Part shown: positions 1-64,000 of the stretch, one piece after another
How the letters are laid out: the number at the start of each line of letters is the position of its first letter
Numbering within the stretch: the first letter of the stretch is position 1
NCBI RefSeq assembly: GCF_037392515.1
Contig: NC_090290.1
Location: 55,006,753 to 55,070,752, forward strand
Origin: Haliotis asinina
Lineage: Eukaryota; Mollusca; Gastropoda; Lepetellida; Haliotidae
Direction of reading: 5' to 3'
DNA: 64,000 bases
Made by a program: the position numbers and the translations under genes
The notes under the pieces: model-generated
The model's database searches: none
The model's input: only the letters and a program-made list of their open reading frames with translations
What the model was told of the DNA's origin: nothing

Positions 1-545
1 GACGACCTTTAAGGGTGCATCAAACATTACGTGTTTGTCTTTTGTAAATTGAAAATTAATAATATCTCGTAAAGAACGCCTCTGGTAGGCCAATGGCGCC
101 ATGACACGTAGGCTCAGTTCAGCATAATCTTTAGAGCATATACCCCTCATTTACCCAAATTTATTCTCTGAATACTCAGACTCAGCGTAGCTTGTGATCT
201 GAATTATTGATTGCTAAGTGCACGGGATTAGTTGCGTCATACCTTTCTATATCTCTTTACAGACTCGATGATTATAAACTGCAACACTTTTATTCACCAA
301 AATAATTCATATAAGCAGACGTTTTCAATAAAAGTGATTAAAGCTCCCATAATAGAACATGTGTTTGCTAACGAATGCAACCGTATCCCGCGCTATCGGT
401 ATCATCCGTCAGAAACACACGCAAAGGCAGAACAATCAAAGGAATATCAATTGCCTCTCTAAATTGGGCATTGCCTCTCATACTGATCGATACTCCTGAA
501 GCAACAGTAACTTCAAACACATGCTATCAATGATTCATCTCCAGC
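1..545. other. intergenic, nothing recognised
   Basis: Unique-looking AT-rich sequence downstream (in the minus-strand sense) of the first channel gene. The 76-codon plus-strand frame at 232-462 has no recognisable domain or splice context, and I do not call it. Confidence 0.5.
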
Positions 546-789
546 AGCCCGTCATCCGTGTGGGACTTGGCCTTCTCCACCCATGCGAGTCGTATAAACT
601 CGACTAACGGGATCGGATTGTCAGACTCGGTGACTTGGCTGACACATGTCATTGGTTCCTCGTAGAGTAGTTTGATGTTGTTGATCACTGGGTTGTTTGG
701 TCCAGACTCGATTATTTACAGACTGCCGCCATATAGCTGGAACATTGCTTAGTGCGGCGCAAAACCCAACTCACTCCCTCATTCATTAC
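546..789 (+). repeat. tRNA-type SINE, family C
   Basis: The sequence contains CTCGACTAACGGGATCGG, then TCACTGGGTTGTTTGGTCCAGACTCGA, then GCCATATAGCTGGAACATTGC, and ends in AACTCACTCCCTCATTCATT. The same ordered blocks recur at 14110-14265, 43735-43945 and, inverted, near 59770-59895, so this is a dispersed family. The 3' tail of short CTCA repeats and the CCATATAGCTGGAATATTGC block are what I know as the common abalone SINE tail. It stops close to the 3' end of the channel gene at 790. Confidence 0.75.
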
Positions 790-2022
790 CTAGTAATATA
801 AGTTCAATCCAATGTAAATCAATGTTGCTGGAATTCCCAAAAATAAGGGAATACACAACAACCAGAAGAAACACAGATCCACAGCTTTGCTGACCCGTTG
901 CCATGTGACGGGGGGAGCAGAAGGTTTGGCCGAAAGCTCCTGTAACTGTCCCGATTCCTCGGTTGGAGGGTTTTCGCGGATTCTACACCGCCCGGCTGCA
1001 TCTACCGTTTCAACCCAAACTGTGAAACGCTGTAATGTTTTACTAATGGGCCTCGAGTCGCTCCGCCCGCAGAACCGGACGCTGAAGATGCTGACGATGA
1101 CAAATACTGCAGACATTGTAAGTGTGAGTCCAAGGAAGATGACAAAGGCTGAGATGCCGTGCGAGCTCTGTGGTACCATGTCTGTCAGAAATCCCATGTA
1201 GACGCCGTATGACAGTGGAATTGTGATAGCAAACGATATCTTTTCTCCAGAATCTGCAGGAATTAGAAACACAAACGTCCCAAGGACAGACAGAATTAAC
1301 ACAGGGAGGATGAAGTTGAACACAAAATTTACCGGGCGTCTCTCCAGGGTGAGGGTTATGATCACATGTGATGTTGGCTTGTTGTCAAAGGTCTTTTCCT
1401 TTGATGTGATTGATGTTGGTTTCAGATTCCACTGACCGCCAATGCTTGAACTGGAGGTACCTGCCTCTGACTGCCTGGCTTTCAGAGTTACCTCTGACGT
1501 GGAATATGACCACACCACTGCCTCAATGGAACACGAGAGACTATCAAATGGATACACCGTGACGTCTGTCTCACAATGCAGGTAGAATATGTCTCCTGGC
1601 ACCCACTTCACGCTTCCATTAGAAAATACCTGCAGAGAAACAAAATCTCCTCCAAGGCGATCAAGCTGTTGGAAGGAGTTGGCCACAACAATATCAGGCT
1701 TCCAGACGTAGCTATCTGGAGGTCTGATGAACTCAAGTCCGTCATACATCTCCGAATTCCAGGTTAGAAACTGATCCTTCCATGACACGGTAAACCAGCC
1801 TGTGCATACGAGCTGTTGTTGAGATTCAATGTATTGGCTTACAGTCCGTAAATGAAAGTCAAATTCAACTGTAATTGTGTCCGATTTGTTGTAGATGGGC
1901 CTTTCGTATGGGTTGTTGTTCCAGATGATGTCATTGTAGAGGCGGGATTCACCCGTGGAATACCTGTGTGATTCAACCGAGACAAAACCAACAACCAGAA
2001 TATATATGGGAAGGATCAACAT
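790..2022 (-). CDS. Cys-loop ligand-gated ion channel subunit (nicotinic receptor type), copy 1
   Basis: This is predicted to be a pentameric ligand-gated channel subunit in the plasma membrane. The frame is open to 2175, but I start at the ATG at 2022 (410 aa): it aligns with the first ATG of both paralogues, shares the context CAGCCATGTTG, and opens a signal peptide (about residues 1-17). The Cys-loop runs C150 to C164 with 13 residues between, including YPFDS. The loop A signature VWKPDIVVAN is at 107-115. M1 is ~231-254, M2 ~262-284, M3 ~291-314, M4 ~382-405. GEK just before M2 is the cation-selective signature. There is no vicinal Cys pair in loop C, so it is non-alpha-like. The M3-M4 loop is only ~65 residues, short for the family. 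The CDS is intronless. Neighbour 3' sequence is a SINE. The ligand cannot be told from sequence. Confidence 0.92.
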   Translation of the reverse strand: MLILPIYILVVGFVSVESHRYSTGESRLYNDIIWNNNPYERPIYNKSDTITVEFDFHLRTVSQYIESQQQLVCTGWFTVSWKDQFLTWNSEMYDGLEFIRPPDSYVWKPDIVVANSFQQLDRLGGDFVSLQVFSNGSVKWVPGDIFYLHCETDVTVYPFDSLSCSIEAVVWSYSTSEVTLKARQSEAGTSSSSIGGQWNLKPTSITSKEKTFDNKPTSHVIITLTLERRPVNFVFNFILPVLILSVLGTFVFLIPADSGEKISFAITIPLSYGVYMGFLTDMVPQSSHGISAFVIFLGLTLTMSAVFVIVSIFSVRFCGRSDSRPISKTLQRFTVWVETVDAAGRCRIRENPPTEESGQLQELSAKPSAPPVTWQRVSKAVDLCFFWLLCIPLFLGIPATLIYIGLNLYY

Positions 2023-2847
2023 GGCTGCAAAAACGTATCTTGCAATGAAGAACTCTGCAGCCCCTCTCTGTAGCTTGGGCGATGATGTCGAGCTGCAATA
2101 CAGAAGAACATTTCTTTGAGATACCACAATATATGATAGCGTTACATTTGTTTGTGGACTGGTGAATGTATACAAATTCTCACTCAGTGTTAATGGAGGT
2201 TATGGTTAGAATTCGGCGATGCTTTATTTATCGACATTGTGCCATGTAACAAATACACAACGTGGGATCGGGCAATATAGACATTTAAATTCACATCATT
2301 CTATCGGGAATTCGGCGAATGTCTATAATCAATTGCATTTGCTTCCAGCTGTTAGTGATGGGAACTAATGTTTACAACACGGCAACGTTTTGATTAAATG
2401 TTAATACTTGTAATGGCACGAGTGTAGAATTATCAAGGATATCGGTTCCTGTCATACCACGTGGCACGCATTCTCTGTGGCATGTGTATCTGGCTGTATG
2501 ACATTAATTTGGTTAAACATGTTGACATAAATGACCCATGAAAATCCGATCTTCAGTAATCTACGCTTTTCCGCAAGATGGGACTAACGGGATCGGTTGG
2601 ATTATGTTTCACAGCAACGAAACAGATGAATAAATGTTTCTAGAATATTGAGGACAGTGGTTAAGTCCTTTCATGCTGGATCGCGGTTGGTCCAATATTT
2701 GTTAATCGTGTGGGCATGCGTCTGTTCGAATCCCGATTGGCCATCATGAGGATTCTTGGGTTATTAGCATGAAACTGAGTCTTCGTGCTTTACCAAATGG
2801 ATGAATATGAAAGACCTGCACACGCATCCTCGTGCTTTCCCCCAACG
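2023..2847. other. upstream region of channel copy 1
   Basis: This should hold the promoter and any 5' UTR exon. On the minus strand two acceptor-like sites precede the ATG: TTTTTGCAG ending at 2025, and TTCTTCTGTATTGCAG ending at 2093. No clear TATA box is seen. A fragment of SINE family C (GGGACTAACGGGATCGG) lies at ~2580-2600. A tRNA-like box B (TGTTCGAATCCCGAT) lies at ~2722-2736. Confidence 0.4.
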
Positions 2848-3200
2848 TGAAGTTAATGTACCTGTCACAATATCGGAAACTAATGTAACGTACATAATTT
2901 CTGAAACTAATGTAACTGGCACAATATCTGAAACCAGTATAAATGAAACAAAATCGGAAACTAATGGAACTGACATGATATCGGTAGCTAATGTAACTAA
3001 TGTATTTTTGAAAACGGAGGAAACTGACACAATGTCGGAACTGACACAATGTCGGAAACTAATATAACTGACGTACTATTGACAAGTGAGGTAACTGACA
3101 CAATATCAGAAACTACTGTAACTGACACCATGTCGGAAACTAACTTAACCGAAACAATATCGGAAACTAATGTAACTGACATAATATCTGAAACTTTTTC
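2848..3200. repeat. 27-bp minisatellite, about 13 units
   Basis: The unit GAAACTAATGTAACTGACA plus ATATCG repeats with a 27-bp period, with divergence between units and one short unit of 17 bp near 3036-3052. Because 27 is a multiple of three, the frame reads as a nine-residue repeat of the type SETNVTDTI, rich in N-x-T sites; the short unit breaks that frame. It is possibly a degenerate mucin-type exon, possibly plain satellite. Confidence 0.8.
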
Positions 3201-4684
3201 AAAGCTGTTTTAAATACAGATGTTTTGTACGTCATTGTAAGGAAACCAAGCAAAAATTATGCTTATCGAATAACACGAATAACATTTTTGCAAAGTGATA
3301 TGATGTCGATTATTAGTGTGTATTAGATAGGAATGTCTTGTGACGAGAGACCTGGCACTGTAATATTCAAAGTGAATCTCGATAACCTCAAACCGACGAT
3401 GCACGGGTCTCACACAGATAAACTCATACCCTGCGCCCCACCTTTGGGATGTAGTGATATACAAGCACAACATTGGTGTTAAATGGATCGCATGATCATG
3501 TACTCACCAATGTCCCGTAAATCACTTCAAATCATTGCCATTATGTTTGTAAATGACTAGATCCACAACATCACCTCCTACAATGGACAATGCCAAGTCA
3601 TGGCAACAGGTGAACGGTCGCATTAAACTTCCTGGTATCAACATGCACCATCACCATTCCATAATCATCTCACAGACTCTGCAGCTGAAAGCTTGGCGTG
3701 GCCATGATAACGTTCCCAGCAAAGCAGCAATGGACCATAAAACAGAAAACAAGTGGCTGTCGTGTCTCAATACTTCCGTCGTTCGTGGGCAATTTACGAG
3801 TCGAGAAACAGCAAAGTAAACATGGGTGCGGAGGCTCGGACCATCACATCATCAATAACCGTCTATTAAATCAGTTGTATTAATTGGAAAAAAACTCACA
3901 TTATCACCAAATCCACAATGCATTAGACACAACTGTGTTCAACCTGTGTGACAGACCAGGAATATTTGGGTCGAGATGGTCGCTGAAGTTGCACCAGCAG
4001 AGATCAGCACAAGTGCTATTGCCCCGCATGTAACACATAAAATTGATATAATTTTGAAATTGTTTACAGTTAAAGGAATGGGAAGCAACAATAATATTCA
4101 ACTCCACTAAATTAGAAACTTGACACCCACATTATCGGTAATAACGGTTAGGGGGTAATTTCTTGTAGTTTCCGATTGTACCAAACACACGACAATGACA
4201 AGTAGGCTTCTTGAACATAACGTAAAAAGAACCTTAGTGTAAGATGTCATAAAACGTGAAAATGAGCAATTGTTTACATTCCATATGTGGCAAGTGTTTT
4301 CTGCCTGGAAGCTGTTCACCTGTCGAGTTTCAATTATCGATTTCGGACAAGTCGCAAGGGGTAATGAGTCTGTTATTGCAAGAAGCTAAAGTAATTGCAT
4401 ATTCTCAAGTATGTATAATCCAGGCCAAAATATTATCGAAGATGTGTGACATTGTGCCTTTAATCTTAAACGGAAGGTATTTCAGGCGTATCGTGGCAGT
4501 GAGAGTTTAACAGTGATAAAACAAAGCTAAACGATATAACTATCTGCCAAGAAAGAAGAGCAAAAAAACTAGAATATCACGGTTATACTTTGGTAAGTTT
4601 GACAACCAACACGTAAACATAAAACGATCATTCTACCCGCGAAACATTGATTATGCAATGCTATTTAGAAAGTGGTCACATTTA
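3201..4684. other. no gene seen
   Basis: Both strands show only short frames (up to 88 codons) without domains, signal peptides or matching splice sites. No strong tandem repeat was seen. Confidence 0.45.
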
Positions 4685-4830
4685 ACATATGTTGTTGACT
4701 TGGCATGCTAGCTATTTGGTGCCTGATGGTGTGAATTCGAATCCCGGATGGGCTAATTTAAAAATAATAACTGGTAGAATTTGTGATTTACTGAGAAAGT
4801 GTAATCCCAAATATAACATTATCTTACATT
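4685..4830 (+). repeat. tRNA-type SINE, family B
   Basis: The tRNA-like segment ends with box B (GAATTCGAATCCCGG), followed by a body with GATTTACTGAGAAAGTGTAA and TCCCAAATATAAC. The same head-body order is seen at 4924-5065, 6640-6750 and inverted at 60445-60595. Confidence 0.65.
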
Positions 4831-4923
4831 TAACCACTTTGTAAATGGCATGGTATAATCATAGCCGTGCCAGGTAACACTTATCAGAGGGGTACACAAA
4901 GCCCGCAGTCTAGACTACAAGTT

Positions 4924-5065
4924 GTGGCTAAGCGGGTTAGGCGGCAGACTTTGCGTGGTGGTTATTAGGTGCCTGACTCTGACGGTGTGGGTTCGAATCC
5001 CGGGCTAGAATATTTATCTTTAGTAAGAAATCCCAAGTATAACATATGTTACACGCGACAAATTA
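4924..5065 (+). repeat. tRNA-type SINE, family B
   Basis: It has an A-box-like TGGCTAAGCGGG and, about 65 bases on, a B box GGGTTCGAATCCCGG, followed by a body (TTTAGTAAGAAATCCCAAGT) shared with the other family-B copies. The spacing suits a tRNA-Leu/Ser-like head. It continues directly into the non-tRNA body, so it is a SINE and not a tRNA gene. Confidence 0.7.
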
Positions 5066-5334
5066 TGAAAATGCGTCAGCAGTTGAAGGTGGATCAAATT
5101 GCTAGGTATCATGAGCAATTACAATGCGTGTACAATACAATAAGCCCATGTGAAAGTACAAGCACCAAAAATCTTAGTTGCTAAGGCAATTTACCATTAT
5201 TAGAATGCCATATATCTTTTACAAAATATATCACTCAAAACGTTTTCTTACTCAGTTATTACAATCAAACACACAAAAAAATAAATAGATCCTTTATATA
5301 TAGTTGCTATCCATAGTTGCTAATGGTAGCACAC

Positions 5335-5515
5335 TTCACTCCATTACTTCATCACAAGGGAGGTTGGTAACCTTGTCACGCCGAAGATCCGGGTTCGATT
5401 CTCCGCATGGGTACAATGTGTGAAGTACATTTCTGGTGTCCCCGCTCTGATATTATTTGAATATTGCTAAAAGCGGCGTAAAACTAAACTTGCCCACTTA
5501 CTCACTCATCAGTGC
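5335..5515 (+). repeat. tRNA-type SINE, family A
   Basis: The B box GGGTTCGATTCTCCG is followed by GTGTGAAGTACATTTCTGGTG, TGAATATTGCTAAAAGCGGC, GTAAAACTAAAC and a short CTCA-repeat tail (ACTTACTCACTCAT). It aligns block by block with 16765-16925 and, inverted, 58645-58830. Confidence 0.75.
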
Positions 5516-6639
5516 ATTTGAGCGGTATGGTAGCCTTGTGTTTAAACCGTTTTCTCGTCACGCCAATTATACACATGGACAAAGATTAAGCGCCACCCTG
5601 TATTTTTTTATCTGCTACTTTGGATACTCAGTGGTAACGAGTATCATAACGAGAACTATGTCTGTCATTGGCATCATTGGTTTGATTATGTTTGGCAACT
5701 AAACGGGCGATGACGCCGTGATGGCGACCCATTTGCCCTGCAATGGTCCTGCATGACATGCCACCATTTTTCATGCCTATCACCTGCCATCTCTCAGCGG
5801 TAGTTACCTAAGTCCTCACCTTGACTGATTTTCTCGCGTGAAAGGAGAATCTCACAACAGACCAGTGAATCCAAGTGTGTGAAACTTGATTTTCAAGATT
5901 CAGGTGTCAGGGAAATGGGGTTGCACGTGCAGATCGTTTTCCTTGTTACATCTTGACAATCTTAGGTTCAAGAATCTATGGAAGGCTAATTCAGTCATAA
6001 ACATTTATAGTTTGTATTTCTGATCTTCGGTGGTGAAATCAAGACACCATGAAAATAGTAGCGCATAATATTTGTGCATGTGTATATTATTGAATGTGTA
6101 TATAATTGTTAAAATGAGATGCAAAGCATAAGTCGCTTACTCGCTATCAGAACATTTAGTATCGATGGTATTTAATACGTCAGTATACCTTTACTCACGT
6201 GCAGTGGCATTGGGTGATACATAGAATACACCAGTGCTGACACAATAACTATTTTGGAACGAAAACGTTTTAAATTTCTTCCCAGTGAGTACAACGTTGG
6301 ATTAGATCAGCCGTTGGTTGTACCAAGGTATCTCAAGTGTCATGTTCTGTAATCATAATCTGAAAACACAGACTGTGCTACATGAACAACCAGAGCCACA
6401 TTGGTCGTTTTTTCTGCCATAGTTCCCCAAAGTCTCACCCAGCCGCGAGTGGTGAAGTCAAGGAAGAATTTAAATCTAAGACGGAATAGTAACCAGTGAC
6501 AGCTAGTTTTGTATGAGTGAGGTTTTAAACTCTGTTTTTGTATAACCAATAACAATCTGTAAAAAACATCAATCTTGCCATATCTTCAAATGAGCAACAG
6601 CAGCAATTTTGGCCGACTGACTTTGTGTACTTTGTGTAC
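5516..6639. other. no gene seen
   Basis: No domain, exon pair or repeat was recognised. The longest frames here (81 and 71 codons) show no features of real proteins. Confidence 0.45.
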
Positions 6640-6750
6640 TGACTTTGTGTCAGGTGCCTGACTCTGAGGGTACGAGTTCGAATCCCAGAATAGTCTAGAA
6701 TTTGTACTTTACTAAGAAAGTGTAATCCCACATATAACTTACAACATATA
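6640..6750 (+). repeat. tRNA-type SINE, family B
   Basis: GTGCCTGACTCTGAGGGT, then GAGTTCGAATCCCAG, then the body TTTACTAAGAAAGTGTAATCC. Only the 3' half of the tRNA-like head is recognisable. Confidence 0.65.
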
Positions 6751-7004
6751 ACTTGCGACAGCCACGCAAAGAGGTCTCAGATAGGCATGCCTAAGGGACT
6801 TGACTCTGTATGGCATCTTTCTGCGGCCTAATGACAAACGCATTGGACTTTTTGTTCCACAGAACATTGGGATGTACTCTACTGACAAAAGTGACAAGGT
6901 ACACAAGTCCAAAGTGGAACGTCGATGCAAAGCTGTTTCGTCTGTACTTCCTCAGGCTACACGAGGTGGTATAGACTGAGCAAGTTTAATCAGGTCTGGT
7001 AGAG

Positions 7005-7560
7005 TGTGAGTTACACTGTCAGTATCTCAGCCATAGCGTGACAAAAGCAATTGATGCAATAAACAGACAACACATTTTGAAGAGTAAAACCTGTCGACGA
7101 TGGACAGTAAATATACTAGAGTATCACAGATATGAATATCAAACTTGCTTGTAAAACTGAAACATTTTTATTGAACAAGAAAATACAATATGAAACACGG
7201 ACTGTAGATCGCCGACAAATTAAGATAACCATACTAGGAACCTTGGGCACTTATATCATTTATGCTACTTGCGTGGACCCAAGCTGGATTTGACCATCTC
7301 TTCAGCGATGGTAGGAAGAGACATAAAATACTACGATTAAAAAGCATGGTTGAGCGAAATTGACTTTGAAAGTTTTTGGGACTTTTGTGCCCACTCTGGA
7401 GGACAATAATTGTACGCTACCTCAACACCCTATGACTGTACAGCCACAAACAATCGCAGTTGCTGATTTATACTGCCATGTTTAAAATAGCAGTTATCTA
7501 TTTACAAAACATTAAATTATTAAATGATAATTAACTTTATAAAAAGATCCGTAACCGTTT
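7005..7560 (+). repeat. interspersed repeat, family D
   Basis: A ~0.5-kb non-coding repeat with ordered blocks: CAGTATCTCAGCCATAGCGTG, CTGTAGATCGCCGACAA, ACCATACTAGGAACC, GTGGACCCAAGCTGGATTTG, TGGAGGACAATAATTGTACG and AACAATCGCAGTTGCTG. The same blocks in the same order occur at 16083-16525 and 24603-25135. No coding frame or terminal repeats were recognised, so the class is unknown (SINE-like or MITE-like). Confidence 0.65.
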
Positions 7561-10200
7561 TGACATTGAAACATTTTCCCTTGTAATGGCAAAAATCAAT
7601 ACAGTCAAACCAGGGAGAACATGGGCACATCATCACAGTGCCTGAATTGATGTCATTGTACACTTTCCCTGAGGACTTCTTGCTCTTAGGATCTCCACAT
7701 ATGTTGACTTGGATTGGAATGCTTTACCTGTAATGCTCAGAACGTGCGATGTATGATCACTCTGTTCTTGGACTGACAAATTTGTCTTCAACAACAACTA
7801 TTTCTTCTATTTATATCTGTTGGCTTCTTTATGTCCTGACAAGGGTGAACAACAGCCAAAAGGTAGGTGCTGAGTGTTCACGAACAAATTGCTATGTAAA
7901 ATTCATATCGTATTTTTGTGTGCTTTTTGTGCCAGACTGAGTCGTGGTTGAGGACGGGGGATGCTGTTCCCTCGTGACAGAATTCATACCATGAAGATAC
8001 ATACTCAAAGCACAAAACTACATAAACTCTGGTTGATTCCTGCAAAATTGTGTTTCAGGATTCAGGTTTCTGACAGAATATTAAAATAGTCATACGTCCT
8101 GGTTTTCATAGGATTAATAATTCTGTCAAAGGAAACATCTGCGGCACTGACATAAAACCATTGTCAGAGCTGTTAGAACGTTTGCACGCCACTCTGTGAA
8201 TGCCAAAAACACATTGCGACTCTATTAAAAACATATAAACACATATTGCTATGAATGGCTGTCTCATATCATCAGTGTGACCTATTCTTTCAAACAAACA
8301 CGATTTGCAGGATCTGCCACTATGGGAGAGCTATGCACAGCAACATTACCGGAATGGCTATTAACAAAGGTACACACAATACCCAGAAGAAAAACAGATC
8401 CAGTGCCTTGCTCACTCGCTTCCAAGTTATTACTTCAGCATGTCCATTAGCCTCGCCATCATCTGACTGTTCCGTGACCTTAGCCATATGCATTGTTTTC
8501 GTCTTCCTGCGTCGCACACAGCGTTTAGCCTGTTCAACCCAGATGGTGAATCTTTGGAATGGTTTAGGAACCTGTCGTGAATTACTACGTCCCGAGATTC
8601 TGACGCTGAAGATGCTCAGGATTACGAATAGTGCAGACAGTGACAACGTGATTCCAAGGAATATGATAAAAGTGGACACCCCATCAGAGCTCTGTGGTAC
8701 CATGTCTGTCAGAAATCCCATATAGACGCCATATGAAAGAGGAATAGTGATGGCAAATGATATCTTTTCCCCAGAATCTGCTGGAATGAGAAAAACAAAC
8801 GTCCCTAAAAGGGACAGAATCATGACAGGAACCAAGAAGTTGAAGACAAAGTTGGTGGGAAGTCTTTCCAAAACAAGAGTAATTATTATGCTAGATATAT
8901 TTCTGTTGTCCAGACTTTTTTCCTTTGACTTGATAGATGTGGACGTCAAACTCCATTGTCCTCGTATGTTGGAACTAGATACTCCAGCAAGAGATTGGCG
9001 TGGTTTCAGATACACTTCTGTCACTGAGTTGGACCAGACAACCAGTTCCATAGTACACGAAAGGCTATCAAATGGGTACAGCTGAACGTCTACACTACAT
9101 GGCAGGTGAAACAGGTCACCTGGCACCCACTGCACGCGTCCATTGGAGTAAACTTTCAAAGGTACAAAATCTCCTCCAAGGCGGTCCAGTTGCTGGAATG
9201 AGTTAGCCACAACAATATCAGGCTTCCAGACGTAGCTATCTGGAGGCCTGATGAACTCAAGTCCGTCATACATCTCCGAATTCCAAGTAAGAAACTGATC
9301 CCTCCATGACACGGTAAACCAGCCTGTGCATACGAGCTGTTGTTGAGATTCAATGTATTGGCTTACAGTCCGTAGATGAAAATCAAATTCAACCGTAACA
9401 GCTTTTGATTTGTTGTATACGGGCCTTTCATATGGGTTGTTGTTCCAGATGATGTCATTGTAGAGGCGAAACTCCCCTGTGGAGTTTCTGGCTTGTGTCT
9501 CTGCAGATACATAACCGCAGACAAGAACAAACAATATTTGTGACAACATGGCTGTGAAACATCAGTGCTATACCGAGTCGGTATCGTGTTACTATGTATG
9601 AACAGCCTTACGTGGACCTCAGTGCCTCAGTTGCTCGCTTTAGGATCTTACTGAAGTACAGCAGTCTTCTTGCTTCCTGAAATATATAAAGAAGCAATGC
9701 CTAAGATTGTACTACATATTGGTCAATTTGTTGTGAAGAAGTATTTGAATAACTATTGTTATATTAATCAATAAAATGAACTGGGATGGCAAACTGACAG
9801 AACGTTTACTTGTACAGATGAAATGATTCTTTTTGTGAACAACTGGCCAATTAGAAAACAACATTTACCATATCCAAGACAATCTTAACACCAAGTCGTC
9901 GCAACAGAAAAACAGTAACATATCCAAACGTCTTTCAGAGAACTAATCTCGCTTAGTGGAGAGTCATCACGCTCGGTAACACACATTACCAGTACATTTC
10001 CAGTAACTTCCATGGTGAACCGCCATGATCCTTTGTTAACCAGTAGTCCCCGTGATGGTGTAATGTCCTATTGTCACAGTTACACTTGCGGTTAGTTTAC
10101 ATTTCCTCTGATAAAACGACAAAACACAAAAATCGACAAATAACGTGCACCCACCATAATATCACCTTCAAATCTGTTATACACAGATCGATGACGGCCA
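7440..10200. repeat. segmental duplication, channel copy 2 with flanks
   Basis: This segment corresponds to 20310-23610. The match includes non-coding flanks: GATTTATACTGCCATG with following sequence at ~7465 versus ~20326, and GAGTCATCACGCT with ATTACCAGTACA at ~9960 versus ~23405. The second copy carries extra sequence between about 22.6 and 23.4 kb. Divergence in the flanks indicates an old duplication. Confidence 0.75.
8320..9549 (-). CDS. Cys-loop ligand-gated ion channel subunit (nicotinic receptor type), copy 2
   Basis: 409 aa, predicted plasma-membrane pentameric channel subunit. Signal peptide ~1-16, mature N-terminus near ETQARNSTGE. Extracellular domain ~20-232 with WFTVSWRDQFLTWN (77-90, loop D region), VWKPDIVVAN (107-116, loop A) and Cys-loop C151-C165 (13 between). 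M1 ~233-255, GEK at 260-262, M2 ~262-284 (FAITIPLSYGVYMGFLTDMVP), M3 ~292-315, short basic M3-M4 loop (RRRKTK), M4 ~383-407. There is no vicinal cysteine pair. The start is the only ATG before a signal peptide and matches the paralogues. On the minus strand TATATTTCAG ending at 9677 and TGATGTTTCACAG just before CCATG are acceptor-like, so a 5' UTR intron is likely. It is closest to copy 3 at 21103. Confidence 0.95.
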   Translation of the reverse strand: MLSQILFVLVCGYVSAETQARNSTGEFRLYNDIIWNNNPYERPVYNKSKAVTVEFDFHLRTVSQYIESQQQLVCTGWFTVSWRDQFLTWNSEMYDGLEFIRPPDSYVWKPDIVVANSFQQLDRLGGDFVPLKVYSNGRVQWVPGDLFHLPCSVDVQLYPFDSLSCTMELVVWSNSVTEVYLKPRQSLAGVSSSNIRGQWSLTSTSIKSKEKSLDNRNISSIIITLVLERLPTNFVFNFLVPVMILSLLGTFVFLIPADSGEKISFAITIPLSYGVYMGFLTDMVPQSSDGVSTFIIFLGITLSLSALFVILSIFSVRISGRSNSRQVPKPFQRFTIWVEQAKRCVRRRKTKTMHMAKVTEQSDDGEANGHAEVITWKRVSKALDLFFFWVLCVPLLIAIPVMLLCIALP

Positions 10201-11639
10201 GCCGATGTGTAAACCTCCACTGCTTCTGGTATGGCACGTCCAGGGTGAATAACATATCAAACTACATTGAGGACCTGTCACCTCCACCATTGATCTACAC
10301 AGATGCCATTAGGACTAATGTATAATCACCACACGCAGACAGCTGGCTGGAAATCCGTTGCACAATACTGATATGATAACGAGTTGTGTGTCTCACAACA
10401 CCGGGTGTGTATTTTGTGATCTCCATGGCCCGTAGTGCTCACGTTAACTACAGTTTGACTGATCACCAGAACATGTCATCAAATATATTAATTCAATTTC
10501 CGTTAGATGCGAGTATTTGAGCAAAGCGTTGTTTTGTAACCGACCCCTGGTTCTAATCACTCAATTTCATCCAGTATTGTATTGGTAAGTCCCGTATCTG
10601 ATGCCGTGATTACTCTTGAATCTAATACCAGTCAATGTGTTTTATGGACGTCGCAATGCATATAGTCTGTTTGGCTCAAAAACGGACCGATGATTTGCAG
10701 TCTAGCTCGAACTAATAAACGTAACATACTCAATGAAACGCTGATCATAATCAGAACATCATACCAACTCTGGGGCTTTTGCTTAATATTTGTCCTTAAA
10801 ATAGAAAAAAAGTTCTTTAACAAACTATCATCAAAACTATTGACACAGTTTATTCTAGGGAAGAGTGCACAAAAAGAGACAGCACAGCACAGCACAGGTT
10901 AATGAATAAATAACTTTCTCGGATATTCAAAATGAACTGGTTACAGTCGTGCGTGCTGTATTCCACTCAACCTGGTTACATTCATGTCAAAAGAAAACAC
11001 TTCTGCATTGCCACAGCTCTATCTGCGATTTGTAGGGACGCGTTCCACGGAATACTTGACGGAAAACCCGATATGGAATCCTTTCGCATTAAGTGCACTT
11101 CCTGTTCTGCTATCTGCACTGTACTCATGATGACAACTACAGGATTAATTGTCTGATTCTCTCTCTGTCCCAAAACAATCACACGATAATGGATTGATGT
11201 CAGTTACTGTTAGTTGAATGGGCATAGAAAAGGGATTCCTAATCACACAATGGGAGCAATATATCAGTCCACATAATTCAATAATTCATAAGTATCTGTA
11301 CAGTGTGTGCAAATTATGTCCTAGTGAGCCCCCATGTGAACTATCTGATAGTGGTGATGTCAGGAACATGTTTCCAAAGGTACATGCTCTGTATGGTAAA
11401 AGTAAATTTGTCGGATATCTTTCATTTGAAATTCTCGACCGTTGTGATTATTTTAACTGATTGGGTTTAGGAATGAGTTGAAACATCAAGCCATGGACTT
11501 TGCACTCAGGGCCAAACTCAGTCCTTTGGTTCGACAATGGAACACTCAAACCACTGAGCTACCATTGAAATGAGGAGAGGTTTATTTGTGAGGGGTTGGT
11601 ATGGCTTGGTCTGCGATCAACATTTTCCGTGGCAGAGTC
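10201..11639. other. no gene seen
   Basis: Lies between duplicated segments. Short frames only (up to 87 codons on the minus strand at 10632-10895), none with recognisable features. Confidence 0.45.
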
Positions 11640-12419
11640 ACAGTCCACACACATTCTGGACACAATAACTGAATGTGCACCACCTGTTGAAGTTTCCCTT
11701 TTGATGCACATGGTCCTCCAACTGCAATGTGTCCACGTGATGCCATGGTCAGCATTCAGCCTTGACCTCGGGGACACAGACCGCTGGTAAGGTAGCATCT
11801 GGGTTCGATATCTGTGGTGCTTTGGTAACACGTATACAATGTTTGTTACCACCAAACACTTATCAAAATACTTATGTTGTAGTTTTAGAAACAAATCCCA
11901 GGTGGGTATTTTCAGTTTATTTATTAAAAATTTCAACCATTTCAGATATTAATGACACAGTATAAGCATACGTTTTGCGATGTAATAGCTCCTAGATAGA
12001 AGCATGGCCAGAGGAGAACAAGTTTTTGTATCTGCTTGAAAATTTGTGTACGCAAGGTATAAATAAGAACATTTGCATATATCATGGTACTTAATATTTA
12101 GAAAAAATGTAAGCCGAGAGTTTTTGCAGTTCCCATTTATTTCTTTTAAAACTGAAAGATATGCACATGTATAATCGTGTAAACGTGTGTTAAATGTAGA
12201 CTTTGTTTTAGAACACTTTCGTGGTGCAACGTTTACGTTCCAGCCTTGGTCAGTTTGACCCTCGGCAGATCACAGGGGTGAAATGTAGTGAACATAGCAC
12301 ATGGCAAGAAATTCACAATACTGGAGCTCCGTTACTTCATGTTTAGCGTCGGATCCATCATTCACAATTACTGGAACTACATCTCTCTTATGCCTCTATT
12401 AGCATCGGATCCATCCTAA

Positions 12420-13920
12420 CTACTGTAGCAGCAATTCTTTTATCTCATTAGGGATGTGAACTTCAATCCCCGAGGAGATGCGGGCGCGCGACTGACTAAC
12501 TTGGAGTAACGAAAAAAGTGGTTGGGATGTCTCAATTCCCTGATGTCGTGAAATCAGCACTGATTGTTCCACATTAACTACACTAATCTGGTTGTTCCGG
12601 AAGTCGATAAACACGCCAAGGTCCAACGCCCACACACTGGTATCCGACTTGTCACGCGAAATACTCTGTGTCAACACATCGCGTCCCTGGCAACGTATTC
12701 TAAGTTTCACCTTTGTATTACCTACAATAGTGATCTCAACTCCATCGGTGTTTTTCACATCAAGGATGCCAAAGTGACTATCCTTATCGAAACTGAACAA
12801 GGTGGAATTGTACCCTAACGCAAACGTAAGCACTACAACATGATAAGAAGGCGGTGGCATCGGGATTTCCAGCTGAAGAACGAAATAGACAGAAACGGGC
12901 CCTGAAAGACTTTGAGCGGTTCGCGCTGCATGGTCAATATGGGGAATGGCTGAAGGGCTCTGCTGGAATGTAAATGAATACCCTGTCTGCAACCATTCAT
13001 TTGCATCAATTTGCACCATCCCACGAAGTGTTCTTGGGTCCAATGAAAGCTTTGGGCCTGAGAATAGGATAGAGAAAGTATATTACAGGATTTTTAGACT
13101 AATATGAATATCAAAAAGAATATATTATCCCGCTGAATGTGCATCTAGCAGCTCTTGGAACTAATTGGTAAAGGTATGTCACACCTAAAGCACCCTAAGT
13201 GATGACTAAAATTCTTTTTGCATGTGCTACTGGCCATTACAAAATCCAGATAATTTAGCTCTCATTTAACCCCACTGCAAAGGACGTTGACCACATGTGG
13301 CACAGGATCTCAAGGCTCAAGCACTAGTTTTTATGAGAGTCCGTACGGCTTTTAGCAATATTCCAGCAACATCAAGACAAGTGTTTATTGATCAAGGGGT
13401 TTTCTGTATGAGTTGAGGAAATGATTTATGAGTGATTCACAAACTTTATATAAACTGATTAAAACTACGACAGGAAGAACATTCTGTGCCACAAAAATCT
13501 TACACTATCATCCCGGGGGTTAATACATTTACATGTTTTAACCAGATGTCAGATATGTATATTACTCATGTATAAGAAACAACGATGTACAAAACAAAAT
13601 TTCAGAAGAAATAACATTGTAACGATCCTCGATATACGAAGATATAAAATGCAAAACTCAATACAGACAAAGCAAACGGCTTAACATAGGATACCCCTCA
13701 CAGTTAATTTAGATCAGTTTATTATGATCTAAAACGTACTTATGAGGCGTTGACTCCCCAACACACAAGAACAAATTCCACCGTCGCTGTGGAATACCTT
13801 GCACAGAACAACTTCCTTCGACTCATCGTCAGGGTAAAGGAGTTCCAGAATAGCGCCCTCTTGCCACTGATCGTAGTGAGCGCAGAGGAATACCGAGACC
13901 AGTCTATGAAGCAGCATCAT
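12420..13920 (-). CDS. unrecognised two-exon putative secreted protein, SPRY-like C-terminus (copy A)
   Basis: I do not recognise the family. Exon 1 is 13920-13740 and exon 2 is 13057-12420 (stop TAG at 12420-12422), giving 272 aa. The donor is CATAA|GTACGT and the acceptor CCTATTCTCAG|GCCC; both exons meet in phase 1, forming a Ser codon. The start chosen is the ATG pair at 13920, which gives a short hydrophobic leader (MMLLHRLVSVFLCA). An acceptor-like TTCCACAG just upstream means exon 1 could instead continue from an earlier exon. The mature part has C-rich segment EVVLCKVFHSDGGICSCVLG, then DPRTLRG, and near the end LGVFIDFRNNQISVVNVEQ followed by PLFSLLQV, which resembles the last strands of SPRY/B30.2 domains. 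Exon-intron structure and protein sequence are conserved in the copy at 38221-43586, supporting a real gene. A candidate AATAAA on the minus strand lies at 12136-12141. Confidence 0.72.
13325..13385 (-). repeat. SINE family A tail in intron
   Basis: GGCTTTTAGCAATATTCCAGCAACATCAAG is the reverse complement of the family-A 3' block. It sits in the intron of the two-exon gene. An equivalent fragment is in the second copy at 35822-35880. Confidence 0.55.
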
Positions 13921-14109
13921 AGTCAGCCAGTGTACCTCACTGTGGAACAAGAGTTATGTGATAAATCAACATGTACCATGCTGATATCATATTAGTGTAT
14001 GTTCATCGCACTGTCGTTCTGAAACACTTCAGTGTACGTCTAAAATTCAAGACTCTGTACTGAAGATCCCGGTTTCCCGAAACCTTTGCTTATTGTAGGT
14101 GGCAGTTAA

Positions 14110-14265
14110 CGGAATTAGATGGTCAAGCTTGCTGACTTGGTTAACTCATCATCGCGACCCATTTGTGTAGATCGATGTCCATGCTGTTGATCACTGGATT
14201 GTCTGGTCCAGAATCGATTGCTTACAGACCGCCTCCTTATAGCTGGAATACTGCTGACAAACCAA
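14110..14265 (+). repeat. SINE family C, partial
   Basis: Shares TGTGTAGATCGATGTCCATG, TGTTGATCACTGGATTGTCTGG, CTTACAGACCGCCTCC and TATAGCTGGAATACTGCTGA with 43735-43945. Both copies lie just upstream of exon 1 of their gene copy, so the SINE predates the block duplication. Confidence 0.7.
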
Positions 14266-16082
14266 CTAAATGAACATAAAAGAATCCTGTTGTGAGATCG
14301 GTTGTTCTGAGACTTAAATTTGGAAGTCATTTCGGCATTTTTCAGCCATATCGAAGCTGTGGCAGTTGTATAAGAATGAAAACACAAATATACGCATAAA
14401 AATCTACATTGAAATATATAGCCTGTCACAGATATGCTCATGAACTGGCCATCGACTGAGATACAAGCGAGTTTGATAGATTTGGCCATAATTGAAGCAA
14501 ACACATATTCTACGATTAAAAATGAGTCAGGAACATATTTACTTTAAATGATCGTTTCATACATACCCTCTTCCGGACGACAATGCTTTACACTCCTTTA
14601 ACGTTCTGGGGTTTCGTGAAAACTACCTTTAACTCTGTAATGTTTCTGTGATGGTCGCAATGGGTTGCCAGGCAAAAACGTTAATCAATTAAGGAACTGC
14701 ATAGTCTCATAACATATGAATCCTTTCAAATGTTTGAATCTGAATGCGACGATGTCTGGAACTAATAGAAGTAACTCTAACAAATCTCTCGCAACAATTA
14801 GAAATTCTTCTTATAAATCCAAAGAGGCTTCCATACATTGTTAGATGTTCATCTCTATTTCATGTACCTGAGTATCGCTATCAAACAGTTAAAATATCCG
14901 TTAACAATTTCATAAGGAAGGAACTTGAATTATTGAGAGTAAACTTCATAAACTGTCCTTGGACTTCAATTCTCGAAGATGAATACATGTATACACTCGT
15001 ATAAGCCACAAAAGGACTTATGGAAGACAAAACCCATTTGTTCATGGTATAATCAATAAAATAAATGTACACTAGTATACATATCAAAATGTACACTCCA
15101 TTATCGCACATAATGCCTGAAAGTTTGTCTAAGAGTTTCGGCATGACTGAATTATAACATCCTAAATGTCAATGATGATGATTGTAATTAAGGACTTAAT
15201 GATTTTCATGAATTTTAGAGAGAACGAGTGTCGGATTACTTGTTTTTCGATATTGTTGGTACAGACGGCTCAACGGAAAGGGGATCGGAATTGCCATGAA
15301 TGGCATCTGATCATCGAAGGAGTATATTCAGTATGATAGCCACTGGCCTAACTGCATTTCATACGAAATAATATACATATACAACGTTACAGCGGTTGTA
15401 GAAATGAGGAACGTACACTTGAAGCAGCTTTGACACATTCTTAACACTTTGTTAAGGTCTCTGAATCTTCAGAAATCATTGTATGTTTAAAGTTAGTCCT
15501 TTGGATGTATAAAAACATTTTCATCTGAAATCATGACAAATTGTGCATTTAAACGTGAATGTCATATTCAGTGATCTTAGAAAATGTCAAAAGTCTGAAA
15601 GTTCTAACAATACATATTCTTTGCTGGTAGAACAGCCCGGTAATCAACAAGCATGTGTTGTGAAGATAGGGTCATCTCAAAAGCAGTTATCTGGTTACAA
15701 TGGGAGTTGGTGTTGCCACTTTCAGTAGACAATAATGTTTACTTTCACAAGAGCTACCACGGCCTCTGTTCATAAAGTCAAAGGCTCTGTGATAGTCGTA
15801 ATAGATAACTTAATCCGCCTTGAGGTTGTTTTAATGTTTCAGTCAGTGAACAAGGTATGAAAGCAATATCAACTGTGCCCATTGGTGAAATCCTATCTGA
15901 CATTCTCAGTGTTTAATGCACATTCGACAAAATCTGTCAGCTGTGAAGATTATATGTAAAGATGTTACTACAGTTGTCCATTAAAGAAATACCTCTGTAA
16001 ATACATTATTCAGGTTGCATTTCTTTCAAACAGGAAATTCACAAATAATAGCGTTACGGAAAAGTACTTGGAAAAATGGGTG
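14266..16082. other. no gene; shared with 44.0-44.8 kb
   Basis: Non-coding. Patches around 14.64-15.18 kb match 44.2-44.7 kb (for example AGCCACAAA and TAATGCCTGAAAGTTT contexts). No exon was recognised upstream of exon 1 of the two-exon gene. Confidence 0.5.
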
Positions 16083-16208
16083 AATGAGTGAGCGAGCTAA
16101 AAGGTTTCACCGCATTGGCAATATTGCAGCCATATAGCGATGAAAACAAGATAAACAATATAGGACAGTAAGACTAAGTAGATTATCACACACACACACA
16201 TGTATGTA

Positions 16209-16277
<69 letters not shown>

Positions 16278-16525
16278 GCTAGGAATAAAATCTAAATATT
16301 TTATACGATATAAAAAGAGGCTGTAGATCGTCAAAAACTGAAGGTAGATCACTATACTAGGGACCACGGGGACTTACAGTACCTTTGAAACCTGCATGGA
16401 CCCGAGTTGGATTGACATCATCACTTCAGCCGCCGGCGCTTGTAGTCAAAGTTAGCTATAGTCAAAGTTAGCCATGATTAAAATCACAAAACCCCTGCGC
16501 TTAAAATCCTGGTAAGTATGAAATT
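16083..16525 (+). repeat. interspersed repeat, family D
   Basis: Blocks GGCTGTAGATCGTCAAAAAC, ACTATACTAGGGACCACG, GGACTTACAGTACCTTTG and CATGGACCCGAGTTGGATT match the copies at 7005 and 24603. A TG microsatellite interrupts the first third. Confidence 0.7.
16187..16275. repeat. TG/CA microsatellite
   Basis: A short CA run, then TGTA units, then more than 30 uninterrupted TG units up to 16275. Confidence 0.95.
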
Positions 16526-16575
16526 TACTTTGAGAATTTTAGGTCTTAGTCTCAGGAGCATGGAAATATGGCATC

Positions 16576-16755
16576 AACATGTCACCTCTATGTTTCCTCA
16601 TCTCTGGAGGTACCCCGATCAGCATGTCACTTCTGTGTATTCTCATCTGTGGAGGTACCCCGATCAGCATGTCACCACTGTGTTTCCTCATCTGTGGCGG
16701 TACCCCGATCAGCATGTCACCACTGTGTTTCCTCATCTGTGGAGGTACCCCGATC
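16576..16755. repeat. 45-bp tandem repeat, four units
   Basis: The unit begins CAGCATGTCACCACTGTG and ends GTGGAGGTACCCCGAT; four near-identical copies. 45 bp keeps the frame, so several frames stay open. I read those as by-products, not a gene. Confidence 0.9.
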
Positions 16756-16764
16756 ATGAAAGCA

Positions 16765-16925
16765 GTCTGTAAGCCTAGTGGTTCACACATTTGCTCGTCA
16801 CGTTGAAGACCCGGGTTCGATTCCGAACATGGGGAAAGTGTGTGAAGCCCATTTCTGGTGCCCTCCGCCGTGATATTTCTGGAATACCGATGGAAGCGAC
16901 GTAAAATCACACACTCTCACTCGTC
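16765..16925 (+). repeat. tRNA-type SINE, family A
   Basis: Head GCCTAGTGGTTCACACATT, B box GGGTTCGATTCC, then GTGTGAAGCCCATTTCTGG and CGACGTAAAATCACACACTC. This is the best-preserved head of this family in the window. Confidence 0.75.
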
Positions 16926-17061
16926 TCTCGATCTGGAGGTTCTCAGTCATGTGCTAGAGCTAGGCCACATGATCAATTAATTAATCTGGCATTATTCCGT
17001 TTATTGTTATGGGGTTATATAGAATAATAACAGTGTGAACATCGTTATTCTGATTTATAGT

Positions 17062-17858
17062 CCAGGGCCCACTTGCACAAAACGATCTTAGAGCTACAAT
17101 TATTGTAAATCCTTAAGATCCCGATCTTAGGCTTCGGCTACAATCGCCATCCACTTGCACAAAGCGATTGTAGGCTAAGATCATTGTAAGTTACAATCAA
17201 AACTTACAATTGGTCGGAACCAATTGTAAGGAGCTAAGATCATTGTAGTCAGTAGCAAAATGGCGTCCAAGTTGGTGTCAATTTCACGCAAATAATTAGC
17301 TTTACGTTTGGGGATTGCTTTCATATTGCATAAAACTGTATGATTCGCCTTAAAACTTGCATAAAACATGGTAGGTCTGTGGTTGCAGTATCACATGTTT
17401 AGTTCATAGAAAATTAGAATGTAGAAAAATTAGAGAATAACCCCTGAGGTACGAGTGATTATACATGTTACCTTCCACGTTATCGTTCCTTCTTCAACGT
17501 TATCGTTTCCTTCAAAGATTTGTGGGTTTGGGGTTTTTTTTGTTTTGTTTTGATGAAAAATCTGCAAGGTGCGATTAAGGAAGGGATGTCATTTGCGTGC
17601 GGGAACAAGTTCCACGTTTTATTTGCGCTGCATGCTATGCGCACTTGAAGACAACTGTAGACAGGAGTCGAGTTTAAGAAATTTCTACCTCCAACGTTGA
17701 AGAGTTCGATCTTAGTTAAGATTGCGATCTTAAATCCATGCTGTCTTAAGATCGTATTTGTGCAAGTGGATTACAGCAATTGTACGGTGATTGTAAAGTT
17801 GATTGTAGGGGCCTAAGATTGATTGTAACTAAGATTGCTCTGTGCAAGCGGGCCCTGG
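17062..17858. mobile_element. MITE with ~18-bp terminal inverted repeats
   Basis: The left end CCAGGGCCCACTTGCACA and right end TGTGCAAGCGGGCCCTGG are inverted repeats with one mismatch. The ~800-bp interior has many sub-terminal repeats of the type GATCTTAG / CTAAGATC and TTGTAAG but no transposase. No clear target-site duplication was seen, so the superfamily is not assigned. The corresponding place in the paralogous block (~44.8 kb) lacks it, so it inserted after the block duplication. Confidence 0.75.
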
Positions 17859-17968
17859 GCCTAGATTTTCAAGGCTATCTTAGCGATAAGATTGTGGTAC
17901 GTTAATGTTAATGTACGGCACATACGACTATCTTAAAGCTAAGAGAGCTTCGAAAATACAGGCCCAAT
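17859..17968. mobile_element. small palindromic MITE abutting the previous one
   Basis: GGGCCTAGATTTTCAAGGCT at the left and the inverted counterpart AGCTTCGAAAATACAGGCCC at the right form a ~110-bp imperfect palindrome, with CTATCTTAGC / GACTATCTTAAAGC sub-repeats. It begins exactly where the larger MITE ends, sharing GGGCC. Confidence 0.6.
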
Positions 17969-19017
17969 GGCTCTTGGCGAAACATTGAATATGATATTGT
18001 TAGCTTCCTATTTGTAATAATGTTGAATAGTACCGTATGGATCCTGGGAAACATTAACTTAATGTTTACCTCGTAGGAAATTGAATACATATGTACATCA
18101 CCAGGTCAATTGAAACCAGACATGCAAAATAGTTTTTGATTTATGAGAAAACTCACTATATGTTTAGTGACACACACATAAAGTACATAAACAACGTATG
18201 TAGGATTAGGCAGTGTTTCAATGTTTTGCGGTTATTCGGCAATAACGTTTGCCAGAACATATAGACAATAGTGATATGACTTACCAGTTCCGTCAGTCGT
18301 TGTACCGTTAATATCAGTCATGGTCATACTGATGACGTCAATTGATAGGAATCAGTTATATTATTATTATCGTCAATGTATAACAGAGTCCGTTGTGTTA
18401 TTTTGGTAGACTATATGTATGCCACTCAAACAATAAATAGCAGTGAGAAATAGGAAATATCACAATGGGGGTAGAGCAGTGAGCCAAAATAACCTTGTTA
18501 ACAAGTGAAGAATTAATAAATGTGACAAATGTCCGATATCGGGGACAATTCCTTAGACTGATATGTCTGTAGTCAGATTCTTTACATCTTGTGGTTGGAT
18601 ACAGCACTGAGAGTTACACGTCTGACATTAGTTACACTGTCTGTTGTGTTCAGCGGGGATTAATTTGCGGATGTTCGGTAGCTCCAAGAATGTTCCAGTT
18701 TCAGTGACTCAACCTTCACGGGCCCAATACTGTATTAATACAAGAACAAAACAGTACAGTCACGCGGCTGCAAGTTAGCTCCACATGAGAATTGATATTA
18801 GTGCGTCATACAATGTAATATGCTCCAGAAAGAGGAATATGTGAAAGAGGAAATAGCCATGTTTGTAACAATATTTTCACCTGAATAAAGAAGTTGTGCT
18901 CATCCATAAAGTGTGTCCGTATCTGTTTCTCCAACTTCAAAACGGTGTCCGCCCGGAAAGTCGACAAATAAAATTTCAGTCATCCCAGGATGTCGACAAA
19001 CGGAGTCCCGGTTTGTA
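17969..19017. other. no gene; tail of duplicated block
   Basis: Patches such as TCGTAGGAAATTGAATA (~18075 versus ~45052) and CGTTGTGTTATTT (~18391 versus ~45511) match the second block, marking its outer edge near 18.65 kb. No coding sequence was seen. Confidence 0.5.
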
Positions 19018-19250
19018 GACAGGTGCTGTACCGCTTTTGTCGACCTCCCGGTGAGTGCTTAGATAATAAGTAAATTGTTTTGAGAGTAATTGGCAGTAAA
19101 CTAACTAGTTCTACAGGTGTTGTACTGCTTTTGTTAACTTTTGTTGTGTTGGGTAGTGTTTATATATTAAGTTTTGATGTTTTGAGAGTACCTGTCAGTA
19201 AACCTACAGGTTGTACAGGTGCTGTACTGCTTTTGTTGGCCTTTCAGTAG
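19018..19250. repeat. ~120-bp tandem duplication, about two units
   Basis: ACAGGTGCTGTACCGCTTTTGT with TTTGAGAGTAATTGGCAGTAAAC recurs as ACAGGTGTTGTACTGCTTTTGT with TTTGAGAGTACCTGTCAGTAAAC and a third partial start. Confidence 0.65.
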
Positions 19251-19479
19251 CAAAAAGTTGAAATGACAGAGTTCACAAACACAAAGCAGCCGTTATGGCT
19301 GTCAGCTGCAGAAGTGTTAGACGAGATCATCCCCCTGGTTTAGATCTGGTGATTGGGAAGGCCACGACAAGACATTGATTGTAGAATTGGCAAACCATGT
19401 CACGATGGAAATACTCCCTTTGTCGGTCAATAATCGGACGCATGTGACGTGCCAAGACTTTGTTTGCTGTCAAACGCCA

Positions 19480-19800
19480 TGAACCACCATTAAATCATTT
19501 GTATTTGTGTATTGCTGGACAATATTGCCAGAATCAAGACCCTGTCCATCGTGTTTCAATGTCTACATGACCTAGCGCCTCAGTACCTCTCTGAACTCAT
19601 CTCTGTGTACACACCACCACGACAGTTACGGTCACACCAGCAGTTCCTTCTAACCTAACAACACCCACTGTACATCTCAAGAACTATGGCCGCTTCGCAA
19701 TTCCTTCACTTTGGAACAGTCTTCGCATAGCCATCAAAATAGCAACCTCCCTTCACTCCTTCAAACAGACGATTCATCTTTTCATGAAATACTATGAATG
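19480..19800 (+). mobile_element. 3' end of a non-LTR retrotransposon (LINE), fragment
   Basis: Across frame changes the translation reads CLHDLAPQYLSELISVY, then TPPRQLRS, and ends near FKQTI. This is the C-terminal pattern of CR1/L2/jockey-type reverse-transcriptase ORFs. 5' truncated and decayed. Confidence 0.7.
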
Positions 19801-20309
19801 ACTTGTACAGCTACCAGCTAGTGCAGTTTTGTTTTGAGCATATACACACTGGGCGCCATGAGCATACACTAGTGTGTGGACACAGGGCCATACAGACACT
19901 AGTGTGTGGACACAGGGCCATCCAGATGGACATGGTTGTTATTATCATTATTATGTCGTACCCTACACCATGGCACTGCCATCGATGAATCTGTCGAATT
20001 CAGTTAAGGGTACAGCCTTCGTTTCTCCCATAGTAAATACGCTGTCTTCTATCTCACCGTTGAAGAAGAAATCATGAAATCATGTTCACTGAACCAGACT
20101 CACCCCCAGTTTCTAAGATTCCAGTTCCGGACTCTAGGACACCACCACAAGTGACTGCGCCAATAGAGTTTCTTCAAAAAGGGGCGACAACTGGTCCTTC
20201 CTTATCGAATTCCCACTTCACTCACTCGATGTCTGATGGAAAATGCTCTTCTCCATCCAGTGCAGTGTGTGGCAAGGTGATGACGCAAGTGAGAATTCAG
20301 GACATTGCG
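19801..20309. other. no gene; short tandem duplication
   Basis: ACACTAGTGTGTGGACACAG with GGCCATACAG is repeated about twice at 19867-19925. The 64- and 67-codon frames over it are not supported. Confidence 0.5.
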
Positions 20310-20888
20310 GAATGAAGAAGTTTCTGATTTATACTACCATGTTTAAAATACCAATTATCTATTTTCAAAACATATTCAAAATTTATGTAGTAATTCTATT
20401 TCCCTTAGCAATTCTATTATAAAATGATAGTTAAGTATATAAAAAGACCCCTAACTGTTTTGACATTGAAATATTTATCCCTTGCAATAACACAATCAAT
20501 ACAGACTACCAGGTATGGGAGAAACAGGGACTCATGGGCACACTGCCTTAATTAATATCATTATACGTTTTCCTGAAGAGGTCTATGCACATTTATATCT
20601 GTTGGCTTCTTATCCCCTCACAAGCGCTCTCAGTGAAGAACAGCCAACTGGAATGTGCCGACTGTTCTCGAACAAAGTACTACCATAATTCCTACCGTAT
20701 TTCTTGTGTGCCATTTGTTCACGTTGGTACAGCAGATGGGGATGGCGGTGAGGTTTTCTCGTTTTCATATCCTGAAGATGCATGCTCAAAGAGCAAGAAA
20801 CCCCAAAACTCCACCGTGGCTGATTCCAGCAAACTTGTATTTTTAAGAGAACTGCTAAGGAAAAATGAACATCGTCTAACACACTGTT

Positions 20889-20894
20889 TTTATT
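20889..20894 (-). terminator. candidate poly(A) signal of channel copy 3
   Basis: AATAAA on the minus strand about 210 bases beyond the stop codon at 21103. Canonical hexamer; cleavage site not determined. Confidence 0.45.
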
Positions 20895-21102
20895 GAATAA
20901 ATAGCCCTCTCAAACAAATTATGTGTTGCACAGTATTAAACCACTGTCGTAGCTGTAAAACATTTGTGGGCCACTCTAATAATGCTAACTACACACTGCG
21001 ACTATAGTTTGCAATGAAAGGCTGTCACAAATAATTACTGTAGTCTATTCTATTTAGCACGACATACATGATCGACGGATCGGTGAAAAAAGTGTGTCAC
21101 TA

Positions 21103-22341
21103 TCACAAAGCTATGCATAGCAACATTACCGGAATAGCCATCAACAAAGGTAAACACATCACCCAGAAGAAAAACAGGTCCAATGCCTTGCTCACTCGCT
21201 TCCAAGTCATTTCTTGAAGCAATGCTTGATCATGTTTCTTGGTCTCGCCATCATCTGACTGTGCCGAGATATTAGCAACATGGTTTGTTTTCGACTTCCT
21301 GAGTCGCCAACAGTGTCTAGCCTGTTCAACCCAGACAGTGAATCTTTGGAATGTTATAGGAATGGGTCTTGAGTTACTGCGTTCCGAGATTCTGACGCTG
21401 AAGATGCTCAGGATTACAAATAGCGCAGACATTGACAATGTGATTCCAAGGAATATAATAAAAGTGGACACTCCATCAGAGCTCTGTGGAACCATGTCTG
21501 TCAGAAAGCTCATATAGACGCCATATGAAAGAGGAATAGTGATGGCAAATGATATCTTTTCCCCTGAATCTGCTGGAATGAGGAACACGAACGTTCCTAA
21601 AAGGGACAGAATCATGACAGGAACCATGAAGTTGAAGACAAAATTGGTTGGGAGTCTTTCTAAACTGAGAGTAATTATTATGGTAGACAAAATTTTGTTG
21701 TCCAATCTTTTTTCCATCGACTTGACAGATGTTGACACCAAATTCCATTGCCCCCGTACTTTAGAAGTAGATACTCCAGCAAGAGATCTGAGAGGTTTCA
21801 GATACACTTCTGTCACTGAGTGGGACCAGACAACCAGCTCCATAGTACACGAAAGGCTATCAAATGGGTACAGCTGAACGTCTACACTACATGGCAGGTA
21901 GAAAATGTCTCCTGGCGCCCACTGCACGTCACCATTAGACAGAACTTCCAAAGACACGAAATCTCCTCCAAGTCTGTTGAGTTGTTGAAATGAGTTTGCC
22001 ACAACGACATCAGGCTTCCAGACGTAGCTATCTGGAGGTCTGATGAACTCAAGTCCGTCATACATCCCTGAATTCCAAGTAAGAAACTGATCCTTCCATG
22101 ACACGGTAAACCAGCCTGTGCATACTAGCTGTTGTTGAGATTCAATGTATTCGCTCACGGTATGAAGATTAAAGTCAAATTCAACCGTAACAGTTTCCGA
22201 TTTGTTGTATACAGGCCTTTCGTATGGATTGTTGTTCCAGATGATGTCACTGTAGAGGCGGAACTCACCTGTGGAGTTTCTGTGTTGTGCCTGTACAGAT
22301 ACAAAACCACAGGCAAAAACAAACAAAACTGGTGACAACAT
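21103..22341 (-). CDS. Cys-loop ligand-gated ion channel subunit (nicotinic receptor type), copy 3
   Basis: 412 aa, same architecture as copies 1 and 2: signal peptide ~1-18, loop A VWKPDVVVAN, Cys-loop CSVDVQLYPFDSLSC (13 residues between cysteines), LPTNFVFNFMVP opening M1, GEKISFAITIPL at M2, M3 after SSDGVSTF, a somewhat longer M3-M4 loop (KKHDQALLQE), M4 DLFFFWVMCLPLL. There is no vicinal cysteine pair. One M2-M3 residue differs from its paralogues (YMSFLTD instead of YMGFLTD). The CDS is intronless. The minus strand shows acceptor-like CTACTTATTTCAG ending at 22434 and TGATGCTTCACAG before CCATG. It lies in a duplicated segment shared with copy 2. Confidence 0.95.
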   Translation of the reverse strand: MLSPVLFVFACGFVSVQAQHRNSTGEFRLYSDIIWNNNPYERPVYNKSETVTVEFDFNLHTVSEYIESQQQLVCTGWFTVSWKDQFLTWNSGMYDGLEFIRPPDSYVWKPDVVVANSFQQLNRLGGDFVSLEVLSNGDVQWAPGDIFYLPCSVDVQLYPFDSLSCTMELVVWSHSVTEVYLKPLRSLAGVSTSKVRGQWNLVSTSVKSMEKRLDNKILSTIIITLSLERLPTNFVFNFMVPVMILSLLGTFVFLIPADSGEKISFAITIPLSYGVYMSFLTDMVPQSSDGVSTFIIFLGITLSMSALFVILSIFSVRISERSNSRPIPITFQRFTVWVEQARHCWRLRKSKTNHVANISAQSDDGETKKHDQALLQEMTWKRVSKALDLFFFWVMCLPLLMAIPVMLLCIAL

Positions 22342-23610
22342 GGCTGTGAAGCATCAGTCCTACACCGAGTCTAATAGTCTATGCTGGATCTAGCTAAGCG
22401 ACAGCGGTCTTGTGAAAATGGTCTTCTTCCTATCTGAAATAAGTAGAAAAACAAAGGTCATTTATGCGTACAGTTGCAAATCGTTCGATTAGTCAATAAA
22501 ATGATTCAAAATGGCGTGTTGACAAAACGTTTACTTGTACAGTTTACTTTAACATCGAAATGACTTTTTCAGATTAGTTAGTTAATCGCAAAACGATAAC
22601 ATTCTTCAGGGCCTTAATCCATAAAGCAATATTAGCACCAAGACGGGCGCCAAAAAGACAGAATAAATTCTAACAAAAGCCATCCGGAGAACTGATCCCA
22701 CCTTGTGGAGTTATTACCCGACTCTTCATGGGAGAGCAAGTTTTAATCCTTGGAATAGAATGGAGAATTCCGTCTCAGTCAAGGAGATGTTTCAGTTTAT
22801 GGAGGTCATTTTACTTTATAAGAAATCACTGACCGAGATGGCCGAAATGTCACAGATCCGTACTGGAATTATTTTCCGGTTGGCCAAAACATGCAATAAC
22901 ACGTGGTTATATTACTGTTTTGATTGGTTGACATAGATCAGGTATATTTACTAGCAGCAACTAATTGGCTAAGCCCAAATGATGTTTTGGAGATGTAGTC
23001 AGGATAATTACATCGGTTTAATTACGGTTTGTTTCACAGCTTTCGTCTGGATGTCAAGTTATTCATTATGCTGAAGTCACATGACGTCACGTGACAGAAT
23101 GTTGATTGGCGCTAATTATATCAGATTTATTAGTTTGCTTTCACAGTTGTGGTCTGGATGTCTATAAAGAGGTCATTAAGTAATTTACAAGTGCTTGAAA
23201 CAATACTTGTAGATTGAGTTCTGAGTTTTATGTACATACTTTCAATGGTATAATGACTTTCAAGAATCTTTGCAAAGTGCGGTGCACCAGCTTGATATGA
23301 AGGATAATTAAAGTGACATTTCAATGCTGAAATTTGTGGCAAATATATGCAAAATATGCACATAAAATACATATAGAATCCAGTCATAAATTGTGCACTG
23401 TTGCAGAGTCATCACGCTTGCGAACTAACATTACCAGTACAGTTCCAGTAACTTGCATGGTGATCTTGCACGCCCTGATCCTTTGTTATCCAATACTTCC
23501 TGTCATTATGTAATATCCTGGGTTCATAAATACAGTTGCATTAATTATATATTTCCACTGTTTAAACGACAAAACACACAGAATCGACAAAAACGTCCAT
23601 CCAACATTGT

Positions 23611-24602
23611 GTAATAATTTCGTTCTCCATGAAATTTTGTCACAAGCTCTCTTGCTTTAAAAGATTAAGAATAACTGTGGCTTATTCATACAAGACATGG
23701 CATCAGAGCTGATAGGTCGGCCATATAGAGCAGGGAAGAACTATATTTTTATAATCAAGCTTAATCGTTTATGTTTTTCCCCTACCATACGCTCTTCCTA
23801 ATCTACTGTGTGAACAGAAGAGCACCAATATCCCCTCAAACGGGAAACAGCTTTTTGGATAAACCTCATATGGGAAAGTACTCCTCTCACAGTACCCCCC
23901 ACTTTGATTGTACATGCCATGTGTAGAACTCGGAGAGGTATCGTTAATATAAATAACTTGAGTAGTGTGCTTCGGGTCCTATTTCGTAGTTCTATCATGA
24001 AAACTGCTCAATGTTCCTTGTAAACCATCCAGCCATTCCATGTATGTTCTCAACTGTATGTGCTCATGGCGAGTATCCAAGCCTGAGCGTAATTCAGGTT
24101 CCGTACTGTTCAGATGACCAGTCTCGAAACTACCTGGTCAGCTGAACAGAAACAGCCAAAAGAAAATAATAAACCGACAGAATAAACAACAGCAACAACA
24201 ACAATAACAACAACAACAAAACAAAACAAAACAAACCACAAAAAAACCCCCAAAAACCCAAAAATCAAACAAACAAAAACAACCCCACCCTGCGCCCCGC
24301 AAAAAAATGAGTAAAGGATTAACGTTAAAGAAATACACATCAGCAAAAGATCACTATGCAGGTGCAGCTAATCAACATTATGCTCAATCCATCCTTTGCC
24401 TAGGAGATGGAAACTTTATCCCTTTCTGTCTGGAAAGGCTTTACGTATAATACTGCAGCCTTGACAACTTAAGGTAAGACAGATAGAACCACCTGAGCTT
24501 ATTCTCGAGCCATCTTAAATTGATATCCGATTTTCAGGGCTTAACAAGTGTAATCTAACTTGAAGGATCAAACAATCTGTCACATTTTGCTTTTGAGCTT
24601 AA
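23611..24602. other. no gene; A/C-rich low-complexity stretch
   Basis: 24170-24305 is low complexity (CAACAACAA, AAAACAAAAC and AAAAACCCCC runs). It opens long artificial frames on the minus strand, which are rejected. Confidence 0.6.
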
Positions 24603-25135
24603 AGTGAGTGAGTGAGTTAATATTTAACGTCGGCAACACGTTAAATCGGCAACATCTCAGCCATATCATGTAGAGAACATTTAAGATGGCTATAGATCGC
24701 TAACAACAGAAGGTAAATCACCATACAAGGGACCATGGGGACTTACAGTACCTTTGATACCTACATGGACCCCAGTTGGATTTACACCATCCCTTCCGCT
24801 GCTGGCGATTGTAGGAAAAGTTTGCCGAAATTGAAACAAGAATTCTACGTTTAAAAGCCTGGAAAGTTCACATAGACTTGAAAGTGTTTGGACTTACGTA
24901 CCCTCTCAGGAGGACAATCATTTTACAATACTTCAATCCCCTTTGAGGGTACAGCCACCAACAATTCAAGTTACGAATCCAACTACCAATCATTAAAATA
25001 TGTCTATTTACAGAACATATTACTCATAATTCAACCAAAAAATCAATTTCTTTTAAAAAAACAATAATTAAATGAGAGCTAGTGAGAGAAGGTCCTTAAT
25101 TGTTTTAACTGTTAAATACTTATCCCTTGTGATAC
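24603..25135 (+). repeat. interspersed repeat, family D
   Basis: Begins with GTGAGTGAGTGAG and CAACATCTCAGCCATATCATG, then TATAGATCGCTAACAACAG, ACCATACAAGGGACCATGG, ATGGACCCCAGTTGGATTT and CTCTCAGGAGGACAATCATT. This is the most complete copy and shows that the family starts with the GTGAGTGAG motif. Confidence 0.75.
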
Positions 25136-27364
25136 GCTTAAAAACTTGTTCCGTAGAATAGTAACTGTTGGCTTAACACGCCAACGCTTGATCTGAGCGG
25201 ACTATATTCTCATATCATTTGCTACAAATTGAATTTTAATTGAGTGACCTATGCCGACGATTGTGTAGTATGAGCATTCTCCACTGCACTATGGCCAACG
25301 TTCAAGCCTGTTCTTTGTTTTCCCCACGTCTGTGAAATACTTTAGATGTACAATCGTCATACTATTTTATTTTCATAACTCATCATACAATCTAGTTGTT
25401 TGTATTGTCTTTTGTTGACATTTTTAGTGATTTACACATGAACTATCATAAGCTTAAACGTGTCTCTTTCGCCACGATATGGGTGAAGTATTGCCCATTA
25501 AACTCTTAACACACTCACTCACTCATTACTTGTAGTTCGAAGCATTGATGTGGTATTAACTTGGATAAGTGAATAACTATGTTATATTTCATCACATTTG
25601 TTCCCTGGTATTATTTCACAAGGATCGAAATAGGGATTAAAGGGGATTATCACAGCCCAGTGATTTCTTTTACTGAAACAATAGGAGTTGGGTAGGTGGG
25701 AAGATCTCGGTAAAGTACGACTGTGCGAGGCTCGTATCGCAGTACTTTCAGGTGAAACAAGATACCCAAAATATTCTTCAAAATGTTGACAATTAAACAT
25801 ACCAACATTAATCCATGCGTTCAACGTTTTACAAACCTATACATGAGAAAAGGGTATTTATAAAGCAAAATTTAATGTTGGTAACTGGCAATATTGTACC
25901 TCTTACAATTTATAGTTATTGAAATGCGACACAGTTTGTGAAATACAACACTAGATCCACCGGCGTCTCAAATTAATGTATACACGTTAAATTAAACACA
26001 GTATATGTATATTCAAGAGACATTGTCAAGTCTGTGGGCACTTTGCCATAGAAAGAGTTTTTTTATTCTGGATTTTTTCGGTCACAGACTGGTTATCTTT
26101 GAGATAAATACATTCAGCAGCCGCGATAACTAAATTGATCCATTAGTACAGAATATATTCGAATTGATATCACAAAGTCTTATGACAAGTGGCAAGACAG
26201 AGATAAAAAAAATACAGATACTGGGAGCATGTAATGTTACACGCGTTGTTGACTATAAGCATCCATGGCTCCAATGACTGGAGCGGGCGTTATATTTTAA
26301 CTGAAATATCTCAGGTGTCTGATACACTAATGGTGCCCTATAAAACTAATGTTTCTTATCCGGGATTCTCAGTAACTCACAACCAGTATAATATCTATTT
26401 CGGCTACATGAACTTATAATTAATATATAGCGGCCGAACGGTGAAATCGACCAGCATGTTAGACTGAAGTACGATTATTTCGTAGTTCAAGTAGACTAGA
26501 ACACTACTTAAAAGAACTTTAAGCAAACTTGACAAGGCAACCGGTGAAAGTGACTAACCTTCAAGTGCAAACGGTGTTGATCTCAGGTAAAACAGAAATA
26601 ATACGTCAGATGCGAGCTACCCCTATTTATTTCCGAGACCTGTTTGGATTTGAAAGCAAGTCGATGCCCTGTGGGCATATCACGCAAGTTTGATCATGCA
26701 AGTTGGTACTTAAGTCATTAAGAATAGTGTATGGAATCCCTTGAATCGGACTAGGCTTGCCTTTTGTCCCTGTAGTTGCCATGGTTCTGTTTTCATATTT
26801 CATGGTGCAAATTTGTGTTTTGCTATCATTGCATTGCATTTGAACGCCACACTTTGGGAATCTTGTCAAAAGCATTGTTTCATATTACTCCTCGTATGAC
26901 CGTTCCAGTTGTTCAGTGTACATAATGTAACCTCTAGCTCTGTATACAAGTATATCTGTTTGATACCATCCTCACAGTATGAAGAACTTTTCAAACACTT
27001 TCAATTTCATTTCATTTCAATCAAAATGTTTATCAAAAACGGAAAGTATGACTACATACCGAGCGTCTTGTTGCTTTGTGTTTTCCATGATATGTCTGTG
27101 GGAGAAGCTTAATTACTGTCCTTAGCGTGCGACTTGTGACGTCCTGGCAGTGTTTGGACATCTCGTTCATATATGAAAACATTGGGGCCCCTTAATTAAT
27201 AATGTGTAATTTAATAATCTATAAAGGACAAGGTTTACAGGTTAAACCAGTAACAGATTTAATAATTTACTAGAACTACATATCTGACAATGTGGTATTA
27301 TATTTACCCAAAGTCCCACTTCATAGAGTCTTAATGTGAAACATTTGAAACAAACACGTTGCCA
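25136..27364. other. no gene seen
   Basis: AT-rich. A short repeat tail (CACTCACTCACTCATT) lies at ~25510. The 82-codon minus-strand frame at 26627-26875 contains several Cys residues but no recognisable domain or splice context; left uncalled. Confidence 0.45.
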
Positions 27365-27835
27365 AAAGTGAAGGCCCCTGTTCTATATTAAGTGGGCTCT
27401 TCAAAGGCTCTCTAACGGTAACAAACTTAGAACATGCATATGCAGACTTTCTAAGAACTCACTTAACACTGAATCATATGTTCAACTCATCATGGACCGA
27501 TCTTAATGAAGTTCACTCGCCAAATTACGTACAGGTACTTTATCCCTTGAAGTAGAGACTGGGAGATTCTCATGACCAATTGTCCCTTTGGACGAAAGGA
27601 TTTGTGAAATGTGTGACTCTAAAGCAGTCGTAGATGAAGTTCACTTCCTAACTGTATACAAGTTTTATTCTGATTTAAGATATGATCTATGGAAACACGT
27701 TACCTCCTTGGAGTCCTACTTCCAGAACCCTTCAAGATGGCAACAAACGTGTTACTTAATAGACACTCCCTGTGTAAATTCCTAGCCGCCCTTGTTTACA
27801 AAATGTACAGGCGTCGTAAACGTTATGCCAATCGT
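27365..27835 (+). mobile_element. C-terminal fragment of a LINE ORF2
   Basis: The translation reads FRTGTLSLEVETGRFS, then (after disruption) ERICEMCDSKAVVDEVHFLT, then FLAALVYKMYRRRKRY. The pattern 'RxGxxxLxVExGR...C..C...DExHFL' is the end of the reverse-transcriptase protein of CR1/jockey-like elements common in molluscs. Only the last ~150 codons remain. Confidence 0.65.
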
Positions 27836-28089
27836 TAGGTGGCTTCCATCAATGCTATATATTGTCTAATAAGTACGTGGGTGTGTATAGCTCTACATGT
27901 CAACTTATTTCAATATTTACTTTTATTACGTGTGCTTAATATTATGCCTATGCCGTATTTACCACGACTGCAGTATGTAAGTGCGTATGGGTTCGGTGGA
28001 TGGCTGGTCTATGTTGGGGACTTTATACCGGTATACTATTGCATGTATGTACGATTGCACGTGAGCGCGTGTGTGTATTTCAAGTCGGG

Positions 28090-28258
28090 CTGGGGTGTGT
28101 GTGTGTGTGTGTATATATATAACATAACATAATAACATAATTTCTGGCCTGGTGCTATATATATAGTAACACAGCACGTAAAATAACATAATTTCTGGCC
28201 TGGTGCTATATATATAGTAACACAGCACGTAAAATAACATAATTTCTTCTTCTTCTTT
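28090..28258. repeat. microsatellites and 51-bp tandem repeat
   Basis: GT and TA microsatellite at ~28096-28120. Then the 51-bp unit ATAACATAATTTCTGGCCTG ... CACAGCACGTAAA occurs 2.3 times from ~28132 to ~28248. TTC runs follow to 28270. Confidence 0.85.
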
Positions 28259-31200
28259 TTCTTCTTCTTCCATATTAAGTACTCTTTTCTTTATTCACAA
28301 CACAGTTGCTACATCACAAGCGTTCGGTCCAGCTTGGTCCGTGTTCTCATAATTAAAATGTGCTGCAATACACAGCAATGGTTATACCGCTTGCCGCTCG
28401 TGGTAACCGTATGTACAGGAGTATATATCTAGTATCTGTCTCATGTAACATGGATTCTCAACACAGCCTCAATCAAAATCTCGATTCGACCTCATTTGGT
28501 CCGGATTGTCCTCACAGACGTATTCTCATTTGTGTTTAAATCTTTAGATCAATATTATTTCCATCTTTACATACAGCGTCAAAGCAAACACATAGCAGTT
28601 TGATACTTTGCAAGTGTAATAAGCACGGACAGTTCTTGTAAATACAAAATTGGTTGTGCCTAACTTTTTCAGGTCGACATATTGCCTAGAGTCGATAGGC
28701 CATAATGCTGAAATCAGACTGGCGAGAGAGTCATGACACAATTTGATTTCACTTAGGGCTGATGGAAATGGCACAAATGGCTAATGTGAGGAACAATGTA
28801 GTGGATATCATTGCCCTCGCTCATATATATTCTTCCGTTTGTCACACATGTCAGGTTCTTCAAAGCTGTGAAGATAGTGAAGATGGAACTGTTGTCTGGG
28901 ATTCTAGAATGAGACAGTCCTGGATCCAGTGACTATAGCACTTGCAGCGTGGCCATCCTCCTGGAATCTGTGTGTAGCTGGTTGTATTCCTGTTGGAACA
29001 CCAAACAGTTTGTTTCCGAGTTTGGTGAGGGTACGATCGATCTATGGCTTCACCATCTGCCAGGGTTGCGATGGCAGAAGCCGGGTACGTGCTATGATAT
29101 CGAGATCATTTTTAGCTGCAGGTATGTGGGTATGTGACCTCTGATTCCAAGTGGTGGAACCAGGATGGCACTCTAGAGAAGAGGTTTTCAAATAGAGGGT
29201 TGAAAACACAATTGTATGCTGGACTGGACACAATTGAACACAGTTTAGTGATATACTGTTGTGCAAGTTTAACCCCCTGGATGCCACAGGGACATATGTG
29301 TCTTTCCTCTACACCCCTCACTTTGAAGTCCAATAAAATTCTAAATATACCACGCACATACAAATACTTCATAGTTTTGAATTTTGCGGATAATGCCCTG
29401 TTTCTTGATACCATCCACTATTACTTCAGACCAAGCTAAAGTGCTTAAAATTGCCTTTCAAAATAGGCTTCATCGTAAATGTCGCCATTTTTCAAACTGT
29501 ACAAAATCGAGATTCACAGCGTTATTTGCAGTATGTTTTGAAATGTGAAAATCGGATAATTACAGGGAGTAATGAATTTCATATGCATATTAATGATCAC
29601 TGATATCAAGTTTTCATGTAACCAGGAATGACAATTCTGAAACGTCGACGATGAACCCAGAATCGGTTGGGATGTTTTTGAAAATACACTTACACGAATG
29701 CCGAAGTGTGCTTTCCGCCATATTGGTTAGTGTTTACAAAATCACTCACGTTTCGAGAAGGCCGGTATTGAGACGCCTAGATAGTTAGCTGCGACAAATG
29801 CATCATTGAATTTCCCAAACATCTTAGAATCAAATTACAAATGGTCTTTGTCACCAATACCAACTGTCTAGGTAAAACGAAACGAAAGATAATTGGTATG
29901 AAAAGGAACGTTGTGCTCGAAAGACAGCCCTTGTTTGAAAATAATGTAAACAAAGAAGAATTCCGATTTTACATTGCGTAGGATTTTAGGACATTTTCCA
30001 ACACCCAGCAGTCTAATCATTGCTTACAATGGCTCAATACGCTAAGTATATTCAGGGGATGAGTATCGTAGCAAGAAATAGCAAATTAAGAATAGATACA
30101 ATGCAATCATTTGGTAAGTCATAAGAAACTGTCAAACTTTTAGTGCAGCGTGACGCCATGACTGACACAAAATCACGCAGAACGACAACGGTACTTATAG
30201 TCATTTCTGGCTTCTTCCGTCATTTACAATGTAAACGAAAAAATCATATAACAATACACAGATAGTCAGAATAATTCTGATTACTTACATCTCACATTTA
30301 TGTAAAAAGATCCCTGAATCAACGAAAAATCCTGTGTACCCTTGTCAGCGAATCCGCCATTTTGAAAGAAATCGGTCATCGGTAGTGATGTCACACGTCA
30401 ACATTGTTGCACATATTAGGCAATGTCTTTGAGGTGAAGGTCGGTTGAACAAGAGTAAACACAATGGCTATATATCATACCGATTGCACTTTCAGTATTA
30501 TGATGTATATTTTGCGTATTTTTCAGATAATTTTTTATGAACTGATTTCAGTGTCTACATATGTCCAGGTTCAACGTCATATCATATGTGGGTATAGGGT
30601 GTGCGTTTTTAGACTTTGAAAGGTTTTGATTGTTTGAATAATATTTACATGGGAAATTGACTCAGTAAGTGTACTAGACCACATTTTGAGCCTCTAAACA
30701 AGTTTTGGAAGATCACACGTAGCCATTACTGCAACATATGCTTTAGTTCCCGTGATGTACAGTATTCCCTAAAAGTTGGGACAAATATAGCAGTTTCATA
30801 TGAACAGGTTAAAAACAGCGATTTAATTCAAACTTATAAGTAATAAGTATTAGTGAAAATGATTTGTATATTTTATTAAATGTAGAGGCATACATATTTA
30901 TAAGAACTGTCTTGTTCGTTGTATTGGTTTGTGTCGTTTTTGTAGACAAAATAATTATTGACCAGGTGCGAGTTTGTCAAAAACCGTTTTATGATTCATT
31001 ATCATTGTTTTCGATAATAGAGTCAATTCAAATTCGTTTAAGACATATTTTGATGGCAGAATATCTAAACCAAACAATATTTTTAGGGAAATTGTTTAAA
31101 AACATATAAACCAGGTCATGTCTTAGTTTGGAAAAACCTTACATCCATATTCTAATAATTCCATACTGAAAAAAACGATCACTTTGTACGTTTCATTGCA

Positions 31201-32460
31201 TACTTTTGAAGCAAAATAATTGCATAATCATAAGGATATATCCAACATGAATATTCAGTGAATATTCAGGTGTTGTGAAATTTTTATTTACGCTAAATTG
31301 ATGCCAGACAGGGGCGCGTTTTGCTAACAATATGATATGTAGTAAAACCGTCAAATTGTTGATATATTCAGGACACCATTTCAGTGGTAAAACCATTCGT
31401 TTTATGTTTTGTCTAGAAAGTGTTGAATTCTGACACAGTAGAAGAGATCTTTTACACACTGAGTGGGAATTAGGTTAGATATATACTAATCAGCAAACCA
31501 GTGTCGTCTTTTTCCGACGTCACAAAATACACAAAACATGCCATGGCGTCAACTAAAATGTCGCATTATTTTCAGTTATTTCATTACATTTGGGGATGTG
31601 TCTGTTACTCCGTTAATAATGATGCAAAATTAATCAAAATACATCTACACAAACAGGAGAATATGGGAACTAAATTACGTATCGGACAGTACCATCCAAG
31701 CTGCTATTACATGCTTTCTCATGTAGTACATTGATATCTTTTCTTACAAATTCTGCAATTATCAAAATGTATCCGCTCAAACTGGGGAACTTTGTATTGG
31801 GATGGTTTGGTTCACTGTGAAGAAAGCATGACGAAATTATACTGTCCACATCCACAGCAATTTCTCTCCATATGGTCTAAGTTACATTGACCTTATGTAA
31901 AATATTGCCGAATTATGTCCCCTTATCTTTATACGTACATGACCTCTCTGTCGCCGTTTGACGTCATAGGAGAAAATCGATTTTTGATTTTGTGCGTATG
32001 ACGTTATGCATTAACACATATATCCATTTCATATACACTTATGTCGCTCAGATATCAAACTTGACTTTCTCCGCTTACACTTTCCGTAAAGATGACAAAT
32101 TAAAAAAATCGTAGCAGAGTGTTTTTAATGGTGCAGGATAAAAAACGGAGACATTTCCTGTTTTTTAATGCACACATAAATTTTGGACAACATTTAGCAG
32201 TGTCTATTTCTCAAACCCCTGAGGTAGTCGCAGGTATATTTATACCAACGGATAGGAAATTAAGCAGTCTACATTTCTGTGCAATTTTATAGCCGTACGC
32301 AGATAAAGGACTACGCAAGCGCAATTCTCGCAAAAGGATCTCTTTTCAAACCTTTCGAAGATGTGCACCTGAAAAAAACATCGGCATCCCAGGGTGATAA
32401 AAATATCACCGTAAATATATTGCCGTAAAAATATTACACTGCAGTATCTTCAACGGGCGA
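28259..32460. other. 4.2-kb gene desert
   Basis: AT-rich. No exon, domain or clear repeat was recognised. 28930-29440 has overlapping frames on both strands (up to 101 codons) that may be a decayed mobile-element ORF, but I could not assign it. Confidence 0.4.
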
Positions 32461-32464
32461 GTAA

Positions 32465-33690
32465 TAAAACCACAGAGGTCTATCAACTTGGTCTGAGTAA
32501 AATGTGACTATCTGGTGTGACCACCATGAGTATGGATAACTGTTTAGCAGCGGTGACCCACAGAGTGATGCCGAATACTGTCTAGATGAATGTTTTGACT
32601 CTTGCTTTGCTGAAGTGCTGTGTGCAGGTGTTGTGTGTCTCTGAGGTGGCGGAAGTGTAGATCAAGAATATCCCATAGATCTTCAATGGTTGACAAATCG
32701 GGTGATCAAGACGGCCAAGGTAAAACCTGAACATTGTTTTGCTGGAGGAAAGTCCTGTCAAACACCTGCAACGTAAGGGCGAGCATTGTCATGCTTCAAA
32801 GATCAGTCGTTAACGTTGATGAAGGGAATGACGTGACGTTGACCTGGTCCTCTGGCCAAAACGTGTGCCTTTCTGTAGCGGTTCGGGCAGAGATTCCAGG
32901 AATTGGGATTCCTGTGGATGATGCAGCCGTGCTGTTTGATGTATATGAGAAAACACGTCTCCGAGGTTTAGGTAGTCAGTGTAAAACCGGGGTGGGGGGG
33001 TGGGGGGGGGACCACTTGTCTTCTGTCTACCAAAGCCGAGGAAAAGTGTTTTCTCTAACATCTATACCGTCAGTTACAATACAGGTGATCATTTAACGAG
33101 GCTGCTTAACAATCACTGAGGCACACGTCAATTGAATGACAGTAAGTATGAATAGATAATTCAAGCCCACTTCCTCTGTCGGCCTGGTGGTCGTGTGATA
33201 GAGTGTCTGCCTAAAATTCGGAAAGATGCAGTTCCAGTCTTGCTTGGGGAAACATATGCCCCTTGAACATAGTTATGAATGATATTTTTCTATGGATTTC
33301 AAACATTCATATATCATTTGAATGTGATGTTCATATTGAGTTGGGAAAAGATAATTAGAAAAAGTAAAACCTGGGAAGAGGGCAAAGTTACAAAACAAAA
33401 GCCTCAAATGCAGTTATTCTGGGGAAGCAAGAGATAACCTAATATATAGTCAGAGGCACACTTCAGATTAATGTCGAAGATGTCTCAACCGGATGTAGGA
33501 ACTCCACTTTGACCTGACCTGGTTCTATCATTAAGACTCCCAGTATTGTATTGTTGTATTGGGTCCATAGGTTTGAGATGGTCTGTCTGGACACACTGAG
33601 GTGCCTTGTCACCTCATACTGTGGTGCCATCCTTGTAAATGGCCGATGGCTGTGTCCTTGAGGTTTTGTGAATCTTTTCATTCTCTTCAC
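32465..33690 (-). mobile_element. Tc1/mariner-type DNA transposon, dead
   Basis: The minus strand carries, in different frames, an N-terminal helix-turn-helix segment (EVTRHLSVSRQTISNLWTQY, 33463-33690) and the catalytic C-terminal part HDNARPYV ... QQNNVQVLPWPS ... SPDLSTIEDLWDIL (~32650-32790), the hallmark DNARPH / SPDLNPIEH(L)WD motifs of Tc1 transposases. Frames are broken by at least one stop and frame changes, and the middle (first catalytic Asp) is not readable. The left breakpoint of the 3352-bp tandem duplication falls inside it at 32743, so a second partial copy (36095-37042) exists. Confidence 0.8.
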
Positions 33691-36094
33691 GTCTATGGCT
33701 TAAAGCAATGCATGTGGGAGTGCACTGATGTAGCTTTTTAAAGCCTGCATGTAGTTAAAGGCTCAGCTCAGTGTGTTTCACTAGTTCTTGATTCACGGGT
33801 ATTTCATGAAGGGTGCGTTTTAGCGACTCTCTACAAACGTGAGTATAACGTTACGTGTTGTTCAACGTGTCTTTTGTGAAATGTTTTGTTGTCTTCAAAA
33901 ATCCTCCCTTATGTTGGGATTCAGCATGGATTAGTTTGTGTCAAATATGTTTATAAAATTCAACTTTTTCCTTTTTCTCAACTTTCTTTTTTTTTTGAAG
34001 AGTGTACAATCTGCCAACTAAGTCCTCAAATACGTATATATTCACAAACGACGGAAGTGCCACAAGCAGAATTCATCGGTAATGGAGTTTGGCCGGCGGT
34101 GACGCCATTGTAATTAGTCAGAAGAATTCACACGCCATCTGGACACAATAACTGATTTGTCACCGTTAGAGAACGTTTTCATGTTGATGGACGCTCTCAA
34201 TTCCTCCAACTACAAAGTGTCCACGTGATGCTATGGTCAGCATTTAGCCTTGACTTCGGGGACTTGAACCGCTGGTAACGTTGCAACTGGGTACGATAAC
34301 TGTGGTGTTTTGGCAGATTGTGCACATTATTTGTTCCGTTTAGTGACATCCAAACACTTTTCACAAGACTTATGTGTGTGTTTTACAAAGTAACCCCAAG
34401 TGTGTATTTTGTATGCCGCGTGATGCATTGAGGGTTTTAACAATCCTCGATATTTTTGGAACAGCAAAATGCAACGTTTTGCGAAAGTCACGAAGTGATA
34501 GTTCCTTAAAAGCATCATCAGTGAAGAACAATTTATTGTATATCGAGTCAAAATATTCCGCAGGCAAGGTATCAATGAAAACATACATCATAGAACTTAA
34601 CCTGAAGATTTAGGCAAACCGGAGGTAATTTCAGTTCTGATTTAAATACACACTATATACATTTGTACCGTAAAAATGTAGTACTCATTTTGATGTGGAA
34701 CATTGTATTTAAGTTGTGCAACAATTTATGTATGTAGCAGTTTTTGATCGTTTTCAATAATCGTCAGATTACAGGAGTGAGGTGAAGTAAATACAGACAA
34801 ACCAAGAAATTCACAATTACTGGAACTACACCTCCGTTATGCTTCTATTAGCATCTGATCCAGCCTAACTACTGTAGCAGCAATTCTTTTATCTCACGGG
34901 AGATGTGAACTTCCCTCCCCGAGGAGATCCGGGCGCGCGACTGACTAACTTGGAGTAACGAAAAAAGTGGTTGGGGTGTCTCAATTCCCTGATGTCGTGA
35001 AATCAGCACTGATTGTTGCACATTGACGAAAGCAATCTGCGTATTCTGGAAGTCGATAAACACGCCAAGGTCCAACGCCCATACACTGTCATCCGAATTT
35101 TCACGATAAATTGTCTTGGTCAAGAAAATCCTTCCCTGACAACGTACTTCTACATTCACTTGTGTTTTACTTGCGATAACGACCGCAACTCCTGTTGTGT
35201 TTTCTACATCTAGGATTGAAAAGTCCCTATAATCATCGAAACTGAACAAGGTGGCATTGGACCCTAACACAAACGCAAGTGCTTCAGAATTATATAACGG
35301 CGGGGGTACAGCGATTTCCATCTGGATAACGAAATAGACAGAGACGGGACCTAAAAGACTTTGAGAGGTTCGCGATGCATATTCAATTTCAGGAATAGCG
35401 GCAGGCCCTTGATGAAATATATCCGCTTTTTCCAACCAGCCATTTGCATCAATTTTCACCTTACCAAGAAGTGTTCTTGGGTCCAGTGAGAGCTTTGGAC
35501 CTGTGGGTGGATAGAGAAAATACATTACAGGATTTGGAGACTGATATGAATATTTAAAAGAATATTTCTGCTGAATGTGCATCTGTCAATTCTTAGAAAT
35601 AATTGGTAAAAATATTTCATACCCAAAGCACCCTAAGTGATGACTAAAATTCTCTTTGCGTCAGTTCCTGTACATGTAAACTCCGGGTGAGATATTTTAA
35701 GTCTCAATAACCCCAGCTGCAGAAAATGGTGGTCATAAGTGACTTATCAGAATGAGTGTTCATATCGTTGATCTATGACACTTTCAAACACAAGTTTCCC
35801 AAGATCAAGCATTAGTAATTATGTGAGTGAGTACAACTTTTAGCAATATTCCAGCAATGCCGAGACGAGACACCAGGCTTGAGATTCACACATTGTCAAT
35901 ACGTTTATATTGTCAGTTTATAAATCTACTCTACTGGTATTTGAGAGACATGAGTGTACATAAACTATTATCATGATAATTATCCTTTAAAAGACCAATA
36001 CATAAATGAGAATATAATATTTACATTAATAATAATAACATTAATAATATTTAAAAGGGCCTGATGATGTACGCCTCTTCGTGGTGGGCTTAGA
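32743..36094. repeat. tandem duplication, unit 1 (3352 bp)
   Basis: Direct repeat with 36095-39446. All reading frames recur at exactly +3352 with identical translations, and the G-run around 32990-33010 has the same lengths in both copies, so identity is at or near 100%. It contains part of a Tc1 element, the terminal exon of the two-exon gene (34869-35500), and at its right end ~39 bp of the LINE's 5' end. Confidence 0.95.
34869..35500 (-). CDS. duplicate terminal exon of the two-exon gene (distal copy)
   Basis: Identical to the exon at 38221-38852: acceptor TCCACCCACAG|GTCCAAAG at 35500, coding sequence ending LLLQ-stop at 34869. It has its own acceptor and stop but no exon 1 of its own. 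It could be used only as an alternative last exon, joined from exon 1 at 43406, or not at all. It encodes ~210 residues including GPVSVYFVIQMEIAVPPP, SVWALDLGVFIDFQ and PLFSLLQVSQSRARI, the SPRY-like end. The encoded protein would be the same whichever exon is used. Confidence 0.7.
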
Positions 36095-39000
36095 TGGAGG
36101 AAAGTCCTGTCAAACACCTGCAACGTAAGGGCGAGCATTGTCATGCTTCAAAGATCAGTCGTTAACGTTGATGAAGGGAATGACGTGACGTTGACCTGGT
36201 CCTCTGGCCAAAACGTGTGCCTTTCTGTAGCGGTTCGGGCAGAGATTCCAGGAATTGGGATTCCTGTGGATGATGCAGCCGTGCTGTTTGATGTATATGA
36301 GAAAACACGTCTCCGAGGTTTAGGTAGTCAGTGTAAAACCGGGGTGGGGGGGTGGGGGGGGGACCACTTGTCTTCTGTCTACCAAAGCCGAGGAAAAGTG
36401 TTTTCTCTAACATCTATACCGTCAGTTACAATACAGGTGATCATTTAACGAGGCTGCTTAACAATCACTGAGGCACACGTCAATTGAATGACAGTAAGTA
36501 TGAATAGATAATTCAAGCCCACTTCCTCTGTCGGCCTGGTGGTCGTGTGATAGAGTGTCTGCCTAAAATTCGGAAAGATGCAGTTCCAGTCTTGCTTGGG
36601 GAAACATATGCCCCTTGAACATAGTTATGAATGATATTTTTCTATGGATTTCAAACATTCATATATCATTTGAATGTGATGTTCATATTGAGTTGGGAAA
36701 AGATAATTAGAAAAAGTAAAACCTGGGAAGAGGGCAAAGTTACAAAACAAAAGCCTCAAATGCAGTTATTCTGGGGAAGCAAGAGATAACCTAATATATA
36801 GTCAGAGGCACACTTCAGATTAATGTCGAAGATGTCTCAACCGGATGTAGGAACTCCACTTTGACCTGACCTGGTTCTATCATTAAGACTCCCAGTATTG
36901 TATTGTTGTATTGGGTCCATAGGTTTGAGATGGTCTGTCTGGACACACTGAGGTGCCTTGTCACCTCATACTGTGGTGCCATCCTTGTAAATGGCCGATG
37001 GCTGTGTCCTTGAGGTTTTGTGAATCTTTTCATTCTCTTCACGTCTATGGCTTAAAGCAATGCATGTGGGAGTGCACTGATGTAGCTTTTTAAAGCCTGC
37101 ATGTAGTTAAAGGCTCAGCTCAGTGTGTTTCACTAGTTCTTGATTCACGGGTATTTCATGAAGGGTGCGTTTTAGCGACTCTCTACAAACGTGAGTATAA
37201 CGTTACGTGTTGTTCAACGTGTCTTTTGTGAAATGTTTTGTTGTCTTCAAAAATCCTCCCTTATGTTGGGATTCAGCATGGATTAGTTTGTGTCAAATAT
37301 GTTTATAAAATTCAACTTTTTCCTTTTTCTCAACTTTCTTTTTTTTTTGAAGAGTGTACAATCTGCCAACTAAGTCCTCAAATACGTATATATTCACAAA
37401 CGACGGAAGTGCCACAAGCAGAATTCATCGGTAATGGAGTTTGGCCGGCGGTGACGCCATTGTAATTAGTCAGAAGAATTCACACGCCATCTGGACACAA
37501 TAACTGATTTGTCACCGTTAGAGAACGTTTTCATGTTGATGGACGCTCTCAATTCCTCCAACTACAAAGTGTCCACGTGATGCTATGGTCAGCATTTAGC
37601 CTTGACTTCGGGGACTTGAACCGCTGGTAACGTTGCAACTGGGTACGATAACTGTGGTGTTTTGGCAGATTGTGCACATTATTTGTTCCGTTTAGTGACA
37701 TCCAAACACTTTTCACAAGACTTATGTGTGTGTTTTACAAAGTAACCCCAAGTGTGTATTTTGTATGCCGCGTGATGCATTGAGGGTTTTAACAATCCTC
37801 GATATTTTTGGAACAGCAAAATGCAACGTTTTGCGAAAGTCACGAAGTGATAGTTCCTTAAAAGCATCATCAGTGAAGAACAATTTATTGTATATCGAGT
37901 CAAAATATTCCGCAGGCAAGGTATCAATGAAAACATACATCATAGAACTTAACCTGAAGATTTAGGCAAACCGGAGGTAATTTCAGTTCTGATTTAAATA
38001 CACACTATATACATTTGTACCGTAAAAATGTAGTACTCATTTTGATGTGGAACATTGTATTTAAGTTGTGCAACAATTTATGTATGTAGCAGTTTTTGAT
38101 CGTTTTCAATAATCGTCAGATTACAGGAGTGAGGTGAAGTAAATACAGACAAACCAAGAAATTCACAATTACTGGAACTACACCTCCGTTATGCTTCTAT
38201 TAGCATCTGATCCAGCCTAACTACTGTAGCAGCAATTCTTTTATCTCACGGGAGATGTGAACTTCCCTCCCCGAGGAGATCCGGGCGCGCGACTGACTAA
38301 CTTGGAGTAACGAAAAAAGTGGTTGGGGTGTCTCAATTCCCTGATGTCGTGAAATCAGCACTGATTGTTGCACATTGACGAAAGCAATCTGCGTATTCTG
38401 GAAGTCGATAAACACGCCAAGGTCCAACGCCCATACACTGTCATCCGAATTTTCACGATAAATTGTCTTGGTCAAGAAAATCCTTCCCTGACAACGTACT
38501 TCTACATTCACTTGTGTTTTACTTGCGATAACGACCGCAACTCCTGTTGTGTTTTCTACATCTAGGATTGAAAAGTCCCTATAATCATCGAAACTGAACA
38601 AGGTGGCATTGGACCCTAACACAAACGCAAGTGCTTCAGAATTATATAACGGCGGGGGTACAGCGATTTCCATCTGGATAACGAAATAGACAGAGACGGG
38701 ACCTAAAAGACTTTGAGAGGTTCGCGATGCATATTCAATTTCAGGAATAGCGGCAGGCCCTTGATGAAATATATCCGCTTTTTCCAACCAGCCATTTGCA
38801 TCAATTTTCACCTTACCAAGAAGTGTTCTTGGGTCCAGTGAGAGCTTTGGACCTGTGGGTGGATAGAGAAAATACATTACAGGATTTGGAGACTGATATG
38901 AATATTTAAAAGAATATTTCTGCTGAATGTGCATCTGTCAATTCTTAGAAATAATTGGTAAAAATATTTCATACCCAAAGCACCCTAAGTGATGACTAAA

Positions 39001-39446
39001 ATTCTCTTTGCGTCAGTTCCTGTACATGTAAACTCCGGGTGAGATATTTTAAGTCTCAATAACCCCAGCTGCAGAAAATGGTGGTCATAAGTGACTTATC
39101 AGAATGAGTGTTCATATCGTTGATCTATGACACTTTCAAACACAAGTTTCCCAAGATCAAGCATTAGTAATTATGTGAGTGAGTACAACTTTTAGCAATA
39201 TTCCAGCAATGCCGAGACGAGACACCAGGCTTGAGATTCACACATTGTCAATACGTTTATATTGTCAGTTTATAAATCTACTCTACTGGTATTTGAGAGA
39301 CATGAGTGTACATAAACTATTATCATGATAATTATCCTTTAAAAGACCAATACATAAATGAGAATATAATATTTACATTAATAATAATAACATTAATAAT
39401 ATTTAAAAGGGCCTGATGATGTACGCCTCTTCGTGGTGGGCTTAGA
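36095..39446. repeat. tandem duplication, unit 2 (3352 bp)
   Basis: Second unit, contiguous with unit 1. It ends at TGGGCTTAGAT, after which the intact LINE continues (AGGGGAATTTTATTCCC), whereas unit 1 ends at the same LINE base and jumps to GGAGGAAAGTCC. The duplication therefore post-dates the LINE insertion. Confidence 0.95.
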
Positions 39447-42400
39447 TAGGGGAATTTTATTCCCTGAACTGAACGTACATCACCCAGTTAGGGCTGACCC
39501 CCCGAAGCTGGTATTTTACTGGGTTACAGACAGACAAGGAAAACTCCATCTTTCATTTCCGCAGCCCAGTCAGCCTTCCTCCGGTAGTAACACAAACCAT
39601 ACTGGAGATGGGACTTGCCCCAGGGGAAGGCACAGAACCCGACCAAGAATATCTTGGTCAAACCATCTAAAGTCCACACTACTAGAGTGTGCGAAAGCGA
39701 CAGGGTGGCCTGATAATCCACGCATCAATGGCAAGTCGCTTAAGCTGCATTGGGACAATGCCATGCCCATGTATGCTTACCTGACGGAGCAAAATCTCCG
39801 AGATCAACTCCGGCGGCTAAAACATCTCATGCCCCGTGAGCCAGTTCAACCCACAACTGGTGCCCGTCAGGAACCTTTGCAAGAGCAAAATGCTCAAGTG
39901 GCAGCTGACCCCAAACTTCTTATGGACGTCCGTGTCAACCTCTTTCCTCTTCCTGGTGGAAACTCTTCCGAGAAAGAGCCAATTGGCCCCGCAATTTTGG
40001 ACCCTCACTCTTCCTCTTCTTCAGTTGCAGACCTTACCGAAAATCCTGTGTACATTTTGTTTACTTCTATTTATGAGGAAATTTGTGATTTACCTTTAGA
40101 GAAACGGAGGCCAATTAAACAACTAAACGTGTCTTTTCCCAAAAATGAAATTGATTTACTAAATGAAATTATCTCTCTAAAACTTTCTGCGGACTGTTCA
40201 TTACATGAAATAAATTCCTGCGTCTATGCTGCCGCGCGAACTTTGGAGGAACTTCACACAGTTTCCAAAGAAAAATCTTCTACTACTAAGAACAACAAAC
40301 CAAGGAAAAACCGGTTTCAAGTGAAATTAACAGAAACTAGAAAATATATTTCCTGGATAGAGCTGTGCCTGAAATTACGATCATCAGGGAATCCCATGTC
40401 TAAACGACAAAAGGCAATTTGGAGAAAATTAAAATTACAATACAAGACAACAAAAGAAAAGGTACTTCTCCAAATTGTCGATTCCCTTAAGGCAAAAATA
40501 AAAGTTTGGACAGAAAGAAAGAAAAAATGGGAAAAGAGAAACAAATTTATCAAGCAAAATAAAATGTTTAAGAATAATGAAAAACAATTCTATAGGCAAC
40601 TTAAAACAAGTGGTGATGGTGGGCATGATAAACGGCCTCCCATGGATGCCAATGAAAGGTTCTGGAAACAGTTGTGGTCTGTACCCGGCAACTGTAACCT
40701 GGAGGCACCATGGGTAAGTGATTATGACCATGCAATGCATGAGAAAGTAACTAGGTCGTTTGTCTGTTACATCTCACCAGATTGCCTGAAAAGTGTCATT
40801 ACAAAGTCCAAATCTAATACAGCTCCAGGGCCTGATGACATTCGAAACCGGTACTGGAAACTGTTCCCTTGTGTCCAAACACCATTACTTCACTGTTTTA
40901 ACTCTCTTGTGGACACAGGTGATGTTCCTCCATGGTTCTGCAAAGGTCGCACAATACTTCTTCCCAAAAAAGGAGACTTGACTGATCCCAAAAACTTCCG
41001 CCCTATCACATGTCTAAATACTCAATACAAACTATTCACAGGGTGTTTAACAAGCCTCGTGTCGTCTTAATGCTCGTCCAATGAGATAATTTACAGAGAG
41101 CAGAAGGGGGCGAGAAAGGGATGTTGGGGGTGCAAGGATCAACTTCTTGTACAGAAAATGATTTTGGAAGAGGCTAAGACATACCACCGCAACTTCTCCA
41201 TGTGCTGGATAGACTACAAAAAGGCATACGACTCTGTCCCTCACGAATGGATTCTGAAGTCTCTTCAGTGTATTGACCTCCCTGAGCGACTACTTCATTT
41301 ACTCAAGTCTTTAATGAGCTGCTGGTCGACTCAACTTGAGATGTACTCGCAAGGAGAGGTGCAGACTTCGGAATCTATTCCAATCAGAAGGGGAATATTT
41401 CAGGGGGACTCCTTCAGTCCATTGCTTTTTTGTCTGTCTCTAAATCCTTTGAGTTTCGTGCTCAACGGGGAGGAAGGGTACCATCCCGGACCTCCTCAGC
41501 ACAGATCCCCAACACCTCTTACTCATCTCCTCTATATGGATGACATCGAGCTCCTTGCCAAAGGAAAGACCAATTTGAAAGAACAGGTTCTCCTTGTCGA
41601 GTCCTTCTCTAATGATATTGGCATGACATTTGGACTCGACAAATGTAATACTCTTCATCTGAAACGTGGCAAGGTAACTAATGATGGATCGGTCAAGTTA
41701 CAAGGGGGAGGAGTTATTGAGCATCTTGTGGAAGATCAGGCCTACACCTATCTTGGAATGCAAGTTCGAGACAAGCTCCAGAATGCCCAGATTCAAGATA
41801 AACTTCGGGTCGAGTATAAATCTCGTTTAAAGAAAATCTGGAGTTCAGAGCTAAATGCTCGAAACAAAGTCAAAGCCACCAATGCCTTTGCTGTGCCAGT
41901 CCTCTCCTATTCCTTTGGAGTAGTTGATTGGACAAAACAAGACATCCAGAATCTTGACCGCCTGACCAGAAGGATCATGTCTGATAACAGAGCACACCAC
42001 CCTCGTTCCTCTCTTAATCGTTTATATATGCCAATCAATTCTGGAGGTCGGGGTTTGATTAATGTGGAAGCTCTTCATGACAGAATGTTATTGTGTACTT
42101 TTGCACATATTTATTTGTCAGATGATCCTCTGGTGATGCATGTCAAGATTCATGATGAAAGCAAGGAATTCCACAGCTACTTTAAGCGTGCCAAGGTTGT
42201 TGGACACAATTCGAAATTTGAAGTTGATTTTGTTGACGGCGATGTACTGCTGCACGGTACAGTGATGGGAGTGAACCAGGTGAAGTCTTTCACCAAGTCT
42301 GCCCAGAGTCGGTCCTTTGTGGAGAAGCTGTCCGAGAAGCCATTGCATCGTGTGTATATGCAGTGTGTGGAACAGAACAGCAATCCAACCGACTCCTTCG

Positions 42401-43586
42401 CCTGGATGAAGTCGGCTGGTCTCAAATGTGAAACTGAGGGCTTCCTTTTTGCTGCTCAGGACCAGTCACTTCCCACTCGAAATCGCCAGAATGTGATTCT
42501 TAAAGAAAACATCAATATGAAATGTCGTCTTTGCAATCAATTTACAGAAACTGTCCAACACCTTGTCAGTGGATGCCCTTCCTTGGCACAAACAGCATAT
42601 CTTAAAAGACATGATGGCATGGCTCGCTGCTTTTATTATCGTCTCCGCCATGCCTGTGGCTTTGACTCCGAGGTCCATCCATGGTATGACCCTGAACATG
42701 TCCAGGGCGTCCTGGAAAATGATGCTTTTAAATTTCTCTGGAATAGGCCAATATACAGCCTGAGACGAATTCCAGCCAACAAACCTGATCTTGTCCTTTT
42801 TGATAAAACCAATGAAATTATTTATATCATTGAATTTTCTGTCCCTTTTGACAGCAATGTGATTGGCAAGATTCAGGAAAAGCATGATAAATATGCGGAC
42901 CTCGCCTTTGAAATGTCGCGCTTGCATCCCAAGTACACTGTCGTCAGGCTCCCCATTGTTCTCGGTGCCCTTGGTTTGGTACCTCCTGATCTCTTGGCGC
43001 AGATGAGGAGAGTGCCCGGGTTCTCCACCGGGAGCACAGCCCTTCTGACAATCTGGGTAATGCAGAGGGCTGCAGTGTTGGGGAGCCTCCATATTCTCCG
43101 GAAAGTTCTTGGTGGGTTCGACTAGGCAGTGTTTCCTGGGAGAAGTCCCATTCGCTGTCTGGGCTGCGTGTAGAGGGGGCGAGGGCCCTGAGCTGATGAT
43201 GAGCTTGACCAGCCTGACTGTGCCAGGATCACCCGAACCCTCTCTGCTGCATTTTCATTCTAATCTGTTTAAAAAGATCATCAATAGATGAAGATACAAA
43301 ATACTGATCCCTACCATGCAAAAACCAATACAGCCAAATCGAACACGTCAAAAGTGTTACGCCTCCCAGTTATTCTAAATCCGTTTACTATTACCTAAAA
43401 CTTACCTATGATGCGTTGACTCCCCAACACACAAGAACAAATTCCACCGTCGTTGCGGAATACCTTGCATAGAACAACTTCCTTCGACTGATCGTCAGGG
43501 TAAAGGAGTTCCAGAATAGCGCCCTCTTGCCACTGATCGTAGTGAGCGCAGAGGAATACCGAGACCAGTCTATGAAGCAGCATCAT
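38221..43586 (-). CDS. unrecognised two-exon putative secreted protein, SPRY-like C-terminus (copy B)
   Basis: Exon 1 is 43586-43406 and exon 2 is 38852-38221, 270 aa. The donor CATAG|GTAAGT is optimal, and the acceptor CCACCCACAG|GTCC restores a Gly codon in phase 1. Exon 1 encodes the hydrophobic leader MMLLHRLVSVFLCA then HYDQWQEGAILELLYPDD; exon 2 begins PKLSLDPRTLLG. Relative to copy A, exon 1 is nearly identical while exon 2 has diverged visibly (for example WLEKADIFHQGPAAIPEIEY against WLQTGYSFTFQQSPSAIPHIDH), yet the frame is kept, which argues for function. The intron is ~4.5 kb and hosts a LINE on the opposite strand. A second identical exon 2 lies 3352 bp downstream. Function unknown. 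Confidence 0.72.
39409..43290 (+). mobile_element. LINE, R2 superclade (restriction-like endonuclease type), 5' truncated, one in-frame stop
   Basis: One long frame from ~39409 to the stop at 43123-43125 (over 1230 codons) is broken by a single TAA at 41068-41070; the two parts are in the same frame. Part 1 has a Lys-rich linker and the first reverse-transcriptase blocks (NTAPGPDDIRNRYWKLF, ILLPKKGDLTDPKNFRPIT). Part 2 has WIDYKKAYDSVPHEW (17-31), RRGIFQGDSFSPLLFCLSL (78-96), the catalytic YMDD (126-129), a CX2CX8HX4C knuckle (CRLC...H....C, about residue 456) and a PD-(D/E)XK-like endonuclease (KPDLVLFDK ... EFSVPF, ~541-562). CCHC plus this nuclease at the C-terminus defines R2/R4/CRE/NeSL/Hero-type elements, not APE-type LINEs. 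It resembles Hero-like sequences most, by memory only. The 3' UTR is ~165 bases; no poly(A) tail or target duplication was identified. Confidence 0.9.
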
Positions 43587-43734
43587 AGTGAGCCAGTGTA
43601 CCTCACTGTGGAACAAGAGTTATGTGATAAATCAACATGTACCATGCTGATATCATATTAGTGTATGTTCATCGCACTGTCGTTTTGAAATGCATCAGTG
43701 TAATTATGTTTTAAATTAGAATCTGTCCCGGTGG

Positions 43735-43945
43735 ATCAGAGCGAGGCGAAGGTACATGTGAAGATCCGAGCTTGTCACGTTCTTGTCGTGAGAGGCGACA
43801 AATGGGTGGTCAAACTTGCTGACATCACATCCCATTTGCGTAGATCGATGCTCATCCTGTTGTTCACTGGATTGTCTGGTCCAGATTCGATTATTTACAG
43901 ACCACCTCCGTATAGCTGGAATATTGCTGACAAACCAACCAGTCA
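43735..43945 (+). repeat. SINE family C
   Basis: GACTCTCGTGAGAGGCGAC-type head region is weak, but GGTGGTCAAACTTGCTGACAT, GCGTAGATCGATGCTCATCC, TTCACTGGATTGTCTGGTCC and TATAGCTGGAATATTGCTGA align with 14110-14265. Confidence 0.7.
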
Positions 43946-45545
43946 ATCAACTAACTGTTATGAGTTCATTGGTTAACAGAGTTAAACTTGGACGTCATAT
44001 CGGCATGTTTTCAGCCATAGCGGACCTATGAATGTTGAGCAAGAATGACAACAAAAACGCACTATATAAATACAAAAGGACAATAATATGTCTAGCCAGC
44101 TGTCCAAGATTTACACATGCAGCTAGTGTCTAACCATAAAACGATATTTCCTTGGTTTTGTGAAAATTACCTGTATCGCCGTAATGTTACTGCGACTCTC
44201 GTAGTTACCATGCCGAAAAGTTGATCAGGTAAGGGACTGCATAGTCACATAACATGTGAATCCTTTCAAGCATTTGAATCTAAATGAGACGATGTATGTA
44301 ACTAATAGAAGTAACATAAAGTTTTGAAAGCTCACGAAAAAATTAGGGACTCTCTCACAGAAATCCAAAGAAGACTTCTTTCATTGGAAGATGTTCATCT
44401 TTATTTCATCTGCCTTGACTTATTGAGGGTAAACTTCATAAATAGCCCATAGCCTTCCATCATTGTGAAGGACTTCATTCGGTGGAGTTCAGTTATTCAC
44501 CTGCACGCACGTATTAGCCACAAATTGACTTTATAGAAGAAAACTCTTACTGGATCATATGATAATAAATAATGAACACAAGTATGCATATTAAAACGTA
44601 CGATCCATTATCACACACAATGCCTGAAAGTTTTGTCTAAGGCTTTCGACGTGACTGAATTGTAACAGCCTAAATGTCGATGATGGCTGTAATTAAGAAC
44701 ATAATGACCTTCTATGGTCACTTGCTCCCCTGGAATGTTAGAGTGAACTGGTTACTGGCTATGCTGTGTTGTCCAGTATTATTGGTACAGAAGGCTCAAC
44801 GGCAAACGATCATTTTGATGAACTTTCAATAAATATGGATCCATTGAGAAATTAGAGTAGAGAAAGTAATAAATATTTGAAAGAGAGTAATCGTAGAGAA
44901 ATATAGGAAACAACATTCGATAATTCAACAAACACGTGCAACATGACTTTTGGCCAAACACAGAAAATCTTCTTTTGAGCTGCCTATTTGTAACCACGAT
45001 GAATAGCGTAGTATGAGTCTTTATAAAACATCATAGCTGAATGTTTACATCGTAGGAAATTGAATATATCTATGCACTTCATCTAGTCAATTCACAGCCA
45101 TGTGGCACTTATAGATATATTACCCATGCTATAACGATGCCATAAAAAGGAATGGGACATGGGGCATTGAACTTCAAATACTAATAAGATTAAAGGAACG
45201 AGTCGAAGGGAAGACAAGGTAAGGTAAGTGTTGAAAGAAGGAAGAGATAAACTATGATTTACGATGAGTTTGCCTCAACTGAATGCATAGACATATTTGA
45301 ATGGATAACAAGTCATTATAGGCTCAGGGCCTTATGACATAGACACACACATAGAACATATGTAAACAACATTCAGCGGATTAGTCAGTATATTTGAATG
45401 TTTCGCAATTAGTTCGTGCAATAAAGCTTGCTATAAGAAATAGAGAACAGTGATATGAACTACCAGTCTTGAAGCGTCTAATGGATTTTCATTATCGTCC
45501 ATGAGGAACATAGTTCGTTGTGTTATTTGGTAGACTGTTCGGTAG
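43946..45545. other. no gene; paralogous to 14.2-18.4 kb
   Basis: Non-coding sequence matching the first block in patches, but without the MITEs, SINE, 45-bp repeat and family-D repeat that lie between those patches in the first block. Confidence 0.5.
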
Positions 45546-45672
45546 ACATATAGCCGCCATATAGCTGGAATATTGCGGCGCAAAACTCACCTCACTCACT
45601 CACACACACTCTTACTCACACACACACATACACACTCACACTCACACACATACACACTTTTTCTCTCTCTCC

Positions 45673-45703
<31 letters not shown>

Positions 45704-45705
45704 AC
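45546..45705. repeat. SINE tail with CA/CT microsatellite
   Basis: GCCGCCATATAGCTGGAATATTGC and GGCGCAAAACTCACCTCACTCACTC, expanding into CACACA and CTCTCT runs to ~45705. Confidence 0.85.
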
Positions 45706-45954
45706 ACACTGCAATGGAAAATGTCACTGTGGATCGATGGTCGAAGGTCAAATTAACCTGCCAGACAAATGAAGCGTGAATAAAATGTGAAACATGTCCG
45801 TTATGTGAGACAATTCATTAGACCGTAGTGTTCATAAAATGTACATAGCGAGATTCTGTTCATATAAGTTCATATACGTAGAGCAATCCATTTTTAATTA
45901 CACTGGCTGATGTGTTGTTCATTTCTGGACTGTTCGGACTGTTGATTGTGTTCC

Positions 45955-46015
45955 CGGCCCGGATGTTGATGGAATATTGCTAAAAGCGGCGTACATCGAC
46001 ACTCACTCACTGTGG
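45955..46015 (+). repeat. SINE family A tail
   Basis: CGGATGTTGATGGAATATTGC, then TAAAAGCGGCGTACATCGAC and ACTCACTCACTG. Confidence 0.65.
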
Positions 46016-46439
46016 ATTGTTCACGTGATGGTTTACATTTGGTCAAATAAAGAAGTACAAGAACATATATTCATACCAAAAATGGTTGACATCCCCTTTA
46101 ATTTTATTAACAGGACTGACTGGTAAATGTGAAGAAAAAAGAAACAGAAGAAATGATAGAAAAGCGAAGATTTAATAATCGCATTAACCTCTCATCATCA
46201 TAAATACATGGTCATGTAACACAAGCCAATTAAGTGCCTCTACTGAGAAATTATGGACGTTACAAAAAGAATACGTATAGAGTTGCTAATTGCTAAGACG
46301 TAATGCCAACAGTTTGGGGCAAGTGGGCTTTACAAAATGAAAGGTGTACTGTCAAGACACTGATAAAAAGAGAGTCTGATCATTCAAAAAAAACATTTAT
46401 GTAAATTAATGTCAGTAACGTCATGCTCCCCCTTGCGCG

Positions 46440-47345
46440 TCAGTAAGCCGTGTTGGCATGCTGTTCATGAGTTAGATGACATCTTGTAGGGCCACACCGT
46501 TTCAATTTTCTCACCAAGGATGTCTCCAAGTTGTCTATATTTGATGAAGGAGGATCCATTTTCCTTATTTGACGGTCCATGCGGTCCGACATGTGCTCCA
46601 TGGGATTCATGTCTGGGCTTTTGACAGGCCAGGGTAGTCTGTTCACACCTTCCCTCGCCAGGAAATCATCAACTGCCCGAGCACGATGAGGACGAGCATT
46701 ATCGTCTTGTAGCAAACAGTTATTGCCATAAACACGGCGAGCATGGGGCAGGCAAGTGTGTTCAAGGACATGTCGGTAGGATTAACGTTCTTCTGTAGAA
46801 CCAGTAACTCAGTTTTAACATTATAGTGAATGACTACTCACACAAGTACAGATCCATCTCAACCCTGAATGAAACCCTCAACACAGTCATCTCTGAACCT
46901 TTCTCCTTACTGTCAATGTAATCGTCCATCGATCCTGTTTAGCAAGAAACGTAAGTCGCCCGTAAAGATGACGTGACGCCAATGTTGCAGTCTGATGTTC
47001 CTGAGCACGTAACCGCTTGTGTCATCCAGCCAGGAATGGTTGACGCAGTGGTCTTCTAGTTCTGTAGCCTCTTCCAAGAAGTCTTTTGTTCACAGTTTGA
47101 CGGCTAAGTCGGACGTTAACAAGGTGACCCAATCAGTCCCCCAGTGACGTTGAAACGGCGGGTGCGATGTACCAAACGGAAGAGAACACAGTCATGACGT
47201 TGCGTGGTTTTCCGAGGGCGACCTATGGAGACCCTGGGGGTTACTGACTGTTGTGTTCGATGGAGTTGCTTACGTTAAGTTGCAGACCGGTCATGCAATT
47301 TGTAGCACCTGCTCGCCTCATGATTTGATTCCGTATGGCTTCGGC
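46440..47345 (-). mobile_element. Tc1/mariner-type DNA transposon, dead (second, different copy)
   Basis: The minus strand at 46440-46715 encodes LQDDNARPHRARAVDDFLAR, LPWPVKSPDMNPMEHM, SDRMDRQIRK: the C-terminal catalytic part of a Tc1/mariner transposase with both conserved acidic residues (DNARPH and PMEH). Upstream sequence to ~47345 continues as decayed transposase in shifting frames. It is clearly a different family from the element at 32465. Terminal repeats were not found. Confidence 0.8.
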
Positions 47346-48392
47346 ATTGCAGGGACATAAAGTTTCAACACCAAAAGGCGCAGACAGAGGATTTAAGGTC
47401 TGACAACAGCATTGTTTATTTTCAGTTCGGTTCGTGTTTATTGAAGCACTGCCAGGTATCCTTGTTTAAAAAGCACGTGCTGTTGGGTTGACAAGTTGTA
47501 TTTGAGTGAATTTTTGAACTTGCATGCATGAGCAAAACATTAGACATTTTGTACGATCTCCTGGGCAGTGTTCGACTTTTTGCTGGGGGCTGACAGCCAT
47601 TATTGCCATGAGTATACATTGTTTCACATATTTGTTGCCAATGCCCATGATCATATAGGTTTCTTTCACCACTAGGATTAAGCATAAACTCAACCATTAA
47701 GATACACACGTTTCCAGTGTTTTAAAAGTTTGTTTATCAGTTCCATATTTTACCCGGTACAAGTTGGATGGCATTCATTGTAATCCCGACGCATGATATT
47801 TCACCAGCACATGATTTGTAATGGTTTTACCTCGGAAGTCGAGATGTGTTTGCTTCAATGTCATTCTTGTTCACAACAGCGTCTCCCTTGTACTTCAACA
47901 TAACCAAAGAATCCCAATGTTTGGACATTGGCGTGTCAAACCCCGTATATTGGTTTTACGGACGTTCTGGAAAGCCTGGTTGCATGCTGGAGGCTGTGCT
48001 CTCAATCTCTGATACAATTTCAGATGTTTCAAAATTCAGATTCTCATTTTCCGCTTTCACGGAACATCACTTTTTAAGTTGTCGGCGTCCACTTCATCAG
48101 ACGTGTCTGCTTTAATTTCCAATCTTTACCAACAAACTTGATAGCATTGATCACCACATGTTGATCAATATCTTATATGTCCGACTTCAGATAGTATTTT
48201 GTATAACAGTTCATTGTTGACCTCGGCAATTTGATGCGCCTTTTCAGAGAAATAAATTGTCAATAAATGGAGGACTCATACCTGTCGACAGATGTCCAGT
48301 GACATGTATGAACAATACAAACCTAACTCGTAAAGGTGTTTGCCAACAGAAACAAACGTAAAGTTCAAACGAATCAAGTACGCAGAATATTC
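47346..48392. other. gene-poor; one exon-like stretch
   Basis: 47876-48113 (+) follows an acceptor-like TTCTTGTTCACAACAG and stays open to a stop (SPLYFNITKESQCLDIG ... YWFYGRSGKPGCMLEAV). It could be a terminal exon of an extracellular protein or chance. No partner exon was found. Confidence 0.25.
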
Positions 48393-48518
48393 ATAAGAGG
48401 GTAAGACTCTTTATGGATAACAACTTCTGTATTACATATGATGCGACGTTTCGGTATGGATCCTTTATTCTATATGTAATAAAGAAGTTGTTATCCATAA
48501 AGAATCTTACCCTCTTAT
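48393..48518. mobile_element. foldback (inverted-repeat) element, 126 bp
   Basis: The left arm ATAAGAGGGTAAGACTCTTT with ATGGATAACAACTTCTGTATT and the right arm AATAAAGAAGTTGTTATCCA with TAAAGAATCTTACCCTCTTAT are reverse complements over ~46 bases, with a ~34-base loop containing GACGTTTCGG. The right-arm motif AATAAAGAAGTTGT also appears near 18890 and 46047, so it belongs to a dispersed family. Confidence 0.85.
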
Positions 48519-50465
48519 CACTCACCAGCTTCTAATAATGCCAATCAAACAAAACAAATCAGAATATTCAATGGATATTTCCGGGTAAGTTCCATGTATG
48601 GTCGTCTAGCCCAGATTCATGTAGAGCGCAGTCTATTCCTGGTGGTCTATGCTGACAATCTGCTTGGAGGAGGCTATATTCTCGATGTCCAATGATAGAA
48701 AAAGCTTCCGTTGTATTATGAAGGCAAAAGTCATATCCACATTTCACACGTGTGAGTAATATGGGTAACGAGATGTTAGTCATCACACATTGGGGTGTAA
48801 CATTTCTTTAAGAAGTGCAGAAAGTGAAAACGATCTTTCATTTTGTACCTCTTGAATAATGAGGGTATGCCTCAGATTTTATGTATATATGTTCAGTATA
48901 GTATTAGATGACTTCTCGTCAAAATAAACTTTCACAGATTTGGATTTCTTGATGCATATTTTGACGGGACTGCTTTTGAAGGACACCACCATCTTAAACT
49001 TTCAAAAGCTCATTGTGTCTAGATATTCAAGCTGGCACTGTGTACAATATATTGAGTGCTGCCACTTGTGTGAGCATTCAGTGTTTAGTTTGTGGGGGTA
49101 TACAGATAGAAAGTCAAACATACCGGTGATCGTGAGGTTTGAACATGACAAAAGTAATTTGCTTGAGATTGACATATCACAAAATAAAACATGAAAACAG
49201 CTGCATTTGTATAATTTTCTAGGTGTGGCCGACAGCTTTCGGCACGCCTCTCTTAGGTCATCTTTGTTTTACCTGTACAGGTACCTTTATGTTGCACACG
49301 GATTCCCAGATTGTGTATTGTTTGATGCCATTGGATCGTGTAACGTCTGCAGTGGCTTGTCCAACCAAATCCTAACATACCTACTTTGCTCATCTCACCT
49401 GGACATACTCGCTTCCTTATACACATGCAATTTGATGCGTTTTCCTGTCGACCGTATCGAGTTCAAGAACATGCTCAAGGAGTATATTTTAGCATTGCCA
49501 GGACAATGACACAAGAAACAAACTCGAGTCTACTTACTGTGTAAAAACTCTGTCAGGAAACAGTACTTATTCTTTCAATGCCACAGACCTGGGGCCAGCG
49601 CCCAGACATAAACCACCCCTATAACCTGATGCAGAAGTAATGTGTTTTTAAACTACCAGGAACACCAACGAAAACATCTGGGAACACGCTATGTTATATT
49701 ACAAGAACAGAACGCGACATAAAGTGTTTGAGGCAAGCGGACAGCTAATGTAAATAGAAAGTAAGCTGTAGCTAAAGAAACAGTGCGCTGACTTTGTTGA
49801 CAATATATACAAATATTGCAAACTCACGAGTTTGCGTCAATGTTGTCGATGAAGTGATACTAAAACAACCTACCATCTATTGATTTGATACATATCTATC
49901 CATGAAGAGTAAACAACGTAACATGTTGGAGAAAAGGCAGGCATTCTGTGTTATTGATATATCTGATAGCGAAAATTGCATTACCAAGCACAGGCATGTT
50001 TATTCATGAGGATTATTTGTAGAGAAAACAGAATGTTATTTATCTGTCAAGATCTTCAAAGCAAATCAGTATTTGAACTTCAAGTAAATTTGAATATTGG
50101 TAGCTTCCTGAATCCGAATAAACTTTCAAGTGTCTTTTTACACTGTCTCAAGTTGAAGAACTCTCCACACAAGACATGTGGTGCAATCTGCCTGACTGAA
50201 GTACCCTACGTGTTTTACAAGGTGTTTGAATGCCAGAAATGTCAAATGGAGCTATAAGCATGGACACGTCATACGAAACGTTTGTAAATATTTATATAAC
50301 GAATCTATTCAATATGAATAGCATGCATACAAACGTTCAGACGAGGTCTGACTAAAAATAGATTCTATATGCACATTAGCATCAGTTTATCACCACTGAC
50401 GTTTCAGTAAGTATGGAAAGTTTACGGAACGTTGGGAGTATTAAAATGTGAACTGTCCCTGCGTC
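48519..50465. other. no gene seen
   Basis: Frames of 84-100 codons on the plus strand (48940, 49207, 49976) have no recognisable domains. That at 49207 follows an acceptor-like TTTTCTAG but has no partner exon. Confidence 0.4.
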
Positions 50466-50935
50466 CATGCCCATTGGTCTTTTCCGGAGTAGAACTTGAA
50501 AACCGTTCACTATTTCTTCCAACTTGGCACATGGAAGGATCTGGTGGTGTACTGGTGCCTCCGGCAGTTTTGGAATTCTACATGTAATATTTGCTTGCAT
50601 TTCCATGGAAAGTATTTTGACTTTGACTGAAATTGGTGTGTGTGCTCATTTCCGGAGTAGAACTTAAAAGGGGTTTACTATTTCTTCACCAAACTTGGCA
50701 AATAGATAGATCTGGTAGGGTACTGGTGCCTTTTTGGTAGTTTTGGAATTCTGAATAAACGTACTTTTTGTGTTTGATGTGTGTGCTCATTTCCGGTGCA
50801 GGCATTAAAACCATTCAATATTTCTTCACCGAACTTTCCACATAGGTAGGTCTTATGTGTACTGATGCGCTGTGGTACTTTTAGGATTCTGAATAAAATA
50901 TTTAATGTGTTGCAACAAGCTCGTTTTCGATTGAA
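50466..50935. repeat. ~150-190-bp tandem repeat, three units
   Basis: TTTCCGGAGTAGAACTTGAAAA ... CACTATTTCTTC ... GGCACATGGAAGGATCTGG ... TTTTGGAATTCT recurs as TTTCCGGAGTAGAACTTAAAAG ... and TTTCCGGTGCAGGCATTAAAA ..., each followed by CTATTTCTTCACC-like and TTTTGGAATTCTGAATAAA-like blocks. Diverged tandem copies. Confidence 0.75.
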
Positions 50936-53401
50936 TTTGGGGATAGTGCTACTTTCTGGATCAGATCTTAAAATACTTTCAATTCTCTCCTTCCCCTTTG
51001 ACATATACACACCGAAATACTTGACAATCATAACTAGTACAAATATTCTATAGTATTTTGTCACTGCCGGGGATATTAATGGCTTTTTCTTCTACTTCTT
51101 TCTTCTTGCAACGGGAGAAGTTGATGCATTGTGTGTGCACTACGTAGTATTATATAAATCCGCTAATTCAGGTACGACGATGGCCGCCGGACTTTGCACT
51201 AGACCGTAACTGGGGTAGTTTTGGGACCCCATAACATCAGGCTACACACTGTACGCATGAGGAGAGTCGTGAGTAAGTGAGTGAGCTTTTAACGATAGAT
51301 CATCAATATCACATAGGATGACTCCAGGCATAGGATATATACATTGTACACATTTTGGAATAGAACCCTTATTATCGGCGTGATCGCTGTCACAAGTGAA
51401 CACATTAACCTCTGGGCGACCCTGCTGCCCATAAGATGGCATATGACACATTTTTCTGGATTTGTGACGATGGACATCTGCAACTATCATTCTACCTTGC
51501 CTTATTCTGACTTAAATACATACTGGATTGTGATTGGGTGATTCAAGTCATTCCGAAGTACATAACCACGTTATATACCTCTGATTTGTTGGTATCTGAA
51601 GGAAGTAAACGCTGTTTCTTTTAACAGAATAATGGCGGATATCACTGACTGAACAGAACGCAGTTACCTGCACCCTTTTTCTCAGACTGGTATCGTCGCT
51701 GTTTCAAAATCTTTAGTATGTGTATGTATTTATTAGCATCGCCGGCAAATATTGTTGAAAGAAAGGTCGAAATAGTAAATATTAATTTTGTGCCATATTT
51801 CGCTCCGCATAAAAGCCAATGGCTGTTGGTGCAAATTCAGCCATGGTCCATGCGCGTAGCAAAAGTAATGTAAGTCTGCATGGTCCTTAGTGCCGCTAGT
51901 TTTACCTTTCCACACTAGTTGTAATTTTAACTGTGATATTCTAGTTGTTTTACTGTCCTTTGATGACATATTTTTATAATATATTCATATTTCATTTCAA
52001 TTTTACACATGTTCTCGTCAAGATATGACTGAAATATTGCCGATGTGACGTTAAATATTAACTCACTCGACATGGCGTCGTCGCTATTCAATCGTGACAC
52101 ATTACCACGCTCTTGGTAGAGTCGGAATATTGTATTGAATATGGAAATGGCATATATGGTATGTATATATGGTATAATGGTAATATACTATATATTCTCT
52201 GGACAACTGTCCGTTGTTAGGAGCGAAGTTATTACACCAGTCAAGACAAAGTCCCAACCTTCCATGGTGCTCCCAACGATAGAACTACACATAAACTCCT
52301 CTGTTTTACTGTTTACAAGACATTCAGCAGAGTTTATGAAAGACATTCGGGAGCTCTTCCAGATTGGACGGATCAGTGAAAAAAGGATGTCCTGTTATTC
52401 CTCCTAAATTGTCATGTGTCAACTTTTTTGAGAACACCTGTTATGTAACCACATACCTAGGATAAAGTTAGAATGATTGAATGCTTTCAACAGTTCCCAT
52501 CATTACGGAGAAGATTTAGGTAATCCGACGACAAAAAAACTGCTAATGTTAGACTTTTAATGAAATTGCTCCTGTGAGTCAGGTATATATGCATAGACCA
52601 CTATGACAATACTTCGTGACCGCTTTTGTAAAGTTTTGGGCGGTTATGACTCACACTTTGTCCTTTATATTAAACAACATCTATTGCGACTCGATGTTAA
52701 TTACACTCATTCTTGTATTCAGGCTGCCGAACATGTAACATGTATACACTTCTAGTCTGTACCTCCACCTCAGTGCCATATGACTTCCATGTTCATGACA
52801 TTCCATGAATATCAAATCAATATTGCAAACACAGAACTTTCCCAGGATTTGAGACAATTATGTTGCTTTATTTATTACATTCAGTATGTATACATCCCTT
52901 CGACTTTATATTACATTCCTGTTTGATAAAGGTACCAGAACCTGTATCACGAAATAAAAGTAGTTGTTATCCACAAACTGTGTCAATATTGCGTTAAAGC
53001 ATTTCTCCGTCTCTTTTATTCACTTGCAACATACGGATTACTTTGTTTGGATAGATTTCGACGACTGTAAGGAAAACAAAACCATCGATATTTCACACTT
53101 GCGGAGTGATGACGTGCACTGAGTTGTGTTGGTTTAAAGGTTGTATATGCACACACTTTGTAATCTTGGTTTACATTGCTTTGGTTGAGAGAAACGGCAT
53201 CGACTGTGATGCAAAACCGACTCCTTTGGGATCGGAATAGGTACGGTGCAAAACAGTGGTGAAAATCATGAGAATAGACCCCTGAGAACCAAACACATAT
53301 CAAGTGTATGGCACATCGTTGACCATCAGTCGTCTTTATCATCCCGATAGAAAGAATTGTAGGGTACGGGACCTAACAAGTCAACACCGGACCTTGCAGC
53401 C
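50936..53401. other. upstream region of the mucin-like gene; no other gene
   Basis: A fragment of the GTGAGTGAGTGAGC family start lies at ~51270-51310, and an inverted tail (TATTAACTCACTCGAC) at ~52055-52075. The last ~200 bases should contain the promoter of the gene at 53402; no TATA box stands out. Confidence 0.45.
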
Positions 53402-55419
53402 ATGAGTGTATTAATGCTTCTGGTGATGGGGAGTCTTCTGGAAAGCGCACACAGTTACAATGGTTGTGTTGATATTTCTATAAGCGATCTAAGTAATGTG
53501 TCATCAGGAGAGAGGTCATTACACAGTATACTAAACACGACGACAGTTTCCAGTTTAGCAGAATGTGCTGTGGACTGTGTCAACATGGACGACTGTGCAG
53601 CTTTCTTCTATCACCAAACCCTTCAGAAGTGCGTTCTAAACTCAGAACAGGTGTCGCAGTTAAATCTCACGTCAGAGACTGGGTGGATTGGATATGATCT
53701 TCCAGGTAAGCCTTAGTTACGTCTCTTTAGCTTGCCAGGAATCCATGAAGTGGGTGCTAGTCCCAGTTTCACTATGGTTATACTAAATATCATTGCACAT
53801 CAAACAATAACCGTCTAGTATCTCTACCACTTCCACCACTACTTGCGGAAATATAATAGTTTTGAAAGAACTGTAGGTGTTTATCATAGTGTGGGGTTTC
53901 TTGCATTGAAAACATGTCTATGTTTTCTACAAAAAGCAAAATGTTTTTGTGTTTTTGAGGTTTAAGAGAGGTGTATGAAGGTGTGCCTCGTTTAGTGACT
54001 GAATGTTGGACCAATCGCGGGCGTATCACGAACTTAAAGAACCTTCAGCATTGAAATTTTCAGATCCAACCTCGATCTTTCTTTAACACCGTTTGCGGTC
54101 AAAACATCTACTTTCATAAACCAGTAACAGTTAGACTGTGATCACTGTATCTATGTTATTATCATGCAACTATTACTACGAACAAATATCTTTTTAAAGT
54201 TTGAGAAATGTTATTTCCGACTATCGCTGTTTCTGTTATTCATTACTTAATTTGCAATTATGTGTCCTAAACATTTTAGATATCACCAGAAAAGGTGCAT
54301 CAACAACTGCAACATCCTCGTCAGTATTGTCGACTACCATAGCAACATACGCCACGACAGACGCTGTTACACCAGCTGCTGAAACTACTACCATAGATAC
54401 CACTAAGACTACAACGACAGTTGCAGCTATAACTACAACAACTATTACAACTTCAACTTTAAGGGATACAAATACTACTGCGACAGCGGTTCCGGCAACG
54501 CAAACAGCTGCAACGACAACGACAACAGCTGTTCTTACTACAGTTACACCTGCACCGAAAGAGACAACTGCTACATCAGTAACCACAGCATCCCCATCTA
54601 TGCCAACGTCAACGGCAGATGCGTCAGCTACGGCGACGCACACGGCAGGTACTGTGATACATGACACGGCTGCTGCACAGACAACGAAGACAGATGAAAC
54701 TGTTCTTTCTCCAACCGCATCATCGACCTCGGGAATTACGACATCCCCCACTACGTTAGTGACATCCTATACTACGCCAGCATCAACTGCGACAACAGCT
54801 ACAACGACCATAAAGACCGTTGTTCTTACAACAGTGACACCTGCCACAGAAACCGTTGCTATTTCGAATTCGTCGACAACGGCTACGATGTCTTACCCGA
54901 CTACAACAGAAACAACCGCTACACCAGTAACATACCCTACTACAACAGCTTCATCTGCGACGGCAGAGACCTCGACTGCGGGTGTCTCAAGTGCGGTGAC
55001 GACCAGTACATCTACCGTGATACCTAACTATGCCACAGCGACTGCACTAACCACGATTGCTTCACAGACTACGAACAAAGCTAAAACTGCAGCAGTGACT
55101 GATGCAACCGAAAATCCTGTTATTCCTCAGACTTCAACAACTCGTACAAGGCATACTGCATCAATGACATCCCATACTCAGACACCTTCAACTCCCACGA
55201 AAGGGTTCACGCCTACGGCGACTGACACTACAACTGCTGTGATATCTGTTAATGCGACAACGGCTCCACCAACATCTGTATCGACTACAATGACTGCTGC
55301 ACAGACTACGACGACAACTGAAACTGTAACAGTGACTCTTGCAACTGATATTTCTGCTACACCTACATTGACTTCGACGACAGTTGCTATTTCTTCTTCA
55401 ATTCCACAGACATCAGTCC

Positions 55420-55477
<58 letters not shown>

Positions 55478-58400
55478 ACCGGTGGCCCTTGCTACTTCGA
55501 TGGGTTTACCTGCGATGATACTAATCACGACACCAACAATGATGCCTTATGAACCAGCAACTACAAATTTCAGGACAACAGTGACACATGTTACTTCTAC
55601 TCCTGCACCGATCTCTCAGTGGGTGGAATCTGTTCCTCAGTTCTCCTCACAGTTTGAGAATGAGGAGTAAGTAAATCCAGATTATTTTGTACGTATCAAG
55701 TTGTTAGTATCTCACTAAATGCGGTCTTTACTTGTTTGACACCATTTGCTGCTACACACAATACATGCACGTAACAACCTGGGCCTCATTTCACAAACCA
55801 CTAAGGTGATCGTAAGTCACTAAGATAACCTTTGTGCCATGTTAAAGTTATGGTTAAGCTCCATTTATATGATCTAAATATTTGTCTTTGATTTATATGG
55901 CTGTATAAATCAAAAGCGGTACAACACAAAATCACAGTAAAGGTATAACAGCAGCTGCATAAATTTAAAGTCAGTATAATACAAAAGAGCAGGAACTTCA
56001 TGAACAAAGGAAGATGTGGTAATGTTCCCCCAGCACCCCCAATGATTTCCAGATATCTTATGCGTATCCAGGGAAGAAATCACCAGCAGGCAGGTCCTAT
56101 TGTAACTTGTAATGTAATCTGATCTGAGAGGCAAGGCTCTCATAACTGGGAGTAATTTCAAGAATGTTCCGTAACTTCCTTGGAACCGAATGTAATAGAA
56201 AAGGCAAAATAGTTCATGCGATACATTCAAGAATTCTGTCCAGATGTTGCACACGATTAAATATAGTAGACATCGCGACCCCCAGTTACAGCATAATGCA
56301 CCTGGAACGTTTTCATACATTGATTAAGAACACGTTAACTCTTTTTTCCAATACCTAATGTAATCACTGACTTTCAGTGGCCCAATCATATCTCATATGT
56401 ACTCATTAATTTTGCCTTTACACTAAATGGTTTTTGTATGATAGTCAAGTTTACACTGGTACTGAAGTTTTACATTCATCCTATCTTCACTAATCTCATA
56501 TCTGATATTAGCTGGAGTGCTGAAAAGATAGTTGGACCCTCGGATGTGTACCCCTTCTATGGTGATGACCCTGGTGCATGGGCCTCAGCTGAGTGGACCG
56601 GTATTGAGTGGATAGAGGTAGGTGAACCCAGTACCAAACACACGGTGCTGACGAGGTCGTAAAGGGAGATAAGTGAGGAATGTTGCCACCGGTATTGAGT
56701 GGATAGAGGTAGGTGAACCCAGTACCAAACACACGGTGCTGACGAGATCGTAAAGGGAGATACGTGAGGAATGTTGCCACCGGTATTGAGTGGATAGAGG
56801 TAGGTGAACCCAGTAAATAAAAACACACGGTGCTGACGAGGTCGTAAAGGGAGATAAGTGAGGAATGTTGCCCTCGGTATTAAGTGGATAGCAGTAGGTG
56901 AATCTAGTACCAAACACACGGTGCTGACGAGATCTCGTAAAGGGAGATAAGTGAGGAATGTTGCCACCGGTATTGAGTGGATAGAGGTAGGTGAATCTAG
57001 TACCAAACACACGGTGCTGACGAGATCTCGTAAAGGGAGATAAGTGAGGAATGTTGCCACCGGTATTGAGTGGATAGAGGTAGGTGAATCTAGTACCAAA
57101 CACACGGTGCTGACGAGATCGTAAAGGGAGAGAAGTGAGGAATGTTTCCACCAGTATTGAGTGGATAGAGGTAGGTGAACCCAGTAAATAAAAACACACG
57201 GTGCTGACGAGGTCGTAAAGGGAGATAAGTGAGGAGTGTTGCCACCGGTATTGAGTGGATAGAGGTAGGTGAATCTAGTATCAAACACACGGTGCTGACG
57301 AGATCTCGTAAAGGGAGATAAGTGAGGAATGTTTCCACCAGTATTGAGTGGATAGAGGTAGGTGAACCCAGTAAATAAAAACACACGGTGCTGACGAGGT
57401 CGTAAAGGGAGATAAGTGAGGAGTGTTGCCACCGGTATTGAGTGGATAGAGGTAGGTGAATCTAGTACCAAACACACGGTGCTGACGAGATCTCGTAAAG
57501 GGAGATAAGTGAGGAATGTTGCCACCGGTATTGAGTGGATAGAGGTAGGTGAATCTAGTACCAAACACACGGTGCTGACGAGATCGTAAAGGGAGATAAG
57601 TGAGGAGTGTTGCCACCGGTATTGAGTGGATAGAGGTAGGTGAATCTAGTACCAAACACACGGTGCTGACGAGATCTCGTAAAGGGAGATAAGTGAGGAA
57701 TGTTGCCACCGGTATTGAGTGGATAGAGGTAGGTGAACCTAGTATCAAACACACGGTGCTGACAAGTTTTGTCAATGTTGCCTTCCTGGAAGGACTCAAC
57801 ATATTGAAGGTGTTCAATACTTTCTATAAGGCTATTCTTTTCAATTTGCACGTGAAGCCACAATCTTGACATGTGTTTTTAAATATACATGGAGACACTA
57901 TCATTGTGGTACCTGGTGTGATAATTGCCTGGTTCTTAAAGTGCAACAACTAACTGATATATGTATTGAAACGCGAGTATTTATATCTTTAAATATTTCA
58001 GTACAGGATACAAATGACGTGTAGCAACACTGTAACAATAATGATATCATTGTTAACGTATGCTGACAATTTGCTACAGTCTATGAGGATGGGGTTGCTG
58101 ACAATCTTGCTCCAAAAGCTGCTCTGATTATACATGTTCAGGTTCAGTTCTCCCAGTCGCTGTTCATCACCCAGGTAGACATCTACGAGACCTTCCATGC
58201 TGGAGGAGTGAAGGAGGTGTCTGCTCGGAACCCGTCTACGTCCAGCTGGGATGTGTTGTGGCAGGTGCCTTCAGTCTCTGTCATTACTTCCAGCAGGATC
58301 TTCTCCCCACCCATACAGGTGTGTACATAGACATCTCCTCCCCACCAATACAATTGTGTACATTAGACATCTTCTCTTCACCAATACAGCTATGTACGTA

Positions 58401-58983
58401 GACATCGTCTCCCCACCAACAGAGATGTGTTCACAGACATCTTGCCCCCACCAATGCAGGTTTGTACACAATATCTTCTTTGATGCAATGCAGATGATGT
58501 GATAATGCTAATAGTTATACTGTATCCTCTACCAGTTCTGTGTATTCATAAATATCCTCTTTCAAGCAACTCTGGTATTCACAGAGACATTTAGTTTTAA
58601 CCAATACACGTGTTTACATTTTCTACTCACCAATTTCTTTGCTGTGATAAAGTGAGTGAAAGGGGTTTTAGGAAAATACCAACAATGTCACGTTTAACAT
58701 GACAACTATATTACCAATATCAACAATATTGGGATACCGGAAATGAGCTTCACACATTGTACCCCCGCTGGGAATCAAACTTCACTCTTCGACGCGAAGA
58801 GTGAACGCATCAAAGACTAGGCTACCCAAAGACTACATTGTTTGCTCTTGATGGTTATAATTATTGTTCTTTCATCTCCAGCAACCAACTTATAAAACTG
58901 ATCATCTGCGGATCGAGGTCGACTGCAGCCAGGCAAACCATTGGGTTGAGCTGGACGCTGTGAAGGTCACTGGATATACGTAG
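53402..58983 (+). CDS. secreted PAN-domain / Thr-rich mucin / discoidin-like protein, five exons
   Basis: Exons: 53402-53705, 54280-55666, 56512-56617, 58142-58318, 58882-58983; phases 1, 2, 0, 0 all fit and give 691 aa. The start has a good context (GCAGCCATGA) and a signal peptide MSVLMLLVMGSLLESAHS. Exon 1 encodes a PAN/apple-like module (CAVDCVNMDDCAAFFYHQT...C). Exon 2 encodes ~460 residues dominated by Thr, Ala, Ser, Val, a typical O-glycosylated mucin segment with a ~20-residue Thr run. Exons 3-5 encode a beta-sandwich with AEKIVGPSDVYPFYGDDPGA, IEWIEVQFSQSLFITQVDIY, ETFHAGGVKEVSAR and HWVELDAVKVTGYT. That pattern (GPPDVYPRYGD..., EFIEVQF..PV...IYETFHAGAVV) is known from the N-terminal half of FBXL4-like proteins. 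There is no membrane anchor, so it is probably a mucus or matrix protein. Introns 3 and 4 begin with tandem arrays. Confidence 0.85.
55421..55478 (+). repeat. ACT trinucleotide microsatellite inside the mucin exon
   Basis: About 19 ACT units encode the poly-Thr run. Length polymorphism would change only the number of Thr residues. Confidence 0.9.
55778..55860. repeat. MITE-like fragment in intron 2
   Basis: CTGGGCCTCATTTCACAAACC, CACTAAGGTGATCGTAAGTC and GTTAAAGTTATGGTTAAGC resemble the GGGCCT...ATCTTAG palindromic MITE family at 17859. Partial and low certainty. Confidence 0.35.
56590..57765. repeat. ~90-95-bp minisatellite of 13 units made from exon 3 end plus splice donor
   Basis: Every unit contains GGTATTGAGTGGATAGAG followed by GTAGGTGAA, then CACACGGTGCTGACGAG, CGTAAAGGGAGATAAGTGAG and AATGTTGCCACC. 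The first unit is the real 3' end of exon 3 (codons TGIEWIE) with its donor. 12 of 13 units keep GATAGAG|GTAGGT intact; the fourth reads GATAGCAGTAGGT. Variants with CCCAGTAAATAAAA occur in units 3, 7 and 9, showing higher-order homogenisation. Confidence 0.95.
58300..58495. repeat. ~36-bp tandem repeat made from exon 4 end plus splice donor
   Basis: The unit CTTCTCCCCACCCATACAG|GTGTGTACATAGACAT begins with the last 19 bases of exon 4 and its donor, then repeats about five times with divergence. Only some later units keep GT at the donor position (the unit ending CCAATGCAG|GTTTGTACAC does). A decayed further unit may lie near 58570-58615. Confidence 0.8.
58645..58830 (-). repeat. tRNA-type SINE, family A, inverted, in intron 4
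   Basis: The reverse complement of family A: AGTGAGTGAAAGGGGTTTTAGG at the tail, ATGAGCTTCACACATTGTAC, inverted B box (GGGAATCAAACTT) and the head near GACTAGGCTACCC. Confidence 0.75.
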
Positions 58984-60444
58984 TTGCATGATTGCACAAG
59001 TGTAAGCTCATCCCAAATAATCAAGAAATCTCGAGTTGATACGGGAGATATCCGAACATACAACGTAGTGTTTTTGTTGCCGAGATCTATGACCTTTGAA
59101 CGTTCGGCATGTATTGGAATGGCAATCGGAGGAACAGTCTGGCTCTGTGGGTTGTGGGGGACATGCTATGACTTTGTGAATGTATAAAGTCCCACTCCTG
59201 GACATGTAAAACAGAAAAGCATCCTGCGAAACGTTCATTGTAGACAAGTTGCCTGACAAATCAGACATATTTCAGAGGATAGTTTGGCAAATGGAGCGAT
59301 ACGATGACGAACATTCTCATACCATCATGCATACTATAATAACATGTACTTACAATAGTGTTCGGATGCCGTGTTTGTTATGTGTCGCTATGGTTACCTG
59401 CGTCACTGTTCGCACCTGTATCCTGTGTGCAAACTTTGATGTCCGATGTTCTACAATTCAGCTTACACGCGTGCTTTCTCCATGTTTTTGCCATGCTTAC
59501 ACACTTCAGAGGAAGCGGATTAGTAAGATGCTGGCAGTTACGCAACCCCTAAATAGTGAGTAACTGACTGGCGTTGCGGTCGTAAAGCCATTACGCACAG
59601 GACGTAGCCAAATTTGATCGTCCTCGGTGGAAGGCAAAGAGTAGTATGTTTCGATGTCTGGCACGCTTGTGAACGTAGAAATATTAATGGTCCAGGTATT
59701 AGTCCTGTGGCCGTCTGTATATGTTTGAGTTTGGACCCAACAATTCAGTGATGAAAAGCATGAATACCAGTCTATTTCGAGTACGATCTCACGTGTCAAC
59801 CACGTCAGCGAGACTGATGACCCCATCCCGTTAGTCGTCTCGTACAGTAGGTGTGGGTTGCTGGTTTATGAGTATCCCGCTTGGTCCAGACTGCCATAGG
59901 GATAGCTGCATCAGTTATTTTACATTGAATTTTAAGTCTGGTTATTGATCGTATACATTTGTTGCAGAAACCTTAGTTTCATTACAAAAGTGTTTGCTTG
60001 TTTCAAATTGCCTGTTTGTTGATGATAGTATAATCTAGTTTCATAAACCGTCCCGACTCATGAGTATTATCCCAGAAAATAATTTAAATGCCATAAATGC
60101 CAAATGCCATGTTTTATGAACCATCTGTAAAATAGTATTTACATTCCAGCTTCACAGATGAAATGTAAAATCCCATCCATTGAGAAATGATCAGGTATAA
60201 CCGCTCTCGACTAGCAGCATGGATCACTCCAATATGTCCGAAATAGAAAATGCTGTTGTCCAACGCCCAGTACGAGCGAAATGTGAATGAAGGGATACAT
60301 AAAACATCGATGGAACCCGTTGTTCTCTCTTGCTTTATTTCAGCAATTGCCATCATTTACAGGTGGCGGTTTCCACCACGAAAGAACTCTGCATACACAA
60401 CTTGTAACAATGTGTTGGATACAGTCTAGGTTAAATTAAATACA
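58984..60444. other. 3' region of the mucin-like gene; SINE C fragment
   Basis: Should include the 3' UTR; no clear AATAAA was picked. An inverted SINE family C fragment lies at ~59770-59895 (GTCAACCACGTCAGCGAGAC, CATCCCGTTAGTCGTCTCGT). No gene was recognised. Confidence 0.45.
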
Positions 60445-60595
60445 TGTTTTAATTGGGATTACACTTTCTCAGTAAAGTACACATTCTACTACTTTTGTTG
60501 GGTTGAGTCCCATCCGGGGTTCGAACTCAGTCATGCACATAAAGTCAGGCACCTAACCGAGTCCGCCATTCGCGTATTGATGGGCTAACTGAACA
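60445..60595 (-). repeat. tRNA-type SINE, family B, inverted
   Basis: On the minus strand: head GGTTAGGTGCCTGACTTT, B box GAGTTCGAACCCCGG, body TGTACTTTACTGAGAAAGTG, TAATCCCAATT. It is the best-matching partner of 4924-5065. Confidence 0.7.
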
Positions 60596-60717
60596 CACTC
60601 ATATTCTTTTTGGTACAGAGCAGTTAAAAAGCGCTTACGGTAAGGTTTGAAATACCTTCTCATTTCGATTATTAAATAATCAGTCATAAACTGATAAACG
60701 GCATTCGTGTTCAACTA

Positions 60718-60968
60718 TTATGGTGTCGATGCAATCTTCTCCCAAGCAGGATGGGAACCTATGACCTGACTGAAGCCACTTCTATAATATGTTCGACAGA
60801 CAGTGTCACGAAATGTGAAAAATGTGCATCCATAGCGTCTGAGGCACGAGTCCGCGCAGTCAAGAACGTTGGCACCAAAACCGGAAGTCAGGAGAGAAGA
60901 CCCTTCGGTTGCAGACCTTGCAACACGAACGAAGGCCACAGTGTTGTTTATACACGGTGCGACTGTAT
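60718..60968 (-). CDS. terminal exon of a PAN/apple-domain protein (partial gene)
   Basis: The minus-strand exon begins after the acceptor CCTTCTCTCTACAG at 60968 and ends at TAA (60718-60720). It encodes TVAPCINNTVAFVRVARSAT ... DCADSCLRRYGCTFFTF ... VCRTYYRSGF ... ending IASTP: ~83 residues with six cysteines in the C...C...C..C...C pattern of PAN/apple modules, as in the neighbour at 53402 (CAVDCVNMDDCAAFFY). Upstream exons, including any signal peptide, are not identified and may lie beyond 61 kb. Orientation is tail-to-tail with the mucin-like gene, suggesting a local PAN-domain family. Confidence 0.65.
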
Positions 60969-61014
60969 CTGTAGAGAGAAGGCATTGCTGATCGTATATA
61001 TAAGCACAAAAGAT

Positions 61015-62089
61015 AGTGAGTGAGTAAGTTAGAATTTACAGTCATATCGTCAATATTTCAGCCATATCTTGACTAAAAGAGGTTATAAAGGATTATGAAT
61101 TCAAATAGCGATTTAATGCTGTTTGAATAATTTGTCAATGAAAACGGTAAACCTATTGAAAAATATTGTTTTCTCAGTCACTTCCAAAGTTGTGACACGT
61201 TTTTAAGATTTGGAGTTAACTTTGTCCGCTGTTGATATTTTGAAAGTGATAAAATACCTTATTTCACAGAAATAGTTTTACAAAAAGTTATGTTTGGCAT
61301 GAAATTTTTTTCCATGTATGCATGAGGCGTCATACTCTGTGATTAGAGAATACACATGAACATCAATTAAGCAGCATTTGAATCCAAAGGCAATGTTTAG
61401 AGTTTGTTCCAAACAGACGAATAATCACATAATGGAATACACCTGCGCAACACGTGCTTCACACAATATCTCAGAAACTATGGTTCCTATTTTCACGTGA
61501 CTTCAAGGCACCGATTTAAGAAATAGTGTCAGTTTAAATTTCAGAATGTTCATTACAGTCTTATGAACTGCTTTAGGAGACAAGAAACAACTAAGCTTTT
61601 CTTGACAAAGAAAGACATCGACCTGCAGAAAACTGACGATGGCAAGATCCTGGCAAACTGGCATCCAGGAACAACATCAGTGCTAAACTGAACATTAACG
61701 ACACGGTCATTGAAACCGATGACTTGATCCAGCAGTAGGTAGTGAGAATCTATCTGCACGACTAACTGCATGACGAGACGCGCACAATGCACTTTGAAGT
61801 TTACGGTGTAGACCCTCGGAGAGCAATAGAAATTATTTTTATAAAATGAGAAAGTCTCGTGTAGAAGATTCAAATCTGACCTGCATAATCAAAGACTGAA
61901 CAGACGAAATGATTCTACCCACAACCCAGCTATATTCTGGAAATAAATTCGTTCATTTAGAAAGAGATCAAATCCTAAAAGTAATATTTCAAAAAGTGAA
62001 TGGATGACATATTTCAAGATAGTCTTTTTCTAATGATGCCGTTTCTTTTCAAGTGATGGATGAAGATATTACGTTTATAAGTGTTTAAT
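61015..62089. other. no gene seen; repeat-family start
   Basis: GTGAGTGAGTAAGTTAGAATT with CAATATTTCAGCCATATCTTG at 61016-61070 is the opening of repeat family D or a relative. The 106-codon minus-strand frame at 61553-61873 has no recognisable domain. Confidence 0.45.
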
Positions 62090-63660
62090 ACTGTATTTGA
62101 AAGTGTTTCGTTTCCAGAAAGTTGATCAGTTATCGTCCCTATACAAAAAGGAGGCTCAAGACAATCCATATAATTATAGAGGCACATCTTTAATGAATGG
62201 TATTGGCAAAATATTTACAACTGTTTAAAATAACAGAATCTCAAACTGGTCAAATCTAAGGAACTGCATTTCTGAATGCCAGTCGGCTTTTAGAAAAGAT
62301 TATTCAGCTACTGGCCATATCTTTACACTATATGCAATAATACAAGAGTGTCTGTCGTGTAATATACACAAACTCTAGTTAGCATTTGGTGACCTTAAGA
62401 AAGCCTTTGCCTCTGTGGATTGTTGGAAATTATGACAGTGCTTATGAAAGTCTGGCCTACATGGGAAAATGTATTCTGTTTTAAAATCTGTGTATTTGGA
62501 TATTATATCATGTGCTCGTTGTGGTGATGATGCTTCCGACTTTTCGACTGTCCCATGGGAGTTAGGTAAGGGTGTATTTTAAACCCTATATTGTTTTCCT
62601 TCTTCACAAGCGAACTGTTACGATATTTCAAATTCAGGTAAACATGGGGTGTAAATGTTTCCAAATGTGATTGAAATGTTATTCCCCCTTTTTATCGATG
62701 ATGTTATTGTAGTGTCAGATACTACTGTAGGTCTACAACACCAACTTATTATGGAACGCTATACAAATGGATGGAAAGTATTAATTTTGTTCATTTTGAA
62801 AAAAGAAACCAACCACGTGGTTATCTTGGTGTAGTGTTTTCCCATACCATGAACTTTGAAATGAGCGTTATAGGCCAGAAATGACGTGTCAAGAAAGTTC
62901 TTATTAATGACATGTGACATTCCCAAAACCTTGGAATTTTAACCCCGAAAATATATCTTAAAGTGTTTGATGCACAAATCCAACCGATTCTGCTCCATGG
63001 GTCTGAAATGTGAGGATTCCAACGTCATGAGTGTCTAGAGAAATTACACCTTTTAGCGGCTAAAACATTTTTATAGCAACACCAACTTGTATGGCTTATT
63101 GAGAATGCGGAAGATATCCGATATATATGAATTTAAAAATCAGATGTTTAAAGTATTCGATTAGGTTAAAGATCCTTGGAATGCACCAACAAAGAATCCC
63201 AAAACTAACATAAAACATGCTTGTATTTTTGGTTGATAGGGGTAAGACAGCATGACTGTCCCATATGAAAAACCTTTTATAAGGGCAGACGAGTTTCAAT
63301 AAAGAGACGTTTAATGATATGTCCATTATGTACCTCGGCCATAGAAGATGATCTTCTCTTCTGTTTTGCATGGCCACATTATGGTGATTTATGAAAAAAA
63401 AATATATCCCAATAACTACCTTTCGAAATATCAATGTTTCCAAAAATGAAAATGGAAATACGTAATCTTGCACTCCGTGTACTAGTAACCATGCTGTTAT
63501 CCTTAGAAGCAATATCTTATTTGTAATTTCTTAAGTAAAATGTCTATAACATGTACTGATAATATACTTGTATTACTTGTGTATGGGCCGGAGGTTTTAT
63601 GTACAGTAAATATCTTGGTCTTGTCTATCTTTGCCGCCAAGGAGGCTGCGGGCTTCTGGC
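62090..63660 (+). mobile_element. decayed LINE (jockey/CR1/RTE-like reverse transcriptase)
   Basis: In shifting frames on the plus strand: IVPIYKKGG-like start (QKGGSRQ...NPYNYRGTSLMNGIGKIFT), SECQSAFRKDYSATGHIFTL, AFGDLKKAFASVD, FPLFIDDVIVVSDTTVGLQ (the catalytic block, with DD), YLGVVFSHTMN, VFDAQIQPILLHGSEM, and a C-terminal CPLCTSAIEDDLLFCFAWP. This is the usual order of a molluscan APE-type LINE reverse transcriptase. Many stops and frame changes; old. The upstream endonuclease part is missing. Confidence 0.8.
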
Positions 63661-64000
63661 CTTAGGGAACAGGTTGACATATTCGGAAACGTTTAGCTAG
63701 GTTCAGTAAATTGATATTTAACGTCACGTCGGTAATATTTTCAGTCGGTAAAATTTCAGCTTGGTTCAGGTCCATAGGAAACCTCAAGGACATGGCGTAC
63801 AGATCACTGGCCTGATGCTATCCTCTGCACAACTAACGCTGAAAATGGCTTCCAAAGCACACGCCACAACATGTATCGTTTGCAACTTATAAAAACGGGT
63901 GGTGCTTTATTAGCGCACCACTTTATTATTATATGTGTATATATCATACTTACATCACATGTTCATAAATGATCGTTGTTTCCTTTTCAAAAGATTCGCT
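63661..64000. other. no gene seen
   Basis: A weak repeat fragment (ATATTTAACGTCACGTCGGTAA) lies near 63712-63735; nothing else was recognised up to the window edge. Confidence 0.45.

Follow-up and report, generated by a model that had tools for sequence, protein, structure and literature searches.

How does a transcript find the end of an exon when that end, together with its 5' splice site, is repeated many times over at the start of the following intron? The question is raised by a gene of Haliotis asinina in the window analysed here, a stretch of 64,000 nucleotides (NC_090290.1, positions 55,006,753 to 55,070,752), where units containing the end of exon 3 and its donor follow one another into intron 3. 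We consider it probable, at roughly 80%, that this array (array 1) is a minisatellite of the type known as a mirage: a duplication across an authentic exon-intron boundary, expanded by unequal exchange, of which the first copy is still the working donor.

The gene is PAN/mucin-like, lies on the + strand of contig C11 and consists of a PAN-domain exon, a long Thr/Ser-rich exon and exons 3 to 5; all its features described below are on that strand. Abalone egg-lysin (PF01303) scores above the cut-off in this genome and in 0 of 14 control genomes, which points to an abalone or a near vetigastropod relative as the most likely source. Exon 1 (53402-53705, the exact start being a prediction) opens with a possible start methionine, continues with a PAN domain (Pfam PAN_1, E=1.9e-9, region 53363-53716) and ends at the donor CCAG|GTAAGC. 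The PAN exon of the paralog in L067 is 88% identical to it. Exon 2 (54228-55666, start approximate; open frame 54198-55670) is Thr/Ser-rich and mucin-like, and its donor GAGGA|GTAAGT has a phase compatible with exon 3. Exon 3 (56512-56617, 106 nt, translation DWSAEKIVGPSDVYPFYGDDPGAWASAEWTGIEWIE) ends at ATAGAG|GTAGGT, an exon end that paralogs share. Intron 3 (56618-58141) holds the 12 downstream units of array 1, comprising 11 intact decoy donors and one mutated one. Exon 4 (58142-58318, 177 nt, phase 0) ends at ATACAG|GTGTGT, and exon 5 (58882-58983) closes the protein with AVKVTGYT and a stop codon. Joined in frame, exons 3, 4 and 5 read ...WTGIEWIE|VQFSQSLFITQVDIYETFHAGG...SPPIQ|QPTYKTDHLRIEVDCSQ... 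Pfam and PDB searches with this joined domain returned no match; it is similar to the galactose-binding-like domain found in FBXL4 proteins.

The placement of the exon 3 end rests on paralogs. Searching the animal's own genome with the exon 3-5 domain gave 20 matches, from which we formed a set of ten distant paralog loci, excluding the downstream copy and the close paralog described below and counting L043 and L040, which are one locus, once. In 10/10 of these loci, exon 3 and exon 4 give separate matches that lie hundreds of bases from each other, so intron 3 is old and positioned at about WIE|V. The exon-3 matches stop at query residues 44-50 in nine of the ten and reach residue 58, beyond a stop in the intron, in the other one, while the exon-4 matches start at residue 42 or 43 in seven loci, at 39 in two and at 48 in one. 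The original prediction had taken the first unit to be exonic, and the exon end placed by the paralogs agrees with it. At the 3' side, the most likely last base of intron 3 is 58141 (acceptor TTCAG|GTTCAG, frame kept), and the acceptor at 58142 is supported by the close paralog, which has an in-frame stop upstream of TTCAG|GTTCAG. An alternative model shifts the acceptor by about 50 bases, from 58142 upstream to GCTACAG|TCTATGAGG, and the donor by 4 bases, from GAG|GTAGGT downstream to GTAG|GTGAAC. We rejected it as the main model, as the close paralog has an in-frame stop there and in 7/10 distant paralogs the alignment starts at residues 42-43 (WIE|V). The pair may serve a minor isoform.

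Array 1 begins within exon 3. Tandem Repeats Finder (TRF) places it at 56597-57763 with a period of 93, 12.6 copies, 91% matches and a score of 1904; splitting at the exon motif divides it into 13 units of 91-94 bp, each made of the exon-3 end, the donor and about 70 intron bases. A unit starts with GGTATTGAGTGGATAGAG or a near copy (18 exon bases; 21 from the TRF start), followed by GTAGGT. Donor positions are 56618, 56709, 56800, 56894 (mutated), 56987 and 57080 for units 1-6 and 57171, 57265, 57358, 57452, 57545, 57636 and 57729 for units 7-13. The donor GAG|GTAGGT is intact in 12 of the 13 units, GAGGTAGGT, and unit 4 reads GCAGTAGGT. Two claims made beforehand from the letters alone are thereby confirmed: the unit does carry the true donor, as exon-3 end and GAG|GTAGGT, and 12 of 13 units retain it, unit 4 being the sole mutated one. 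At the junction between units, the intron end GTTGCC abuts the exon's ACCGGTATT, and in this junction the duplication across the exon-intron boundary is visible. Similarity is high throughout units 1-12, and the first is not distinct among them; the last is truncated and diverged, its remnant meeting unique sequence near 57783. Dimers and tetramers of unit types are repeated along the array (TRF period 371; alignment read by eye). On the minus strand, a 362-codon open frame runs across array 1 (56557-57645); it is a by-product of stop-free repeats and bears no gene-like sign.

A second array, absent from the original prediction, begins at the exon 4 donor (58319). Array 2 (58298-58479) contains 5.2 copies of a 35 bp unit made of the last 21 bases of exon 4, the donor and about 14 intron bases; in the window it is old and diverged. 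Both arrays are also present in a close paralog, L024, on the minus strand at C11:55.61 Mb, 0.55 Mb from the window gene, whose exons 3, 4 and 5 are identical to those of the window at 98/106, 173/177 and 86/102 positions. Exon 4 is more alike than exons 3 and 5, perhaps through gene conversion around array 2. Array 1 of L024 has two units, with donors GAG|GTAGGT and GAA|GTAGGT and an identical GTTGCC-ACC-GGTA junction. Its array 2 has 23 units with the consensus ATCTTCTCCCCACCAATACAG|GTGTGTACATAGAC; GT is in place in 20/23 and the exact CAGGTGTGT in 17/23. Unit numbers of arrays 1 and 2 are hence 13 and 5 in the window and 2 and 23 in L024. Since L024 carries both arrays with other copy numbers, both are older than the divergence of the paralogs and were resized after it.

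The gene also has a near-identical copy. The segment at 46674-64000 (+) of the window, whole gene included, is repeated 24.5 kb downstream (C11:55077950-55095279, offset 24,527 bp) at 99.96% identity (17,330 aligned bases, of which 4 are mismatches and 3 gaps), and both arrays are identical in it. This copy may have arisen by recent duplication or in the assembly, and it provides no independent evidence on the arrays.

As the original prediction rightly stated, use of a later donor would insert array sequence into the mRNA. Read on into array 1, exon 3 continues as VGEPSTKHTVLTRS and meets a TAA at 56660-56662, in frame with exon 3, that would stop any transcript from a later donor; whichever later array 1 donor is taken, the in-frame stop comes after 14 extra codons. 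Read-through of exon 3 in L024 gives VGESSTEHAVLTRS and then a stop at the same codon as in the window, and beyond exon 4 both genes continue with VCT and a stop. With in-frame stops following exons 3 and 4, decoy use would lead to truncated protein or decay.

We next compared the donors as U1 targets, expressing strength as the energy of the duplex with the U1 5' end, a crude measure and not a trained splice-site score. Only 17 of the 4152 + strand GT sites of the window pair with U1 at least as well as the array 1 donor, and 12 of the 17 are found within array 1, an enrichment that is not due to chance. All 12 intact donors have the identical duplex energy of -11.2 kcal/mol, so that no local feature favours the first one. 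The donors of exon 2 (-8.0) and exon 4 (-9.1) are both weaker. Predicted RNA accessibility does not set donor 1 apart among the array 1 donors, the last donor being the lowest, and the array 1 unit does not fold better than shuffled versions of it (z=0.39). RNA structure that hides the decoys was accordingly dropped as an explanation. An Rfam search of 56400-59000 gave no match, and a tRNA search of the window found none.

The donor is conserved to an ordinary degree. Across units 1-12 of array 1, 38 of 83 nine-column windows have at most one unit changed, the donor window (changed in 1/12 units) being one of them, and this test of column variation gave no signal of selection for decoy donors. 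The suggestion that the array exploits its decoys is thus so far without support, the donor 9-mer being no better kept than the unit as a whole. Nor could meaning be attached to donor retention, as in array 2 of the window GT is in place in only 2/5 copies, the real donor included. In array 2 of L024, whose units are young and related, donor columns carry 0.67 changes per column versus 1.27 in the others, which is weakly in the direction of conservation. Donor retention accompanies array youth.

The structure is not without precedent, as amphioxus mirages, first given that name for Adh3, share its anatomy. In Adh3 and globin genes of amphioxus, the available text describes tandem repeats across exon-intron boundaries, with length and somatic instability and unit lengths of 10-160 bp (PMC3087553); regular splicing is reported there as undisturbed (PMC3087553; PMC3902484). 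The units of 91-94 bp and 35 bp found here lie inside this range. Like array 1, the amphioxus cases (Adh3, BflGb6, BflGb9 and others) are minisatellite-like duplications spanning the boundary; in the portions available, many units keep AG/GT, array size is variable and units at the edges escape homogenisation. This known kind of repeat occurs here in a gastropod, and doubled: each of two successive donors in the gene has its own array, with up to 23 units. According to the same portions, BflGb6 duplicates the acceptor side, whereas both of our arrays are donor-side. Compared with the length instability in amphioxus, counts here differ between paralogs (13/2 for array 1, 5/23 for array 2) and are identical in the copies 24.5 kb apart.

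Other relatives are more distant. Human IFI6 (6-16, G1P3) has an exon 2 minisatellite whose units copy the 5' splice site at the exon end, as here, and the accessible part of the report has it supply alternative donors, two downstream units being used (PMC4526556; citation in PMC2572611). In Rogers-model intron gain, exemplified in the accessible text by potato RdRp, a tandem duplication carries splice signals (PMC4974935); at our locus an existing intron was enlarged and no new one gained. A variable-length intronic minisatellite is described for an abalone gene, with no splice site mentioned in the available text (PMC6905558), and tandem repeats are reported, in the part at hand, to alter both exonic and intronic parts of recent human paralogs (PMC2812944). 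Our literature search, in which subscription journals were poorly covered, found no mollusc mirage.

For array 1, the mirage reading would begin with a tandem duplication across the working 5' splice site of exon 3. Expansion within the intron would have followed by unequal exchange, to which the recurrence of unit types in dimers and tetramers points. Being the sole copy attached to exon 3, the first would remain the working 5' splice site, and the later copies would leave with the intron. Use of the first donor is suggested by this attachment, by the stops and by the amphioxus reports; its choice may come about by exon definition or by the order of synthesis. The equal U1 pairing of 12 donors, an accessibility without preference and the use of downstream units in IFI6 may be held against it. 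The equal pairing and the IFI6 precedent would suit a minisatellite with multiple donors of the IFI6 type, in which several units are used and some mRNAs contain array units, most of them truncated or degraded. The 11 intact decoys match the first donor in U1 pairing, units 2 and 3 would lengthen exon 3 only modestly (from 106 to 197 and 288 nt), and downstream donors are used in the human gene as far as its report is available. However, all later array 1 donors meet the stop after 14 codons, the available amphioxus reports have mirages leave splicing undisturbed, and array 1 shows no donor conservation, so that we regard the use of several units as unlikely, though far from negligible. The repeats also differ in size: the IFI6 unit is 12 bp long, compared with 35 or 91-94 bp here.

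A regulatory role, in which the decoys would either tune protein output by diverting part of the transcripts into decay or recruit U1 to the intron and so guard it against premature polyadenylation, would accord with donor arrays at two successive donors in both paralogs, with in-frame stops at matching places in both and with the fewer changes in the donor columns of L024 array 2. Yet the reversed copy numbers (13/5 versus 2/23) would be odd for a tuned device, the array 2 decoys of the window are decaying and the array 1 donor is conserved no more than its neighbours, which makes such a role improbable. It is very doubtful that misassembly produced the array or the duplicate. The 99.96% identity of the downstream copy might hint at it, but the units of array 1 differ among themselves in an ordered fashion, and an independent paralog with 84-98% exon identity holds both arrays with other counts; an artefact could affect the downstream duplicate, hardly array 1. 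We give almost no credence to a new intron that arose when an exonic AGGT segment was duplicated in tandem, as in the Rogers model. The units carry AG|GT, and those of array 2 have a pyrimidine-rich stretch before the AG, but exons 3 and 4 are split at about the same place in 10/10 distant paralogs, of which 9/10 are without a TRF array at the exon 3 donor. Intron 3 is therefore older than array 1, and the shared intron position refutes an AGGT-duplication origin.

The near-identical donors, which differ chiefly in their distance from the exon, would reveal whether donor choice follows position, in favour of the copy synthesised first and joined to the exon, rather than sequence, and the reversed copy numbers in L024 offer a second test within one gene family. 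Gene prediction calls for caution here, since arrays of strong intronic donors need not mean alternative exon ends. If donor duplication is harmless because the exon-attached original wins, fewer arrays would be expected at acceptors.

In order to see whether such arrays recur, we scanned the genome (1.14 Gb) for three strong donor motifs at a spacing of 21-51 bases. Three exact copies of CAGGTAAGT occurred 227 times versus 41 for the reversed motif, a few large arrays dominating the matches listed, whereas the looser CAGGTRNGT triplets showed no clear excess (3361 versus 3184). Over the first 57.7 Mb of C1, a count by eye among the matches listed gave 24 distinct arrays versus 17 for the reversed motif. 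Twelve arrays were read: L069 and L073 from the exact motif, L077 and L078 from the looser one and, with their flanks, eight more of the looser motif on C1 (L081-L088), which were taken in list order with one low-complexity array skipped. Three of the twelve lie at an exon end by homology, four probably do so, one lies beside a donor, three (L082, L084, L085) show no exon sign at the array and L083 could be placed in none of these groups.

Homology identified the exon ends at L073, L078 and L087. The L073 exon matches DUF4487 with E=0.0058 alone and with E=1.7e-14 when joined with the next exon (the better of two trial joins). L078 is a tetraspanin: its own exon alone is unmatched, but joined at the visible acceptor it yields E=7.4e-10, compared with 1.6e-6 for the next exon alone. 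At L087 a maltase-glucoamylase match (E=1.8e-6) reaches within two residues of the array. The four probable cases (L069, L077, L081, L086) have an open frame that enters the first unit, as judged by eye. Family searches gave no match for L069 and L081, two weak ones for L077 (ABC_export, E=0.048; sodium symporter, E=0.059) and a helix-turn-helix match at E=0.1 for L086, which means little. In L088 a glycosidase exon (E=4.1e-7) is followed, 24 bases past its donor, by the start of the array. L064, found through its likeness to array 2, likewise shows no exon where its array lies. With L083 omitted, the open frames upstream of the other 11 sampled arrays exceed in length those at 23 edges of control arrays (p=0.012); this difference is weak evidence because random positions also give long open frames, 36% of them at >=40 codons.

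Arrays with a period of at least 12 and at least three copies occupy 8742 of 149,235 bases (5.9%) in a non-random sample that includes the arrays studied, so a donor inside some array is not very rare. Among the matches listed for the looser motif, the first 72.5 Mb of C1 contain 28 distinct arrays by eye, which scales by length to about 440 genome-wide. If 3 to 7 of 12 hold, there would be about 100-260 anchored arrays in the genome, an order of magnitude extrapolated from a small sample. The near-equal counts of looser and reversed triplets and the general abundance of arrays speak against it. We see an even chance that donor-anchored minisatellites are a recurrent class, perhaps with at least 100 members, that arises at working 5' splice sites and is tolerated through commitment to the first donor. 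Each array would then be a natural competition of several to 23 near-identical donors per transcript. If arrays are as common here as the small sample suggests, mirages would be a general route of intron growth, beyond lancelets.

Finally, some further features of arrays were observed. In a distant paralog (L041:268-1160), a 21-bp x 42 array lies just after the exon-3 donor GAG|GTAAGT, with GTATGT in most units; it is possibly an independent donor-linked array. L087 and L088 (C1:17.754-17.760 Mb) are two minisatellites within about 4 kb, at or beside donors and both adjoining glycosyl hydrolase family 31-like exons, and are likely to belong to one gene, with paired donor-linked arrays as in the window gene. 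The 32-bp unit of L081 (C1:3.25 Mb) looks almost entirely exonic (28 exon bases and GTAC), the next copy completing each donor. In the window itself, a 45-bp x 4 array at 16573-16756 contains GAGGTACCC.
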